From the NCBI GenBank assembly GCA_019359375.1, contig JAHHHL010000029.1, forward strand, positions 1-64,000: a DNA stretch of 64,000 bases. The letters run 5' to 3'. The notes beneath the pieces were generated by a model. That model was not told the origin of the DNA, ran no database searches, and was given only the letters and a program-made list of their open reading frames with translations. Position numbers and translations under genes: made by a program. This stretch comes from Lyngbya sp. HA4199-MV5. GTDB taxonomy: Bacteria; Cyanobacteriota; Cyanobacteriia; Leptolyngbyales; Leptolyngbyaceae. Shown in pieces: positions 1 to 64,000 of this stretch (positions are counted from its first letter, which is position 1; every line of letters begins with the position of its first letter).

Positions 1-158
1 TCTTTGATTTGACGGCTGGTTAATTGCTCTGCTTCCGGGTTTGATGGCAACAGCATTCGCTCTATAGACCAATTAACTTGTACTACAAGGCGAGATTATA
101 TGGTACTTTCATTCTCGGAAATCACCTAAAAACTAACAACCAACAACTCCTCCGCCTC

Positions 159-1233
159 CTACGCTCCCTTCACGCAACGCGTCTCTTTACCTCCTTCAGA
201 GCAGCTTTCAAAGGTGATTTTTTTCGCCAGAATCGCGTCTTCGGTGGTTTTCACTTTGTCTTGCAGAGCTTTAGGAACCGAACTACCGTACTTGCCAAGA
301 TAGAGGATTTCGGGTTCTTCCAGCCCCAGGGAATACAGTTGTCCTTTGAGTTCGTTTTTGGACGATAGGTCTGCGAGCTTGCCGATCGCCAGGTCAATCC
401 GCTTCACGGCACTGGTGAGAATGGATTTGGGCGTGATGTCGTATTGATCGACCGTATTGCCGATCGTGTAAGCGCCTTTCTCTTCAGCCGTTTTCAATGC
501 AGTGGGTGCAGCATTATCCAGCCAGGGATACACGACATCAGCGCCTGCTGAAACGAGGGCATCGACGGCTTCCTTTGCCTTTGCCGCATCGTTCCAATCG
601 CCTGTGAAGGTATGTTTGACTTCAATGGACGGTTTGACTGATTTAGCACCCAGGGTAAAGCCGCGTAATTCTTCCTGAGTCGCCAAAAATTCTTGCCCTG
701 CAATATACGCCAGCTTGCCCGTTTTGCTGACCGATGCTGCGAGAATGCCGCACAGGTAGCTCACTTGCAGATTATCCAGCCGCAGCGATGCCACATTGGG
801 CGCAGTCGCAGAGCCATTGACCACGACAAAGAAGGTTTTGGGAAACTGGGCGGCAACCTGCTTAGCAGCCGCATCAAACTGCCCACCGTGGGCATAGACC
901 AGATTAAACCCACGCCGCGCAAAGTCGGACAGCGCTTCTGCCTGGTCTGCCTGACCGACTTTCTCGACGTAGGCAGTTTCGGCTCCCAGCTTAGACTTAA
1001 TTTCTTCTAGCCCCGTGTAGCCTGCCTGGTTCCAGGCTTTGTCGGTAATAATACCCGGAAGTACCATTGCCGCTTTGAAGCCAGCCGCACTAGAAGAAGC
1101 AGAGGGCGAGGCAGCGGATGTCGTAGGACTGCTGCTGGTGTTCGGGTTATTGGTGCAGGCGTTAAACAAGAGGCTACTGCCCAATGCGGCTGAACCATAC
1201 ACAAGAAACTGACGACGATTGAATCCGACCATG
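159..1233 (-). CDS. BMP family (PnrA/Med-like) ABC transporter substrate-binding lipoprotein
   Basis: ORF 159..1367; likely start at MVGFNRRQFLVYGSAALGSSLLFNAC (Tat/lipobox). Mature part GFKAAMVLPGIITDKAWNQAGYTGLEEI is typical BMP family; paralogous to 2984..4054. Confidence 0.88.
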
Positions 1234-1510
1234 CTTTCTCTATTCCTTGTTAGACGGGCTGTGACTGATGAGACGGGCTTTAAATAACAGTGGACAGAGC
1301 GGGATGGGAGCAGGCAGTCTTGAAGCAGAGCCTTGCTTTCAGTAGAGTCTCGTTCGCAGTCGAACATTGAATGCCGCGGCTGGTCTCAAGTCCAATGGTT
1401 AAAATTCACGTTGGCGAAGTTGACGGTACGCGATCGTGCTCTAAGCAGTCATTAAACGGCTTCTGTCATAGTAAATTGTATCTTCAAGCACATTTAATTG
1501 CTCGATGTCT

Positions 1511-1640
1511 TAGGGCGTGTCATCAATTAGCTCCAAAACCTTGCAATATCAGCAGTGCCACGCCCGTCCCACCACACCAGGCTAGGGGCTGGAACCCTTG
1601 CTGCAAGCAATGTGTAGTATTAATTGATGACAGCCCCTAG
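1511..1640. mobile_element. MITE-like element, family A copy 1 (about 130 bp)
   Basis: Ends TAGGGCGTGTCATCAATTA ... TAATTGATGACAGCCCCTAG form imperfect terminal inverted repeats; a second copy at 50988..51116 is colinear over its full length. Confidence 0.75.
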
Positions 1641-1754
1641 AAATGCTGCTCAAGAACAGGTTGAGTATTCAAATAAGACGTTGCCACAAATCAAAAAAGG
1701 GATGGCGATCGCCACCCCCTATCTAATGTTCACTACCCGATTAACGAGACAGAT

Positions 1755-2123
1755 CTATTTGCCAGCGTTACCTTTCTCCAGCGCTTTTTGCACTACGTCA
1801 TCACTCACGTTACGACCTGCCTGCGCGTTGGGATTGGCATCGGTTGCCATTTCTTTGTAGTCGTCAGGGCTCCCCGTTGTAGCGGCTGGCAGCGTGCTTT
1901 TTTCTACTGACGGCACTTTAAGATCAGGAGAAGTAGCGGCTTCGGCAGCAGCGGCACCTTCTTCTGTGCGATCGATAGTGCTCACGCTAAACTGCTTTGA
2001 GGCTTCGTAATCAGCGTCCACATTTGCTTCAGGGACTTTGCGATCGCCCTCTTTAACCTCTTCAACCATCTGCTGAGCATCATAATTCTCAGAGGTATTG
2101 ATGTTACCAGCAACTTCAGACAT
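1755..2123 (-). CDS. hypothetical acidic low-complexity protein (122 aa)
   Basis: ORF with Ala/Glu/Asp-rich composition; no family recognised. Confidence 0.5.
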   Translation of the reverse strand: MSEVAGNINTSENYDAQQMVEEVKEGDRKVPEANVDADYEASKQFSVSTIDRTEEGAAAAEAATSPDLKVPSVEKSTLPAATTGSPDDYKEMATDANPNAQAGRNVSDDVVQKALEKGNAGK

Positions 2124-2348
2124 AAAGACTCCTGTTTAGAACGCTTTGATTCATACAGAAATCTTAGCAAAGCGCTCTCCATCACCTGATGACCTTTGGG
2201 CAGATCATGACGTTCTTCCAGGGAGAGACTTCGACTGGCTCAACAACCGACTCAACCTCCCCCTTTAGAAAGGTGCTACAGATTGTAAACTTCGATACAC
2301 CAGTAGAGATGCTTTATTTCACCTCTCTACTGGAACTGGAGTGCTGTT

Positions 2349-2885
2349 ATGTCTCAATCTGCTAGTCAAAATGTGCCATCAAACGCCTATCTTCCTGAGA
2401 AGACTCAAACTGCACTCAGTGCTTTCAACAAGTTAAATGCCGACGCAAAGCTAGCGTTACTGTACCTGGTGTACAAAAAGATGGGTGATTCGGTGACACC
2501 AGCAGCCCCAGCGGCAACCGATCCTGAGCTAGCGCCCCTTCTCATGGATAATTTCTACACGCTGTCTCATGACCAGCAGCTTGATGTCATGAGAGATATT
2601 GTGAACGGCGCAGATACAGACCATTCCCACGCATACGGGGCACTAAAAGAAAACAACCAGCTTATGGTCTGGTATGCCTGGGCGCAGGCGATGGGTCAAA
2701 GTGTTGTGGGTATGCCAGCAAATTATCAAGCAGAAAAGCCTGTTACAGAAGTGCTTGGACACATCGAAGGCTTGGAGTTTGAAGAACAAATTTCACTGCT
2801 ACGTGAAATCGTCAGCGGCATGGGTTTTAGCAACGTCCAGCCCATTCCATCGCAGGCAGAAACGGGTAAGACAGCTAGCCTTTGA
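2349..2885 (+). CDS. helical carotenoid protein / orange carotenoid protein N-terminal domain-like
   Basis: 178 aa: LNADAKLALLYLVYKKMGDSVTPAAPAAT...MVWYAWAQAMGQSVVGMPANYQ...VLGHIEGLEFEEQISLLREIVSGMGF matches the OCP-NTD/HCP pattern; no C-terminal NTF2-like domain. Confidence 0.85.
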   Translation: MSQSASQNVPSNAYLPEKTQTALSAFNKLNADAKLALLYLVYKKMGDSVTPAAPAATDPELAPLLMDNFYTLSHDQQLDVMRDIVNGADTDHSHAYGALKENNQLMVWYAWAQAMGQSVVGMPANYQAEKPVTEVLGHIEGLEFEEQISLLREIVSGMGFSNVQPIPSQAETGKTASL

Positions 2886-2990
2886 GGCAGGAGGCAGGAG
2901 GCAGGAGGCAGAAGGCAGGGGGGCAGGGAGTAGAAGTTAGCTTTTCTTCACACCCCACACCCCACACCCCATACCCCACACCCTCAACTT
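2884..2990. repeat. short tandem heptamer-type repeats (GGCAGGA-like and CACCCCA-like)
   Basis: ggcaggaggcaggaggcaggaggcagaaggcag followed by caccccacaccccacaccccataccccacaccc. Confidence 0.8.
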
Positions 2991-4054
2991 GTTTTTGCCC
3001 CCTTCACGCACCAGCTTGGCTTGCTGCTAATAGTGCAATTTTCAAACGCGATTTTTTGCGTTGCAAGCGCGCCTCTTGCCTGGATTGCTTTCTGCTTAGT
3101 GGCTTCAGGCACGATCGCGCTAAACTCGCCCAAACGAAGGATGTCGGGTTGATCTAGCCCTAGCGTATAGATTTCTCCTTTAATTTGTCCCTTTTGAGCA
3201 ATTTCGGCAATGGTTTCGATCGCTAACCCATAGTTCTGCACGGCGCTGGTTAAAACGGTTTTGGGCGCACGACTGAGCTGGTCTTTGAAGTAGCCGATCG
3301 CGTAGGCTTGCCTGTCTGCCAACGTTTCGATGACACCCGCTGCGGCTTCGTCCAGCATGTTGTAAACCACATCAACGCCGCTTGCTAAAAGTGCCTGGGT
3401 TGCCTCTTTTGCTTTACTGACATCATTCCAGTCATTGGTGTAGCTGGCTTTGACTGCGATCGCTGGCTTCACTGCTTTTGCACCTAGCTCAAACCCCCGA
3501 CGTTCTTGATCGGTCGTAGTGAACGATTGAGCGGTGAGGAATGCAACTTTATTGGTTTTGCTCATTTCTGCCGCCACAATCCCGCACAGGTAAGCAATTT
3601 GTAGATGGTTCACTTGCACAGAAGCAATGTTGCTGCCAGTGGCAACCCCATCTGAAATCACAAAAAAAGCATTGGGAAACTGTGCAGCTACCTGTTTGAC
3701 GGCTGCTTCAAACTGCCCACCGTGAGCAATGATCAGGTTAAAGCCCCGTCGAGCAAAGTCAGATAGCGATTCAGCCTGGTCAGCCTGAGCCACCTTTTCA
3801 ACATAGGCTGTTTCGGCACCAAGCTTGGCTTTAACGATTGCCATTGACTCGTAGCCTGCCTGGTTCCAGCTTTTGTCTGTGATCGGTCCCGGCAAAACGA
3901 TCGCCACCTTAAACCCTTTTGCAGAGGGCGAAGGGCTGCCAGCCGAAGGACTCGCGATCGGTGCTGGGCTAGTACACGCCTTTAAGAAGAAACTGCTTCC
4001 TAAAGCCGTCGAAGCATAAACCAGTAATTGACGACGACGATAACCTTTGACCAT
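2984..4054 (-). CDS. BMP family ABC transporter substrate-binding lipoprotein (paralogue)
   Basis: MVKGYRRRQLLVYASTALGSSFFLKAC signal; GFKVAIVLPGPITDKSWNQAGYESM; highly similar to 159..1233. Confidence 0.88.
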   Translation of the reverse strand: MVKGYRRRQLLVYASTALGSSFFLKACTSPAPIASPSAGSPSPSAKGFKVAIVLPGPITDKSWNQAGYESMAIVKAKLGAETAYVEKVAQADQAESLSDFARRGFNLIIAHGGQFEAAVKQVAAQFPNAFFVISDGVATGSNIASVQVNHLQIAYLCGIVAAEMSKTNKVAFLTAQSFTTTDQERRGFELGAKAVKPAIAVKASYTNDWNDVSKAKEATQALLASGVDVVYNMLDEAAAGVIETLADRQAYAIGYFKDQLSRAPKTVLTSAVQNYGLAIETIAEIAQKGQIKGEIYTLGLDQPDILRLGEFSAIVPEATKQKAIQARGALATQKIAFENCTISSKPSWCVKGAKTS

Positions 4055-4172
4055 AGATCAGACTCCTTAACGTTCCCAATTACCCGCCGCAGATCAACTT
4101 GAACGCTCAACCGATAACCTCTCAACGGTCGCGTGCATTGGGGTTGTTATGCCTCCGTAATTACCACGATCA

Positions 4173-4391
4173 CTAAGCAACCTGAAGCGTCCTCGGTTCA
4201 GGTATAGGTTCGCCCTCTATCTGCCAAGCTTCCAAGTACATTTCTATGACTGCTTCACCATTATGAATTGCTTCTTCACGAGTTTTTCCGTGAGTGCAAG
4301 GCATCACGACAAGATCAGTAAACTCTGGGATTGTAACCAGAAAAAGCTGATCTTCATCAGACCACTGAACAATCATGCTGTATCGATTCAT
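4173..4391 (-). CDS. hicB: HicB-like antitoxin
   Basis: 72 aa: YSMIVQWSDEDQLFLVTIPEF...HGKTREEAIHNGEAVIEMYLEAW; overlaps the HicA ORF by 4 nt. Confidence 0.85.
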   Translation of the reverse strand: MNRYSMIVQWSDEDQLFLVTIPEFTDLVVMPCTHGKTREEAIHNGEAVIEMYLEAWQIEGEPIPEPRTLQVA

Positions 4392-4612
4392 GAATCCTCG
4401 TCCTCTCTTAACTCTTTCAATGCAGTAAGTAACTTTTCTAGTTGTTTTTCTAAGTAGAGTGGCACATCATCTCCACCCTTGCCTGGAATTGTCAGTGTTT
4501 TTCCGATCAAAGGATGTCGCCAACGTTCATGGCTACCCTTGCCGCGCTTGGGCAAGTAAACAAATCCTTCATGTGCAATCTGGGCTTTCAACTCTCGAAT
4601 TTTCCTGGGCAT
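4388..4612 (-). CDS. hicA: HicA-like mRNA interferase toxin
   Basis: 74 aa: KRGKGSHERWRHPLIGKTLTIPGKGGDDVPLYLEKQLEKLL, typical HicA dsRBD-like fold. Confidence 0.85.
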   Translation of the reverse strand: MPRKIRELKAQIAHEGFVYLPKRGKGSHERWRHPLIGKTLTIPGKGGDDVPLYLEKQLEKLLTALKELREDEDS

Positions 4613-4707
4613 AGGCTTTATGTACCTCCCTACCCTGTTGCCCTACTCTACTTTATCTTCATCTAAGCCCTTCACCACCGTGCTTGTGCGTTAAAAAGTA
4701 CGAGATT

Positions 4708-5160
4708 CTAGAGCAGATGAAACTCTTTTAATGCAGGTAGAAAGTTAGCGTTTTCGTGGTTAGAACGGCTGAGCTTAATCAGTGCAAAGCGCTCGGCTGT
4801 GAGTAGTTGTTCCCATTGGTCGATCGCGATCGTGATGCCAGACTCCTGCGCTTTTGCTTGCACGCTATCGGGAATAGTGGTGGTATCAAGCCACGGAGGA
4901 GTGGGGTCAACTGCCAACGTCGAGACCGTTGCTCCCGTCCGCTCTTGAACAAGCTGTGTCAGCAAACGGCGGTAAGCATCTACTTCTGGAGGCGTTTCGC
5001 AGGGTAATTCGAGGAGCGATCGGCGATCGTCCTGCGTCATCCGATGCCACTGCGGGAGCTTCAGCTTAATGCCACAGGTATCGAGTTTTAACCGCACCTG
5101 CATGGGAATACAGCGCAGCGACTCAACAAAATCCGCTTCAAAGTGAAAAAACTCAGTCAT
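4708..5160 (-). CDS. nitrate reductase associated protein family
   Basis: 150 aa: FFHFEADFVESLRCIPMQVRLKLDTCGIKLKLPQW...ERFALIKLSRSNHENANFLPALKEF. Confidence 0.8.
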   Translation of the reverse strand: MTEFFHFEADFVESLRCIPMQVRLKLDTCGIKLKLPQWHRMTQDDRRSLLELPCETPPEVDAYRRLLTQLVQERTGATVSTLAVDPTPPWLDTTTIPDSVQAKAQESGITIAIDQWEQLLTAERFALIKLSRSNHENANFLPALKEFHLL

Positions 5161-5177
5161 ATCTTAGCTTTGACAGC

Positions 5178-5218
5178 CCTACACCCTACACCCTACACCC
5201 TACACCCCAACCCCCATC
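5178..5218. repeat. CACCCTA heptamer tandem repeat
   Basis: acaccctacaccctacaccctacaccccaaccccc. Confidence 0.75.
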
Positions 5219-5230
5219 CCCACGTCCAAC

Positions 5231-5716
5231 TCAAGTCTCATCCGAATCATGCGGCTTCGCGTGACGGTTGACATGCCGCACTAACCAGTAGCTAATTGAC
5301 AACGCCAGAATTGCGGCTGCTAAGGCGATAAGATCTAACCCCGCTGTTTTTTCCAGATCCAGGATGATGATTTTTCGAGAAACGGCAACCAGTGAGGTGA
5401 CAATCACCAGTTCCACCTGAATCACATGGTTTTTCAGGTATGCCGTAATGTTCTCCAAAATCTCCAGAGCGATCAGAACATTCAGGAACAGCCCAAAGAT
5501 GGCAAAGAGCGTTGTCCCGAACTGACCGTAGGGTGGACGAAACGCGTCGGTCACCAGAAACGTGACTAATTCCCAAACTGACAGCACAATCACAAACACC
5601 ATTGCGATCGATAGGACTTTGGAGACTAGCCCTTCAAACCCTCGTAAAGACCTCAAAAAGCTGTCATCGCTGAAGGTCTGTTGGAATAAGCGTGTCACTC
5701 GGTGCCAGGATCGCAT
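5231..5716 (-). CDS. PsiE-like (phosphate-starvation-inducible) membrane protein
   Basis: 161 aa, 4 predicted TM segments; FAIFGLFLNVLIALEILENITAYLKNHVIQVELVIVTSLVAVSRKIIILD. Confidence 0.75.
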   Translation of the reverse strand: MRSWHRVTRLFQQTFSDDSFLRSLRGFEGLVSKVLSIAMVFVIVLSVWELVTFLVTDAFRPPYGQFGTTLFAIFGLFLNVLIALEILENITAYLKNHVIQVELVIVTSLVAVSRKIIILDLEKTAGLDLIALAAAILALSISYWLVRHVNRHAKPHDSDET

Positions 5717-5975
5717 AGCTCAGCCAAACTGATGTCCAATGGAGTGAGGATACCCGATGCCATGATACAGGCGCAAATGCTTTCGTTTAGGAGTAGGGAG
5801 TAGGGAGTGGGGAGTAGGGAGTGGGGAGTTCTTGGTTTTTAGAAGGAGTCAGGCAAGGCTCATACACTCATAACCAACAACCAACAACTAGCTCTTGCTA
5901 GAATCAAGACCAAACAGGCGCGATCGTTCATACTAAAAGAGACCGCCGCGCCATCCGTTTTGAAGGGTTGAGATC

Positions 5976-7322
5976 ATGACTGTGCCGACGATTAACGAAC
6001 TAGCGACTCAGGCAAAAGAAGCTGCCGATCGCCTGGGAATCCATAAATTCGACATTTACGGCTCTACGGTGGATGAAAGTAGTGCGAAGGTTGATCAGGG
6101 AAAGCCCGATCAGGTGAAAGCATCTAATCGTTCGAGTGTGACGGTACGGGTGTGGAACGACGACCAGACGATGGGCATCACGTCAACCACCGATGTTGAC
6201 CCAAACGGTCTCGCACTCGCCCTGAAGACTGCTTACGAGGCTAGCTTCTTTGGCGTGAAAGAAAACGTTCCAGACTTCAGCCCTGAAGCGACGGCTCCCC
6301 TTGCACGCGCCTTTGCGGAGAAAGCGCCCCAGGCTCCGATCGCCACTCTGGTAGAAAAGTTGGTGACAGCCGAGAAAGAACTGACGGAGGCACATCCCGC
6401 GATCGCCTCTGTGCCGTATAACGGACTTGCCCAGCGCGACATCGATCACTTCTACCTCAATAGCGACGGTGCTTTGCGCACAGAAGCCTACTCCACCACC
6501 ACCCTCTACCTCTATACCAAAACGGAAGAAGACGGCAAAAAGCCCCGCAGTGCAGGCGCATTCCGCATTAGCCGTGGGTTAGATTCGCTGGATGTGGATG
6601 GCTGCTTGCAAGAAACCATCGAAAAAACCGTCAGCCACCTCGACTATCAAAAAATTCCCACGGGCAAATATCGCGTTGTGTTCTCACCAGAAGCGTTCCT
6701 GAGCTTATTGGGTGCCTTCTCCAACTTATTCAACGCTCAAAGCATTCTCGACAACCAGAGCCTCTCTAAGCCAGAGTCGTTGGGTACTCAAATTGCGTCG
6801 CCGCTGCTGTCGGTAGGTGATGATGCGCTGCATCCAGACAATATTGCGATCGCCACCTTTGATGGCGAAGGCACCCCCACTCGCCGTGTGCCACTCATTG
6901 ACAATGGTGTGTTGGTCAACTTCCTCCATAGCGCTGGTACAGCAAAGCGGTTCAACACCCAACCGACAGGACATGCCAACATGGGCGCGAAAGTAACCGT
7001 CAGCCCTCACTTCTATCATGTCTTTGCCAGCAGCCCAGCCGAGCAACCGTACAGCCTGGAGACCGCTGAAAACGTTGTGCTTGTTGATGATCTCCATGCC
7101 CTTCACGCAGGTGTCAAGGCGCTTCAAGGCTCTTTCTCGCTCCCGTTTGATGGTTGGCTGGTGAACAACGGTCAGCGCACCAGCATCGAATCTGCCACCG
7201 TCGCAGGTGATTTCCTGGAGTTACTCAAAGCCATCCTTTACATTGAGCCAGAGGCACACTTAACCCCTGGTGGCGTTTGCCCCTACATCTGGGTAGAAGA
7301 ACTGTCGATTACAGGCGAGTAG
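5976..7322 (+). CDS. TldD/PmbA family protein (TldE/PmbA-like)
   Basis: 448 aa ORF; N-terminal AKEAADRLGIHKFDIYG and C-terminal VVLVDDLHALHAGVKALQGSFSLPFDGWLVNNGQRTSIESATVAGDFLELLKAI. Confidence 0.85.
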   Translation: MTVPTINELATQAKEAADRLGIHKFDIYGSTVDESSAKVDQGKPDQVKASNRSSVTVRVWNDDQTMGITSTTDVDPNGLALALKTAYEASFFGVKENVPDFSPEATAPLARAFAEKAPQAPIATLVEKLVTAEKELTEAHPAIASVPYNGLAQRDIDHFYLNSDGALRTEAYSTTTLYLYTKTEEDGKKPRSAGAFRISRGLDSLDVDGCLQETIEKTVSHLDYQKIPTGKYRVVFSPEAFLSLLGAFSNLFNAQSILDNQSLSKPESLGTQIASPLLSVGDDALHPDNIAIATFDGEGTPTRRVPLIDNGVLVNFLHSAGTAKRFNTQPTGHANMGAKVTVSPHFYHVFASSPAEQPYSLETAENVVLVDDLHALHAGVKALQGSFSLPFDGWLVNNGQRTSIESATVAGDFLELLKAILYIEPEAHLTPGGVCPYIWVEELSITGE

Positions 7323-7662
7323 GCTGGTTCACACCCTGTTGCGGCTCATAGCAGTCTTTAAATGAAGATCTACAGTAAGCGAAACAGCAGAGAGCGACGG
7401 TGGCAATCCAATCATGGATCATCTGTGTTAACGCTTGCTCCAAGGCTTCAGCGGACGATCGGTTTCAGCTTTTTGCTCTTTTGGCAGCCTCTTGTTGGAG
7501 ACTGGTGCAAGATCCGGAGATAACACCCTGTAACCCTTCATCGCAACGTGAAAGCACGCTATAGCAATTGAAAGATGGGTTAGGACACATAGCACTGCTC
7601 AAAGCATTGATATGCGTAGTTTTGCCTTCTGCCCTCTGCCTCTTGCCTTTTGCTATATATTT

Positions 7663-8604
7663 CTACCGTTCTCCCTTAAGGAATGGCTGCATGAGCGCTT
7701 TAGGATACCCGGCACGTCTGGACATCACGGTGAGTGCCAGAATGCTAAAGATATAAGGCAGCATCAAAAACACCTGATAGGGAATAGTGGCACCAATTTC
7801 TTGCTGTAGCCGAAGCTGTAGGGCATCAAAGCCAGCAAACAGCAGGGCACCGAGCAATGCCTTAAAGGGTTGCCACGAGGCGAAGATGACGAGTGCAATG
7901 CAGATCCAGCCGCGCCCGTTGATTAAGTTGATAAAGAAGGAATCAAAGGCAGAGAGAGTCAGAAAGGCACCCGCGATCGCCATTAGCCCACTACCCGCCA
8001 CCACAGCGCCTGTCCGTACCGCATAGACATTGATACCCTGTGCCTCTGCCGCCTGGGGATTTTCTCCCACCATCCGCACTGCCAGCCCCAACGGTGTGAA
8101 GTACAGTGCATAGGTTACTAAACCGACGGCAAGTAGCGCCAGATAGGTCAGGGGTGTCTGGGTAAACAGCGCCTGACCGATGAGGGGTAGCTGCGAAAGC
8201 AACGGGATTGGATACGGCTGAAACGGCACAATTTTGGGTGGTGTGGTGGCTTGAGGCAGCAACACTCGGTAAAAGAAATACGCCAGGTTTGCGGCAAGTA
8301 GGGTAATACCAATGCCCGTGACGTGCTGCGACAAACCTAACCAAACCGTAAACAGGCTGTGTAACAATCCAAACGCGCACCCGACTCCAGCGGCTAGCAG
8401 CACACCCATCCACAGATCGGCTCCCTGATAAACGGCAGCCCAGCCAACCAGCGCGCCGATCGTCATGATGCCTTCAATGCCCAGGTTCAAAACGCCTGAT
8501 CGCTCGCACAGCAACTCTCCTAACGTGCCAAAGAGTAACGGTGTCGCAATCCGAATTGTGGCAGTCCAAAATTCGACACCAAAGAGCAGATTGAGGCTAT
8601 TCAT
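7663..8604 (-). CDS. ABC transporter permease (nucleoside/BMP-type, YufQ-like)
   Basis: GTLGELLCERSGVLNLGIEGIMTIGALVGW is characteristic of the BPD_transp_2 permease family. Confidence 0.88.
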   Translation of the reverse strand: MNSLNLLFGVEFWTATIRIATPLLFGTLGELLCERSGVLNLGIEGIMTIGALVGWAAVYQGADLWMGVLLAAGVGCAFGLLHSLFTVWLGLSQHVTGIGITLLAANLAYFFYRVLLPQATTPPKIVPFQPYPIPLLSQLPLIGQALFTQTPLTYLALLAVGLVTYALYFTPLGLAVRMVGENPQAAEAQGINVYAVRTGAVVAGSGLMAIAGAFLTLSAFDSFFINLINGRGWICIALVIFASWQPFKALLGALLFAGFDALQLRLQQEIGATIPYQVFLMLPYIFSILALTVMSRRAGYPKALMQPFLKGER

Positions 8605-8763
8605 AGGAGTGGCAGTGGTTTCGAGTTGTTAGTTGTTGGTTGTTGGTTGTTAGTGATTAGTTGTATCGCCCATTGGGCGTTCAAGAAAAGTTGTTAGACC
8701 GATCGCTCGCTTGGTGCAGCTTACTAAAAACTAAAAACTAACAACTAACAACTTAATAACTGC

Positions 8764-9807
8764 TTACTGCCATCGCAAACGGTAGCGGGTGAGCAGAATG
8801 CTAACCAGCATACATAGAAGCGAGGTAGACACCATCACATCTGCCAGATACGACGGTAAGTTTGCCGATCGACTCATCGCATCTGCACCGACATAAATGG
8901 CTGCAATGAAAATGGCGGAAGCGAGAACGCCGATCGGGTGTAATTGTGCCAGCATCGCCACGATGATGCCCGTGTAGCCAAAGCCGGGTGATAAATCGAG
9001 GCTGAGATAGCCCTTTAGTCCCGCGACCTCACTCACGCCGCCGACACCCGCTAACCCACCACTTAAAAGCGCCGTAGCGAGAATTACCCGGTTGATGGGA
9101 ATGCCTGCAAATCTGGATGCATGGATGTTTGCCCCGATCGCCTTCATCCGGTAGCCCAGCACCGATCGACTGTTGAGTACCCACACTACGATCGCGCTTA
9201 AAATTGCCACGATGAGTCCCAGATGCGTGCGACCCGACAGTTTGGGTAAAGCTGCCTCATCAATGATGGGTACGGCTTGAGGCCATCCCAGTGCGGATGG
9301 ATCTCTCAGCGGTCCTTCTACTAAATAGCTGACGACCAGCAGCACGATGAAATTGAGCAACAGCGTGGTGACCACCTCATCAACCTGAATCCTGGTTTTG
9401 AGGAGGGCAGGCAGCAGCAGTAGCAATCCACCCAGAAGAAAGCCAGCGATGAAGATGAGGGGAATGAGCAAGAATGGTGGCAAGCTGATCAGCCCTGTAC
9501 CCACAAGCGTTGCGGCGATCGCGCCTGCATACAACTGCCCTTCTGCCCCAATATTCCAAAACCGCGCTCGAAACGCGATCGCCACACCCAGTCCCGTAAA
9601 CATCAGCGGCGTTGCCCGTGAAAGCGTTTCCGCGATCGCAAACCGTGAACCCAGCGATCCCTTGAGCATGACGACATAAGATTGCCACGCTGGTATCCCT
9701 GTCCAGGACACCAGCGGGATGCATAGTGCAAGGGCAGCAATGATAGCGGCGATCGGTGCCAATACTGCCAGAAGAAGAGGAATGTGTTCGCGACGTTCGA
9801 GTTGCAT
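8764..9807 (-). CDS. ABC transporter permease (nucleoside/BMP-type, YufP-like)
   Basis: TLSRATPLMFTGLGVAIAFRARFWNIGAEGQLYAGAIAATLVG; adjacent to second permease and double ATPase. Confidence 0.88.
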   Translation of the reverse strand: MQLERREHIPLLLAVLAPIAAIIAALALCIPLVSWTGIPAWQSYVVMLKGSLGSRFAIAETLSRATPLMFTGLGVAIAFRARFWNIGAEGQLYAGAIAATLVGTGLISLPPFLLIPLIFIAGFLLGGLLLLLPALLKTRIQVDEVVTTLLLNFIVLLVVSYLVEGPLRDPSALGWPQAVPIIDEAALPKLSGRTHLGLIVAILSAIVVWVLNSRSVLGYRMKAIGANIHASRFAGIPINRVILATALLSGGLAGVGGVSEVAGLKGYLSLDLSPGFGYTGIIVAMLAQLHPIGVLASAIFIAAIYVGADAMSRSANLPSYLADVMVSTSLLCMLVSILLTRYRLRWQ

Positions 9808-9869
9808 GGGGAATGGGGAGATAAGGATAAAGTATGAAGTATAAAAGTTAACTATTTAGCCCTTATCCC

Positions 9870-11405
9870 TTAGCCTTTCATCTTCTCTTTCCCCGCCATC
9901 ATGAGTCCAATTTCGCTCACTACCACGTCTTCGATGGCGATCGGCTCTGATAATTGCCCTTTGTAAAGTACGCAGAGGCGATCGGAGAGGGTGAGCAGTT
10001 CGTCCAAATCTTCCGAAATCAGCAGGATTCCGGCTCCGTTGGCGCGGGCATCCAGCAGGCGTTGATGAACGTAGGTGACGGCACCGAGGTCGAGTCCGCG
10101 TGTGGGTTGGCTTGCCAGAATGAGCTTGGGTTGACGCGAGAGTTCGCGGCTGAGGATCAGCTTTTGCATGTTGCCGCCAGAGAGGAGGCGCACCGTTGCA
10201 TTGGGCGATGGGCACCGCACATCAAAGGCAGCAATCAGGTTAGCGGCATGGCGACTGGCAGCATCTCGTTTAAGCAATCCTACGTGAGAAAATTCTGCCT
10301 CCTGGTGCGTTTCCAGAATCAAATTCTCCCAAATATTCATATCTGCCACCAGTCCGGTGGTGTGACGGTCTTCCGGGATACGCGCCACACCAGCTTGCAC
10401 CATTGCAGCAGGGGAAAACTGATGTAGCGCTTGCCCATAGAGCCACACGGTTCCCTGGGTAGGTGTTAGCAGTCCACTCAGCAAATCAAACAAGGCAGCT
10501 TGCCCATTGCCCGAAACGCCTGCGATGCCGACAATCTCCTGCTGACGCACCAGTAGATTAATTGCGTCGAGCACGGCAAGGTTACCTGTCTTTAGCGTCA
10601 CGTTGTCTAATTGCAGGACTGGCTCACCGGGCATTAGCGGCTGACGGATGGTTTTAGGTAATGGTCTGCCAACCATGTGTTCTGCCAGTTGAGTCGGGGT
10701 GGTGTCGGCAGTGGTGACATCGGCGACGACTTTGCCAGCACGAAGGACGATAACCCGATCGCTCACGGTCATCACTTCCTGCAACTTGTGAGAAATGAAG
10801 ACGATCGAGAGTCCCGCTTCCGTCAACTGGCGCAAGGTGGCAAACAGCGATTCGGCTTCGGGTGGTGTGAGCACGGCTGTAGGCTCATCGAGAATCAAAA
10901 TCTTGACCTCCCGATAGAGCGCTTTGAGAATCTCGACGCGCTGACGTTCACCCACGGATAAGGTGCCAATTTTGGCATCGGGATTCACCGCTAAGCCAAA
11001 GCGTTCTGATAAATGTGCTAAGCGTTGGCGTGCTGATCGCGCATCATGCCACAGTCGCCACAAAGGTTCTGTGCCCAGCGTAATATTATCCAGCACAAAA
11101 AGATTGTCTGCCAGCGTAAAGTGCTGATGCACCATGCCCACACCTGCCTCGATCGCGGCTCTAGGGGAACTCGTTTTGAGCGGTTTGCCAAAGACGGCGA
11201 TCGTTCCCTCATCAGCCACGTAATGACCAAACAGGATATTCATCAGCGTGGTTTTGCCTGCGCCATTTTCACCCAACAGTGCCAGCACTTCACCGCGATG
11301 GAGTTCTAAACTGACAGCATCATTTGCCAGCAGGCTTCCAAACCGCTTGCTGATGTTGGTGAGTTGAAGCACCACTTCTGCTTCTGGTTGTAACAGTTGA
11401 CTCAC
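9870..11405 (-). CDS. ABC transporter ATP-binding protein with two ABC domains (YufO-like)
   Basis: 511 aa; Walker A GENGAGKTT, signature SVGERQRVEILKAL, second half LLSGGNMQKLILSREL. GTG start at 11403-11405. Confidence 0.9.
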   Translation of the reverse strand: MSQLLQPEAEVVLQLTNISKRFGSLLANDAVSLELHRGEVLALLGENGAGKTTLMNILFGHYVADEGTIAVFGKPLKTSSPRAAIEAGVGMVHQHFTLADNLFVLDNITLGTEPLWRLWHDARSARQRLAHLSERFGLAVNPDAKIGTLSVGERQRVEILKALYREVKILILDEPTAVLTPPEAESLFATLRQLTEAGLSIVFISHKLQEVMTVSDRVIVLRAGKVVADVTTADTTPTQLAEHMVGRPLPKTIRQPLMPGEPVLQLDNVTLKTGNLAVLDAINLLVRQQEIVGIAGVSGNGQAALFDLLSGLLTPTQGTVWLYGQALHQFSPAAMVQAGVARIPEDRHTTGLVADMNIWENLILETHQEAEFSHVGLLKRDAASRHAANLIAAFDVRCPSPNATVRLLSGGNMQKLILSRELSRQPKLILASQPTRGLDLGAVTYVHQRLLDARANGAGILLISEDLDELLTLSDRLCVLYKGQLSEPIAIEDVVVSEIGLMMAGKEKMKG

Positions 11406-11520
11406 GAATTTTGCAGCCTCTTGTCGGCTTTTGGTTGTAACAGTTGACTCACGAATTTTGCAGCCTCTTGTCGGCTTTTGGTTGTAACAGTTGGCTCACG
11501 AATCTTGCAGCCTCTTGCTG
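11386..11520. repeat. 47-bp tandem repeat (about 2.9 copies) across the junction of two genes
   Basis: ggttgtaacagttgactcacgaattttgcagcctcttgtcggctttt starts at 11386, 11433 and 11480. Confidence 0.92.
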
Positions 11521-12024
11521 GACGATCGCCTCGAAATTTTCCAGCGTTGCAGATGGGTAACTGTAGGGATATTCGCCTGCGTAAAGACTATCCAGGGCAT
11601 CGTCAAGTGTAAGCCAGATTGCATAATTGGGATCATAATCGGTATTCAGCCAGATTTGATATAAGGCTCGTACAACCGCTCGAAGTGAGGTGAACTGACC
11701 ATCAATAATTTGCTGTGCCATTTCACAGGCATACGCCCGAACAGCCGCTTTTGGCTCTGGTTCCTCTATCTCTAATTCTTTGATCGCATGAATGAAATAC
11801 GTCTCTATATCAAAAACGCTGCTGCGTCGATCGAGTCCAGCCAAAATTCGCAGGTTGGGCGAGTCGTAACCCTGCACGAGCAGTTCAATTGCCCAATCAA
11901 TGTAGTCATCCGCAAAGACCTGATGCAGTGCTCGCTTCCCGAAAATGGCGTTGGTTGAATTACTCATCACGTTTGCAAGCTTAACGATACTAATCACCCG
12001 CCACAGACAATCTTTCAGACTCAA
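11449..12024 (-). CDS. hypothetical protein (191 aa)
   Basis: ORF between BMP importer genes; C-terminus SQLLQPKADKRLQNS is encoded by the 47-bp repeat. Confidence 0.6.
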   Translation of the reverse strand: MSLKDCLWRVISIVKLANVMSNSTNAIFGKRALHQVFADDYIDWAIELLVQGYDSPNLRILAGLDRRSSVFDIETYFIHAIKELEIEEPEPKAAVRAYACEMAQQIIDGQFTSLRAVVRALYQIWLNTDYDPNYAIWLTLDDALDSLYAGEYPYSYPSATLENFEAIVQQEAARFVSQLLQPKADKRLQNS

Positions 12025-12108
12025 CGTAGAACTTTATAAGGTCGGTGTGGAACGGGATTGTTAGGCGGCGTTTTCCACAGACTTCAACAGCAAGTCTTTT
12101 GTGGCTTT

Positions 12109-12462
12109 TCAAAAGGGAACCGTCATGATTTGGTTAATCCATTCTTCAGCCGTAGATGCCTCCCACACCAGGATGATTGCATCGATCGCTTCACCAATGG
12201 GAAGATTCTGCGAAAGAATTAGAACACCAGAACTTGTTTGCAAGACGATGAATTGACCAAACTCTGTCGGCATGGTTTTGCGATCATGCGTAACCAGCAA
12301 CCTGCCGCTTCGTGCTGCAATTGCCAAAACGTCTGGATCTTTGATTCCCTCAAGTTCTGCTTCACTGGCTGAGCGAAAATCTAGCGTTGGTTGTCTGCGG
12401 AGTGTACCCGTCACAATTGACTGCTTGAGATCAGCATCAGCTTGAAATCGAATTGCTGTCAT
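12109..12462 (-). CDS. DUF5615 family PIN-like protein (putative toxin)
   Basis: Likely start MTAIRFQADADLKQSIVTGTLRRQP; DPDVLAIAARSGRLLVTHDRKTMP. Confidence 0.75.
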   Translation of the reverse strand: MTAIRFQADADLKQSIVTGTLRRQPTLDFRSASEAELEGIKDPDVLAIAARSGRLLVTHDRKTMPTEFGQFIVLQTSSGVLILSQNLPIGEAIDAIILVWEASTAEEWINQIMTVPF

Positions 12463-12473
12463 GCTGTACTCTA

Positions 12474-12908
12474 CTACTGGGTTTGGGCTACCTTCAATTT
12501 TTGGTACAGCAAAGGACTTTTTTCCCTGCAAGACTCTTGTAGTCGTCGAAACTCGGCTTCGCCCTCTTCCAAATACGCATCCACAAGCTCTCGATTGGCA
12601 AGATAGAACGTGATTGCACCGTAAACTTGTTCCAGTGACAGTAGCGGAAAATTCCGAGCAATGCTTTCAGGCGACTCTCCATTCAAAAAAGAATAAACAA
12701 CTGAATCGAGAGAAATGCGTGTTTCTTCGATCCAATATCCCTTATCTCGCTGCTCAATATACTGCTTTGTTGGGATGGGTGCTAACGACATAGAGTTAAT
12801 CATCGCTACTGAATTAATGGTAGACGATCGCTCAATCAACTTGATGCTGATGTTAGAGGGTAAATCCTTTCTTTCACGCAGACAAACATCAGGGTTAGGT
12901 GTGAGCAA
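12474..12908 (-). CDS. DUF433 domain protein (putative antitoxin)
   Basis: GYWIEETRISLDSVVYSFLNGESPESIARNFPLLSLEQVYGAITFYLANRELVDAYL; start probably internal (MINSMSLAPIPTKQY). Confidence 0.75.
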   Translation of the reverse strand: MLTPNPDVCLRERKDLPSNISIKLIERSSTINSVAMINSMSLAPIPTKQYIEQRDKGYWIEETRISLDSVVYSFLNGESPESIARNFPLLSLEQVYGAITFYLANRELVDAYLEEGEAEFRRLQESCREKSPLLYQKLKVAQTQ

Positions 12909-13090
12909 TAGTTCACCATGCGCAAGATTATAAGCAACCGATCAATTGCTTTATACGTCAAGCATATTAATCCATTCGCTTAGACTCAAGGTTCAAGGAT
13001 GAGGGTAAGACGTTTTATCCTACCCTATGCCTTCAGCAGGCTTCGCCAACGGGAAGCAAGCTACATCCTTCATCCCTTATCCTTTCTACC

Positions 13091-14143
13091 TTACGCGGTT
13101 GCTTTCGGTTGCGTGTCGTCAATTTTGACGGTAAATTTGCCTGCTTTGATATCGTCCTGTTTGGCAGTCACTTTTTGCTTCAGGTCAGCGGGAATTTTAC
13201 TGTCAAAGGTGCCCAAGGGCGAAAGGCTGCTGCCGTTGTGTTTCATGTAGCTGTACTCGCCGTAATCTTCCGCTTTGAAGGTGCCATCTTTAACGGCTTT
13301 GATGGCGCGATCGATGGTCGGTTCCATGTGCCACAATGCGCTGGCAACAACCGTATTGGGATAATCTTTTTGGGTGTCAATGACGTTGCCGATCGCCAGC
13401 ACTTTCTTTTCTTTCGCCGCATCCGACACGCCAAAGCGCTCGGCGTACATCACATCTGCGCCTTTGCCAATTTGAGCAAAGGCGGCTTCTTTTGCCTTCG
13501 GTGGGTCAAACCAGCTACCAATAAACGTGACCAGGAACTTCACATCTGGCTGGGTCTCTTTTGCGCCTGCCATAAACGCGTGCATCAGACGGTTGACCTC
13601 TGGAATGGGGTAGCCGCCGACCATCCCAATCACTTTGGATTTGGTCATACCACCCGCCAGCATTCCCGTGAGATAGGACGGTTCGTGGATGTAGTTGTCA
13701 AAAACGGAAAAATTTTCACCATCGGGCTTGCCGCTTGACCCCATCAAAAACGCTACTTTGGGGTACTCTTTGGCGACCGATCGACACGCCTTCTCTACCG
13801 CAAACGCTTCACCGACGATCAGTTGATTGCCGCCTTCTGCGTATTGCCGCAGCACCCGCTCATAGTCAGTATTGGTTGTGTTTTCAGAATACACATACTC
13901 GATCTCACCTCGCTCTTTAGCCGCAGTCAGCGCTTTGTGTATACGGCTTACCCATTGTTGCTCGATCGGCACCGTGTACACACTCGCCACCTTGATTTTG
14001 CCTGCGGGCGAAGCTGGCGACCCTTGCACGCTGGGAGAGCCTTCTGGTGCAGGTGATGAGGCACAGGCTTTGAGCAAAAGGCTAGAGCCAAACGCAGCGG
14101 AGCCGTAAACCAGGAACTTCCGTCGATTAAAGGTGTCTGTCAT
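13091..14143 (-). CDS. BMP family ABC transporter substrate-binding lipoprotein (third copy)
   Basis: MTDTFNRRKFLVYGSAAFGSSLLLKAC; GKIKVASVYTVPIEQQWVSRIHKAL. Confidence 0.88.
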   Translation of the reverse strand: MTDTFNRRKFLVYGSAAFGSSLLLKACASSPAPEGSPSVQGSPASPAGKIKVASVYTVPIEQQWVSRIHKALTAAKERGEIEYVYSENTTNTDYERVLRQYAEGGNQLIVGEAFAVEKACRSVAKEYPKVAFLMGSSGKPDGENFSVFDNYIHEPSYLTGMLAGGMTKSKVIGMVGGYPIPEVNRLMHAFMAGAKETQPDVKFLVTFIGSWFDPPKAKEAAFAQIGKGADVMYAERFGVSDAAKEKKVLAIGNVIDTQKDYPNTVVASALWHMEPTIDRAIKAVKDGTFKAEDYGEYSYMKHNGSSLSPLGTFDSKIPADLKQKVTAKQDDIKAGKFTVKIDDTQPKATA

Positions 14144-14252
14144 TCGTTTTCATGCCCAAATGTAGCAGCCAGGGAATAAATTGTCCTTGACTCGTATTAC
14201 TAAACCACATGTTGGCGCATGGATGGTATAGGACGTTACATGTAAGGGGCAT

Positions 14253-15626
14253 TTAATTTGGTACGGCAGCAGATTGATGGCTAACGGCTGGTCGTCGATC
14301 GCCCGATTGCACGGCACTCTCATCTCGTTTGATGGGAATTTTGACCCGAAAGGTAGTTCCCTGTTCAACCACAGAGACGCACTCTAATTGCCCACCGTGC
14401 TTTTCGACAATAATTTGATGGCTGATTGATAAACCTAACCCCGTGCCTTTACCCACCGCTTTCGTGGTGAAGAAGGGGTTGAAAACGCGCGCTCTTACCG
14501 CTTCTGGCATACCCGATCCGTTATCAGAAATCTCAATCAGCACCCAATTTTGCTCAAGCTGCTCTGTCCGAATTTGAATGGTCGGTACCAGTTGAGCCGC
14601 ACGATCGCCTCCAGACGGTTGACAAAATTTAGGTGCCGCTTCTAAGGCATCAATGGCATTACTGAGCAGGTTCATAAACACCTGGTTGAGTTGTCCAGCG
14701 TAACACTCAACTGGAGGCAACTGGGCGTAGGCTTTCTGTAGCTGAATGCCCAATCGATCGGCTTTGGCTTTCAAGTGGCTTTGCAAAATCATGAGCGTGC
14801 TATCGATGCCCTCATGGAGGTTAACGGGTTTCATCGCCGCTTCATCCAACCGGGCAAAATTACGGAGCGAAAGCACCAACTGACGAATGCGATCGGTGCC
14901 CACTCTCATCGACGACAGCATTTTCGGTAGGTCTTCATGCAAAAATTCCAGATCATTCTGCTCAATGGCGGCTTGTACGGCAACGGTTGGCTGTGGATAG
15001 GAGTGCTGGTAAACGTTTAAGACTTCTAACAAAGATTCCACGTAGCCGCTGGTGTGAAGCAGATTGCCATGAATGAAGTTGACAGGGTTATTAATTTCAT
15101 GGGCAACCCCGGCAACTAGCTGCCCTAAGCTAGACATTTTTTCGGTTTGCACAAGCTGAATTTGGGCTTCCTGAAGCTTGCTAAGGGTCTTTTCTAAGGC
15201 TTGATTGGCGGCTTCTAGCTGAGCCGGACTGGGCAATGCCAGCACTTTAGGCACCAGTGGAATCAGCTCTACAGCCGTGACCACTGAGATGAAAGCGGTG
15301 AATGCTTTGATCGTTCCAGCCAGCCAATACGTTGGGTGCCAGAGCGTCCAGATATCCATTAAATGCCCAATGCCGCACGCAATGATGAAAAGCCCAAACA
15401 TCCAAAAAATCCAGTTAAAGGGAATGTCTTTACGTTTGGACACAAAGTAAACAAGCGTGAGGGGAATGGAGAAATAGGCAAGCGCGATCGCGCCATCGGA
15501 AATGATATGTAACCAAACCAGGGTTGGTTGCCAAAGGTAACAATGCCCGTGAGCGATAAATCCTTGTGGATTCAAAAAAGATTCTAATCGTTCCAACATG
15601 GAAATCCTCTGAAAACGGTTCGACAA
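14253..15626 (-). CDS. sensor histidine kinase with ethylene-receptor-like N-terminal transmembrane domain
   Basis: N-term HIISDGAIALAYFSIPLTLVYFVSKRKDIPFNWIFWMFGLFIIACGIGHLMDIWTLW resembles ETR1 TM1-3 with Asp, Cys and His; then MSSLGQLVAGVAHEINNPVNFI (H box) and GNGSGMP/GTGLGLSI ATPase motifs. Confidence 0.85.
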   Translation of the reverse strand: MSNRFQRISMLERLESFLNPQGFIAHGHCYLWQPTLVWLHIISDGAIALAYFSIPLTLVYFVSKRKDIPFNWIFWMFGLFIIACGIGHLMDIWTLWHPTYWLAGTIKAFTAFISVVTAVELIPLVPKVLALPSPAQLEAANQALEKTLSKLQEAQIQLVQTEKMSSLGQLVAGVAHEINNPVNFIHGNLLHTSGYVESLLEVLNVYQHSYPQPTVAVQAAIEQNDLEFLHEDLPKMLSSMRVGTDRIRQLVLSLRNFARLDEAAMKPVNLHEGIDSTLMILQSHLKAKADRLGIQLQKAYAQLPPVECYAGQLNQVFMNLLSNAIDALEAAPKFCQPSGGDRAAQLVPTIQIRTEQLEQNWVLIEISDNGSGMPEAVRARVFNPFFTTKAVGKGTGLGLSISHQIIVEKHGGQLECVSVVEQGTTFRVKIPIKRDESAVQSGDRRPAVSHQSAAVPN

Positions 15627-15811
15627 ACATCACCTGAGAACGCTCAACCGAAGATGTGTAGACGGTCAGGTCTTCAGTAGAGTGCCCTGTTTCACCAGAG
15701 GAGGCGCACGTTGAATGCATGGGAATGTGTGGAGCTGACTTCTCTACCTTAAGGTGTCTTCCTGGAAGGCTTACAATACCTGTAGGATTGGCGTGTTCAG
15801 AGGTACCCCTG

Positions 15812-16546
15812 ATGCATCCCCCCCAAGAGAGTAAGAGACCGGAAGACAGTAGAAAACACAGAGCGCGGCGAAATTTTTTAGGACAGGCGTTGACTGCCGC
15901 TGGAACGGCGATCGCGGCTCCCTCACTGCTCAACCAGACCACTGCCGCCCAGACTAGCAGCCCTGCTCCTGGAAAAGGCGAAATGTCTGTAACCCTCAAC
16001 ATTAACGGCAAGCCCCAAACGTTGGCGATCGAGCCACGCGTCACCCTCCTAGATGCCCTGCGCGAACGCCTGGGACTGACGGGCAGCAAAAAAGGCTGCG
16101 ACCACGGACAATGCGGAGCCTGCACGGTTCTAGTGGATGGGGAACGGGTTTACTCCTGTCTGTCTCTAGCAGTGATGCAGGAAGGTAAGCAGATTGTCAC
16201 CATTGAAGGACTGGCAAAAGGAGATACGCTGCATCCCGTTCAAGCCGCCTTTATTGAAAACGATGGGTTTCAGTGCGGCTACTGCACTCCTGGACAAATT
16301 TGTGCCTCTGTTGCGCTCCTGGATGAGGTGAAGCGGGGCTGTGCTAGTGCGATGACGGCAGACCTGACCAACCCTCCCCCCTTGGCAAAGCTTTCGGAAG
16401 CCGAAATTAAAGAACGCCTGAGCGGTAATCTCTGTCGCTGTAGCGCTTACAACGGCATCGTCGCAGCCGTGCAGCAAGCAACCGGGCAAACGCCGCCATC
16501 TCCTGCCGCAGCGATGTTGGTGCAGGAAGCAGGAGTTTCAGCATGA
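15812..16546 (+). CDS. paoA: Tat-exported 2Fe-2S subunit of molybdenum hydroxylase (PaoA-like)
   Basis: RRNFLGQALTAAGTAIAA Tat signal; GSKKGCDHGQCGACTVLVDG and QCGYCTPGQ...GNLCRCSAYNGI 2Fe-2S motifs. ORF extends upstream to 15719 but ATG at 15812 is preferred. Confidence 0.88.
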   Translation: MHPPQESKRPEDSRKHRARRNFLGQALTAAGTAIAAPSLLNQTTAAQTSSPAPGKGEMSVTLNINGKPQTLAIEPRVTLLDALRERLGLTGSKKGCDHGQCGACTVLVDGERVYSCLSLAVMQEGKQIVTIEGLAKGDTLHPVQAAFIENDGFQCGYCTPGQICASVALLDEVKRGCASAMTADLTNPPPLAKLSEAEIKERLSGNLCRCSAYNGIVAAVQQATGQTPPSPAAAMLVQEAGVSA

Positions 16547-17532
16547 AAAACTTTTCCTATGTTCGCGCTACGTCGGTGAAGGAGGCAGTGCAGCAGGCAT
16601 CGACCCCTCAATCGATGTTTATTGCGGGCGGCACGAATCTGGTCGATCGCATGAAGGTCTTTTTAGACGAGCCTTCCCAACTGATCGACATTTCTCGTCT
16701 GGACATGACCCGCATTGAGCAGACAAAAGATGGTTTACGCCTGGGTGCATTGGTAAGCAACACCGCCGTTGCCGATCATCCCGAAGTCCGGCGCAACTAC
16801 CCCATGCTGGCGCGTGCCATTCTGCTGGGAGCGTCTCAGCAAATTCGCAATGTGGCAACGACGGGCGGCAATCTGCTGCAACGCACCCGCTGTCCCTACT
16901 ATTACGACACCGCGTTTGACTGCAACAAGCGGGAACCCGGCTCAGGCTGTGCGGCGATCACTGGCATTAACCGCATCCATGCCCTGTTTGGAGCCAGCGA
17001 TCAGTGTGTAGCTGTGCATCCTTCTGATATGTGTGTCCCCCTGGCAGCACTGGATGTGATCGTCGAGGTCGAAAGTGCCAAAGGCAAACGCCAGATTTCC
17101 TTTACCGACTTCCATCGGCTACCGGGCAACACCCCACAGCGCGACACCAATCTAGAACCGGGAGAACTCATCACGGCAGTGATCTTACCTCCCGCTCCGT
17201 TTGCCAAGTCCAGCGTCTATCTGAAGCTGCGCGATCGTGCCTCCTATGCCTTTGCGCTGGTTTCGGTGGCAGCAGCCGTGGAGCTTGCCGATAACCGCAT
17301 CAAAACCGCACGGCTGGCAATGGGCGGCATGGCGCATAAACCCTGGCGCTATACAGAGGCAGAAAAATTTCTCATTGGCAAAGCGGCAAATACCGAAACC
17401 TTTCAGCAGGCAGCAGACATCGCCCTGCAAGGAGCCAAGCCACTCGAACACAACGGCTTCAAAGTTGAATTAGCCAAACGGGCGATCAGACGCGCCCTCG
17501 CAGTTTCTGCCAAAGGAGGAGGGATCGCATGA
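16543..17532 (+). CDS. paoB: FAD-binding subunit of molybdenum hydroxylase (PaoB-like)
   Basis: FIAGGTNLVDRMK; QQIRNVATTGGNLLQRTRCPYYYDTAFDCNKREPGSGCAAI with extra Cys cluster as in PaoB; 4-nt overlaps with neighbours. Confidence 0.87.
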   Translation: MKNFSYVRATSVKEAVQQASTPQSMFIAGGTNLVDRMKVFLDEPSQLIDISRLDMTRIEQTKDGLRLGALVSNTAVADHPEVRRNYPMLARAILLGASQQIRNVATTGGNLLQRTRCPYYYDTAFDCNKREPGSGCAAITGINRIHALFGASDQCVAVHPSDMCVPLAALDVIVEVESAKGKRQISFTDFHRLPGNTPQRDTNLEPGELITAVILPPAPFAKSSVYLKLRDRASYAFALVSVAAAVELADNRIKTARLAMGGMAHKPWRYTEAEKFLIGKAANTETFQQAADIALQGAKPLEHNGFKVELAKRAIRRALAVSAKGGGIA

Positions 17533-19643
17533 ACAAAGTGATTGGTACAGCGGTCAACCGCAAAGATGGCTACGCAAAAGTTACAGGCACGGCGACGTAT
17601 TCGGCAGAGCACGACGTTCCGGGGCTGGTGCATGGCTACGTGGTCACTTCTACGATCGCCAAGGGTCGCATCAAGGCGATCGACACCCGCAAGGCAGAAA
17701 AGGCTCCTGGCGTGATTGCCGTTTTCACGCCCAAAAATGCGCCCAAGGTGTTCAAGCCCAGCAACGACTTTATGAAGTCGAAAATCTACGAAGCCCGGTT
17801 GCCGCTGTCCGATGACCAGATTCATTACGCAGGGCAAATTATTGGCTTGGTGGTGGCAGACACCTTTGAGCGGGCACGATACGGCGCGCATCTGGTGAAG
17901 GTTCAGTACGATACCCAGAAGCCCACGATCGAAGCGAAAAAAGCTGTCTTTAAAGAAGCGCCGCCTCAAATGGGTGAGGAATTTAAGTTTACCAAAGGGA
18001 ATGTTGCCGCAGGCATAGCAAGTGCCGCCACGAAGATTGAGGCAACCTACACCACTTCGACCGAGCTACACGCGCCGATGGAACCTCACGCCACGATCGC
18101 TCACTGGCAGGGATCAGACGCTCTCACAATCTACGAGCCGTCTCAGTGGGTGGCGTTAACCCAGCGCACCTATGCGGAACTGTTTGGGCTACCGTCAGAA
18201 AAGGTTCGCATCGTGATTCCCTACCTGGGTGGCGCGTTTGGCTGTAAAGCCTTCCCCTGGCCCCACGCGGTTTTGACCGCCGCTGCTGCTCGTCAGATCA
18301 AGCGCCCACTCAAAGTTGTAATGAGCCGCCGACAGATGACAGCGAACACGGGGCATCGCTCTGAGACCGAACAAACCCTTCGTCTGGCAGCAGCAGCGGA
18401 TGGCACCCTGAGCGCGATCGCCCACGAGGTAAAGTCCACTACCTCTCCGGTGGATGTGTTCACAGAGCCTTGTACCTCGGTCACACCAGCCATGTACACC
18501 GCCCCCAACCTGCTGCTCAATCAAGAGTTGGCAGTGGTTAACACTGGTACACCGACGTTTATGCGGGGTCCTGGCGAAAGTCCAGGTATGTGGGCGCTAG
18601 AGTCGGCAATGGATGAACTCGCCTGGGCGTTGAAGTTAGACCCGGTGGCACTCCGGCTGAAAAACGAAGCAAAAGAGCATCAGCGCAAGGGACTTCCCTT
18701 CTCTGCCAAACATTTTGCCGATTGCCTCAAGGTTGGAGCAGAGCGATTTGGCTGGAACGATCGACCCCAGCCACGATCGCTGACCCGCGACGGTAAACTT
18801 GTGGGCTGGGGCATGGCGGCAGCTACCTTCCCTGGTGCTCGTGGCGCAACCTCTGCGAAGGTGCGTCTGCTGCCCGATGGCACGGTGCATGTTCTCACCT
18901 CTGGCAACGATATGGGGACGGGATCGTACACGGTCGTGGCGATCGCCGCCGCCGATACGTTGGGGATTCCCGTTGAAAAGGTGCGGGTGGAGATGGGTGA
19001 CTCCCAGTTGCCCGATGGCGGACTGGCAGGGGGATCTCAGATGACGGCATCTCTTGTCCCCACTGTGGTAAAAGCGTGCCAGGAGATCCTCAAAAGCGCC
19101 AACTGCACCAGCGGCACCGAAGCTTGTGCAGCGCTTCAGAAGACTGGACGGGCGGCGATCGAAGCCTCTGCGTCCTCCGCCCCCGGTGATGAAACCAAAA
19201 AATGGGCGTTCCAATCCTGGGGTGCTCACTTCTGCGAGGTTACGGTCGATGAAGCCATTGGACGGCTGCGTGTCACCCGTTGGGTGTCGGTGATGGATGT
19301 TGGGCGCGTGATCAACACCAAAGCTGCTGCCAGTCAGGTGCGCGGTGGGGTGATTATGGGGCTTGGGCAGGCGCTGATGGAAGAGTGCCATTTTGATCCA
19401 AACACGGGCTATCCGGTCGTCTATGATCTGGCAACCTACCACTTCCCTGCCCATGCAGATATTCCCCGCATTGAGGTCGCTTTTGTCGGCGAACCGGATC
19501 TGAACTTTAATCCGGCAGGTGCGCGTGGTGTCGGTGAAATTTGTACGACGGGGGTTTCAGCCGCTGTTGCCAACGCGGTCTACCACGCCACAGGTAAGCG
19601 CCTCCGCAGTTTGCCCCTCATCCCCGACAAGTTGATTGCTTGA
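17529..19643 (+). CDS. paoC: molybdopterin-binding catalytic subunit of molybdenum hydroxylase (PaoC-like)
   Basis: 704 aa; MEPHATIAHWQGSDALTIYEPSQW, YLGGAFGCKAFPWPHAVLTAAAAR, MRGPGESPGMWALESAMDELA, GARGVGEICTTG. Confidence 0.88.
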   Translation: MNKVIGTAVNRKDGYAKVTGTATYSAEHDVPGLVHGYVVTSTIAKGRIKAIDTRKAEKAPGVIAVFTPKNAPKVFKPSNDFMKSKIYEARLPLSDDQIHYAGQIIGLVVADTFERARYGAHLVKVQYDTQKPTIEAKKAVFKEAPPQMGEEFKFTKGNVAAGIASAATKIEATYTTSTELHAPMEPHATIAHWQGSDALTIYEPSQWVALTQRTYAELFGLPSEKVRIVIPYLGGAFGCKAFPWPHAVLTAAAARQIKRPLKVVMSRRQMTANTGHRSETEQTLRLAAAADGTLSAIAHEVKSTTSPVDVFTEPCTSVTPAMYTAPNLLLNQELAVVNTGTPTFMRGPGESPGMWALESAMDELAWALKLDPVALRLKNEAKEHQRKGLPFSAKHFADCLKVGAERFGWNDRPQPRSLTRDGKLVGWGMAAATFPGARGATSAKVRLLPDGTVHVLTSGNDMGTGSYTVVAIAAADTLGIPVEKVRVEMGDSQLPDGGLAGGSQMTASLVPTVVKACQEILKSANCTSGTEACAALQKTGRAAIEASASSAPGDETKKWAFQSWGAHFCEVTVDEAIGRLRVTRWVSVMDVGRVINTKAAASQVRGGVIMGLGQALMEECHFDPNTGYPVVYDLATYHFPAHADIPRIEVAFVGEPDLNFNPAGARGVGEICTTGVSAAVANAVYHATGKRLRSLPLIPDKLIA

Positions 19644-19680
19644 AGCAGGCTTTTTCAAAGCACCCTCCAAGCCTGCTTTA
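19643..19680 (+). terminator. candidate intrinsic terminator after paoC
   Basis: AAGCAGGCTTTTT...AAGCCTGCTTTA inverted repeat directly after the stop codon. Confidence 0.55.
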
Positions 19681-19805
19681 GCATTGGATCGTAGATTTAT
19701 TGATCGAGTGTAAATTAGGCAGAAGGCAGAGGGCAGAAGGAAAGACAAGTAACAACCTTCTCCCTCCTGCTCTCCGCCTTTGTAGATTCTCAAGGACGAT
19801 AATCG

Positions 19806-20135
19806 ATGAATATTCGCTTAGAGCAGGAAGCGCCCCCACTGCAAGAAGACGAAACTGGGGCAATTCGAGTCGGAAATTCGAGAGTACTGCTAGAACTTGT
19901 GATTCGAGCCTTTCAAGATGGTGCATCCCCCGAATCCATTATGCAACGGTACTCAACCCTGCCGCTATCAGACGTTTACAGCACGATCGGCTATTACCTC
20001 AAGCATCAATCAGACGTAGAAACTTACCTTAATCAACGAGAACAGTTGTCAGAGACTGTGCAGCAGCGATTGAAAACCGTTCAACCAGATCTGAGTTTGA
20101 TTCGATCGCGTCTGCTGGCTCAACAGCACCTTTAG
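19806..20135 (+). CDS. DUF433 domain protein (putative antitoxin)
   Basis: VGNSRVLLELVIRAFQDGASPESIMQRYSTLPLSDVYSTIGYYLKHQSDVETYL. Confidence 0.8.
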   Translation: MNIRLEQEAPPLQEDETGAIRVGNSRVLLELVIRAFQDGASPESIMQRYSTLPLSDVYSTIGYYLKHQSDVETYLNQREQLSETVQQRLKTVQPDLSLIRSRLLAQQHL

Positions 20136-20141
20136 GCGAAG

Positions 20142-20492
20142 ATGCTCCAGCTATTGGCTGACGAGAACTTCAATGGCGACATTATTCGGGGATTATTTTT
20201 GCGCCAACCAGACTTGGACTTACTTCGCGTTCAAGACATTGGTTTAGGAGAATCTGACGATCCAACCATTCTAAACTGGGCAGCAGAACAAGAGCGAATT
20301 ATCTTGACACACGATCGCGCAACCATGCCGAACTTCGCTTATGAGCGTTTATCTAGAGGAGAATTGATGGCTGGTTTATTTGTCATCAACGATCGGAGCC
20401 TGGTCAGACAAATCATTGACGAACTTCTACTCATTGTTGGCTGTAGCGAACAGTTGGAGTGGCAAGGAATTGTGTTGTATTTGCCCCTGTAA
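20142..20492 (+). CDS. DUF5615 family PIN-like protein (putative toxin)
   Basis: MLQLLADENFNGDIIRGLFLRQPDLDLLRVQDIGLGESDDPTILNWAAEQERIILTHDRATMP. Confidence 0.83.
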   Translation: MLQLLADENFNGDIIRGLFLRQPDLDLLRVQDIGLGESDDPTILNWAAEQERIILTHDRATMPNFAYERLSRGELMAGLFVINDRSLVRQIIDELLLIVGCSEQLEWQGIVLYLPL

Positions 20493-20501
20493 ATCAAAAC
20501 A

Positions 20502-21659
20502 ATGAAAGAGCTACAAAACATTCTCAAGGCGTTTGAACAGAGTCAGCAGTTGGGGCAACGATCGGCGATCGCCACTGTCGTCGAAACAAGTGGTTCTGTC
20601 TACCGCAGACCGGGCGCACGGATGTTCTTGACCGAAGCGGGGCAAATGGTAGGAGCCATCAGCGGCGGCTGTCTGGAAAGTGATGTGTTTGAACGGGCAA
20701 AACCATTGCTGTTGCAAGTCTCTCACCCCATCATGGTGCAGTACGATACGACTGCCAGTGATGACTTAATTTGGGGACTGGGCATGGGCTGTAATGGTGC
20801 TGTTCATGTGTTGATTGAATCGCTTAATACGGATGCCAAGAGCCAGCTTAAATTTGTCGCAGAATGCTTTCAACAGAACCAACCCGGCGCGATCGCCACC
20901 CTCTTTCACATCGAAGGAGACGTTGATGCTCACATGGGCGATCGCTTGTTTTTGAAACCTGACGGTACAGTGGTCCATAGGATTGCAAATCGTCAACTGG
21001 CAAGTCGCTTGTTACCAGACACGGATCAAGTCCTTACGGCAGGAAAAACGCAAGCCATCTCCTACAAATTGGATCATGGTTCTGTCGAGGTATTGATTGA
21101 AACCATCCAGCCACCAACACCGCTGCTGGTGTTTGGAGCAGGGTATGATGCCATTCCAGTCGTGCAATTAGCAAAGCAGTTGGGCTGGCACGTCACCGTT
21201 ATTGACCATCGCCCTACATATGCCACACGCGATCGCTTCCCACACGCAGACGACATCATTGTTTGCAACCCAAACGAACTTCACGCCCATGTCGATCTGA
21301 ACTCACGCATGGTTGCAGTGGTGATGACGCATCATTACTTACAGGATCAGACCTTATTGCGATCGCTCTTACCCTCTCCCATTCAATATTTAGGCGTGTT
21401 GGGACCAAAACGGCGCACACAGCAATTGCTGGAAGCTTTACGCATGGATGGATTTGCTCCAACAGATCAGCAACTACAACGGTTTTATCATCCAATTGGG
21501 CTGGATCTTGGTGCGGAAACTCCCGAAGAAATTGCGCTAACGATCGTGGCAGAAATTCAAGCGACTCTAACCAAACATTCAGGTGGAATGCTGCGCGATC
21601 GGAACGCTCCCATTCATCACTGCAATCCAGAGCCTGTATGTCTTCCATCGGCATCATAA
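20502..21659 (+). CDS. xdhC: XdhC/CoxI family molybdenum hydroxylase maturation protein
   Basis: ATVVETSGSVYRRPGARM...GAISGGCLESDVFE...FGAGYDAIPVVQLAKQLGWHVTVIDHRP. Confidence 0.88.
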   Translation: MKELQNILKAFEQSQQLGQRSAIATVVETSGSVYRRPGARMFLTEAGQMVGAISGGCLESDVFERAKPLLLQVSHPIMVQYDTTASDDLIWGLGMGCNGAVHVLIESLNTDAKSQLKFVAECFQQNQPGAIATLFHIEGDVDAHMGDRLFLKPDGTVVHRIANRQLASRLLPDTDQVLTAGKTQAISYKLDHGSVEVLIETIQPPTPLLVFGAGYDAIPVVQLAKQLGWHVTVIDHRPTYATRDRFPHADDIIVCNPNELHAHVDLNSRMVAVVMTHHYLQDQTLLRSLLPSPIQYLGVLGPKRRTQQLLEALRMDGFAPTDQQLQRFYHPIGLDLGAETPEEIALTIVAEIQATLTKHSGGMLRDRNAPIHHCNPEPVCLPSAS

Positions 21660-22240
21660 TTCTGGCAGCAGGCGCGTCTACCCGAATGGGAACGCCCAAG
21701 CAATTGTTGCCGTTTCAAGGGCGTAGCCTACTGCGTTACATGGCTGACGTGGCGATCGCGTCTTGCTGTGATCCTGTCGTAGTTGTCCTGGGTTCACAGG
21801 CTGAGCGCATGAAGCTAGAAATAGATGGACTCACCCTGCATGTGGTGGAGAATCCACAGTGGGCAGACGGCATGGGTACTTCCATTGCCGCTGGCATGAC
21901 GGCACTCACAGCCATTCATCAGGATTTAGATGCAGTTATTATTATTCTCTGTGATCAACCGTTTGTTGCTGCGCCATTGCTAAATCAATTAGTTGCAGCC
22001 TATCGATCGACCCAACGCCCCATTATTGCCTCTGCCTACGCCAACACGATCGGCGTACCTGCTTTGTTCGATCGATCTTTATTTGCCGCATTGATGGCGA
22101 TGGATGCTTATGTTGGTGCGAGGTACTTGATTAGGCAGCACGTCGAAACCGTTTTTCAGGTCTCTTTTCCACAAGGAGCCATTGATTTAGATACGCCTGG
22201 GCAGTATCAGCAACTACTGTTAGGAATGGAAATTAAATAA
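21638..22240 (+). CDS. mocA: molybdenum cofactor cytidylyltransferase-like NTP transferase
   Basis: In-frame start MSSIGIIILAAGASTRMGTPKQLLPFQGRSLL inside ORF 21263..22240; overlaps xdhC end. Confidence 0.85.
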   Translation: MSSIGIIILAAGASTRMGTPKQLLPFQGRSLLRYMADVAIASCCDPVVVVLGSQAERMKLEIDGLTLHVVENPQWADGMGTSIAAGMTALTAIHQDLDAVIIILCDQPFVAAPLLNQLVAAYRSTQRPIIASAYANTIGVPALFDRSLFAALMAMDAYVGARYLIRQHVETVFQVSFPQGAIDLDTPGQYQQLLLGMEIK

Positions 22241-22371
22241 CTTCGATCACCTGGTCTTTCATTGTAGGGGCGCGGCATGCGGCAGATCACTCTGGGCGAC
22301 TGCAAGGACTGTCTACCGCATGCCATGCCCCTACGTACAGAATGACACCTTCATAAATCCACGCTCCTTAA
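22220..22371. mobile_element. MITE-like element, family B copy 1 (152 bp)
   Basis: Ends TTAGGAATGGAAATTAAATAACTTCGAT ... AATCCACGCTCCTTAA; central palindrome GTAGGGGCGCGGCATGCGGCAGA...TCTACCGCATGCCATGCCCCTAC; colinear with 28593..28744. Confidence 0.75.
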
Positions 22372-22521
22372 GGGGCAAAGATGATCACGTCGGTGAGTTT
22401 AATGCCTCTGAGCTTTAAGATGAAAGGGTGAAAATCCCAAAGTCAGGCAAAAAAGACGCTTTAACGCCTGGTGGAGATAGGCGATTTCACTTGCGGGAAA
22501 CATCAATCAAAGCGTAAATCG

Positions 22522-23430
22522 ATGGCTAAACCCATTTTGCTGCTGATCAATCTTCAATCCAAACAAGGGCTTTTACGGTTTGGGGAAGCTGTTGCTAGTT
22601 TTAATGACCTGGGAATGCAATACATTATCGGTCAGGTCAAAGAGGCTGAAGATTTTGCCCGCTGCATCCGTCGCTATCAAGAGCGAGTGTCGGCGGTAGT
22701 CATTGGTGGTGGGGATGGCACATTGAATGTTGCAGTTGATGCACTCGTTGAAACGGGGCTACCATTAGGCATTTTGCCTCTGGGAACTGCGAATGACCTG
22801 GTTCGCACGCTTAACCTACCTCGGGCACTGCCAGAAGCCTGTCAGGTGATTGCTGAGGGTCATCGGCAGTTTATTGATTTGGGGCGGGTTAATGGCAAAT
22901 ACTTTTTTAACGTAGCGAGTTGTGGTCTGAGTATCAACGTTACTCAAGAACTTTCAGGCAAGCTGAAAAAACGCTGGGGCGTTATAGCATACGCGATCGC
23001 AGCGCTACGAACGATCGCGGTAACACGCCGTTTTACCGCTGTAATTCAGGTAGACGATGGGGCAGAAATGACTCGAAAGTCACTGCAAATTGCGGTTGGG
23101 AATGGGCGCTATTATGGCGGCGGTTTAACCATTGCCAAGGATGCGGCGATCGACGACCAACGGCTTGATCTATACAGTCTGGAAATTCCCCACTGGTGGC
23201 ACCTTTTCTTTTTGTTACCAGCCTTGAGAACGGGACAATTCAGCGATCGTATTGGCATTGCACGCTGGGAGGGCAAACAAATCAAAGTCCGAACGCATCA
23301 GCCTAAGCGAGTGAATACAGATGGTGAGATCACCACCAAAACGCCTGCTTTATTTGAGCTTTGTCCCGCAGCGTTAGAAGTCTTTGTCCCCCTGCCAGCA
23401 GCCCTATCCCCGCCGGAGCGGTCAAGTTAA
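22522..23430 (+). CDS. YegS/diacylglycerol kinase family lipid kinase
   Basis: SAVVIGGGDGTLNVAVDALVETGLPLGILPLGTANDLVRTLNLP. Confidence 0.85.
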   Translation: MAKPILLLINLQSKQGLLRFGEAVASFNDLGMQYIIGQVKEAEDFARCIRRYQERVSAVVIGGGDGTLNVAVDALVETGLPLGILPLGTANDLVRTLNLPRALPEACQVIAEGHRQFIDLGRVNGKYFFNVASCGLSINVTQELSGKLKKRWGVIAYAIAALRTIAVTRRFTAVIQVDDGAEMTRKSLQIAVGNGRYYGGGLTIAKDAAIDDQRLDLYSLEIPHWWHLFFLLPALRTGQFSDRIGIARWEGKQIKVRTHQPKRVNTDGEITTKTPALFELCPAALEVFVPLPAALSPPERSS

Positions 23431-23523
23431 CCTACTATACTTCGGCATTCACCAATCAGAAACCAAAAGGCTACACGCTTACAACCGTGCTTCCAAAAAG
23501 TTTGCTGATGCTCTTGACCGAAA

Positions 23524-23574
23524 ACCGTCCAGACGGTATAGTAAAACTGTTGATGTATCGGCTAGACAGTTTTA
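23524..23574. promoter_or_regulatory. candidate TetR operator(s) upstream of the TetR gene
   Basis: ACCGTC-CA-GACGGT palindrome 23524..23537 and TAAAACTGT...ACAGTTTTA inverted repeat 23542..23574; half-site CYAGACRGT occurs twice. Confidence 0.4.
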
Positions 23575-23595
23575 GTAGTTTACGTCTGTGCTTCT

Positions 23596-24165
23596 GTGGC
23601 TTCGACTAAAAAACAACCGCGATCGCTCACCCGTGACACCCTCCTTGGCGCTGCTGCTCAAGTCATTTTAGACAAGGGTGTAGAAGCGCTGACTCTAGAT
23701 GCGGTGGCTCGTCAAGCTGGAGTCAGTAAAGGCGGCTTGCTTTACCATTTTCCTAACAAAAATGCGTTGGTGGTGGGGTTGGGTGAGCAACTGATTCAGG
23801 ATTTTGAAGCAGGTTTGCAAGCGGAGTTTGACCAGGACGAGGCACCCGGAACGCCGGGACAATGGGCGAGGGCGTATATTCGTTCCACACTGCGAATGAG
23901 TAAACAATCGCTGGCGCTCATTGCGCGTCTGTCCTCTCTGCTTGTAGAGATGCCACCTGAACTACTGATACCTATTGAAGCCTACGAGCAACAATGGCGG
24001 CGACTGCTCGAAACTGATGGTCTTGATCCAATTCAAGCCACCATTATTCAACTGGCGATCGATGGCTTATGGTACTCGGAAGTATTCCAACTGGGCGCAC
24101 CCGATGAACCTCGCCGCACTCAAGTTGTAGACGCGTTGTTAGCCATGACGCGCACCTCAACCTGA
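23596..24165 (+). CDS. TetR/AcrR family transcriptional regulator
   Basis: TRDTLLGAAAQVILDKGVEALTLDAVARQAGVSKGGLLYHFPNKNALV HTH; GTG start. Confidence 0.87.
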   Translation: MASTKKQPRSLTRDTLLGAAAQVILDKGVEALTLDAVARQAGVSKGGLLYHFPNKNALVVGLGEQLIQDFEAGLQAEFDQDEAPGTPGQWARAYIRSTLRMSKQSLALIARLSSLLVEMPPELLIPIEAYEQQWRRLLETDGLDPIQATIIQLAIDGLWYSEVFQLGAPDEPRRTQVVDALLAMTRTST

Positions 24166-24412
24166 TCTCAAGTCTTTTTTCAATTGATTGATGGAACGCT
24201 GTTGAAATTTAAATTCATTCAGCAACGTTGCTCTGCACGGTTTTAACTGAATCCTTCTGGAGGCATTGATGCACACGACTCAACGGATACCAGTTCCAAA
24301 AGATAGAACGACAGATAACTGTCTATTAGGGCTTATGGTCGTAAGCCTCTACGAGGATTTGTAACCAGAATTTAGAGAATTGGGCTGATTCGTGATCCAT
24401 TCACCTGGTCGG

Positions 24413-24558
24413 GGCTGTTTCATTCTCACAAGCGAGTGTGATTGGCAACGGATTTGCAGCGGATGCAGCGGATAAATGATCGTGCATAGCGAATAAAGAC
24501 ATCTGTTTCATCGGTTTGCTATCCGTTGCCAGCGTTCTATCGGCAGAATGAAATAGCC
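24413..24558. repeat. 146-bp nested inverted repeat (MITE-like hairpin)
   Basis: Outer arms GGCTGTTTCATTCT / AGAATGAAATAGCC; inner arms GGCAACGGAT / ATCCGTTGCC. Confidence 0.65.
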
Positions 24559-24707
24559 TTATTCGCCTGATTCCGTTCTGCAACCATTAACAACACATTC
24601 AAGTATGAGATGGAAGCTCTGTGCCGCTTTGTTTCACAACGGCTACAGCAAACAAATGCATTGTTACGCCATCAAAGCATGACCGCTAAAAATACCCAAG
24701 AAAGGAT

Positions 24708-25883
24708 GTGATGAACATGCAGCAACTGATGAAACCAAAGCCGCGCTGGTTGGTCGGTTTGATGGTGGGCGGAGTACTACTTACAGGTGGCATTGCCTAT
24801 TATGGGCTTGAGCAGTTCCATCAAAGCAGCAAGCCACCAGAGCCAGTTCAACCCACGATCGCCCAACCCATCACAGCATTAGGACGGCTGGAGCCAGCGC
24901 AAGAAGTGATCAAAGTTTCGGTGCCTGCCGCTTTAAATAACGATCGCATCGCTCAACTGCTGGTCAAACGGGGCGATCGTGTCCAGGTGGGACAGGTGAT
25001 TGCTGTGATGGATTCGCGCGATCGCTTGCAGCAGGCGCTACTGGAAGCCCAAGAACAGATCAGCGTTGCTCAGGCTAAGTTGGCTCAAGTAAGAGCCGGA
25101 GCTAAAACGGGAGAAATTGCCGCCCAGCAAGCGCAAATGACGCGATTTCAGGCTGAATTGCAGGGAGAACTGGCAACCAAACAAGCAGAGATTGCACGAC
25201 GGCGATCGGAAGTGAAGAATGCTCAGGCGGAATACGATCGGTATCAATTTCTCCAGCAGCAGGGAGCTATTTCTGCCTCTCAGTTTGACCAAAAGCGACT
25301 GGCGTTTGAAACGGCTCAGGCACAGCTTAAGGAAGCTCAGTCAAATCAAAATCTGCGAGCAGATTCGCTACAAGCGCAAATTCGAGAAGCACAGGCTAAC
25401 CTCGACCAGGTTGCAGAAGTGCGCCCTACCGATGTGCAGGCAGCTCAAGCAGATGTAGATCGTGCGATCGCGGCTGCAAAGCGATCGCACGCAGAGTTAA
25501 AACAGGCATCCATTCGCGCTCCGTTGACGGGTCAGATCTTAGAACTTTATGCCAAACCCGGAGAAGTCGTTGGCGATAACGGCATTGTGGCGATGGGACA
25601 AACCGATCAGATGGAAGTCGTCGCAGAAGTGTATCAGAGTGATATTGGCAAGGTGCAACGCGGTCAAGGGGCGATCGTCACTGGCGAATCGTTTGCTGGA
25701 GCACTACGGGGCACCGTGCAGGAAGTTGGCTTACTCGTCAACAAACAGGAAGTGAACAGCAATCAACCGGGCGAAAACCTGGATCAGCGTGTGATTAAAG
25801 TTCGAGTGCGACTCAATCCTATTGATAGCAGACGAGTTGCCGGATTAACGAATCTGCAAGTACAAGTAGCCATTCAACCGTGA
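24708..25883 (+). CDS. devB: DevB-like HlyD family membrane fusion protein of ABC exporter
   Basis: One TM then ITALGRLEPAQEVIKVSVP, coiled coil, IRAPLTGQILELYAKPGEVVGDNGIVAMGQTDQMEVVAEVYQSDIGKV. Confidence 0.85.
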   Translation: MMNMQQLMKPKPRWLVGLMVGGVLLTGGIAYYGLEQFHQSSKPPEPVQPTIAQPITALGRLEPAQEVIKVSVPAALNNDRIAQLLVKRGDRVQVGQVIAVMDSRDRLQQALLEAQEQISVAQAKLAQVRAGAKTGEIAAQQAQMTRFQAELQGELATKQAEIARRRSEVKNAQAEYDRYQFLQQQGAISASQFDQKRLAFETAQAQLKEAQSNQNLRADSLQAQIREAQANLDQVAEVRPTDVQAAQADVDRAIAAAKRSHAELKQASIRAPLTGQILELYAKPGEVVGDNGIVAMGQTDQMEVVAEVYQSDIGKVQRGQGAIVTGESFAGALRGTVQEVGLLVNKQEVNSNQPGENLDQRVIKVRVRLNPIDSRRVAGLTNLQVQVAIQP

Positions 25884-25890
25884 GTTAGGT

Positions 25891-26133
25891 GTGATGATGT
25901 GGCATGTGATGAAGCAGCACAAGAAATTCCATCTTTGGTTTCGGTTTGCTCGACGTAAAGTAATGCCCTGGTTAGTGTTGGTCACATCTACACTGAAATT
26001 GGCTTGGGTCTGTGGAACGGCACAGACAAAAGAACAAATACGCCTCATGACCGCGATCGCACACATTGATTTTGCACCCTGGTTTGCGCTTGCTCAAGAG
26101 ATCGTTGATGACCTGCCGTATTGGTTCTATTAG
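25891..26133 (+). CDS. small hypothetical ORF (80 aa)
   Basis: ORF immediately after devB; no family recognised. Confidence 0.25.
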   Translation: MMMWHVMKQHKKFHLWFRFARRKVMPWLVLVTSTLKLAWVCGTAQTKEQIRLMTAIAHIDFAPWFALAQEIVDDLPYWFY

Positions 26134-26143
26134 TCGATCGCTC

Positions 26144-26281
26144 ATACCAATTCTTTTTGAAGATGCACAGAATTATAGGTTGGGTAGAACAGCGTGAAAC
26201 TCAACAATTACTTAGTTTTATTGGCTTCGTTAGGCTCAACTCAACCTACGATTTGTCTGTAAGCCCATGTGGAATTGGTAT
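26144..26281. repeat. 138-bp inverted-repeat element with ATACCAATTC/GAATTGGTAT ends
   Basis: Terminal 10-mers are exact reverse complements; interior has degenerate GGTTGGGT...CTCAACCTAC arms as in 33042..33124. Confidence 0.55.
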
Positions 26282-26328
26282 CACTCCAAAAGGATACAAA
26301 AGACTGGCTGCTACTCAAGGAGATAGAC

Positions 26329-26982
26329 ATGACAGCGGAAGTCATTCGTTTAACGCAACCGCAATTAGATCATGCAGTAGACATCAATAATGCAGTAGAA
26401 ACGTTGGCACTTGCATTCGACAACGATCCAATCTTTTGCTTTTTGTGGAATGGGAATAAGGCAGAAAGACTAAAGAGAATTTGCTGGTTCAGCAATCTAC
26501 TCTTGCGCTACAGCCTGCCTGACAATTACGTCTATACAACACCCCACTCTCAAGGAGTCGCCATTTGGCTTTCACCTGGGCATTACCCGCTCAACGAATG
26601 GCGGCTGTTACAGCTTGGCTTGTACACTCTACCCTTTCAACTGCGCTTAAACCGCTTCTGGCAAGCGTTACATCTGTTTGACCAGATTGAAAAATACCAC
26701 AAACAGGATATGCCCACTCCTCACTGGTACTTATTCATGCTGGGTGTGCATCCCTCTTGTCAGGGTGAGGGCATCGGTGGGTTGCTGCTTCAACCCGTTT
26801 TACAACAAGCCGATGCCGATCAGCTTTGCTGCTATTTAGAAACGTCAACAGAGCGAGCTGTTCGGTTCTATGAAAAACATGGATTCAAAGTGGTGCGATC
26901 GCACGAAAACTCAGCCACTGCACTGCCATTTTGGACAATGAGACGGTTGCCAAAACCCATGACCTATCGAATCAATTTGTAG
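26329..26982 (+). CDS. GNAT family N-acetyltransferase
   Basis: MLGVHPSCQGEGIGGLLLQPVLQQADADQLCCYLETSTERAVRFYEKHGFKVV; start MTAEVIRLTQPQ. Confidence 0.83.
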   Translation: MTAEVIRLTQPQLDHAVDINNAVETLALAFDNDPIFCFLWNGNKAERLKRICWFSNLLLRYSLPDNYVYTTPHSQGVAIWLSPGHYPLNEWRLLQLGLYTLPFQLRLNRFWQALHLFDQIEKYHKQDMPTPHWYLFMLGVHPSCQGEGIGGLLLQPVLQQADADQLCCYLETSTERAVRFYEKHGFKVVRSHENSATALPFWTMRRLPKPMTYRINL

Positions 26983-26995
26983 AAGAGGACTGATC

Positions 26996-27322
26996 ATGCT
27001 TCAACCAATCTATTTGACCCTATTCATCCTGGGTACAGTGCTGCAATATGCTCAATTTATCCCCTTTCTAGCTGAGCACGGTCTTGATATCAACCTGTTT
27101 TTTGAGCAGCTTTTTTCTAATTCAATCTCTAGCTTTTTTGGCGTTGATGTCATTGTTTCAGTATTGGTTGTCTTAGTTTTCATCGCGTGGGAAGGCACAC
27201 GACTCAAAATGCAACATTTGTGGGTCTACGCGATCGCTGCCTTACTGGGTGTAGCGGTTGGACTCCCACTCTTTTTGCTCATGCGTCAACGTCAATTAGA
27301 AGCAATGGTACCGCTTCACTGA
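26996..27322 (+). CDS. DUF2834-like membrane protein
   Basis: 108 aa, 3 TM; YLTLFILGTVLQYAQFIPFLAEHGLDINLFFEQLFSNSISSFFGVDVIVS. Confidence 0.65.
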   Translation: MLQPIYLTLFILGTVLQYAQFIPFLAEHGLDINLFFEQLFSNSISSFFGVDVIVSVLVVLVFIAWEGTRLKMQHLWVYAIAALLGVAVGLPLFLLMRQRQLEAMVPLH

Positions 27323-27404
27323 GGAAATTTCCGAGAAAGATATTATCTCTGTACGGGTATTCGTTTTTCTGGAAATGGTCTAAAAACAATGTTGGAATGG
27401 AATC

Positions 27405-28574
27405 ATGTTTCGCAACTTTTTTCGTAAAACTCCTCTGGCGTGGCTACAAGTCAAACGTGAAAAAACTCGACTTGCCGTTGCTTTGGCTGGCATTGCCTTT
27501 GCAGATGTGCTGATGTTTGTGCAGATGGGGCTTAAAGACGCGCTGTATGACTCGGCGGCAAGTCCCTATGCACCACTGCAAGCCGATTTGTTTATCATCA
27601 GCCCTGCGTTTGAAAACTTGCAAGTCGTGAAAAGCTTCTCTAGAGAGCGGTTGTATCAGGCGGCAGGGGTACCTGGAGTGGCATCGATTAACTCGCTGTA
27701 TATCGATCGGGGGCAGTGGCGCAATACCCAAACGCGGCTGAGCTACACCATTCTCACCTTTGGCATGAACCCCAATCAATCGGCGTTTTCCTTGCCAGAC
27801 GTAAATCAACAACTGCCTAAACTCAAATTGTTGAACCAGGTTTTGTATGACAAAGCAGGACGAGAGAATTTTTTTGGCAACGTACCAGCGCAACTTGAGC
27901 AAACTCCATCGCTGCCTGTACAGATTAATAATCGCTCCACTAAAGTTGTAGGAACCTTTACCCTTGGTGCCTCCTTCGCCGCCGATGGCAATTTAATCAC
28001 CAGCGACTCAACCTTTTTACGCCTCTTTCCTGAGCGTCGATCGCACGAAATTGATGTGGGGTTGCTGACGCTCAAACCAAATGCAACCATTGAGAAAATT
28101 CAAGCAGATTTGCGATCACGGCTGCCCAAGGATGTTTTAGTGCTGACGTTGGATGAACTGACAACGCGAGAGAAAAATTACTGGTCAAATGGCAGTCCGA
28201 TCGGCTTTATTTTTGGCTTCGGAACAATCATTGGTTTTGTCGTTGGTCTGGTGATTGTCTATCAAATTCTTTACTCTGATGTCTCTGATCATCTGCCCGA
28301 ATACGCCACCTTAAAGGCGATGGGCTATTCAGATAATTACCTGGTGGGGGTGCTGGTTCAAGAGGCATTGATCCTGGCTGTACTTGGATTTTTACCTGGA
28401 TTGGTACTTTCCACAGGGCTATATTTCGTCGCCCAATCAGCCACCTTACTACCTATTGGGATGACCTTGAGCCGTGCGGAGATGGTGCTGATGTTGACGA
28501 TCGTCATGTGTACCGCATCGGGCGGCGTTGCGCTACGCAAACTGCAATCGGCTGATCCGGCGGATGTGTTTTAA
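27405..28574 (+). CDS. devC: DevC-like ABC exporter permease
   Basis: MFRNFFRKTPLAWLQVKREKTRLAVALAGIAFADVLMFVQMGLKDALYDSA; LPEYATLKAMGYSDNYLVGVLVQEA. Confidence 0.88.
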   Translation: MFRNFFRKTPLAWLQVKREKTRLAVALAGIAFADVLMFVQMGLKDALYDSAASPYAPLQADLFIISPAFENLQVVKSFSRERLYQAAGVPGVASINSLYIDRGQWRNTQTRLSYTILTFGMNPNQSAFSLPDVNQQLPKLKLLNQVLYDKAGRENFFGNVPAQLEQTPSLPVQINNRSTKVVGTFTLGASFAADGNLITSDSTFLRLFPERRSHEIDVGLLTLKPNATIEKIQADLRSRLPKDVLVLTLDELTTREKNYWSNGSPIGFIFGFGTIIGFVVGLVIVYQILYSDVSDHLPEYATLKAMGYSDNYLVGVLVQEALILAVLGFLPGLVLSTGLYFVAQSATLLPIGMTLSRAEMVLMLTIVMCTASGGVALRKLQSADPADVF

Positions 28575-28592
28575 GGTTGCATTTTGAACGCC

Positions 28593-28744
28593 AAGGATTG
28601 TGAATTAAATAACTTGGATAACCTCAGCCTTTTAGTGGTACGGGCGCGGCATGCGGCAGATGTCGCTGGGCGAAAGCAAGGACTGTCTACCGCCTGCCAC
28701 GCCCCTACGCAGAGAATGAAACCCTCATCAATCCACGATCTTAA
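28593..28744. mobile_element. MITE-like element, family B copy 2 (152 bp)
   Basis: AAGGATTGTGAATTAAATAACTTGGAT ... AATCCACGATCTTAAG with central palindrome GTACGGGCGCGGCATGCGGCAGA...TCTACCGCCTGCCACGCCCCTAC; between devC and devA. Confidence 0.75.
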
Positions 28745-28789
28745 GTTTGAATGTAACGTTTCACTCACAATCAATTTCAATGAGATAAT

Positions 28790-29548
28790 GTGATGACTCC
28801 AACCCCTACAGCTACAGCTCAAAACTTAGCGCTTAGTACTCAAAACGCTCCCGATACGCCCGTCATTTCTGCCCAACACCTGAACCACTATTTCGGTGAA
28901 GGCGATTTGCGACAACAGGCGCTCTATGACATCAATCTGGACATTCATGCAGGCGAAATTATCATCATGACAGGACCGTCTGGTTCTGGTAAAACGACAT
29001 TGCTAACGCTGATGGGTGGCTTGCGATCGGCTCAAGACGGTAGCCTCAAAATTTTGGGACAGGAACTCAACGGCGCAACCAAACGGCAGCTCACGGCATT
29101 GCGCCGCAACATTGGCTATATTTTTCAGGCGCATAACTTAATGACGTTTCTCACAGCAAAACAAAATGTGCGGATGGCGTTGGAACTGCACAACAAATAC
29201 CTCGATCAAGACATGGATGCAATGTCAGCCACGCTTTTAGAAACCGTTGGCTTAGGGCAGCGAATGGACTATTACCCGGATAGTTTATCGGGTGGGCAAA
29301 AACAGCGCGTCGCGATCGCCCGTGCCCTCATCAGCCGTCCTAAAATTGTGTTGGCAGATGAACCAACCGCCGCGCTCGATAAAAAATCGGGTCGAGATGT
29401 GGTGGAATTGATGCAAAAACTGGCAAAAGAACAGCATTGTACGATTTTGCTTGTCACGCACGATAACCGCATTCTGGACATTGCCGATCGCATTGTCTAC
29501 ATGGAAAATGGTCGTCTGGCAACCCCTTCTCAGGCTACAGAAGCGTAA
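28790..29548 (+). CDS. devA: DevA-like ABC exporter ATP-binding protein
   Basis: HYFGEGDLRQQALYDINLDIHAGEIIIMTGPSGSGKTTLLTLMGGLRSAQDGSLKILG; LSGGQKQRVAIARALI. Confidence 0.9.
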   Translation: MMTPTPTATAQNLALSTQNAPDTPVISAQHLNHYFGEGDLRQQALYDINLDIHAGEIIIMTGPSGSGKTTLLTLMGGLRSAQDGSLKILGQELNGATKRQLTALRRNIGYIFQAHNLMTFLTAKQNVRMALELHNKYLDQDMDAMSATLLETVGLGQRMDYYPDSLSGGQKQRVAIARALISRPKIVLADEPTAALDKKSGRDVVELMQKLAKEQHCTILLVTHDNRILDIADRIVYMENGRLATPSQATEA

Positions 29549-29585
29549 CAAAAATAAGCAGCGATTAAGCCACCATGATTCCCAA

Positions 29586-29618
29586 AGACCTCCGAGGTTT
29601 TCAAAACCTCGGAGGTCT
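29586..29618. terminator. perfect 16-bp stem hairpin AGACCTCCGAGGTTTT-C-AAAACCTCGGAGGTCT
   Basis: Perfect inverted repeat after devA; same core as 55502..55568. Confidence 0.6.
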
Positions 29619-29705
29619 AAACTCGATCTTTAGTTGGAGTTTACAATGGTTAGAAAGATCAGTTTACCGAAGCTTTAATTTTCTGATAGGACAAATGTAC
29701 TTTAA

Positions 29706-29729
29706 TAGAGTAGCTCTAAAATAGAGTAG
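29706..29729. promoter_or_regulatory. overlapping palindromic candidate operator upstream of ycf46
   Basis: TAGAG-TAG-CTCTA-AAA-TAGAGTAG. Confidence 0.35.
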
Positions 29730-29820
29730 ATCCAACGCTTGCTCAATCTCACCGGGCAAGGGGCATACTAGACCTGGTTTGGCATTTACCCCTTACATTC
29801 CACCTTCTGCTCTGTTGTGT

Positions 29821-31431
29821 ATGCATGTCCACCCATCCGCGCTACCGACCAGTCACCAGAGTATTGTCGAGCAGCTTGATCTCATGCTGCGGGCACGGTA
29901 TCCGCTGATTTACATTGTGGGTGCGGAAGAAGAACCGATCGAGGCAGTTTTAACGCAAGCGGCGGCTCGCTCAACCCCTCAGCGAGAAGTGTACCTGTGG
30001 GACATTGCGCGAGGTTGGGCTGATAATGGCTCCGATAAGGGATCTGCGATCGCGGCTCTGGGTCGCATTGCGAAAGCAGCCAGTGAAAAACCAACCATCT
30101 ATGTGCTCAAAGATTTGCATCCCGTTCTCAAAGCACCGCTACAGCCCGGTCATGTGCCCATTATCCGCGAACTCAAAACCTTAGCCCGCGAACTCAAACG
30201 GAGTCGTAAAACCTTAATTCTAACGAGCTATGCCCTCGCGGTACCGCCCGAAATCATTGAAGAGATGACGGTCATTGATTTTCCCCTACCGGATGCAGAC
30301 GAAATCAACACCCTGCTGTCTCTCCTGGTGGTGCCAGAAAACCTGAAGCTGTCGCAGTTCTCCAGGGAGCAACTGGTGAAGGCGTGCCAGGGCTTGAGCC
30401 GTGCGCGGATTCAGCGGGTGCTGGCAAACGCGATCGCCGCCAAACAGCAGGTGACAGAACAGGACATCGACAGTGTTTTAGAAGCCAAACGGCAGGCAAT
30501 CCGGCAAACGGGGATTTTGGAGTTTGTCACCACTCACGCCTCGCTGAAGAGCGTTGGTGGGCTCGATCAGCTCAAGCAGTGGGTGCAGATGCGGCAGGAT
30601 AGCTTTACCGAAGAAGCACGTCGCTATGGCATTCCCAACCCTAAAGGCGTATTGCTGGCGGGCATTCAGGGCACGGGCAAATCACTCTCTGCGAAAACGA
30701 TCGCCCACGAATGGCGGCTCCCTTTACTGCGGCTGGATGCGGGACGATTGTTTGGCGGACTGGTGGGTGAAAGCGAAAGTCGGGTGCGTCAGATGATTCA
30801 AATTGTGGAGGCGATCGCGCCCTGCGTGTTGTGGATGGATGAAATTGATAAGGCGTTTGGCAACATTAACGCTGGCTTTGATGGGGATTCGGGCACCAGT
30901 CGGCGGGTATTTGGCAATCTGATTACCTGGATGCAAGAAAAAACCAGCCCAGTCTTTATCGTTGCCACGGCCAACAATGTGCAGATTTTGCCCGCAGAGC
31001 TACTTCGTAAAGGACGGTTTGATGAAATCTTTTTCTTGAACTTACCCACGGAGCCAGAACGACGAGAAATCTTTCGAGTGCATTTACAGCGCCTACGCCC
31101 CAGCCGTTTACGGGAATTTGACCTCGATCTATTAGCCCGTCAGTCCAAGAACTTTAGCGGCGCGGAGATCGAGCAAACCATTATTGATGGGATGCAGCGA
31201 GCCTTTAGTCACGGGTCTCCTGGCAATCGGCAGGACTTTAGCAGCGAGGATATTGTGCAGGCGATCGAGGAAACCGTGCCACTCGCCGCGATCGCCCGTG
31301 ACCAGATCGACGCGCTCAAGCAGTGGGCTGCCAGTGCAGGTGCCCGTCCAGCATCTCAAGATATGCAGCTTATGGAGGAGTTACGTCAGTTGACCAATCA
31401 TCGTGCGATTGAACCCCTGGAGGGAGATTAA
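29821..31431 (+). CDS. ycf46: Ycf46-like AAA family ATPase
   Basis: LDLMLRARYPLIYIVGAEEEPIEAVL; GVLLAGIQGTGKSLSAKTIAHEWRLPLLRLDAGRLFGGLVGESESRVRQMI. ORF opens at 29779 (TTG); ATG at 29821 preferred. Confidence 0.87.
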   Translation: MHVHPSALPTSHQSIVEQLDLMLRARYPLIYIVGAEEEPIEAVLTQAAARSTPQREVYLWDIARGWADNGSDKGSAIAALGRIAKAASEKPTIYVLKDLHPVLKAPLQPGHVPIIRELKTLARELKRSRKTLILTSYALAVPPEIIEEMTVIDFPLPDADEINTLLSLLVVPENLKLSQFSREQLVKACQGLSRARIQRVLANAIAAKQQVTEQDIDSVLEAKRQAIRQTGILEFVTTHASLKSVGGLDQLKQWVQMRQDSFTEEARRYGIPNPKGVLLAGIQGTGKSLSAKTIAHEWRLPLLRLDAGRLFGGLVGESESRVRQMIQIVEAIAPCVLWMDEIDKAFGNINAGFDGDSGTSRRVFGNLITWMQEKTSPVFIVATANNVQILPAELLRKGRFDEIFFLNLPTEPERREIFRVHLQRLRPSRLREFDLDLLARQSKNFSGAEIEQTIIDGMQRAFSHGSPGNRQDFSSEDIVQAIEETVPLAAIARDQIDALKQWAASAGARPASQDMQLMEELRQLTNHRAIEPLEGD

Positions 31432-31839
31432 ATGTCTCATTTCACTCAAATCAAGACCGAAATTAAAGATCCGGATGCGCTCGTGAAGGCGTTGACTGAA
31501 ATGGGCTTTAGAACCATCGAAGTTCATGAGACGGCACAACCCTTGTACGGCTATCAGGGAGACAGGCGATCGGATACGGCTGAGGTCATTATTCGTCGTC
31601 AATCGATCGGCAAAATGAGTAACGATCTTGGCTTTAAGCGTCAGGAAAACGGTAGCTTTACTGCCATTATTTCGGAGTACGATCGTCACAAGTATTCGCA
31701 AAAATGGCTCAACCAGATGACGCAGCGCTATGCCTACCACGCTTTAATGACTCAGGTTCCACTACAGGGATTTGCGGTGGAGGAAGATGACGTTTTAGAA
31801 GACGGCACCATTCGCGTTGTGCTGGCAAAATGGGTTTAG
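31432..31839 (+). CDS. DUF1257 / Ycf35-like protein
   Basis: MSHFTQIKTEIKDPDALVKALTEMGFRTIEVHETAQPLYGYQGDRR...ADVIIRRQSIG-type start and QGFAVEEDDVLEDGTIRVVLAKWV. Confidence 0.85.
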   Translation: MSHFTQIKTEIKDPDALVKALTEMGFRTIEVHETAQPLYGYQGDRRSDTAEVIIRRQSIGKMSNDLGFKRQENGSFTAIISEYDRHKYSQKWLNQMTQRYAYHALMTQVPLQGFAVEEDDVLEDGTIRVVLAKWV

Positions 31840-31890
31840 TGTTCAGATTGATGTCAACGGTAGTTTTCTCATTGAAACAGGAGCGTATGT

Positions 31891-32286
31891 ATGTCTCACT
31901 TTAGCCGCATTAAAGTTCAGATCAAAAACGGCGAAACGTTACATCAGGTGCTGCAAGAATTGGGCTACAAGGTCGATTGCAATACTGAGGTTCGCGGGTA
32001 TCAGGGCAACAAAACTCAAGCAGAATACGTCATCCGTCGATCGAATGGCTATGACCTGGGCTTTCGTCGCAGTCATAGCGATAAGCCTGATGGCGATGAC
32101 ACGTATGAACTGGTCGCTGACTTCTGGGGAGCGAAAATCAATCAACAGGATTTTCTCAATCCCATCGTGCAAAACTACGCCCACAAAACGCTGCTGGCAT
32201 CGGTACAAACGCAAGGGTTTGATGTCGAGTCTCAGGAAACGTTACAAGATGGCACCGTGCGCGTCGTGGTTGGACGGTGGGTGTGA
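31891..32286 (+). CDS. DUF1257 / Ycf35-like protein (paralogue)
   Basis: MSHFSRIKVQIKNGETLHQVLQELGYKVDCNTEVRGYQGNKTQAEYVIRR...GTVRVVVGRWV. Confidence 0.85.
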   Translation: MSHFSRIKVQIKNGETLHQVLQELGYKVDCNTEVRGYQGNKTQAEYVIRRSNGYDLGFRRSHSDKPDGDDTYELVADFWGAKINQQDFLNPIVQNYAHKTLLASVQTQGFDVESQETLQDGTVRVVVGRWV

Positions 32287-32994
32287 TTGAACAGGTTTTC
32301 TGGCTCGTTTATCCAGTCGTTCGTAAACTGCCTGAGTAGTGGGTAGGCTTTCGTAGGTGACAAAATATTGGGTTGACCATTGAGAGATGCGATCGCCAAA
32401 CCAGACCGATGCTGGAATCAAATCGTGGGCATCTGCCTGACCGTTATTGTGGCTCAGGTGAATTGCTCCCACTGGATGATTTTTGAGCAGGGATAAACAG
32501 GTTTCCTGGGTTTGTACCGGATCGCCACGATGCCAGATTAATACATGCGACACATCCACCAGCAGGGGATGATCCACAACCGTCTCAAGACTGGAACACC
32601 AGTATTCGGGTGAAGGCATGACTTCCAGAAAGACAGGCACCTGAAAGGTTTTCGCCATTTGCGCCAATGCAGTTTCAAGCTGCGATCGCTCACAGTCGCG
32701 CTGCAACGGCGGATGAAGTGAGACCGCTCGGACATCATGAGTTGCAATGAACGCTGCGTAAGCCTGCCAGGTTTTTGGCACTAACGGATTTAACCGCATC
32801 CGCATTCGCTCCTGATACAAACAAGCATCATGCAAAATTAGCGGCGTATCACCATAATCAACTTCTACCCCACAGGGACTCCCGATCGCCAGTTCCAAAT
32901 ACTGCAATTGCATCGGCTCTCGCAACGTGTGGAAGATGTCCAGACATTGATCGATTGAGCGCATCCCGATCGCCGTAATACTCAGTCCTAACAT
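32242..32994 (-). CDS. TIM-barrel protein (xylose-isomerase-like / DUF692-like)
   Basis: LELAIGSPCGVEVDYGDTPLILHD...VRAVSLHPPLQRDCERSQLETALAQMAKTFQVPVFLEVMPSPEYW...HPLLVDVSHVLIW...GAIHLSHNNG; overlaps the DUF1257 gene tail-to-tail. Confidence 0.55.
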   Translation of the reverse strand: MLGLSITAIGMRSIDQCLDIFHTLREPMQLQYLELAIGSPCGVEVDYGDTPLILHDACLYQERMRMRLNPLVPKTWQAYAAFIATHDVRAVSLHPPLQRDCERSQLETALAQMAKTFQVPVFLEVMPSPEYWCSSLETVVDHPLLVDVSHVLIWHRGDPVQTQETCLSLLKNHPVGAIHLSHNNGQADAHDLIPASVWFGDRISQWSTQYFVTYESLPTTQAVYERLDKRARKPVQSHPPSNHDAHGAIL

Positions 32995-33041
32995 TCAAAT
33001 TCCTCTAAATCAACAGGCTCCAAAAGACACTGACTTAAAGC

Positions 33042-33124
33042 GTAGGTTGGGTTGAGGCACGAAACCCAACACATGCCGGAATTCTCTGGCTTGTTGGGTT
33101 TCGCTAACGCTCTACCCAACCTAC
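33042..33124. repeat. cyanobacterial-type palindromic repeat GTAGGTTGGGTTGAGG...CTACCCAACCTAC
   Basis: gtaggttgggttgaggcacgaaacccaacacatgccgg...ttgttgggtttcgctaacgctctacccaacctac. Confidence 0.75.
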
Positions 33125-33145
33125 AAAAGTCTTTAGATAGTACCG

Positions 33146-33964
33146 TCAAAGTTTTAGATATTGAGGTTCATTCACAGCTTCCTCTCGCACAAAGGCAAAT
33201 TTTCCAACTGCATCTCTCCAAAGCTTTGCGAATAGCTCCCTATTTTCAGAGGTCTTAAGCCAATTGCTGAGAGTGTAGGTAGAAATGAATGGTTTTTCGC
33301 AATTCACTTGATTAACTGCACACCACTCCTGCAAATTACGGTGAAATGTTAAAGGAATATCAAAACTACCTGTGTACTCCTGCTCATCCCATTCCCAAGC
33401 TAGCTTTTGGTGTAGTAAATCAGCTTCCCTTTCTGCTACTGCTCTAGAAAGATGACGGGATTTTTTCTGAGGTACGTGGCTTTGATAGTCATCCAAATGA
33501 TCCTCATAAAAGCTTTCATAACTTTCGTAGCCCATTTCTCGCCATTCAACATTTTCAATAAAATCCTCAAAGCTCTCACATTCTTCAAATACATTCGTTT
33601 CTAAATTGAAAAATTCATCATCAAATGAGATAGCAGATTGATAAACACTGTAAACACGATCGCCCGGATTTAACAAAATACCGCTTGCGATCGCCGTTTT
33701 TGCCTTTTCCAAATCTACTGATTGCAGCAGTTGATAAGCCGTTGCCCGAACGGTTAGAGCGGAATCATTATTCAACGTAGCAATCAGTAAATCAATGCCT
33801 GCTTCTCCATAGCTCAGTGCCGTGCTGAGGAGGTGCGATCGCTCTTCAGAGGGTGCGATCGCCAGCCGTTGCTGAAGCCCTTCAATACCACCCAATGTGG
33901 CGCTATTAACAGGTGGTGGGGTTTGTCCACCTAAAATTCCATCGGTTGCTTGAGGCTTATCCAT
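33146..33964 (-). CDS. LGG-module/HEAT-like protein, paralogue 1
   Basis: N-term TDGILGGQTPPPVNSATLGGIEGLQQRL + HEAT-like; mid GDRVYSVYQSAISFDDEFF; C-term FVREEAVNEPQYLKL. Confidence 0.75.
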   Translation of the reverse strand: MDKPQATDGILGGQTPPPVNSATLGGIEGLQQRLAIAPSEERSHLLSTALSYGEAGIDLLIATLNNDSALTVRATAYQLLQSVDLEKAKTAIASGILLNPGDRVYSVYQSAISFDDEFFNLETNVFEECESFEDFIENVEWREMGYESYESFYEDHLDDYQSHVPQKKSRHLSRAVAEREADLLHQKLAWEWDEQEYTGSFDIPLTFHRNLQEWCAVNQVNCEKPFISTYTLSNWLKTSENRELFAKLWRDAVGKFAFVREEAVNEPQYLKL

Positions 33965-33985
33965 AGATTTGGTGGGTTAGAGCGA

Positions 33986-34822
33986 TCAGGTAACTTTGAA
34001 ATAACCGTTGCGTTTAACGATCTGTTCATGGACGACTGCCAATGTGCCTGCGGTATCCTTCCAAAGCTGACTGAGTAGTTCAATCTGCTGCTGTGCTTTG
34101 AGTTCCTCCACCAGTTGCACTCCCATGTCCCACCAGTCTGTTTCCGGTTGCTGTGAAGGCAAGCCGTTGTTAGCACGCCAGACATTTACATCAAATTGAT
34201 TGGTGTGAATCCAATCAAATTCAAACAGGTTAGGGGTATCGCGATCGAGAAGATGTTTTTGATGGCGTTGCTCTGCTATTTCCTCTGCTGTTTCTCTCTG
34301 CAAGTGTCGTGAAACAAGCTGAGGAATTTCCCATTCCTCCATTTCTGCCTCAAACTCCTCTGAATCTAACGACTCCCAATCGATTTCTTTAACTGAGGGA
34401 TGTTCAACAACGTCTGTGTAATCCCCTGCTGAATGGATGTTTTCAGGGATGGCATCACAGCGATAGTACGTTTCATCATCATAGCCAACAGGAATTTCAT
34501 AGACGCAATAAAGGATATCACCAGGCTTTAAGGGAATGCCCGCCGCGATCGCGCTTTTTGCTTTCTCGGAATCTACGTTCTGTACAGCTTGATATGCCTT
34601 TAGGCGAACGGCGATCGCATCATCATCCAGAACTGCTATCAGTAAATCAAGCCCTGGTTCTCCCAGTTCTAAAAGACTTGGCATGACGGCAAGCTTCTGT
34701 TCAACGTCAAGATGTAGAAATCGCTGCTGCAAACCTTCCTGACCACCCAGAACCGCTCCTGTGACAGGCGGGGCAATCTGTCCACCCAGAATGACATCGG
34801 TAGATTGGGGTTGTTGTGTCAT
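33986..34822 (-). CDS. LGG-module/HEAT-like protein, paralogue 2
   Basis: N-term TDVILGGQIAPPVTGAVLGGQEGLQQRF; mid GIPLKPGDILYCVYEIPVGYDDETYY; C-term VVHEQIVKRNGYFKVT. Confidence 0.75.
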   Translation of the reverse strand: MTQQPQSTDVILGGQIAPPVTGAVLGGQEGLQQRFLHLDVEQKLAVMPSLLELGEPGLDLLIAVLDDDAIAVRLKAYQAVQNVDSEKAKSAIAAGIPLKPGDILYCVYEIPVGYDDETYYRCDAIPENIHSAGDYTDVVEHPSVKEIDWESLDSEEFEAEMEEWEIPQLVSRHLQRETAEEIAEQRHQKHLLDRDTPNLFEFDWIHTNQFDVNVWRANNGLPSQQPETDWWDMGVQLVEELKAQQQIELLSQLWKDTAGTLAVVHEQIVKRNGYFKVT

Positions 34823-34834
34823 GTGATCACCAAC

Positions 34835-35806
34835 TTATGCTCTTGGGGTAAGGGTTCCCGCAACGGGGAAGTAGCCATCGCGATCGACGCTTTCTTCATG
34901 GACAAAGGTAAACCTGCCCATGCCAATCAGATTGCAGAATGCTTCTAAAAGCGGGTAGTTTTTCTGATCTTGAAGTTGCTGCAAAACTTCCTCCTGTGCC
35001 TCCCACCGGTATTCGCCCTGAGTATCGTCTTCAGGAATATCTTCATCAACATTATCTTCATCAACATAGTCACTGAGATCAATATCAATGTTGTGTGACG
35101 CACACCAATCTTTGATTGACTGACTATCGTTGCGGTAGAAGCTACACAAATCACCTGTAATATCTTTTAGATAATAGTTTCGAGGATTGAGATTAAGTTG
35201 ATGACGCTGATTAAATGCCGCAAAATCGCCGTTTGTTAAAAAGACTCGATGCAGGTCTTGAGCAACGGTTTCAGCTTGCTCTCGAAAAAGATAGCGTTCT
35301 ACCGGATAAAGTAGTTCTCCGTCATAGCAAAAATCGTGCGCTTCATACGCCTGCACAGAATCTAAAAGCGTGTAATATTCGTCGTCGTAGTCGATCGCTG
35401 AAATATATACCCTGTAAAGCCGATCGCCCTTCTTGAGAGGAATGCCTTTAGCGAGCGATCGTTCTACCCTTTCTGGAATCAATGTGGTTTCAAGCTGTTG
35501 CCACCACTGCGGCATGCCCTCAGCCGCTTTCTGCCCGGTTCGCGCAGAGACAACTTGTTGTAATTGCCTGTATGCAGCCACCCTAACATCTAGCGCAGCA
35601 TCATTCAGTGCCTCCAGTAGAAAATCCACTCCTGCTCTGCCATAGTTGAGCGCATCTGCAAGCGCCTCTACCCGCTGCTCAACATTGCTAGATGTAAAAC
35701 GTTGCTGCAATCCTTCCATGCCACCCAAAATCGCACCACCAGTGGGAGGTGGAACCTGACCACCCATGACCGCATCAGTACTTTCAGGCTGAGAATTCGC
35801 TTTCAT
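34835..35806 (-). CDS. LGG-module/HEAT-like protein, paralogue 3
   Basis: N-term TDAVMGGQVPPPTGGAILGGMEGLQQRF; mid GIPLKKGDRLYRVYISAIDYDDEYY; C-term FVHEESVDRDGYFPV. Confidence 0.75.
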   Translation of the reverse strand: MKANSQPESTDAVMGGQVPPPTGGAILGGMEGLQQRFTSSNVEQRVEALADALNYGRAGVDFLLEALNDAALDVRVAAYRQLQQVVSARTGQKAAEGMPQWWQQLETTLIPERVERSLAKGIPLKKGDRLYRVYISAIDYDDEYYTLLDSVQAYEAHDFCYDGELLYPVERYLFREQAETVAQDLHRVFLTNGDFAAFNQRHQLNLNPRNYYLKDITGDLCSFYRNDSQSIKDWCASHNIDIDLSDYVDEDNVDEDIPEDDTQGEYRWEAQEEVLQQLQDQKNYPLLEAFCNLIGMGRFTFVHEESVDRDGYFPVAGTLTPRA

Positions 35807-35875
35807 GATACAAATGTACTATAAATTTTCTACCACTTTAACATAAGTTGGCTCAGTCACAATCTCTTCATGAAC

Positions 35876-36745
35876 CTACATTTCCAGTGCTGTCAGGCGA
35901 AGATAGCAGGGGTGATCGATCACATATTCGTGGACAAAAGCGAGGGGGTGATAACCCAGTGGTTGCCAAATTTCACGTAACAAATCATAGCGTTTCTGAT
36001 TGTGGAGACTCGTGAGTACACGGGCTTGGTAAGTCCAATCTGAGTCTTCCCAATCCTTCAATACATCTTCAACAATGACCGCATTTGATTCTACCCAGAT
36101 GTTCAGATCAAATTCTTCTGGCTCACCATCTGGAGAAACATCGCAGATGTTACAGTTGAATTGCTCAAACTTTTTCAGATAAGCTGTTTCGGCTCTAGCG
36201 TCTGCTGCCGTTTGATCAAAAAAGTAGGCAATCAGACTGGGTTCTTCATAGTTGTTGTGAGGCGTATCAAACATATATTCAAACCTGCTTCCAGTAGTGT
36301 CTTGACTGGTGTGATAGAGTGGGTAATCTTCGTGATACCACTCAGCAATATTTGCATGAATATAGTACCAGTCATCTCCATATGAGACAGAAGACTGATA
36401 TACAGCATAAATACGATCGCCTACTCTAAGCGGAATGCCACGGTTCAGAATAGGGGATGCAACGAACGAGGATGGAACAGAAGATGCAAAGGCGATCGCC
36501 TTTAGCTGAGTATATGCTTCTGCACGAACGAGTAAATTTTCATGCTCTAGCGCTTGATAGAGTAGGCTTAACCCATCTTCATACTGCGCGGCTTGTACCA
36601 GCGTTACCAGCTTTTGAATCACATTGCCTTGCTCAAACCGCCGATTCAATCCAGCGATGCCTCCCAACACAGCACCACTCACGGGTGAAGGAAGTTGCCC
36701 ACCCAAAACAAGATCGTGATTCTGCGGTTCAGGCTCGGATGTCAT
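35876..36745 (-). CDS. LGG-module/HEAT-like protein, paralogue 4
   Basis: N-term HDLVLGGQLPSPVSGAVLGGIAGLNRRF; mid GIPLRVGDRIYAVYQSSVSYGDDWYY; C-term FVHEYVIDHPCYLRL. Confidence 0.75.
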   Translation of the reverse strand: MTSEPEPQNHDLVLGGQLPSPVSGAVLGGIAGLNRRFEQGNVIQKLVTLVQAAQYEDGLSLLYQALEHENLLVRAEAYTQLKAIAFASSVPSSFVASPILNRGIPLRVGDRIYAVYQSSVSYGDDWYYIHANIAEWYHEDYPLYHTSQDTTGSRFEYMFDTPHNNYEEPSLIAYFFDQTAADARAETAYLKKFEQFNCNICDVSPDGEPEEFDLNIWVESNAVIVEDVLKDWEDSDWTYQARVLTSLHNQKRYDLLREIWQPLGYHPLAFVHEYVIDHPCYLRLTALEM

Positions 36746-36764
36746 CAGAACTCCTTTACATTTT

Positions 36765-37619
36765 CTACTGATAAGCGATCGGCACTCGTTCTAGAATGCC
36801 CGCACCAAAGACCTTGTTTAACTCCAGATAATCCAGATGCACATACCCAATATGACAGTGGCAGGTTTTGTTGGTGCAGGAGCGTTCCATCAGTGCGGTT
36901 TCAAAGGCAGGATCATAGAGGTTACCGATCGCGTCTTTGATGAAATGACAGCGCCGCATGGTGCCATCACCATCCACTGAAATGACCGATGCTCCAGCTC
37001 TACAGGCTTTGCCCAGACTGGGATAGTGATGAGTATTCAATTCATAGAGCGGATCAATGGATTGAAAAAAGGCGCGATCGTCGGCGGTAAGTTGGGGCAA
37101 TTCTGCTTTGACGGCATTAATCCAGAGATAAATGGTTTTAGGAAGCCGTTGACGCAATGTGGTAATTGCTTCTCTGAATCGTGAAAAGCCAACCACACCA
37201 GCGCTAAAGTGGATGCCATACTGCTGCAAATCGTTACACTTTTCTAGAAACTGATCCAGCTTCGACCATTCGGGATGGAATGTTGTCCACAATGTGAGGC
37301 GATCGGGATTTGCCTGTTCAATCCAATCCAACGAACAGGATAAGTTGGTCTGAATTGCCACTTTTCGCACATTTGGTAAATGGGACAACCAAGCCAGGGT
37401 TTGCTGATACCAGGAATGGATCAACGCCTCACCCCAAGGTGTGAACAGAATGGAGAATTCATGCTGTGGATGATCGGCAATCCAGTTGGCAAACTTTTCT
37501 AACGACTGGCGATCGACTCCCAACTCAGCCGTCGTCTGTTGGCGTTTTGCGAAAGGACAATACTCACAACCATAGTTACAGCTTACCAACGAACCGCGAT
37601 AGAGAATGGTGAGGGACAT
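36765..37619 (-). CDS. STM4011 family radical SAM protein
   Basis: MSLTILYRGSLVSCNYGCEYCPFAKRQ (Cx3Cx2C); C-terminal cysteine-rich SCTNKTCHCHIGYVHLDYL; adjacent to STM4012-like gene. Confidence 0.8.
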   Translation of the reverse strand: MSLTILYRGSLVSCNYGCEYCPFAKRQQTTAELGVDRQSLEKFANWIADHPQHEFSILFTPWGEALIHSWYQQTLAWLSHLPNVRKVAIQTNLSCSLDWIEQANPDRLTLWTTFHPEWSKLDQFLEKCNDLQQYGIHFSAGVVGFSRFREAITTLRQRLPKTIYLWINAVKAELPQLTADDRAFFQSIDPLYELNTHHYPSLGKACRAGASVISVDGDGTMRRCHFIKDAIGNLYDPAFETALMERSCTNKTCHCHIGYVHLDYLELNKVFGAGILERVPIAYQ

Positions 37620-37744
37620 GGGGAAAGGATGAGGGATGAGGGATAAAGGATGAGGGATGAAGGATAAATGGGTAATAGGGGAATGAGGGTTTAATTCAAA
37701 ATTCATCATTCTCTACTCCCGACTCCCGACTCCCGACTCCCTAA

Positions 37745-39067
37745 TTATTTCAATGTGTATTGAGTCATAAGCGAGTGAACCTGATAAGAAAAGAGCCAGG
37801 GACCGATCGCGTCCGATCGTTCGATGCCTGCTTCGGTTAACAGGAGTAAATCGGCTTGTAGGCTGGCTAGATGCCAATCCAGGAGTTGTTGAAGTTTGGG
37901 AAAGTCGGCTAAAAGGTTGCTGTGGAAGCGATCGCGGTAGTGGGCTACGCTCAAGCCTTCATTAGATAGTAGAGAGAGTAATAGGAAACGGCGCTGCTGT
38001 TCCTCACGGTTGAGTGCAAAGCCATAACTTGCGGTATCAAAATCGGCATCCTCACGAGTTACATAATGTTCCAGAATGTGACGCACTTCTTTGGCATTGA
38101 CGGCATATTCATTGGAGTAGTGGAGCGATCGCGTGTAGGAACGCGCCCCACAGCCCAATCCCACCATGCCATCCGCCTGACAGCAATAAACCGGACTCGA
38201 CGTTGCAGGCGTATGGTTGGCGCGAAACATCCGCATTGAAACTTGCGTGTAGCCTTCCGCTTGCAGCAAAGCGCGTCCTACCCGATAGCACGCTAAACGA
38301 CTATCATCCCATTCTCGATCGGATAAGCCCAATCCAGTCAAGGGACGCACATAAAGGGGATATAGGTAAATTTCTTCGGGTTGAAATTGGAGTGCCGTGC
38401 GGATGGAATGTAGCCAGGTTTCAATCGTTTGTCCGGGTAGTCCGTAGATCAAATCTAGATTGAGCGTGGGAAAACCCAGGTTGCGAATGCGCATCAGAGC
38501 CGCCTGCACCTGGGTTGACGTTTGACGGCGCTGGGTTGCCAGCACTTCTTGATCGATAAAACTCTGAACGCCAATGCTGATCCGATCGACGTGGCGATCG
38601 CGCAAAAGCTGCAATTTTTCAATCGTAGCCGTTTCGGGCGACACCTCTACCGAAATGGGGATTTCTGCCAGTTTTGCACCCATCGTCTCTTCTGCCACAT
38701 CTAGAACGGCTTCTAAGGCAGCGATCGGGAGTTGTGTGGGGGTTCCGCCCCCTAACGCAAACCGAGCAAATTGCACCTTTCCTAAAGCGGCTTTAATGCG
38801 ATGAGCCTGCCGCTGCACCGTTTTCACATACTGATTCACAAATTCATCATTGTGGTTAACCGTGGTGAACAGATTGCAGAACCCACAGCGCATCTCGCAG
38901 AACGGAATGTGAATGTACAAAAACAGAGCATCTCGTTTTTCCGTTGACCAGATTTCGGAGAGCGATCGCGCTTGCAAAGGACGGTAAGCGGTTTTGTGGG
39001 GATAGGAGTAAACGTAAGTCTGGTAGGGCGATTGGGAGAGTAGGGAAGAGGGAGAGAGGGTGGGCAT
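37745..39067 (-). CDS. STM4012 family radical SAM protein (HemN/HemW-like)
   Basis: SPYQTYVYSYPHKTAYRPL...LFLYIHIPFCEMRCGFCNLFTTVNH (Cx3Cx2C); FARFALGGGTPTQLP. Confidence 0.85.
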   Translation of the reverse strand: MPTLSPSSLLSQSPYQTYVYSYPHKTAYRPLQARSLSEIWSTEKRDALFLYIHIPFCEMRCGFCNLFTTVNHNDEFVNQYVKTVQRQAHRIKAALGKVQFARFALGGGTPTQLPIAALEAVLDVAEETMGAKLAEIPISVEVSPETATIEKLQLLRDRHVDRISIGVQSFIDQEVLATQRRQTSTQVQAALMRIRNLGFPTLNLDLIYGLPGQTIETWLHSIRTALQFQPEEIYLYPLYVRPLTGLGLSDREWDDSRLACYRVGRALLQAEGYTQVSMRMFRANHTPATSSPVYCCQADGMVGLGCGARSYTRSLHYSNEYAVNAKEVRHILEHYVTREDADFDTASYGFALNREEQQRRFLLLSLLSNEGLSVAHYRDRFHSNLLADFPKLQQLLDWHLASLQADLLLLTEAGIERSDAIGPWLFSYQVHSLMTQYTLK

Positions 39068-39146
39068 GGGGGATGAAAATGGAGGGCAGAGGGCAGAAGG
39101 CAGAAGGCAGAAGGCAGAGGGATGAGGGATGGGGGATGAAAAGCTT

Positions 39147-39244
39147 GTAGGGTGTGTTAGCGGTAGCGTAACGCACCAAGGATGCTATCGATGCGTTACG
39201 ACGTTGCTTTAGCGTAGGCATGTCGTAGGCTTTACACACCTTAC
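39147..39244. repeat. palindromic dispersed-type repeat GTAGGGTGTGTTAGCGG...CACACCTTAC
   Basis: gtagggtgtgttagcggtagcgtaacgcacc...gatgcgttacg...tttacacaccttac. Confidence 0.6.
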
Positions 39245-39341
39245 GCAATCAGAATTTACTTTCAAACTCTGTAGCAGCAAACATTGTTGGGTTAGTAGCT
39301 GACGGCTGAAGGCAAATGATAAAGTAAATTCGTCATTAAGG

Positions 39342-40067
39342 TTAATCCGCTGACGATCGCACGTCTCGCATTGCTTGTTTCAATGTCTCGGCAGCTTGTC
39401 GTTGGCGATCGGTCGCTGTTTGATCAATATCATCATCCGTCACAAAGCCAACAGAGGCGCGGTAGTTATTTTTAATCGCTTGCAGTCGATGTTGTGCTGC
39501 TTCTATCTCATGATAATTGTTCACTTTAAGCGGCTGAATGCCTTGTTTGCCAAATTCTCGCAATTTTTCCCGATGACGGGTGAGAAGCTGTTCTGCTGGG
39601 GTGTTGTGAGGAAGTTGCTGGCGATGAACGTTCGGGATGTCTGCGGTTGTATCCATCTCCAGCGTGTTTGATGTCACCAGGAAACTGCCATTTGACAACT
39701 CACTCTCAAAATCGATCGCCTTGCCACCTTTTGGCGCGAGACCAATCCATTGCAACAGGCGCACCAGCCATGATAAGGGAAACTGGTAGCACGCTCCTAC
39801 CGTAGTGCGATCGCCACTGAGCAAAATCCGAATAAACGTGTGATGGGCTGGATTGGTCTGGCTAACGGTGACATCTTCAATATCGGCGATCGAGCGAAAT
39901 CCCAGTTTCTCCAGCATCGTTTGGGTCTGCCGATAAAACGCCTGGTCTAGATTGCGAAAGGTTTTGCCATCCACCTGTTGAAACGTGTGCTGCTGACCAT
40001 ATAGTGATTGCATCGTTTGCAGTAACTTTTCAGCGGATGCCTGGTTCTCTAAGTGTTCGTTTGACAT
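39342..40067 (-). CDS. hypothetical protein within the STM401x cluster
   Basis: 241 aa ORF with no recognised family, between STM4012- and STM4013-like genes. Confidence 0.6.
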   Translation of the reverse strand: MSNEHLENQASAEKLLQTMQSLYGQQHTFQQVDGKTFRNLDQAFYRQTQTMLEKLGFRSIADIEDVTVSQTNPAHHTFIRILLSGDRTTVGACYQFPLSWLVRLLQWIGLAPKGGKAIDFESELSNGSFLVTSNTLEMDTTADIPNVHRQQLPHNTPAEQLLTRHREKLREFGKQGIQPLKVNNYHEIEAAQHRLQAIKNNYRASVGFVTDDDIDQTATDRQRQAAETLKQAMRDVRSSAD

Positions 40068-40099
40068 AAATTTGTGGTTCCAATGGTAGAAGTTTACGG

Positions 40100-40969
40100 T
40101 TATTCTGCTTCTAGTGTTCCCAAGATTTTGCCGTCAGAGAGGTTTGTCGAACGTTCAATCAGTATTTCAGCATAGGGAACAGTCCAGACGATCGGATGAG
40201 CGATCCGGTGTCCGGTATAGCCGTCTTCGCCGTAAGTGGTGCCGTGATCGGAGCAGAGAATGCCGAAGGTAGGAGCACGATTGCGGCAAGCCTGCCATAA
40301 GGGAACGAGGGTGCGATCGATGTATTTCAGAGCGGCGGCGTGGGTTTCAATGGAATCCGTAGTTGCACCAGGCAGATAGAAATAATTAGGCTGATGGAGC
40401 GCAGAGAGATTGATGAATAAGAAAACGCGCTGGTCTTTGGGAAAAGCCTTGAGGCGATCGCACGCCAACGCAACTTGATGTGCTGTGGAATTGCGATCGG
40501 TCACACCTAACTCTGGATTCCAATGCTGCTCTTGAAACAATCCAGGCAAAACTTTTCCAAGCGGATTGCATTGATTAAAAAAACCAACTCCGCCAATGCA
40601 AATTGTACGATATCCCCGGTTTGCTAAACCTTCTGGTAGACTTGCGCCAGTGAGAATACAAGTTTCAGGCGCGATCGTGGTGCTGCCTTCAAACTGGAGC
40701 GCAAAGGGACGGGAATGGTTGCCAGGTGCGATCGGTGTAGGCAGAAAGCCTGCAAAAAAGGCATGGTGAGCCGCATAGGTGAAGCTACCGGGAGAATGAC
40801 GTTTTTCCCATCCAGTATCAGGCAAAAGTGCCACTAGATTGGGAGTGCGCCCAGTTTGCCACAACGATTGAGCCACATCGTAGCGGAGCGTATCAAAGGT
40901 GAGAAAAATGATGTCATGGGTACCGACGATCGTATTGTAATTTGTAATTTGTAGTTCGTTATTCGCCAT
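40100..40969 (-). CDS. STM4013/SEN3800 family hydrolase (alkaline phosphatase/sulfatase-like)
   Basis: IVGTHDIIFLTFDTLRYDVAQSLWQTGRTPNLVALLPDTGWEKRHSPGSFTYAAHHAFFAGFLPTP; CSDHGTTYGEDGYTGHRIAHPIVWTVPYAEILI. Start within ORF 40100..41149 uncertain. Confidence 0.83.
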   Translation of the reverse strand: MANNELQITNYNTIVGTHDIIFLTFDTLRYDVAQSLWQTGRTPNLVALLPDTGWEKRHSPGSFTYAAHHAFFAGFLPTPIAPGNHSRPFALQFEGSTTIAPETCILTGASLPEGLANRGYRTICIGGVGFFNQCNPLGKVLPGLFQEQHWNPELGVTDRNSTAHQVALACDRLKAFPKDQRVFLFINLSALHQPNYFYLPGATTDSIETHAAALKYIDRTLVPLWQACRNRAPTFGILCSDHGTTYGEDGYTGHRIAHPIVWTVPYAEILIERSTNLSDGKILGTLEAE

Positions 40970-41138
40970 TCCTAATTCGCAATTCAGATGAAGCATATTG
41001 GATTTGAAGTTCATCATTTGCATTCGCAATCTATAGCAGTTCCCACTCAAACAAGGTACATCTGACTCCCTCGATACCTTGACTCCCTTAACCAGTCTGT
41101 ACTTCATTGGGTTGGAAATCGCCACAATTAGCTCCAAC

Positions 41139-42302
41139 TCAAAACTCAAAACTCTTCATATCGATTCCTTCCTGCTCCATCAGCATGACAATCTCGGTAG
41201 TGTAGGTGTCTTGTCCTTGCCACGTAATGCCTTGTAGCAAATCACCAAACGCATTTAGTTCCAGAATGTAGTGATCGCGCAAATTGGGGGCAATGAGCAA
41301 ATCAATGCCACAGTAAAAGCTGCGAGGAAAACAGGCAGCGGCTTGTTCACAGGTATGAAGCATTTCGTTCCAACACTCGGTTGATAATGCCTTGGGTAAT
41401 GCAGAGAGATCGCGGCGATCGTTCCCTAAATGTAAATTTGTCATGGGGCTATTTCCAACCCGTAAAACCACCTGCCGCGCTTTACCACCAATGACCACGA
41501 CCCGCGCATCAAATTCTCGCCCTTCTAATCGTGCTTTGGGCATCCACACTTCCACCTGTGCCGATTCCTTGAGTAGAAAATTGATGATGTCAGCAATTTC
41601 TTTGGAGTGAGAATACTGGCGAATTTTGCGGGAGTTGTAGAATCGTACCTCTCCCTGTTCTGCTACCCGCTCAACCGTGGTAATGGCTCGTTCGATGATG
41701 CCGCGCCGCTCGTAGGCAACCACTCCAGAGGCGGACGATCCATGTGCCAGTTTTACAAAGACGCGCTGACAATTCTGTGCTTCCATTTGTGCAATCAACT
41801 GCCCGTAGCTGAGAATGGCAGTGTCATGAGTCAGCGATCGCGGTATTGGAATCTTGTGGTTCGCTAAAAGGCGTTGACATTGAACCTTATCGAACATTGT
41901 GATGATGTCTGCTGGGTGATTGAAGATGCTGCCATGTATTTGTCCTGCCCAGGTTTGCAACTGCTGCCGCCAGCCCAAATACCATTGACGCGGGTAGAGA
42001 ATCCGTCCTTTGTCTGGTTGTAATTGATACGCCTCGATCGCCCCAATCCGCTGATGCTGTCCCGCATCATTCACCGTTGCGCCTGCTGCAATGAAGGCGC
42101 GATCGACCGCAAAATTTCGCTCTGGAGCCTCAAAGCGAAACCAGAGATCTGGTGCATCCCATTTATCCAAAAAACATTGCCCCGCTAGCAGTTTTTCATA
42201 GGGCACCAGTTCAGCCGTTGGTAAGCCCAATCGAGCGAGTGCCTGCTGGAAGAGTGCCACTCGACAAGTTTCAGGATTGGCGATGAGAACAAATTTAAGC
42301 AT
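41139..42302 (-). CDS. STM4014 family protein (ATP-grasp-like)
   Basis: MLKFVLIANPETCRVALFQQALARLGLPTAELVPYEKLL; VFVKLAHGSSASGVVAYE; FYCGIDLLIAPNLRDHYILELNAFGDLLQG. Confidence 0.82.
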   Translation of the reverse strand: MLKFVLIANPETCRVALFQQALARLGLPTAELVPYEKLLAGQCFLDKWDAPDLWFRFEAPERNFAVDRAFIAAGATVNDAGQHQRIGAIEAYQLQPDKGRILYPRQWYLGWRQQLQTWAGQIHGSIFNHPADIITMFDKVQCQRLLANHKIPIPRSLTHDTAILSYGQLIAQMEAQNCQRVFVKLAHGSSASGVVAYERRGIIERAITTVERVAEQGEVRFYNSRKIRQYSHSKEIADIINFLLKESAQVEVWMPKARLEGREFDARVVVIGGKARQVVLRVGNSPMTNLHLGNDRRDLSALPKALSTECWNEMLHTCEQAAACFPRSFYCGIDLLIAPNLRDHYILELNAFGDLLQGITWQGQDTYTTEIVMLMEQEGIDMKSFEF

Positions 42303-42328
42303 GGAGCAATGGCTCATGCAGGTTTAGT

Positions 42329-43122
42329 TTATGTCTGCTGCTGGCTTGCCTGGAGTTGTTGAAGTTCAGCCGTCGTTAAGGTGGTGATGCGAGCGATCGT
42401 CTCCAGTGGAATGTTCTCCTGAAGCATTTTTAGAGCCAGCGATCGACGTTCCTCTTCTCTTCCCTCTTCCCTTCCCTTTTCAATTCCCATCTGCTCAATC
42501 GAGGTGACGTAAGGCATCTGTTTCTCCTGCTCATACTGCTCAAGTTCAACCCGAAATGCCTGTTTCAAGCCCTCCGGCAACTCCATCATCCAATCGAGAA
42601 ACCGGAATAGGTTCAGTATATCTTGCCGCTCATAGCCTTGCTCGTAGAGTTGTCGTGTCAGCCTCAACTTCCATTCCTTGCGAGCAATCGCGTCGTTGCG
42701 AGTCTCCTTTGTTTTGAGATGCGCCATGACTGCAAGGGCAAAGGGATTCTGACTGGCTTCCAACTCAGACCAGCGGGATGCATAGTCCAGCAGTTTGATG
42801 ATGGGAAACCGAAAGGTTGCTTCACAGCCCCACAGCTCTTCTCGAAACGGTTGCTCTCCTCCTGGCTTTGAATCTCAATATGTACTAAAACCCAAGTTTC
42901 CTCTCCAGTAAGCTTCCAAACTTTGACAAGTTTATCGACCAATCGCTTGCCCAGCTCTGCATCCCGCACGACCTGTCGCAACTCCTGATCCAGAAAGCCA
43001 TAGCCCCGGCTCCAGTCAATATCAGTATGAATCTGGGGGAAGAAAAACTGCATGAAATCCTGGAAATAAGTTTCCAGAATATCTTTCCAGGGGCTATCAA
43101 ATTCATCGTGTTGATCAGTCAT
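42329..43122 (-). pseudogene. Rpn/PD-(D/E)XK-like transposase-associated protein, frameshifted with apparent internal deletion
   Basis: N-part MTDQHDEFDSPWKDILETYFQDFMQFFFPQIHTDIDW...VLVHIEIQSQEESNRFEK ends in frame with unrelated sequence; the other frame continues ELWGCEATFRFPIIKLLDYASRWSELEASQNPFALAVMAHLKTKET... to LQASQQQT. Confidence 0.8.
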
Positions 43123-43200
43123 TAGATTGCTGAATGATTGCTGCCTCAGGAGTGCTTTTGGAGAAATTCTGGAAGCGAAGGCAACTGGGATGCGTGGCAA

Positions 43201-44478
43201 CTATTCTGAAACCGCACAATAGCGTTCTTCATACTCCTCGTACTCCTCCACACGTTGCTCGTCTGCAATCACTTGAATCCCTAAAGCACGCAATTGATCA
43301 ATCATGGCTCCCGAAAGATAGCTTTCTGAAACATTGAGGGTTTCCAGATCTCGGATGGCATCACATTCCAGTAGCTTGGCGGCTCCATCGTCTGTGAGGG
43401 TGCCCATTGACAGATCGAGCACTTGCAGTCCAGCCAGCAGGGGCGATCGCACCAGTCTGTCAATTAAATCATCGGCAAACTGGCTATTACGAAGACCCAA
43501 GTAGGTCAAACCGGGAAAGATTAGTTCGTCTAGAATCGCTGCTAAATCTTGCTCCCAGCAGTCGCCGCCATAGTTTTCGCTGCCAAACCAGAGTTCCAAA
43601 TGCTCCAGTGCTGGTAAGTCCCATGCGTAAATTTGCTGGACCGTTTCCCGACTCAAGCCACCAGTTTCGACAATGAGTGCCTTTAAATGTTCATGCACTG
43701 CGTTTTCTGTGGGTGTGAACTGTAAACCCATGCCACCGCGCACTTGCAGCAGTTCTAACTGTGGATATGCCTGCAACACTGGACTCATATCGCTCTGCGC
43801 CAGCCAGGAGATTTCACACTCCTCAGAGGTAATATCGCCAATGAATAAGGCTTTCAGGTTTGGTAGGCGATCGCGAAATGATACCAGCCGTGCCACAAAT
43901 GCCTGCGAAGAGGTATCTCCCGTACAAACCCCTTCCCCGTCGTCCCATGTGCCAAATACCAGTGCCTCAATTTGTTCGGCTTCCGGTGTAGCAAGTAAGG
44001 CATTGAGGCGATTGAACAGGACTTCTGCATCGTCATCATAGTCACAGCGAAACGCATAGGCAACTTGCTGAGGATTGGCTAAGGACTGCTCGGGCTGAAA
44101 TTCTTGCACGTCTCGATCGGCAAAGCGAGTGGCATGATTGCCGCTATAGCCAGGATAGCCAACCAGCCGTTCGGTTAAGTTCCACTGAGGAAGGGCGGGT
44201 AGCGGTGTCTTCGCATCCTGGGGTTGCCGCAAGAGCCAGCGGGCACGTCGCCGAACGGTTTTGGAGCGATCGCCTAGCGCCTGTTCTAAACAAGCTCGTC
44301 CTGCTGTGCCATAGCCCCATGCCTGGTCGAGTGCCTCTAACCGAATCGTGAGATCAGGATTATTTAACTTTTGCTGTATGCCTTCAACGCCACCGAGAAT
44401 TGCCCCTTGAACGGGAGCAGGGTTGTTGCCGCCCAGCACAGCATCTGAGGAGTGAGGATTAGAGTTGGAGTGAGTCAT
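43201..44478 (-). CDS. STM4015 family LRR-like protein fused to N-terminal LGG module
   Basis: N-term SDAVLGGNNPAPVQGAILGGVEGIQQKL; body LKALFIGDITSEECEISWLAQSDMSPVLQAYPQLELLQVRGGMGLQF...LPALEHLELWFGSENYGGD...FPGLTYLGLRNSQFADDL...LQVLDLSMGTLTDDGA; C-term ERYCAVSE. Confidence 0.82.
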   Translation of the reverse strand: MTHSNSNPHSSDAVLGGNNPAPVQGAILGGVEGIQQKLNNPDLTIRLEALDQAWGYGTAGRACLEQALGDRSKTVRRRARWLLRQPQDAKTPLPALPQWNLTERLVGYPGYSGNHATRFADRDVQEFQPEQSLANPQQVAYAFRCDYDDDAEVLFNRLNALLATPEAEQIEALVFGTWDDGEGVCTGDTSSQAFVARLVSFRDRLPNLKALFIGDITSEECEISWLAQSDMSPVLQAYPQLELLQVRGGMGLQFTPTENAVHEHLKALIVETGGLSRETVQQIYAWDLPALEHLELWFGSENYGGDCWEQDLAAILDELIFPGLTYLGLRNSQFADDLIDRLVRSPLLAGLQVLDLSMGTLTDDGAAKLLECDAIRDLETLNVSESYLSGAMIDQLRALGIQVIADEQRVEEYEEYEERYCAVSE

Positions 44479-44694
44479 AGATATGCAATACGGCAGATTT
44501 TTTGTAGAGTTCCCCAAGATGTTAACTCAACATCATTTAGTATCCTTCAGTGAGGCTAAGAACGCATCCAACCACTGCTAGTCGGCTTCTGAGAGAGCAG
44601 GTGAAGGCATTAAGCGGGCATAATTCAGTCGCAAATCGTAACTGGCACGATCAAACTCCAGCACTTTCTACTTCCTGATCGTACTCGGTGCCCT

Positions 44695-45951
44695 TCAGTC
44701 ATTCGCTTCTGAAGGAAGTCCCCAAACCTGAATCGTGTCGTTTGCACCCGTTGCTAAAAATTGTCCATTGGGGCTGAAAAGAGTGGATGTAATGTGAACA
44801 GGACCGTGTCCTTCTAGTGAGTGGAGAAGTTTTCTTGTTTGCCAGTTCCATAGCTTGATTTGACCGGAATGATAGGTTGTAGCCAACGTTTGTCCATCCG
44901 GGCTAAAGGCAGCACCGCGAGCACCTGGGATATAGCTATTGGGGGCACCTACAGGGCGGATATATGCGTTTGCAGGTAGCTCTATCGTGTTGAGCACGTT
45001 CCCGGTTTGAAGGCTCCACTGGTAGACAATACTCTTTATACCTACACCAGCAATGGTCTTTCCATCTGGACTGAAGTAGACGGCGTGGCAGAAAATATCC
45101 TGTTTATGGATCCGTTCTCCTGCTGCTGAGAAAAGAGTGTCATTAATCAGTACCCATTGCCCGTCGGGACTAATTTTGACAGATTCTATGCTGTGCGGCA
45201 TCCTCTCAAAACGGTCAAAAGAGTGCGATCGCTTTGCTTTCAAATCCAAAGCTTTTACTCTATCCTCCTTGGTTCCAACCAACACCGTTTGCTCATCTGG
45301 GCTGATCGCGATCGACGTTAGACTCGCTCTATATCTTCCCGATGTTTCGACTTGCAACGTTTCGATGGTTTGCCCGGTGCTCAAATGCTTGATCCGAATC
45401 TGGTTGTCTGAGTAGGCGAGGTAACAGGTTTTGCCATCAGGACTGGTCGCGATCGCTGTACAAAAGATGAACCCGTGTATGCCTCGCTCGCCTTCGCCTT
45501 GAGACGAAAGTAGGAGCTTTCCGGTGTTCAAGTCCCAAATGTTTAGTGTGTCAACGCTGTGACTAACAAGATGTTGTGAATCTGGGGTGATGGCAATAGT
45601 GTAGTATCCTCTATTGCTTCCATCCAACGTGAAGAGAGGCTGAAAGGAGCGATAGGGGCTGTATTGAGAAACGGCATCTGCGATCGCAGGTTCGTTTCTC
45701 TGGAGCATTTCCCCATATGCTGCCCAGCGCGATTGTCTTGAACCATCTTGCTTGAGTGCTTGCAGAAGTAAATCTAGTCCTGCCTCCCCGTATTGGGTTG
45801 CCTGAGCAGCAGCGGCAATTTGTTGTTCCCAAACACCACTTGCTAACCGTTGCTTAACACCTTCCAGTCCGCCTAAAACCACACCTGTAGGCGGCGCTTG
45901 ACCCCCTAGAACAGCATCAGACGATCGAAGTGAAGCAGAGGAATCAGTCAT
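44695..45951 (-). CDS. LGG module + WD40 repeat protein
   Basis: N-term SDAVLGGQAPPTGVVLGGLEGVKQRLASGVWEQQ; repeats such as GHGPVHITSTLFSPNGQFLATGANDTIQVWGL. Confidence 0.83.
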   Translation of the reverse strand: MTDSSASLRSSDAVLGGQAPPTGVVLGGLEGVKQRLASGVWEQQIAAAAQATQYGEAGLDLLLQALKQDGSRQSRWAAYGEMLQRNEPAIADAVSQYSPYRSFQPLFTLDGSNRGYYTIAITPDSQHLVSHSVDTLNIWDLNTGKLLLSSQGEGERGIHGFIFCTAIATSPDGKTCYLAYSDNQIRIKHLSTGQTIETLQVETSGRYRASLTSIAISPDEQTVLVGTKEDRVKALDLKAKRSHSFDRFERMPHSIESVKISPDGQWVLINDTLFSAAGERIHKQDIFCHAVYFSPDGKTIAGVGIKSIVYQWSLQTGNVLNTIELPANAYIRPVGAPNSYIPGARGAAFSPDGQTLATTYHSGQIKLWNWQTRKLLHSLEGHGPVHITSTLFSPNGQFLATGANDTIQVWGLPSEAND

Positions 45952-46051
45952 GACGGTTTTACCTACTGAGTCAAAATGGTCGTACCATGAGCACTCTTAC
46001 TAAAGTATGGGGCACCAAATGAGGGAGCAAGTGTTGCTTTTATTTCACGCC

Positions 46052-47050
46052 TCAAAGGAAGCCCCAAACCTGGATGGTGCCGTTAGCACTGCCCGTCACT
46101 GCAAACTGTCCGTTAGGGCTGAAGCTAGCAGAGGGGGCGTGGTGATATTTGTGTGCTGGCATTGAGTGGAGCAATTTTCCAGTGTGCCGCTGCCAAACGT
46201 TGATTGCATCCTTCGCTGCACTAATGATGCGTTCCCCATCTGGACTGAATTTAACAAAGCTTAAAAACCAGGATTTCTGCTCAAAATGATGCTCAAAACG
46301 ACGCGATCGCTGGGTTGTTAAATCCCATACTTCAATGCCATCTTCCCTGGTAGTAACGGCTAACGTTTCTCCATCTGGGCTAACCGCGATCGCGACTTGA
46401 TCTCCTCGTCCCTCCAATGTTCCAACCGTTTGTCCAGTGCTTAAATGCTTCATTTGAATTCGATAGGTTTGGTCAGTTCTTAACTTCCCAACTCGAAAGC
46501 GATTGTCTAGAGAGTAGCTGATAAAGCTGGTTTGCCCATCCGGACTAATGATCATGGTTGTACTAAAATTGTGTCCGTCTCGACGATCGCCCTGGAATGA
46601 GCGTAGGAGGTTCCCGGTTTGCAAGTCCCAGACCTTTAACGTTTCATTGCCACCATTATGAGTTACAAGATGTTGTGAATCTGGGCTAACTGCAAAAACG
46701 ACTTTGTTTTAATTATCACGTTCTTCTAAAGTGAAGAGAGGTTGAAAAGAACGATAAGGATTGTATTGAGAGAGAATACCTTTGAGCGCTGGTTTTGCTT
46801 GATGGATCAGGTTCCAATAAATTGCCCATCGCAGCGTGATCCTTTCTTCTTGCTTCAAGGTTTGCAGGAGCAAATCCAATCCTGCCTCACCATACTGGAG
46901 TGCTTGTGTAACAGCAGCAGCTTGTTGATTCCAAACACCGCTTGCTAACCGTTGCTTGACACCTTCCAGTCCACCTAAAACAACTCCTGTTGGTGGTGCT
47001 AGACCGCCCAGGATGGCATCCTGACTTTTGGGCTGAGCTTGGTCACTCAT
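46052..47050 (-). pseudogene. LGG module + WD40 repeat protein interrupted by one in-frame TAA
   Basis: ORFs 46709..47119 and 46052..46624 are in the same frame; reading through 46709-46711 gives LEERDN*NKVVFAVSPDSQHLVTH, matching the intact paralogue LDGSNRGYYTIAITPDSQHLVSH. Confidence 0.82.
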
Positions 47051-47198
47051 AAATTGGTTGCTTGATTGACAACAATCTCCAGGATGCCCAGAAATCGGTT
47101 TTCTAGGTAATGTTCCCAATCAGCAGCGGCAAATAACCTTGAACTCAGCACCAGCACCTTTCAACCGTCCGCTGCATTTGAATTGTTATGCCGTGCTG

Positions 47199-47468
47199 CT
47201 ACAACTGCTCTAGCAACAGGTCATACTCTGTATGTGAACCAACCCAAAACCAGATCACTGTATCTCCCTCTAACTGACCTACAGCTCGATAGCTTTTGTT
47301 GATACGGGCAGAATAAATTGGCAACTTTGGATGCACTTTCTTAAAACGAAGACTTGGATAGCTTGGATCTGCCCTAAACTGACGATACGCGGTGCGGGTT
47401 TGCTCTTGAACCTGGTTGGGCAAATCCGCAAACAATTTACGGAACTCAGTAGTAGTGCGCGATTTCAC
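47199..47468 (-). CDS. RelE/HigB-like toxin of a type II TA module
   Basis: 89 aa; FRADPSYPSLRFKKVHPKLPIYSARINKSYRAVGQLEGDTVIWFWVGSHTEYDLLL. Confidence 0.75.
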   Translation of the reverse strand: MKSRTTTEFRKLFADLPNQVQEQTRTAYRQFRADPSYPSLRFKKVHPKLPIYSARINKSYRAVGQLEGDTVIWFWVGSHTEYDLLLEQL

Positions 47469-47683
47469 AGTGTTTCTGGGTTAAGCTCTTGAGTCTGATC
47501 TGCACGGTACTCAGCCATTGCGGAAGCTGCGAGTTTTGCAAGAATATCTGGCGAACGCGAAAATGCTTCATCCCAGCGTCGCTCATCCTCGATCTCGTCC
47601 AAGATTATTGAAGCGATCGCGTTCTGTTCGCTTTCGGACAAGGTTTGCAGCCTAGCAAGGGCACGCTCAAGTAACTCAGTCAT
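47465..47683 (-). CDS. cognate small antitoxin candidate
   Basis: 72 aa; TELLERALARLQTLSESEQNAIASIILDEIEDERRWDEAFSRSPDILAKLA; 4-nt overlap with toxin ORF. Confidence 0.75.
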   Translation of the reverse strand: MTELLERALARLQTLSESEQNAIASIILDEIEDERRWDEAFSRSPDILAKLAASAMAEYRADQTQELNPETL

Positions 47684-47870
47684 TACTATCTCACTTTGCT
47701 CATTTAAACTACGCCTTATCCATTATCGGCGCTTTCGGTCAGTTTGAGCATATTCTGCACACACGCTTGAAATTCAGTTAAACCGCCCTGACTCTGCCAG
47801 TGCTGCTGAAAAGTGGGCATCGTTTCCAAGAACATCACATCGCCGCCCTGAAGTTTAACTGGATAACAAG

Positions 47871-49448
47871 CTAATTTAATTTCGCGATCGCTCCCCTCTC
47901 AACCAGCACTGTTCCGGTTAATAAATCGCGCACGGTTGCGACTAAAATGCGGTGTTCGGTGACTTCAAACTGGACGGCGAGGCGATCGATGCCCAATTGT
48001 CCAGGTGGGTCTAACCGTGCCATACAGACCTGTTCGTGGTTGCGCTCTAGCGATCGGTAGGCTTCTTGCTGCCGTAGGGGAGCGCTGCTCATGCGTCCCT
48101 GTGCGTCGTAGGTGACTTCGGCTTCGCTTACATACGCCACTTCGCCAATATCTAACCGAATTTCGGTTTGTCCTTCTAACGCCGCTTGCAGCATCAGCGG
48201 TTCTGCCCGTTGCGCGGGATATTTAGTTCCCGGTTCAAATAATGAGAAATAGCTGTAGGAACGGGAGTAGGGTTCCCACAGGCGAATGGCATAGCCGTGG
48301 CGTAAATAATCTTCCAGTCCCGCAATTTGGGTCAGCGCCAGTGCCCCGTGAGCAACGGCTTCAAACGGTTTGTGAAGCTGAACTCGCTGTCGCCCAAAGT
48401 AGGAAATGAACAGTTGTTGAATGGCTTGAATTTGGCAACTTCCACCGACCAGCAAGACCTGATCAATTTCTGTTTTTTGTACTCCCTTGCGAAAGCCCAA
48501 TGCCAGCACTTCATCGATCGCCTGTCGCAGTTGTTCGATTAATTGGCGCTTCTCCAGCAAGGATTCAAAGTGCGATCGGCTCAGGCTCAAGTCGTGGTAC
48601 ATCAGTTGGTCTTCATCAAACCAGCTTTCTTTCGCCTCGTCGTGGCTGGAGAGCCGGATTTTGAGTTGTTCGGCGATCGCCAGTAAGTTCTGCCAGCCCA
48701 CTTCCCCCAGCGATTCGCGCGGTGTGCCGATCTGCTGCAAGTAATCGTCCACAATCCAGCGATCGATATCCTCACCGCCAACATAGCTATCTGCCTTTGC
48801 CACCACTTCTGCCCGTAGAACCGCCTGTCCGGTTGCCATCGCAGCGGTGCGAACCAGACTGAGATCTAACGTACCGCCCCCAAAGTCTGCCACCAGCACG
48901 GTAGAGCCGGGTCGCTGCACCGCATAGCCCAAGGCAGCAGCGGTCGATTCATCGACAAACTTCACTTCAGGAAAGCCTAATTTGAGCGCCACATCTTGAA
49001 ACCAGTTGAGGTAGCGCTCAAAGGCTCCCACAGGCACGGTGAAGATCAGTAGCGACGGTTCGATCTGGAGCGCTCGCATCGCCTGCCAGATGTGCGCTAA
49101 AAACTCAATGGCGACACTTGCCGCATCGTAAACCTGTCCATCCAGCGTGCGGGCAGGGGGCTGAAAATCGGTGGCTAAGTCTCGCTTGAAGGTGCGAAAG
49201 AACCGTTGGGGTTGCTGTAAGCCTAAGCGCTGCGATCGCACCAGCTCGCCCAGCACCAAATCGTCTGCGCCTCGCACATAGACCAGGCTGGGCACCACTG
49301 CGACATCTTCTGCCCCACCAGAGCTACCGCTGAGGCTAAACAGACGCGACAAACTGGGAAACCTTAGCGTTTCGGGTGCCTGCGTATCGGGTTGCAGAAT
49401 GCTGACGACGGTATTACTGGTGCCAAAGTCAATCGCAACGGCAGTCAT
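47871..49448 (-). CDS. Hsp70 family (DnaK-like) protein
   Basis: VAIDFGTSNTVVSIL; VDESTAAALGYAVQRPGSTVLVADFGGGTLDLSLV; VLLVGGSCQIQAIQQL. Confidence 0.88.
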   Translation of the reverse strand: MTAVAIDFGTSNTVVSILQPDTQAPETLRFPSLSRLFSLSGSSGGAEDVAVVPSLVYVRGADDLVLGELVRSQRLGLQQPQRFFRTFKRDLATDFQPPARTLDGQVYDAASVAIEFLAHIWQAMRALQIEPSLLIFTVPVGAFERYLNWFQDVALKLGFPEVKFVDESTAAALGYAVQRPGSTVLVADFGGGTLDLSLVRTAAMATGQAVLRAEVVAKADSYVGGEDIDRWIVDDYLQQIGTPRESLGEVGWQNLLAIAEQLKIRLSSHDEAKESWFDEDQLMYHDLSLSRSHFESLLEKRQLIEQLRQAIDEVLALGFRKGVQKTEIDQVLLVGGSCQIQAIQQLFISYFGRQRVQLHKPFEAVAHGALALTQIAGLEDYLRHGYAIRLWEPYSRSYSYFSLFEPGTKYPAQRAEPLMLQAALEGQTEIRLDIGEVAYVSEAEVTYDAQGRMSSAPLRQQEAYRSLERNHEQVCMARLDPPGQLGIDRLAVQFEVTEHRILVATVRDLLTGTVLVERGAIAKLN

Positions 49449-49508
49449 AGCGGGGTGTGGGGTGCGGGGTATAGGGTGCGGGGTGTGGCTTCATTGAGGT
49501 GAAAACCG

Positions 49509-50147
49509 CTATACAGTGGCTCCTGCTGGCAGGGTGCGGCTGACTTTGGCGGGTATGAGAATGCGATCGCCCTGACGGTAGCCCACAAAGCGAATATAGA
49601 TCGGCTCCTCTGGCTGAAGATCGTCGCTGTCTCCCTGGTGCAGTTGGGGATCATACGCGACAGATGCCCACGGGCTACCGATTGCTTCATAGCCCCAGGA
49701 CTGAACCAGGTTATCCAGCGTCGTAAACATGGCCACGACATTGCGGGCAGGTAAATCGGGCTTACCTTCGACCATGCGCCGCACGGTGGGATACTGGGTC
49801 AGCAATGCCTGCACTTGCCCAAACGCGGCTGCCTGTGTATCTTGTTGTACCTGAGTTGCCTGCTGTTCCAAAGAACTACGAAGGCGCAAACACTGTTGCT
49901 TCAGGGCTTCTACCTGATCTTCCAGCGTTGCCTTCTCTCGCTGCGTGGTTTGCAAGGTTTCGATCGTCTCCTGCAAGCGCTGCTTCAGATCGTGCTGGAT
50001 CTGTTGAGACGTTTGTTTAAGCGTTTCTAACTCATGCTGAAGTGCTGCCTGGGTTGCTTGAGCGCTGCGTTGCAATCGCCAATAAAGCACACCCAAGCCA
50101 GCGATCGCGGTGCCTAACCCCTCGCTCAGCATCCATGCGATGTCCAT
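49509..50147 (-). CDS. GrpE-like nucleotide exchange factor candidate with N-terminal TM and coiled coil
   Basis: Long coiled coil followed by NVVAMFTTLDNLVQSWGYEAIGSPWASVAYDPQLHQ...EEPIYIRFVGYRQGDRILIPAKV. Confidence 0.65.
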   Translation of the reverse strand: MDIAWMLSEGLGTAIAGLGVLYWRLQRSAQATQAALQHELETLKQTSQQIQHDLKQRLQETIETLQTTQREKATLEDQVEALKQQCLRLRSSLEQQATQVQQDTQAAAFGQVQALLTQYPTVRRMVEGKPDLPARNVVAMFTTLDNLVQSWGYEAIGSPWASVAYDPQLHQGDSDDLQPEEPIYIRFVGYRQGDRILIPAKVSRTLPAGATV

Positions 50148-50151
50148 TGGG

Positions 50152-50379
50152 CTAACCCTGCTGGAGCGTTTGTGTCTGTTCCGTTACGGCATCAACGCCA
50201 ACTGCGTTCTCGTCAGCGTCGTAGTAAGCGGGCAACAAATCACGCGCTTCAACCTCGCCGAGCGATCGCTCCAAGCCTTCGGTTGCCAACGTACAGGTTT
50301 CGCCTTTGCCGTTGAGCACCGTTTCCGTTACTTTGCCGTCTTTGCCAATGCGATACTCAATTTTTTGATACTCTGCCAT
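50152..50379 (-). CDS. DUF2997 domain protein
   Basis: 75 aa; KIEYRIGKDGKVTETVLNGKGETCTLATEGLERSLGEVEARDLLPAYY. Confidence 0.75.
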   Translation of the reverse strand: MAEYQKIEYRIGKDGKVTETVLNGKGETCTLATEGLERSLGEVEARDLLPAYYDADENAVGVDAVTEQTQTLQQG

Positions 50380-50787
50380 CGGTTTAACCCAACCTGATTC
50401 TAATGTTGTAAGACGTTTAATGTTGCAAGACTTCCGATATTACAAGACAGCATCATCCGCAGCACCATAGATTGACTGACCGTTGCACCCTAGCATAGAA
50501 AAGAGGATACCCAAAAGAACAAAACATGTCTCAACTCGATCGCTTTTATAGTTCATTTATACTGCAAAACGTGCTGCCGTTCCACGCTTTTGGCTCACCC
50601 TTTTGAGTGAGTGCTTTGAGTGAGTGCGCCCTATGGTGATGGGCTGGCGGGTTTGACTTAAGCTTTGCTTGCGGCAATCAGCTATTTTGTTTCTTTTAAT
50701 ACAAATCTATATGGACTGAGCCGTTATGAGTAGCACTATTCAGGGGTATAGCTTTCTGGAGAAATGACGAAACGTATGCATACAAAG

Positions 50788-50909
50788 CTCCAGATTTCCG
50801 GCTGATGATCTTGGGTGGCGGCTGGTCTGAGAGCGGTCAGTTTGTTAAAAGGTTTGCAGTTAAGGCTTTTGATGGGTTACACGGTGACAAGCCCGGAAGA
50901 GTTCTGGAG
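50788..50909 (+). ncRNA. guanidine-I (ykkC) riboswitch aptamer
   Basis: P1 CTCCAGA (50788) / TCTGGAG (50903); conserved-like ATTTCCG, GCTGGTCTGAGAG, ACACGGTGAC, AAGCCCGGAAGAG segments in the expected order. Confidence 0.8.
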
Positions 50910-50936
50910 CGATCGCGGCTTTTCTTCCGGGCTTTT
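50890..50936 (+). terminator. riboswitch expression-platform terminator overlapping the aptamer 3' side
   Basis: AGCCCGGAAG...CTTCCGGGCTTTT, perfect 10-bp stem mutually exclusive with aptamer pairing. Confidence 0.8.
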
Positions 50937-50987
50937 CGCTGCTTTCTTTTTTGTCACAATTCCCAATGATTTTGCTTTAATGATACC

Positions 50988-51116
50988 TAGGGCGCGTCAT
51001 CAATTCAGCTCCGAAACCTTTGGTATCAGCATTGTCGCGCCCGTCCCAATACACAGGCTGGGGGCTGGAACCTTTGCAGCAAGTCATGTGTAGTCGTCAT
51101 TGATGACAGCCCCTAG
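50988..51116. mobile_element. MITE-like element, family A copy 2 (about 129 bp)
   Basis: TAGGGCGCGTCATCAATTCAGCTCC...GTCATTGATGACAGCCCCTAG; colinear with 1511..1640. Confidence 0.75.
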
Positions 51117-51172
51117 AATTTACTTTAATCTTGCATGTTCTAATGTTGCATGTTTAACCCATCCTTGAACCT

Positions 51173-52000
51173 ATGCTAGAGCAAGTCCTTGGCACTCATC
51201 ACTCTAGCCCATTGTCCCAACAACTCGTGGCAAAACTTCAGGTACAAAATATTCACAAGACGTATCCCCTCCGGGGTAAGCAGACGTTGACAGTTCTACA
51301 GGACGTTAATTTTCAGATTTTCCCTAGAGAATTAGTCTGTCTGGTTGGTGCATCGGGCTGTGGCAAATCTACCTTGCTGAATATCATTGCTGGCTTAGTT
51401 TCACCGTCTACCGGAGATGTTTTGGTGGATGGTCAACGGGTGACGGGTCGCCCTGGTTCCGATCGGGGCATGGTGTTTCAGGGCTATACCCTGTATCCGT
51501 GGCTGACGGTGGCGCAAAATGTGGCGTTTGGTTTGCAGTTTCAACGGATGCCAAACGCTAAACAGCGCGATCGCGTCCATTATTTTCTAGACGTGGTGGG
51601 ACTCTCGAAGTTTGCCAAAAGCTACCCTAAACAGCTATCGGGTGGGATGAAGCAACGGGTCGCGATCGCACGGGCACTGGCGAATGAACCAGCCGTGCTA
51701 TTGATGGATGAACCGTTTGGCGCGTTGGATGCTCAGACGAAAGAGCAAATGCAGCAGTTTTTGTTGGAGCTGTGGGAAAAAACGCATGTCACCGTCATGA
51801 TGATTACCCACGATATTGAAGAAGCCATTTACCTGTCTCAACGGGTTTATGTGATGGCATCCAATCCTGGTCGCATCCAGCTAGAGGTGCCGATTCAGCT
51901 ACCAGAACATCGTGAATTGGACATTAAATTGTCCCCAGAATTTGTCGGTATCAAACGGCAAATTATCCATGCGCTGCACAGCAAACCTCAGTCTGTCTAA
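51173..52000 (+). CDS. ABC transporter ATP-binding protein (nitrate/sulfonate/taurine type; predicted guanidine importer)
   Basis: GASGCGKSTLLNIIAGLVSPSTGDVLVDG; LSGGMKQRVAIARALANEPAVLLMDEPFGALDAQT. Confidence 0.88.
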   Translation: MLEQVLGTHHSSPLSQQLVAKLQVQNIHKTYPLRGKQTLTVLQDVNFQIFPRELVCLVGASGCGKSTLLNIIAGLVSPSTGDVLVDGQRVTGRPGSDRGMVFQGYTLYPWLTVAQNVAFGLQFQRMPNAKQRDRVHYFLDVVGLSKFAKSYPKQLSGGMKQRVAIARALANEPAVLLMDEPFGALDAQTKEQMQQFLLELWEKTHVTVMMITHDIEEAIYLSQRVYVMASNPGRIQLEVPIQLPEHRELDIKLSPEFVGIKRQIIHALHSKPQSV

Positions 52001-52077
52001 AGCCATTTAACGGTTGTTCCATGCGTTTGCTTATTTCATTGTTTCATTGTTTGATGGTTCTATTGCTTGATTGGTGA

Positions 52078-53112
52078 ATGAATTCCATGCTGAAACTATC
52101 TACGGTCATCCGTCTGCTTTGCGTTGCGATCGTGTCTTTAACCTTGACGATTGCTTGCGCTCAACAACCCAATACCACCTCATCAAGTTCCAGTCCATCA
52201 AGTTCTAGCCCATCAGCCTCTCAACCGATCGTGTCTGCAACCAATAACTGGGTTGGCTACGCGGGGCATCATGTTGCCGTGGGCAAAAACTTTTTCTCTG
52301 AACAAGGTCTCACCGTTCAAGATCAATTTTTTCAAAGCGTGAGTGAAGAAATTACGGCGTTTTTGGCAGGCAAACTTGATCTTGCCTGGTTCACGTCGGG
52401 TGATGCTGTCCAGATGGCGGCTAAAGATCCATCAATCCGCATGATTTACCTGGTGGATTATTCCAACGGGTCTGATGGCATTTTGGGACGTGGAATTAAG
52501 TCGCCTCAAGAGGTGAAAGGCAAAACGGTTGGGCGCGAGAATGTGTTGTTTGAAAAAATTCTTCTGGAAGCCTATCTGAAAAAAGCAGGGTTAACGGAGA
52601 AAGATGTGGTCATTAAAGATATGGCAGCCGCCGATGCAGCTACGGCGTTTGCGGCAAAGCAAGTGGATGTTGCAGTGACCTACGAACCTTATCTGACCAA
52701 TGCCGCTAAACAGGGTGGGGGTGAAGTCATCTTTTCAACGAAAGATACCAATCTCATTGCTGACGTGATTGTCGCAAAAGACAGCTTTATCAAAGCGCAT
52801 CAGGCAGATATCAAGGCGTATTTCAAAGCGATCGATAAAGCAGTTGATTTGGTGGTGGCGGGTGATGCAGAATCATTGAAAATCGCAGGCAAGAAGTTAG
52901 GGATTACGGGGGATGAAGTCAAACAGCAGCTTTCAGGCGCGAAGCTTTTTGACCTGGAAGGCAACAAGTCGATCGCCTTTGACAAAAAGAATCCCAATAG
53001 CTTGATTGGCAACCTGGAATTAACGGCGAAAGGAGCCTATGATTTCAAAATTGTGGATAAGCCGCTCAAGGTTGAATCGCTGTATGACGACTCGATCGTA
53101 AAGGCATCTTAG
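52078..53112 (+). CDS. ABC transporter substrate-binding lipoprotein (NMT1/SsuA-like)
   Basis: TIACAQQPNTT lipobox; NNWVGYAGHHVAVGKNFFSEQGLTVQ...AGKLDLAWFTSGDAVQMA. Confidence 0.85.
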   Translation: MNSMLKLSTVIRLLCVAIVSLTLTIACAQQPNTTSSSSSPSSSSPSASQPIVSATNNWVGYAGHHVAVGKNFFSEQGLTVQDQFFQSVSEEITAFLAGKLDLAWFTSGDAVQMAAKDPSIRMIYLVDYSNGSDGILGRGIKSPQEVKGKTVGRENVLFEKILLEAYLKKAGLTEKDVVIKDMAAADAATAFAAKQVDVAVTYEPYLTNAAKQGGGEVIFSTKDTNLIADVIVAKDSFIKAHQADIKAYFKAIDKAVDLVVAGDAESLKIAGKKLGITGDEVKQQLSGAKLFDLEGNKSIAFDKKNPNSLIGNLELTAKGAYDFKIVDKPLKVESLYDDSIVKAS

Positions 53113-53214
53113 GAATGAGCACTAAATAACTTCGCTACTGTCTTGTACGGGGCGAACGACCGTTCGCCCCTCCAGAAGACTAACTATTCGATCTTATTTA
53201 ATCCACAATCCTAA
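53109..53214. mobile_element. MITE-like element, family B copy 3 (shorter, 106 bp)
   Basis: Ends TTAGGAATGAGCACTAAATAACTTCG / reverse complement TTAGGATTGTGGATTAAATAAGATCG; centre GGGGCGAACG-ACCGTTCGCCCC. Confidence 0.65.
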
Positions 53215-53247
53215 CCAATTCACACTCAATCTTTTATTTTCATCACT

Positions 53248-54606
53248 ATGTCCGCATCTTCAATGCATGAATTACAGGCTCTCAAAGATTCCCTGGCAGC
53301 GCAGGGCGTGAAATATGCTCTTGCCAGCTTTGTAGATATACATGGCATGTGTAAAGCCAAAGCAGTGCCTCTTTCCCATTTCGAGCAAATGATGTCAGGG
53401 TCGGAACTCTTCACTGGAGCGGCTCTGGATGGCGTTCCCCAGGAGGTGAGTGATGAAGAAGTTGCCGCCTATCCCGATCCCAATTCTGCCACCATTCTGC
53501 CCTGGAATCCGGAGATGGTTTGGTTTGTCAGCGATTTATCTTTGCAAGGAAAGCCTTTTGAAGCCTGCTGCCGTAGCATTCTCAAACGGGTGCTGGCAGA
53601 TGCGGCGGCGATGGGGTTTACTTTCAATCTAGGGATTGAAACTGAGTTTTTTATTCTCAAAGATGAGCAGGGTAAAACGGTGCCTGTGAGCGATCGCGAT
53701 ACCCTTGCCAAACCCTGCTACGACCTGCAAGGACTGCTAGATAACTACACCTGGGTCACAGAAATTGTCGAAGCGATGAACAGCCTGGGCTGGGATGTCT
53801 ATTCCTTTGATCACGAAGATGGTAATGGACAGTTTGAAACCGATTTCATGTATTGTGATGCGCTTAAAATGGCCGATCGCTTCACGTTCTTTCGGCTGAT
53901 GGTTAAAGAAATTACCCGCAAGCATGGGTTCTTTGCGACCTTCATGCCCAAGCCGTTTGCCGATCGCACTGGCAGCGGTGCTCACTACAATATGTCGCTG
54001 GCAGACATCACAACGGGCAAAAATTTATTCTATGAGGCTGACGATCCTCGCGGGTGCAAGCTTTCAAAATTGGGTTATCAGTTTATTGCAGGTATCCTTC
54101 GCCATGCGCCTGCCATTTGCGCCACCATTGCCCCTACGGTCAATAGCTACAAACGACTCGTTGCCAGAGGCAGTATGTCTGGCTTTACCTGGGCACCCGT
54201 TTATATCTGCTATGGCAACAACAATCGCACCAATATGCTGCGTATTCCTTTAGCAGGCGGACGAGTGGAATGTCGTGCTGCTGACATTTCCAGCAATTTA
54301 TATTTGGGTGCCGCGATGATCTTAGCGGCTGGATTGGAAGGCATTCGAGAAGACCTTGATCCCGGTGAGCCGCATACCGAAAATATGTATACCTACTCCC
54401 TGGAGCAACTTGATGAGATGGGCATTCGCTTTCTGCCGCGCACACTAGGGGAGGCGATCGCCGCCTTCGCCAGCGATCCGTTTAGCGAAAAAGCGATGGG
54501 TTCCCTGATGTACAAAACCTACATCGATTTCAAAACTCAGGAATGGGAAGAATACCACACGCACGTTTCCGATTGGGAAATTCAGCGCTATCTCAAGTTT
54601 TTCTAA
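53248..54606 (+). CDS. glnT: type III (GlnT-like) glutamine synthetase family protein
   Basis: 452 aa; FVDIHGMCKAKAVPLSHF; NLGIETEFFIL; SFDHEDGNGQFETDFMY; GSGAHYNMSL; NSYKRLV. Confidence 0.85.
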   Translation: MSASSMHELQALKDSLAAQGVKYALASFVDIHGMCKAKAVPLSHFEQMMSGSELFTGAALDGVPQEVSDEEVAAYPDPNSATILPWNPEMVWFVSDLSLQGKPFEACCRSILKRVLADAAAMGFTFNLGIETEFFILKDEQGKTVPVSDRDTLAKPCYDLQGLLDNYTWVTEIVEAMNSLGWDVYSFDHEDGNGQFETDFMYCDALKMADRFTFFRLMVKEITRKHGFFATFMPKPFADRTGSGAHYNMSLADITTGKNLFYEADDPRGCKLSKLGYQFIAGILRHAPAICATIAPTVNSYKRLVARGSMSGFTWAPVYICYGNNNRTNMLRIPLAGGRVECRAADISSNLYLGAAMILAAGLEGIREDLDPGEPHTENMYTYSLEQLDEMGIRFLPRTLGEAIAAFASDPFSEKAMGSLMYKTYIDFKTQEWEEYHTHVSDWEIQRYLKFF

Positions 54607-54642
54607 AATGCAATTTTCCCTTCCCCTTTCCAAACAATATCC

Positions 54643-55497
54643 ATGACACCCTTTAGCCCTGCCAACCCAGAACCCGCTACCCGACAATACCGCTATCTTG
54701 AACCTTCCATCTTTTGGAGCATTCGCCAGGGCTTTCCTCAGCGCTTAGCGTTCATCCTCGTTGTCTCCGCTTTACTGGTGCCGTTGCTCATTTGGAGTGC
54801 TGTCAGTGCATTACAGCTCGTACCACCGATCTTTTTGCCCTCTCCTCTCGCGGTGCTGGGAGCGGGCTACAAAATGTTTACCGAAGACAACTTAATTGCA
54901 GATGTGATTGCCAGTAGCCTTCGCGTGTTAGCTGGGTTTATGGTTGCTGCCATCATTGGTGTGCCGATCGGCTTGGCAATGGGAACGTTTTACAGCATGG
55001 AGAACCTGTTTGCGCCTATTGTTGGTACTGTTCGCTACATGCCTGTAACGGGCTTTGTGCCGTTGATTGTGATCTGGTTGGGGTTGGGTGAACCTGCCAA
55101 AATTCTCATTATTATGCTGGGCGCGGTTTTGTATAACGCCATTATGGTTGCCGATGCGGTGAAATTCATCCCCAATGAGATGATTAATGTTGCCTATACA
55201 ATGGGTGCGCCTCGACGCGGTGTGGTGTTTAAGGTGATTATTCCAGCAACCTTTCCAAGCGTATTAGACACGTTACGAGTGAATATCTCAGGTGCCTGGA
55301 ACTTTCTCGTCATTGCGGAGCTGGTAGCCTCTCAAAATGGTTTGGGTTTCAAAATTATTCAGGCTCAACGGTTTTTGCAAACCGACAAAGTTCTGTTTTG
55401 CATTGCCTTCATTGGGTTGATTGGGTTGGTGATTGACTATGCCTTGAAATGGCTATCGCAACAGCTAACGCCCTGGGCGGATCAAGTGCGCCATTAA
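54643..55497 (+). CDS. ABC transporter permease (nitrate/sulfonate/taurine type)
   Basis: ASSLRVLAGFMVAAIIGVPIGLAMGTF...FKVIIPATFPSVLDTLRVNISGAWNFLVIAELVAS. Confidence 0.87.
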   Translation: MTPFSPANPEPATRQYRYLEPSIFWSIRQGFPQRLAFILVVSALLVPLLIWSAVSALQLVPPIFLPSPLAVLGAGYKMFTEDNLIADVIASSLRVLAGFMVAAIIGVPIGLAMGTFYSMENLFAPIVGTVRYMPVTGFVPLIVIWLGLGEPAKILIIMLGAVLYNAIMVADAVKFIPNEMINVAYTMGAPRRGVVFKVIIPATFPSVLDTLRVNISGAWNFLVIAELVASQNGLGFKIIQAQRFLQTDKVLFCIAFIGLIGLVIDYALKWLSQQLTPWADQVRH

Positions 55498-55501
55498 TCC
55501 T

Positions 55502-55568
55502 AAAACCTCGGAGGTTTAAGCCACAACGTTGGTCATGCTGTTTGATTGGGTGAAAACCTCCGAGGTTT
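55502..55568. terminator. inverted repeat AAAACCTCGGAGGTTT ... AAAACCTCCGAGGTTT after the permease
   Basis: 15-16 bp stem, 35-nt loop; same core motif as 29586..29618. Confidence 0.55.
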
Positions 55569-55653
55569 GCCTAAGTTCTATTGATCAATGAAGGCAAGGG
55601 AGCACGATCGTGTTGATGGCACTCCCTTAACACCCAAAAACACGAAGCCTCAA

Positions 55654-57690
55654 TCACTTACTGTAGCTATGGGCATTGCTGCGGACGCGTTCAGCAAGCT
55701 TTTCAGGCACTTCCTGGAGGTGGTCATACTGCCAGTGAAAGAAGCCAACGCCCAGCGTGAGCGATCGCAGTTCTACAATCAGATCGTGCATTTCTGCCTG
55801 GGGGATATGGGCAGCGACTTGATCCCAGCCATACCAGTTGGCTTTGGCATCGTAGCCAAGAATTTGCCCACGGCGACCGCTAATTAACCGCAGTACCTTG
55901 GCTGTAAATTCCGCTGGCACTGAAATTGCCACGTTGAGGATGGGTTCCAGCAGAGTGGGTTCGCATTTAACCATCCCTTCTTGCATTGCCACCCGTGCGG
56001 CTTGCTTAAACGCCTGCTCAGAGCTATCGACGGAGTGGTAGGAGCCACTGGTGAGCGTGACCGCCACATCCACGATCGGAAACCCAAGCGGACCGTGAAT
56101 GAGATACTCGCGGACACCCGTTTCAACAGCGGGAATATATTGACGCGGCACCACCCCACCCACAATTTTCTCGCTAAAGTGAAAGCCTTCTCCACGCGGT
56201 AGGGGTTGGATGTCGAGGTAAACATCGCCAAACTGCCCGTGTCCGCCTGTTTGATGCTTGTACCGCCCACGAACACTGGTGGTCTTGCGAATGGTTTCTT
56301 TGTAAGGTACCTGGGGAAGGTGAGTCTGCATCGGCAGGTTGTATTTGCGCTTGAGGCGATCGAGCGCCACCTGAAGATGGATCTCACCCTGTCCCCAGAG
56401 AATGATCTCATGGGTGGCATCGTGTTGCTCCCAGGCGAGCGCGGGGTCTTCTTCCAGCAGTTTGGCAAGGGCACTACTCAGCTTCACTTCATCGCTGCGT
56501 TTTTCGGCGGCGATCGCCAGGGCAAACACAGGTGCGATCGGCTCGGCTCTGGGCAATTCGCTGACAAGTGACGGCTCTGCAGTGGTGAGAGTGTCACCTG
56601 TTTTGATGCCATCCAGACGACCCAGTGCCACAATGTCTCCTGCCACGGCGGTTGTGAGGCTCTGCTGCTGGTGACCCATGAGCCGATAGATGCCACCGAC
56701 CCGTACACCGTTCAGCACCATGCCATCGGTTAACGTGCCCTGCCAAACGCGCACCAGTGAGAGTTTTCCACCCTGGGGACTGTAGTAGGTTTTCAACACC
56801 TGTGCCAGGGGAGCCGAGGCGTGGAGCGTGATACCCCGATGGTCTGCGGTCGTTTCAGGTTCAGGTGCTTCGCGTAACAGTGCCTGTAGCAGGGGACGCA
56901 CGCCAAAATCACGATCGGTTACGCCAAGGAAGACAGGCACAATCTGGTCGGCACCCAGTTCCAGCTTCAAGTCCTGAAGGATTTCTTCTTGCGGGGGTTC
57001 AATATCATCCAGGAGTTCTTCAAGCAGATGGTCATCAAATTCTGCCAGGGTTTCTAACATTTCGGCGCGGGCTGCCTGCTCTTGTTGACGCAGAGCGTCG
57101 GGTAAGGGCACCGGATCGGCGGGCGCACCAGGATGGTAGTGATAGGCTTGTTCCGTCACCAGGTCGATGAATCCTACCAGCTTTTCACCTTGCCCGATCG
57201 GATATTGGTGAGCGACTAACGGACGACTGGACACCTTTCTGAGGGCTTGCAGCACATCCGTAAAGGCGACATCCGCCCGATCCATTTTGTTGATGAATAC
57301 CAGATGGGGAATGTGCCAGTCATCCAGAAACTTGAAGAGGGGAGCCAGGGTGAGCACCCGATCGGCGACAGGTTCGCACACGACCACCACAGCATCCACG
57401 CCAATGAGCGCATGGCACGTTTCTTGAGCAAACTCAATGGAGCCAGGGCAATCCAGAAAGGTAAAACGAACGCCGCCGTACTGGGTACTGGCGGCGTTAA
57501 TTTCTACAGTCATCTGGCGATCGCGGGCTTCTGGGCTGCTATCTCCCACGGTGTTTCTGTCCTGAACCTTCCCTTTGCGCGTGACAGCCTCTGTAACCGA
57601 CAGAATGCTCTCCAATAAGGTGGTTTTACCGCTGAGATAGGGACCCACGATCGCCACGTTTCGGGTTCCCGGCAATACGTTCTCGTTCAT
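55654..57690 (-). CDS. elongation factor G-like GTPase (EF-G paralogue)
   Basis: VAIVGPYLSGKTTLLESIL; FLDCPGSIEF; FINKMDRAD; C-terminal EF-G domains IV/V (PILNVAISVPAEFTAKVLRLISGRRGQILGYD). Confidence 0.85.
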   Translation of the reverse strand: MNENVLPGTRNVAIVGPYLSGKTTLLESILSVTEAVTRKGKVQDRNTVGDSSPEARDRQMTVEINAASTQYGGVRFTFLDCPGSIEFAQETCHALIGVDAVVVVCEPVADRVLTLAPLFKFLDDWHIPHLVFINKMDRADVAFTDVLQALRKVSSRPLVAHQYPIGQGEKLVGFIDLVTEQAYHYHPGAPADPVPLPDALRQQEQAARAEMLETLAEFDDHLLEELLDDIEPPQEEILQDLKLELGADQIVPVFLGVTDRDFGVRPLLQALLREAPEPETTADHRGITLHASAPLAQVLKTYYSPQGGKLSLVRVWQGTLTDGMVLNGVRVGGIYRLMGHQQQSLTTAVAGDIVALGRLDGIKTGDTLTTAEPSLVSELPRAEPIAPVFALAIAAEKRSDEVKLSSALAKLLEEDPALAWEQHDATHEIILWGQGEIHLQVALDRLKRKYNLPMQTHLPQVPYKETIRKTTSVRGRYKHQTGGHGQFGDVYLDIQPLPRGEGFHFSEKIVGGVVPRQYIPAVETGVREYLIHGPLGFPIVDVAVTLTSGSYHSVDSSEQAFKQAARVAMQEGMVKCEPTLLEPILNVAISVPAEFTAKVLRLISGRRGQILGYDAKANWYGWDQVAAHIPQAEMHDLIVELRSLTLGVGFFHWQYDHLQEVPEKLAERVRSNAHSYSK

Positions 57691-57933
57691 AAATTCCTCG
57701 CCAGCAACTAAACAACAATTGGCTGGCTTAAACGAGAACGGCTTTGCTAAAACCTGAAGTTAAAGCCAGTCAGTCACCTTCCAGAAGGAGGACACGACGG
57801 TTGCGTCAACGAACTGGAATAGCGTTGTCATTGATTGTGGGGATCATTCAACAGAGGCACTGAAAATCTGCGGTTTGTCTTAAGGAAGGGTTAAACATTC
57901 CTAAAGTAATGTCTCTTTATTTTGACCTTGCGG

Positions 57934-60129
57934 TTATGAATCAGGGGTGGTGCCAGTGGGATGCTCTTTGGATACCTGGGCAACTTTTTGAGCGATGTCG
58001 GGATTGTAAAGCCGCAGATAATTCCAGTAGTTTTCAAACACCGATTTGACGTAGCCTTTCGTTTCGTCGTAGGGAATATTTTCCACGAAAACATCCGGAT
58101 CTTGCTGTCCCGCTTTCGCCAGCCAGCCGCCAACCGCTCCGGGTCCAGCATTGTAGCTTGCCACTGCGAGCATGGAGTTCCCATCATACTCCTGGTGCGT
58201 GTAGTCCAGATACCAGGTGCCGAGCTTGATGTTATCGTCTGGATCGTTCAGTTGGTATTGCTTGAGTTTGATTTGCTTGGCAATCCAGGCTCCTGTATCG
58301 GGCATGACCTGCATCAAACCTGTGGCACCCACACTCGATCGAATCCCAGGCATAAAGCGCGATTCCTGGCGGATGAGGGCTGTCACCAACAGAGGGTTGA
58401 GCTGCCGTTCTTGAGACCAGGCTTCGATCGGCTCCAGGTAGGGGAAGGGATACAGTGCTTGCCAGTAAGACGCTTTCTGCTTGAGCGATCGATACTGCGA
58501 CTGTTCTTCGGGCTTGTCTCGTTCACTCAGAAAGGACACCATAAAGATGCCGTCGAGATAATCCCCCACGCCAAGTCGCATCACCCCATCGGTGAACTGT
58601 TCTGCCACTGTCGGCTGCATGGGGTCTCGGAATTCGACCTGCCACAGTTTCCAGGCTTCGCGGTCTTGCCCTAGCTGAAACAGTTCTTTGAGCACCGTCG
58701 AGCCAACGGGCAACTCTGGGCGAGTGGTGGGACGCGTCACTTCGGGTTTTAGCTGACGCACACTGTTAAAATCGCCAACCTGCCAACCCAGCCTGGAAGC
58801 CGATCGCCACGCGTAGTACGACTGGGGATAGCGTTCCAGCACCTGCTCATAGGCGGCTTTTGCTTCTTTCTCTTTACCCAACTGTTCTGCCCATTTGCCA
58901 CTCCAAAACGTGGCTTCTGGCGCTTCTTCGCTGGTGGGGTTGTGTGCCATCAGAGATTCTGCCCACACCCGCGCCGACTGAGGGTCGTTGGCGGCTCCCC
59001 GCTCTTGAGCCAGCGTCCATCGCAGGGAAGCCGCCGCATCCGATTTGCTGTAGCGCATGAGTAAAGTTTGTCGCACAGCCGTCGCATACTTGAGGCTATT
59101 TTGCTGCTCCAGAATCTTGGCTTTTTCAAGCAATGCCTCGTCTGCTTTGGCTGGAAAACGTCGCACCACCTGATCAAGGTAGGCTATAGCCTGGGTTGGT
59201 TCGGTGATCTTGGCGAGTCGCAGCAGTGCCAAAGCCGTTTCGCTGGCGTTCGGAAAGTCCTGTACGGCACGCTGGTATGCCTGGGTTGCCCCTCCTTTCT
59301 CACCAAGCTGTAAGCCCCGCCCAATGCGGTAAGCATTTCGTGCCGTATAGGGAGCACGAGCGTAAGCTGCCCCTGCCTTACCATAAATCTGCTTTTCCCA
59401 ATAGCCAAAGGCGATCGCTTCCCAGTCTTCAGGCTTAAGTTGCGCTGCATACTGACCGGTGAGCGTATCCAGAACGGTGAGGTAGTTTTGGGCGTAAAGG
59501 GCGTGCTTGGCGATGAGCAAAAGCAATTGTGGCTGCTTGGGGTTTTGCTTCAGGCGTTGCTGTGCCAGCGCGATCGTGCTGGGGTGTGACGGAAACTGGG
59601 CGATCGCCTGATCGGCATAGCGAGGGTTGTCTTGCCCCAAAGCGGCTAGAGCATCCGCTGCCACTGGATGTTTCGGATGGTCTTTAAGGATTTGCTGCCA
59701 GGTTGCCTGGGCTTTCGTGCGATCGCCCACCTGCTCATACGCCTGCGCTCGCTGTTTGAGCACATATGCTGCCAGCACGGTATAGTTCTCTTCTAAGCCT
59801 TGCAGGGAGGCGAGGGCTTGTTTGCCCTGTCCCTTTTCGATCAACTCGGATGCCAGCAAGTAGCGGGCGCGGTTACGTTCTACTGAATCTTTGCCCTTGG
59901 TGGCAACTGTCTCCAAGGCTTTTGTCCGCTGGGCTGGCGGCAGAGCTTTAAACGCGCTCACGGGTTTGTGACTGTCGCTGACAGCGGTTGTCGTATCCAG
60001 CGCGATCGATGATGCCTCTTGTTTACCGTGCTTCAGGATTGGGATTGCCGCTCCAACCACGAGCGCACTGAGTGCCGCTAACCCTATACCAATCTGGATT
60101 TTGCGTTGCTTCAGCATGAAGCCTCCCAA
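57934..60129 (-). CDS. soluble lytic murein transglycosylase-like protein (TPR + SLT domain)
   Basis: LNPLLVTALIRQESRFMPGIRSSVGATGLMQVMPDTGAWIA...MLAVASYNAGPGAVGGWL; N-terminal TPR-like helices. Confidence 0.88.
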   Translation of the reverse strand: MGGFMLKQRKIQIGIGLAALSALVVGAAIPILKHGKQEASSIALDTTTAVSDSHKPVSAFKALPPAQRTKALETVATKGKDSVERNRARYLLASELIEKGQGKQALASLQGLEENYTVLAAYVLKQRAQAYEQVGDRTKAQATWQQILKDHPKHPVAADALAALGQDNPRYADQAIAQFPSHPSTIALAQQRLKQNPKQPQLLLLIAKHALYAQNYLTVLDTLTGQYAAQLKPEDWEAIAFGYWEKQIYGKAGAAYARAPYTARNAYRIGRGLQLGEKGGATQAYQRAVQDFPNASETALALLRLAKITEPTQAIAYLDQVVRRFPAKADEALLEKAKILEQQNSLKYATAVRQTLLMRYSKSDAAASLRWTLAQERGAANDPQSARVWAESLMAHNPTSEEAPEATFWSGKWAEQLGKEKEAKAAYEQVLERYPQSYYAWRSASRLGWQVGDFNSVRQLKPEVTRPTTRPELPVGSTVLKELFQLGQDREAWKLWQVEFRDPMQPTVAEQFTDGVMRLGVGDYLDGIFMVSFLSERDKPEEQSQYRSLKQKASYWQALYPFPYLEPIEAWSQERQLNPLLVTALIRQESRFMPGIRSSVGATGLMQVMPDTGAWIAKQIKLKQYQLNDPDDNIKLGTWYLDYTHQEYDGNSMLAVASYNAGPGAVGGWLAKAGQQDPDVFVENIPYDETKGYVKSVFENYWNYLRLYNPDIAQKVAQVSKEHPTGTTPDS

Positions 60130-60469
60130 TATGGGCTGAAATCTCCCTGTGAATTTAGCATTTTTAAACGAAAGTGACCGCTTAATTTAAGCCAAATGAT
60201 AGACTCTGACGCACGAATTTATGCATACAACGACAGAGGGCAGAAGCAGGGAAGGCAGAGGGCAGAGGGCTGTGCGTTCCTTTTGTTTTCAAGACAAGAT
60301 TAAAGTGCATCGCAGTAGATATCTGTAGGCAAGGGTTTTGCTATGAAGCAACAGCAAAGTCGATCGCGGATGGCTCAAACCTGCCCCTGAGACTGACTTT
60401 TTTTGCCATACCTATTTTTAGTCCGACTAAAAGGCTTCAAGGTTTTGCAAGAACCATCAATCACGCCTT

Positions 60470-60525
60470 CTGCCTCCTGCCTTACCTTCTGCCCTCTGCC
60501 TCCTGCCTCCTGCCTCCTCCTGCTT
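60470..60525. repeat. TGCCTCC-type heptamer tandem repeat
   Basis: ctgcctcctgccttaccttctgccctctgcctcctgcctcctgcctcctcctgc. Confidence 0.7.
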
Positions 60526-62357
60526 TACGTCTCCAGCAGTTGCAGCTTGTACAGGCTGGCATACAGTCCACCCTGGCTGAGAAGTTCTTCATGGCTACCT
60601 GATTCGACCAGTTGACCGCGCTTGAGGACGAGGATGCGATCGCAGTTGCGAATGGTAGACAAACGGTGCGCGATAATAATGGCAGTACGGTTTTCCAGCA
60701 AATGATCCAGCGCGTCTTGAATCAGTGCTTCGGTGCCCACATCCAGACTGGCGGTGGCTTCATCCAGCACCAGAATGCGCGGTTCACGGATGGCAGCACG
60801 AGCAAAGGCTAGCAGTTGCTTTTGTCCGCCCGACAGGTTGGTGCCTCGTTCACGGAGGGGTGTATCGTACCCCTGGGGCAGTTGTTCGATCAGGGCAGAA
60901 ACATTGGTGCGTTCGGCGGCAGATTGAATGGCAGCAAAGGGATACGTTTCACCCAGCGTAATGTTGCTTTTCACGTCGCCTGCAAACACAAAGCCGTCTT
61001 GCAAAATCACGCCCATGTGGCGGCGCAGTTCGGTTTGGGGCAGATCACGAATATTCACCCCATCCACCAAAATGCAGCCTTCTGTCACCTCATACAAGCG
61101 GCTTAGCAACCGAATAATGGAACTTTTGCCTGCACCTGTGGGACCCACCAACGCGACTTTTTCACCGGGGCGAATGGTGAAGTTAAGATCGTGCAGCACG
61201 TATTCGCCTTCCTTGTAAGCAAAGGAGACATGCTCAAAGCGGATTTCGCCTGTAGTGGCTTCAGCACGGCTGTCCAGCGTTTTAGGATGTTCGGGATCGC
61301 GGATGTCGATCGACTCATTAAAAATATCACTGACCCGCTCTACAGCCGTGAACCCAGCTTGAATGGCGGTGAACTTTTCCGCAAACTGACGCAGGGGATC
61401 GAACAGACGTTGAGAGAACAAAATAAAGGTTGAAAGTTGACCCAGGTTGAGCGTTTGATCGAGAATGAAGCGCCCACCGAGCCAGAGGACAGACGCGATC
61501 GCCGCCAGCGAAATCCACTCCAGCGTGGCGGAAATAGCGGAATCGTGAAAGATGGTTTTATCAACCTCTTTGATGTAGCGCAGATTGCTGGTGCGAAACA
61601 GATCGGCGTTAAAGGCTTCGCGGCGAAAAAGCTGTACAACATTAATGCCGACAATATTTTCTTGTAAGGTCGAATTGAGCGTAGACAATTCTTCGCGCGA
61701 TTTGTAGTTGGCTTTGCGATACTGCTGCTGAAAGTAAATGATCAGCGCTGTCGCTGGAATGAGCATCGCGGTTAGCAACAGCGCCAACTGCCATTGCAGC
61801 AAGAACATGGCGATCGCAATCACAATGATTGAAAACAAATCGCCCAAAATGCCGATCGCGCCTGTGGAGAATACATCCCCCAACGCTTCCACATCGCTGG
61901 TGAGACGGGTAATCAAGCGTCCAACCGGGGTGCGATCGAAAAAGCGCATTGCCAGCGACGTGACGTGGTGAAACAAATCGGCGCGAATGTCTGCCGTAAT
62001 GCGCTGCCCCATTTTCTGCACGAGAAACCCCTGTCGCGCATCAAAGAAGGTACGCAGAATCAGCGTCAGCAGCAATAGCCCTGCCAGCAGATTAATGCCA
62101 TCCGTGAGGGACATTTGACGCAGAAACCCCCAGGTGGTTGGTTCTTGCCGAACGAGGGAAATCGCTTCACCAATCAAAATGGGCTGCATGGCTCCGGCGA
62201 TCGCCGTGGGCACCAGCAGCGCAAACGACCATGCCAGTAGCCGCTTGTCTCGCAGCCCATATTCTGCCAACCGCATAAACAAGCGCCAGTCGGTTTCGCG
62301 TATCCGTTCTCGCACGGGGCGATCGGGTTTTGGTGAAGGGGCGATCGAGCCAGTCAT
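60525..62357 (-). CDS. ABC exporter, fused permease and ATP-binding domains (MsbA/MdlB-like)
   Basis: ALVGPTGAGKSSIIRLLSRLYEVTEGCILVDGVNIRDL; LSGGQKQLLAFARAAIREPRILVLDEATASLDVGTE. Confidence 0.9.
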   Translation of the reverse strand: MTGSIAPSPKPDRPVRERIRETDWRLFMRLAEYGLRDKRLLAWSFALLVPTAIAGAMQPILIGEAISLVRQEPTTWGFLRQMSLTDGINLLAGLLLLTLILRTFFDARQGFLVQKMGQRITADIRADLFHHVTSLAMRFFDRTPVGRLITRLTSDVEALGDVFSTGAIGILGDLFSIIVIAIAMFLLQWQLALLLTAMLIPATALIIYFQQQYRKANYKSREELSTLNSTLQENIVGINVVQLFRREAFNADLFRTSNLRYIKEVDKTIFHDSAISATLEWISLAAIASVLWLGGRFILDQTLNLGQLSTFILFSQRLFDPLRQFAEKFTAIQAGFTAVERVSDIFNESIDIRDPEHPKTLDSRAEATTGEIRFEHVSFAYKEGEYVLHDLNFTIRPGEKVALVGPTGAGKSSIIRLLSRLYEVTEGCILVDGVNIRDLPQTELRRHMGVILQDGFVFAGDVKSNITLGETYPFAAIQSAAERTNVSALIEQLPQGYDTPLRERGTNLSGGQKQLLAFARAAIREPRILVLDEATASLDVGTEALIQDALDHLLENRTAIIIAHRLSTIRNCDRILVLKRGQLVESGSHEELLSQGGLYASLYKLQLLET

Positions 62358-62717
62358 AACGTACAGCCGTGAAAAGAACGTGTGAGAAGAGACGTGCTTT
62401 CCAACTGTAGCGTAGTCAGTTTTACTCGCACTCCGTAACGAGTGTTACGGAGAGATTAGTGTCGAGCATTCGTCAAGTCTTTGCAGCAGGTTTCATCAAA
62501 GCTACACATTCATATTCAGTAGAATTACTGGCTTTTTAACGGTGCGTTAGACGCGTCTTAAAGTCCCTGTGGGATGTATGGAGGTTGGTATCCCATCCTT
62601 CTGCAAAACAATCAAACCCACGCAAACCGCCGTAGCAGAAGTGATGGCATCAGGGTGCTTGCCGTTTGTTCCACTCGCACATCAACCATTCATCTACCAC
62701 TAGACACCTCTAAACCT

Positions 62718-64000
62718 ATGGCAGACGTAACTCTCAAGGGCTTTGCCTCACTCCCAGCCGACACCTTTGCAGAAGGACCTCCCGCCGGAAACGGCATCTC
62801 TGGTAACGGGCGCACGGGACCGTTTCCGGGTCAGCCCGTACAGGGCTTTAGCGGCGTACAGTTTGCGGATCAAAATCGCTTCTGGTTTCTGCCAGACAAT
62901 GGTTTTGGTGCCAAAGGAAACAGCGCTGATTTTCTACTGCGAATCTATCAAGTTGATCCTAGCTTTCAGGGAGCAGAAGCGTCGGGTGATGGCAGCGTGA
63001 AGGTTGGCAGCTTTATTCAACTGCGCGACCCTGACAAAAAAGTGCCGTTTGCCATTACGAATGAGAAAACGAGCGATCGCGTCCTCACAGGCGCAGACTT
63101 TGATATTGAATCCTTCGTGCTGGCAGAGGACGGCACGATCTGGGTGGGTGACGAGTTTGGTCCCTTTTTGCTGCACTTTGACGGCACGGGCAAATTGCTG
63201 GATGCCCCCATTGCAACTCCTAACCCCGTCAAGCTGAACACCCTGAATGGTCAGGCTCCACTGGTGATTGGGCATCGGGGTGCCAGTGGTGAATTGCCAG
63301 AGCATACGTTAGAGGCATACAAGCTGGCGATCGAGCGCGGTGCCGATTTTATTGAACCAGATCTGGTTTCCACCAAAGATGGCGTGTTGATTGCCCGCCA
63401 CGAACCCATTTTAGGTGGCACCACCGATGTTGCCAGTCGTCCTGAGTTTGTCGATCGTAAGCGCAGCGGCATCGTTGATGGCGTGCTGTACGAAAACGAA
63501 TTTTTTGCCTCTGACTTCACCCTGGCAGAGATCAAAACCCTGCGGGCGATCATGCCGCAAGGCTTCCGTACCCAGGCATTCAACGGGGTGTTTGAAATTC
63601 CCACGCTGCAAGACGTGATTGAGCTGGTGCAGCAGGTTGAAAAAGATACGGGCAAAAAAATCGGCATCTATCCCGAAACCAAACACCCCACCTATCACGA
63701 TCATTTAGGGCTGTCCCTGGAAGAGCCGCTGCTGGCAACGCTAGAGCAAACAGGCTTCACTGACCCCAGCCGCATTTTCATCCAGTCCTTTGAAGTCGCC
63801 AATCTGAAGAAACTGAACACCAAAACCGACATTCCTCTGGTGCAATTGCTGGATGCCTATGACGTGGATTATGCGACGGGCGACCTGTTGTATCAGGATG
63901 TGAATGCGCGTCCCTACGATTTTGCTGTGGCAGGCGACACTCGCACCTACGCCGATTTGCAAACGCCCGCAGGACTGGCAGAAATTGCCTCCTACGCCGA
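62718..64000 (+). CDS. esterase-like/phytase-like domain fused to glycerophosphodiester phosphodiesterase (3' truncated by window)
   Basis: ATG at 62718 opens a frame with no stop to 64000: [21 protein letters not shown]...[13 protein letters not shown]...[51 protein letters not shown]. Absent from the ORF track because it has no stop in the window. Confidence 0.87.

Follow-up and report, generated by a model that had tools for sequence, protein, structure and literature searches.

The STM4011-STM4015 cassette of Lyngbya sp. HA4199-MV5: an LRR protein with a conserved C-terminal Glu as possible substrate or carrier

RimK extends ribosomal protein S6, whose C terminus is Glu. LysX and ArgX join the amino group of their substrates to the C-terminal Glu of LysW, which ends in the motif EDWGE, and the E54A change in LysW abolishes function (PMC10433800). 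In pearlin biosynthesis the building block is amide-linked and processed at the carrier C terminus, and the tmo pathway includes a radical SAM enzyme (PMC9303977). Examples of pearlins are 3-thiaglutamate and 3-thiahomoleucine, and their carriers are PEARL-loaded peptides. The cassette described here resembles the LysW/LysX (ArgW/ArgX) systems in that a protein of the LysX/RimK superfamily is encoded beside a protein with a near-invariant C-terminal Glu in acidic surroundings, and it resembles RimK/S6 in pairing a RimK-fold ATP-grasp protein with a putative target ending in Glu. On the other hand, it differs from RimK/S6 by having STM4015 as a dedicated partner along with two constant radical SAM enzymes, from the LysW systems by having radical SAM enzymes and a phosphohydrolase instead of LysZ/Y/J/K, and from the pearlins by the lack of a PEARL-type aminoacyl-tRNA ligase or any peptidase seen in the cassette, the proposed carrier being a folded LRR protein.

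The window analysed is a stretch of 64,000 nucleotides from the cyanobacterium Lyngbya sp. HA4199-MV5. The initial annotation had proposed that it contains a complete STM4011-STM4015 cassette, and this was confirmed by an NCBIfam search in which all five models were matched on the minus strand above their curated cut-offs: NF038073 (STM4011; 404.8 bits, cut-off 200), NF006067 (STM4012; 622 bits, cut-off 380), NF038075 (STM4013; 408.6 bits, cut-off 250), NF038074 (STM4014; 407.3 bits, cut-off 175) and NF038076 (STM4015; 298.6 bits, cut-off 275). All the open reading frames named in that annotation were recovered on the minus strand with the same coordinates, and the five cassette members fall in these families rather than in unrelated ones: the two CX3CX2C radical SAM enzymes, one of them with extra C-terminal Cys, are STM4012 and STM4011, and the ATP-grasp-like and LRR-like members are STM4014 (NF038074) and STM4015 (NF038076). 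The order on the single strand, 4015-4014-4013-4012-4011, matches most other loci of these Salmonella-named families, and it is broken here by a gene for a 241-aa protein and by a broken Rpn-like gene. A HAD phosphatase gene, which accompanies many non-cyanobacterial cassettes and is present in 16 other loci, is absent here. As had been stated in the annotation, the families carry no assigned product, and no paper assigning a function to any of them was found in the literature searched. Identity as a defence system was set aside, PADLOC having given weak and partial matches only.

The cassette is sparse yet widespread: 80 loci were found in about eight phyla, and it is present in 5 of 297 cyanobacterial genomes. 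The five genes are linked in 51 of the 56 loci with sufficient flanking sequence, and STM4014 and STM4015 adjoin on the same strand in 68 loci. Whenever a gene missing from a locus was searched for in the rest of the genome, it was present there. Related to this, the newly found genomes with a full STM4015 all carry STM4014 and STM4011 as well (8/8), and the two genomes with partial LRR matches only have neither of them above cut-off. The gene set is kept together in genomes even if it is dispersed; gene content and this unlinked co-occurrence were obtained directly. The family matches and the strong co-occurrence of the five families, in other cyanobacteria and in other phyla, therefore leave the cassette first proposed in place, both as to family membership and as to cyanobacterial neighbourhoods.

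STM4015 (43201..44478, minus strand) consists here of an N-terminal double-LGG/HEAT module, the LRR and a C-terminal tail. The C terminus is formed by an acidic variable linker (35% acidic in the 15 residues before the tail) and a heptapeptide with the consensus R-[YF]-x-x-V-x-Glu-COOH, which reads RYCAVSE in this protein (43204..43224, minus strand). In the main set of 116 near-full-length homologues the terminal Glu is found in 111 copies, and the five exceptions are extra paralogues from multi-copy cyanobacterial loci. It was also found in 16/16 copies of a later set selected with the family model and in 10/10 of a further set, these 26 entries including a few genomes repeated from earlier and some duplicates. 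Entropy is 0.34 bit at position -1, 0.70 at -6 and 0.87 at -7, and exceeds 3 bits in the linker. The other four cassette proteins have no common C-terminal residue. At the DNA level, the terminal Glu is encoded by GAA in 57 genes and by GAG in 54, followed by TAA (65), TGA (30) or TAG (16), and only 9/111 STM4015 genes overlap the next cassette gene. This diversity of codons and stops, together with the few overlaps, indicates that the constraint on Glu acts on the protein and rules out that the residue is a by-product of start/stop overlaps; the amino-acid-level constraint is a direct observation.

A homologue of known structure is available for STM4015, namely PDB 2ra8 (Q64V53, Bacteroides fragilis), matched by the family profile with an E value of 4e-78 and by Foldseek with 4.2e-20. 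The match extends through YSYPMITE, at residue 354 of the 362-residue construct, and covers only the LRR and the tail, the double-LGG module being seen only in cyanobacteria. With about 280-600 aa, STM4015 is an LRR protein and not a LysW homologue: LysW is a zinc-binding protein of about 54 residues ending in EDWGE, whereas the tail here is RYxxVxE. What both share is a conserved C-terminal Glu motif.

STM4014 (41139..42302, minus strand) probably starts at 42302, in a frame open to 42317. In a PDB profile search its nearest relative was LysX (1uc8, 8.4e-7), and with the predicted structure (pLDDT 95.6) the best Foldseek match was ArgX:LysW (3vpb, 2.8e-12) followed by RimK; RimK (including RimK:RpsF, 5zk6), D-Ala-D-Ala ligases and the graspetide ligase PsnB all score close behind, at 11-16% identity. 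The probable catalytic residues K184, E348 and N350 are conserved. The score against the curated LysX model is 18.5 bits, far under its cut-off of 275.6. Profile and modelled fold thus place STM4014 closest to LysX/ArgX and RimK, and this relationship to ATP-grasp ligases was obtained directly; fold similarity alone does not single out LysX/ArgX. Since the tail with its conserved Glu occurs together with a LysX/ArgX/RimK-like protein, STM4015 is proposed as the substrate or carrier, and we regard it as an even chance that STM4015 stands at the centre of a C-terminal modification or carrier system formed by the cassette. The initial annotation had suggested a modification system in general terms, which agrees with the new evidence; what it lacked was the specific substrate and position that are now indicated.

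The tail could also be a docking signal only, the chemistry taking place elsewhere, with the LRR, a different protein or a free small molecule as its target. Besides Glu, the tail conserves Arg at -7, an aromatic residue at -6 and Val at -3; these positions also fit a simple docking motif, following the typical pattern of short linear motifs, and to that extent they count against the carrier reading. The related ligase PsnB is, moreover, found in the PDB as a complex with its precursor peptide. Nevertheless, the terminal Glu itself is the most invariant residue of the tail, and the closest relatives of STM4014 (LysX/ArgX and RimK) carry out their chemistry at a C-terminal Glu, so docking alone is considered possible but somewhat unlikely. 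A permanent modification of the RimK kind would consist of the addition by STM4014 of at least one amino acid to the alpha-carboxylate of STM4015, the product staying in place and tuning the LRR as a scaffold or sensor; its first step overlaps that of a carrier. It is favoured by the high rank of RimK, RimK:RpsF (5zk6) included, in both the fold and the profile comparisons, and by the fact that no releasing peptidase conserved in the cassette was seen. This explanation is nonetheless judged unlikely, given that two constant radical SAM enzymes and a phosphohydrolase go beyond the needs of plain glutamylation.

The graspetide ligases PsnB and MdnC are among the fold matches of STM4014, and the combination of radical SAM and ATP-grasp proteins is RiPP-like. 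Related to this, STM4014 might close an ester or amide bond within the tail, radical SAM enzymes adding cross-links before cleavage of the peptide. In 19 of the 111 tails, however, there is no K, S, T or C that could act as ring partner (two of these lack Tyr too), and Lys is missing from the last 12 residues in 103/111. An intra-tail ring or Cys chemistry is therefore not the common reaction, and Glu is the reactive group that the tails have in common. As neither a peptidase nor a transporter family conserved around the cassette was seen, a graspetide-type pathway is very unlikely.

STM4012 (37745..39067, minus strand) is a HemN/HemW-like radical SAM protein whose CX3CX2C cysteines (C57, C61 and C64) are invariant in 79/79 homologues. 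STM4011 (36765..37619, minus strand; frame open to 37709) probably starts at 37619 with MSLTILYRG. It combines CX3CX2C with five further C-terminal Cys, four of them invariant in 68/68 homologues and the fifth present in 67/68, with a gap in the remaining one; a SPASM-like auxiliary cluster is expected. The universal radical SAM target is unlikely to be Tyr or Cys of the STM4015 tail, since Phe replaces Tyr in 13 tails and Cys stands at -5 in only 40/116.

The phosphohydrolase STM4013 (40100..40969, minus strand; frame open to 41149) probably starts at 40969. Counted from MANNELQ, residues D26, T64, D205, D218, D241, H242 and H254 are invariant in 85/85 homologues. The presumed nucleophile position is Thr, instead of Cys or Ser, in every one of them, so that STM4013 is assigned as an alkaline-phosphatase-superfamily hydrolase and not as a formylglycine sulfatase; of the earlier description as a sulfatase-like metallohydrolase, the resemblance to the superfamily stands and the formylglycine sulfatase does not. 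It might still be thought that STM4011 is the anaerobic maturase of STM4013 in a sulfatase system, considering the likeness of STM4013 to the sulfatase/alkaline phosphatase superfamily (Pfam, under cut-off) and the maturase-like cysteine layout of STM4011. The invariant Thr (85/85), which is not the Cys or Ser oxidised by maturases, contradicts this, and STM4011 matches the maturase model with an E value of 0.035 only; the idea is extremely improbable.

With regard to the neighbouring genes, the 241-aa protein (39342..40067, minus strand), listed in the initial annotation as being of no recognised family, matches none in NCBIfam or Pfam. Its relatives are confined to two other loci, both cyanobacterial (L029 and L031); it is thus an accessory of close cyanobacterial relatives, and with three loci only it is ruled out as a core member. 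The broken gene between STM4014 and STM4015 (42329..43200, minus strand), formed by two overlapping frames, is Rpn-family nuclease/transposase-like (TIGR01784, 37.5 bits, below cut-off) and lies outside the system.

The double-LGG (DAVLGG..ILGG) and HEAT-like module of STM4015 (44182..44445, minus strand) recurs around the cassette on the same strand: in a neighbouring protein with WD40 repeats (44695..45951), in an apparently broken double-LGG/WD40 gene (46052..47119; frames 46052-46624 and 46709-47119) and in four tandem paralogues 3' of STM4011 (33146..36745; 33146-33964, 33986-34822, 34835-35806 and 35876-36745). Such tandem paralogues also follow the cassette on its downstream side in the loci L029 and L031. 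An Hsp70-like gene (47871..49448, minus strand; Pfam HSP70, 7.9e-28) is adjoined by a gene for a GrpE-like coiled-coil protein (49509..50147, minus strand), recognised by weak GrpE matches and synteny, and the Hsp70-like gene is linked to double-LGG genes whether the cassette is present or not. The module is absent from non-cyanobacterial STM4015 and from several cyanobacterial cassettes. At an E value of 1e-6 or better it occurs in 33/297 cyanobacterial genomes, some of these being partial HEAT matches, compared with 5 genomes carrying the cassette; it is also grouped with Hsp70/GrpE-like genes where there is no cassette, and a role as the general substrate tag of the cassette is ruled out. 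In the GTPase/Hsp70 conflict systems described by Kaur et al. 2020, a GTPase or MoxR-vWA core is linked to Hsp70/GrpE. The linkage observed here is between double-LGG genes and the Hsp70/GrpE-like pair; the LGG motif is not mentioned in that work. A link with diversity-generating retroelements, considered for double-LGG genes with FGE/SUMF1-like (C-type-lectin-fold) domains, was rejected, as no reverse transcriptase was found in L143-L154 or in the window by a crude scan for [YFLM]xxDD-type motifs.

Returning to STM4015 as substrate or carrier, we infer the following substrate, reaction and order of steps. STM4014 would activate a carboxylate of the terminal Glu and then ligate to it an amine-bearing building block, comparable to the loading of LysW, the carrier protein of lysine biosynthesis, or to the extension of S6 by RimK. 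Neither an amine-biosynthesis gene nor a releasing peptidase conserved in the cassette was seen, which counts against this reading. The HemN-like STM4012, together with STM4011 and its auxiliary cluster, would transform the attached group, and the phosphohydrolase STM4013 could also process the adduct, with the HAD phosphatase as a possible addition in many non-cyanobacteria. In cyanobacteria such as this one, the double-LGG/HEAT fusion may tie STM4015 to a separate Hsp70/GrpE-like network.

The tail sits on the sole apparently non-enzymatic member, which narrows the puzzle of the cassette to the mass that would be added on this peptide. If the modification is permanent, it would be a new protein modification pathway in many phyla. 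If STM4015 is a carrier, the cassette would join LysW-type carriers and pearlins as a third way of biosynthesis on a C-terminal scaffold. More tentatively, and with rather low probability, STM4015 could stand for a new class of protein carriers, in which a ligase of the LysX/RimK type, with two radical SAM enzymes, would build a small molecule on the C-terminal Glu of a folded LRR protein; such carriers would occur in many bacterial phyla and yield a so far undetected cofactor, signal or metabolite.

The five genes of the cassette, all on the minus strand, are a confirmed member of a known gene set without assigned function. The initial annotation had recognised an apparently complete set, and this is borne out by five NCBIfam models, each above its curated cut-off: STM4011 (36765-37709), STM4012 (37745-39067), STM4013 (40100-41149), STM4014 (41139-42317) and STM4015 (43201-44517). 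The probable starts of STM4011, STM4013 and STM4014 are slightly internal (37619, 40969 and 42302, respectively). The 241-aa ORF inside the cluster belongs to no family, as had been reported, and has relatives at only two other loci, the related cassettes of Stenomitos (L029) and Pantanalinema (L031). Between STM4014 and STM4015 there is an Rpn-family nuclease/transposase-like gene (42329-43200) split into two overlapping frames. The window also encodes a ParE-like toxin domain protein (47199-47468) and a DUF1257 protein (31891-32286).

STM4011 contains the radical SAM triad and five C-terminal cysteines, and STM4012 has the triad of a HemN-like enzyme type. STM4013 carries the Asp/His set of the alkaline-phosphatase superfamily; where the nucleophile is presumed to lie, a position set by eye against the superfamily pattern, Thr is invariant. 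Besides, C124 of STM4013 (40100-40969) is invariant (85/85).

In an even draw of cyanobacterial genomes, STM4013 was above the cut-off in 5 of 297. STM4015 was found in 4/296 genomes from the order of Thaumasiovibrio, 6/299 from the phylum of Streptomyces and one or two of 300 from the phylum of Niastella. A scan with one genome per species gave 80 cassette loci, which, according to the record titles, span Cyanobacteriota, Chloroflexota, Actinomycetota, Bacteroidota, Verrucomicrobiota, Pseudomonadota, Bacillota and Myxococcota. The co-occurrence noted initially extends to other cyanobacteria and phyla, the five genes being together in 51 of the 56 loci flanked by 7 kb or more on either side. 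Same-strand neighbours were STM4012-STM4013 in 75 loci, STM4014-STM4015 in 68 and STM4013-STM4014 in 62. Unlinked members were found elsewhere in every genome checked for them: STM4011 in 7/7, and STM4014 and STM4015 in 6/6, one of the six STM4015 scoring just under the cut-off. All eight genomes newly found via STM4015 contain STM4014 and STM4011; as negative control, neither gene exceeded the cut-off in two genomes whose LRR matches were only partial. A HAD-family hydrolase, candidate sixth member of the cassette, adjoins STM4014/STM4013 in 16 loci, none of them from cyanobacteria or actinomycetes (L063, L069, L084, L087, L091-L094, L096-L099, L104-L107).

The C terminus of STM4015 consists of an acidic linker followed by a heptapeptide. 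Among 116 near-full-length homologues, 111 have Glu as the last residue (0.34 bit), 113 have Tyr or Phe at -6 (0.70 bit), 102 have Arg at -7 (0.87 bit) and 86 have Val at -3. Entropy in the linker is above 3 bits per position, and acidic residues make up 35% of the 15 positions preceding the heptapeptide. The five proteins lacking the terminal Glu are extra paralogues from multi-copy cyanobacterial loci. Two later sets of matches, which share a few genomes with the first (the second also holding duplicate entries), end in Glu in 16/16 and 10/10 cases. Since one or two of these matches have neither Tyr nor Phe at -6, Glu is the stricter feature. In a Bacteroides fragilis homologue with solved structure, the STM4015 match extends through YSYPMITE. 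No last residue is shared within any of the other four protein families of the cassette. GAA and GAG are about equally frequent as the terminal Glu codon, all three stop codons are used and only nine STM4015 genes overlap a neighbour, so it is the protein that is under selection. In genome G766, a second STM4015 (L163) lies about 100 kb from the cassette, yet it ends in SRYVAAGE. Several Nostocales cassettes (L023, L046, L050, L051, L052, L054, L056) contain one STM4014 and several STM4015 paralogues with differing tails (RYCSVAE, RYYSVWE, RYSALHE, RYWALHE).

In the window and related cyanobacteria, the N terminus of STM4015 is fused to a D-A-V-L-G-G...V-L-G-G plus HEAT-like module, and Nostocales cassettes often have several such paralogues. 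Six more window genes carry this double-LGG module; the seven (33146-36745, 44182-44445 and 44695-47119, minus strand) share an N-terminal DAVLGGxxPPP..VLGGxEG plus the HEAT-like stretch. The window's remaining double-LGG proteins end differently, so the tail is part of STM4015 and not of the module. A double-LGG/WD40 gene (46052-47119) is apparently broken into two ORFs. The module was detected at E 1e-6 or better, some matches being partial, in 33/297 cyanobacterial genomes, fused to LRR, WD40, HEAT or FGE/SUMF1-like domains (the last assigned by eye from sequence). It is also found where the cassette is absent, on WD40, HEAT or FGE/SUMF1-like domains, and adjacent to an Hsp70-like and a GrpE-like gene. 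Such a pair (47871-49448 and 49509-50147) adjoins the double-LGG genes of the window, and the linkage recurs across many cyanobacteria, whether or not the cassette is present. Hsp70/GrpE have been described in GTPase-centred conflict systems (Kaur et al. 2020, PMC7159879), in a text that does not mention the LGG motif, and this family could not be assigned to those systems.

The STM4014 structure model (mean pLDDT 95.6) retrieved with Foldseek the Sulfolobus ArgX-LysW complex first, then RimK, D-Ala-D-Ala ligases and the graspetide ligase PsnB; its profile retrieved Thermus LysX first and RimK next among PDB sequences. TM-scores of about 0.45-0.7 and identities of 11-16% do not settle whether STM4014 is of LysX, RimK or another ATP-grasp type. 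The expected catalytic residues are conserved. LysX and ArgX couple a substrate, through its amino group, to the Glu at the C terminus of LysW, and mutating this Glu abolishes the pathway (PMC10433800); LysW-type carriers have been compared with pearlin carriers (PMC9303977). In an analogous reaction, STM4014 would attach an amine to the last Glu of STM4015, for later processing by the radical SAM enzymes and phosphohydrolases. We infer the chemistry, the nature of the amine and the sequence of steps from this likeness, and give a carrier or C-terminal modification system an even chance. Ring formation inside the tail is unlikely as a general reaction because 19/111 tails lack any Lys, Ser, Thr or Cys. 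The cassette neighbours include no conserved peptidase family that would account for release, so that permanent modification of STM4015 stays a real rival. The STM4015 tail is a new, testable anatomical clue to the cassette.
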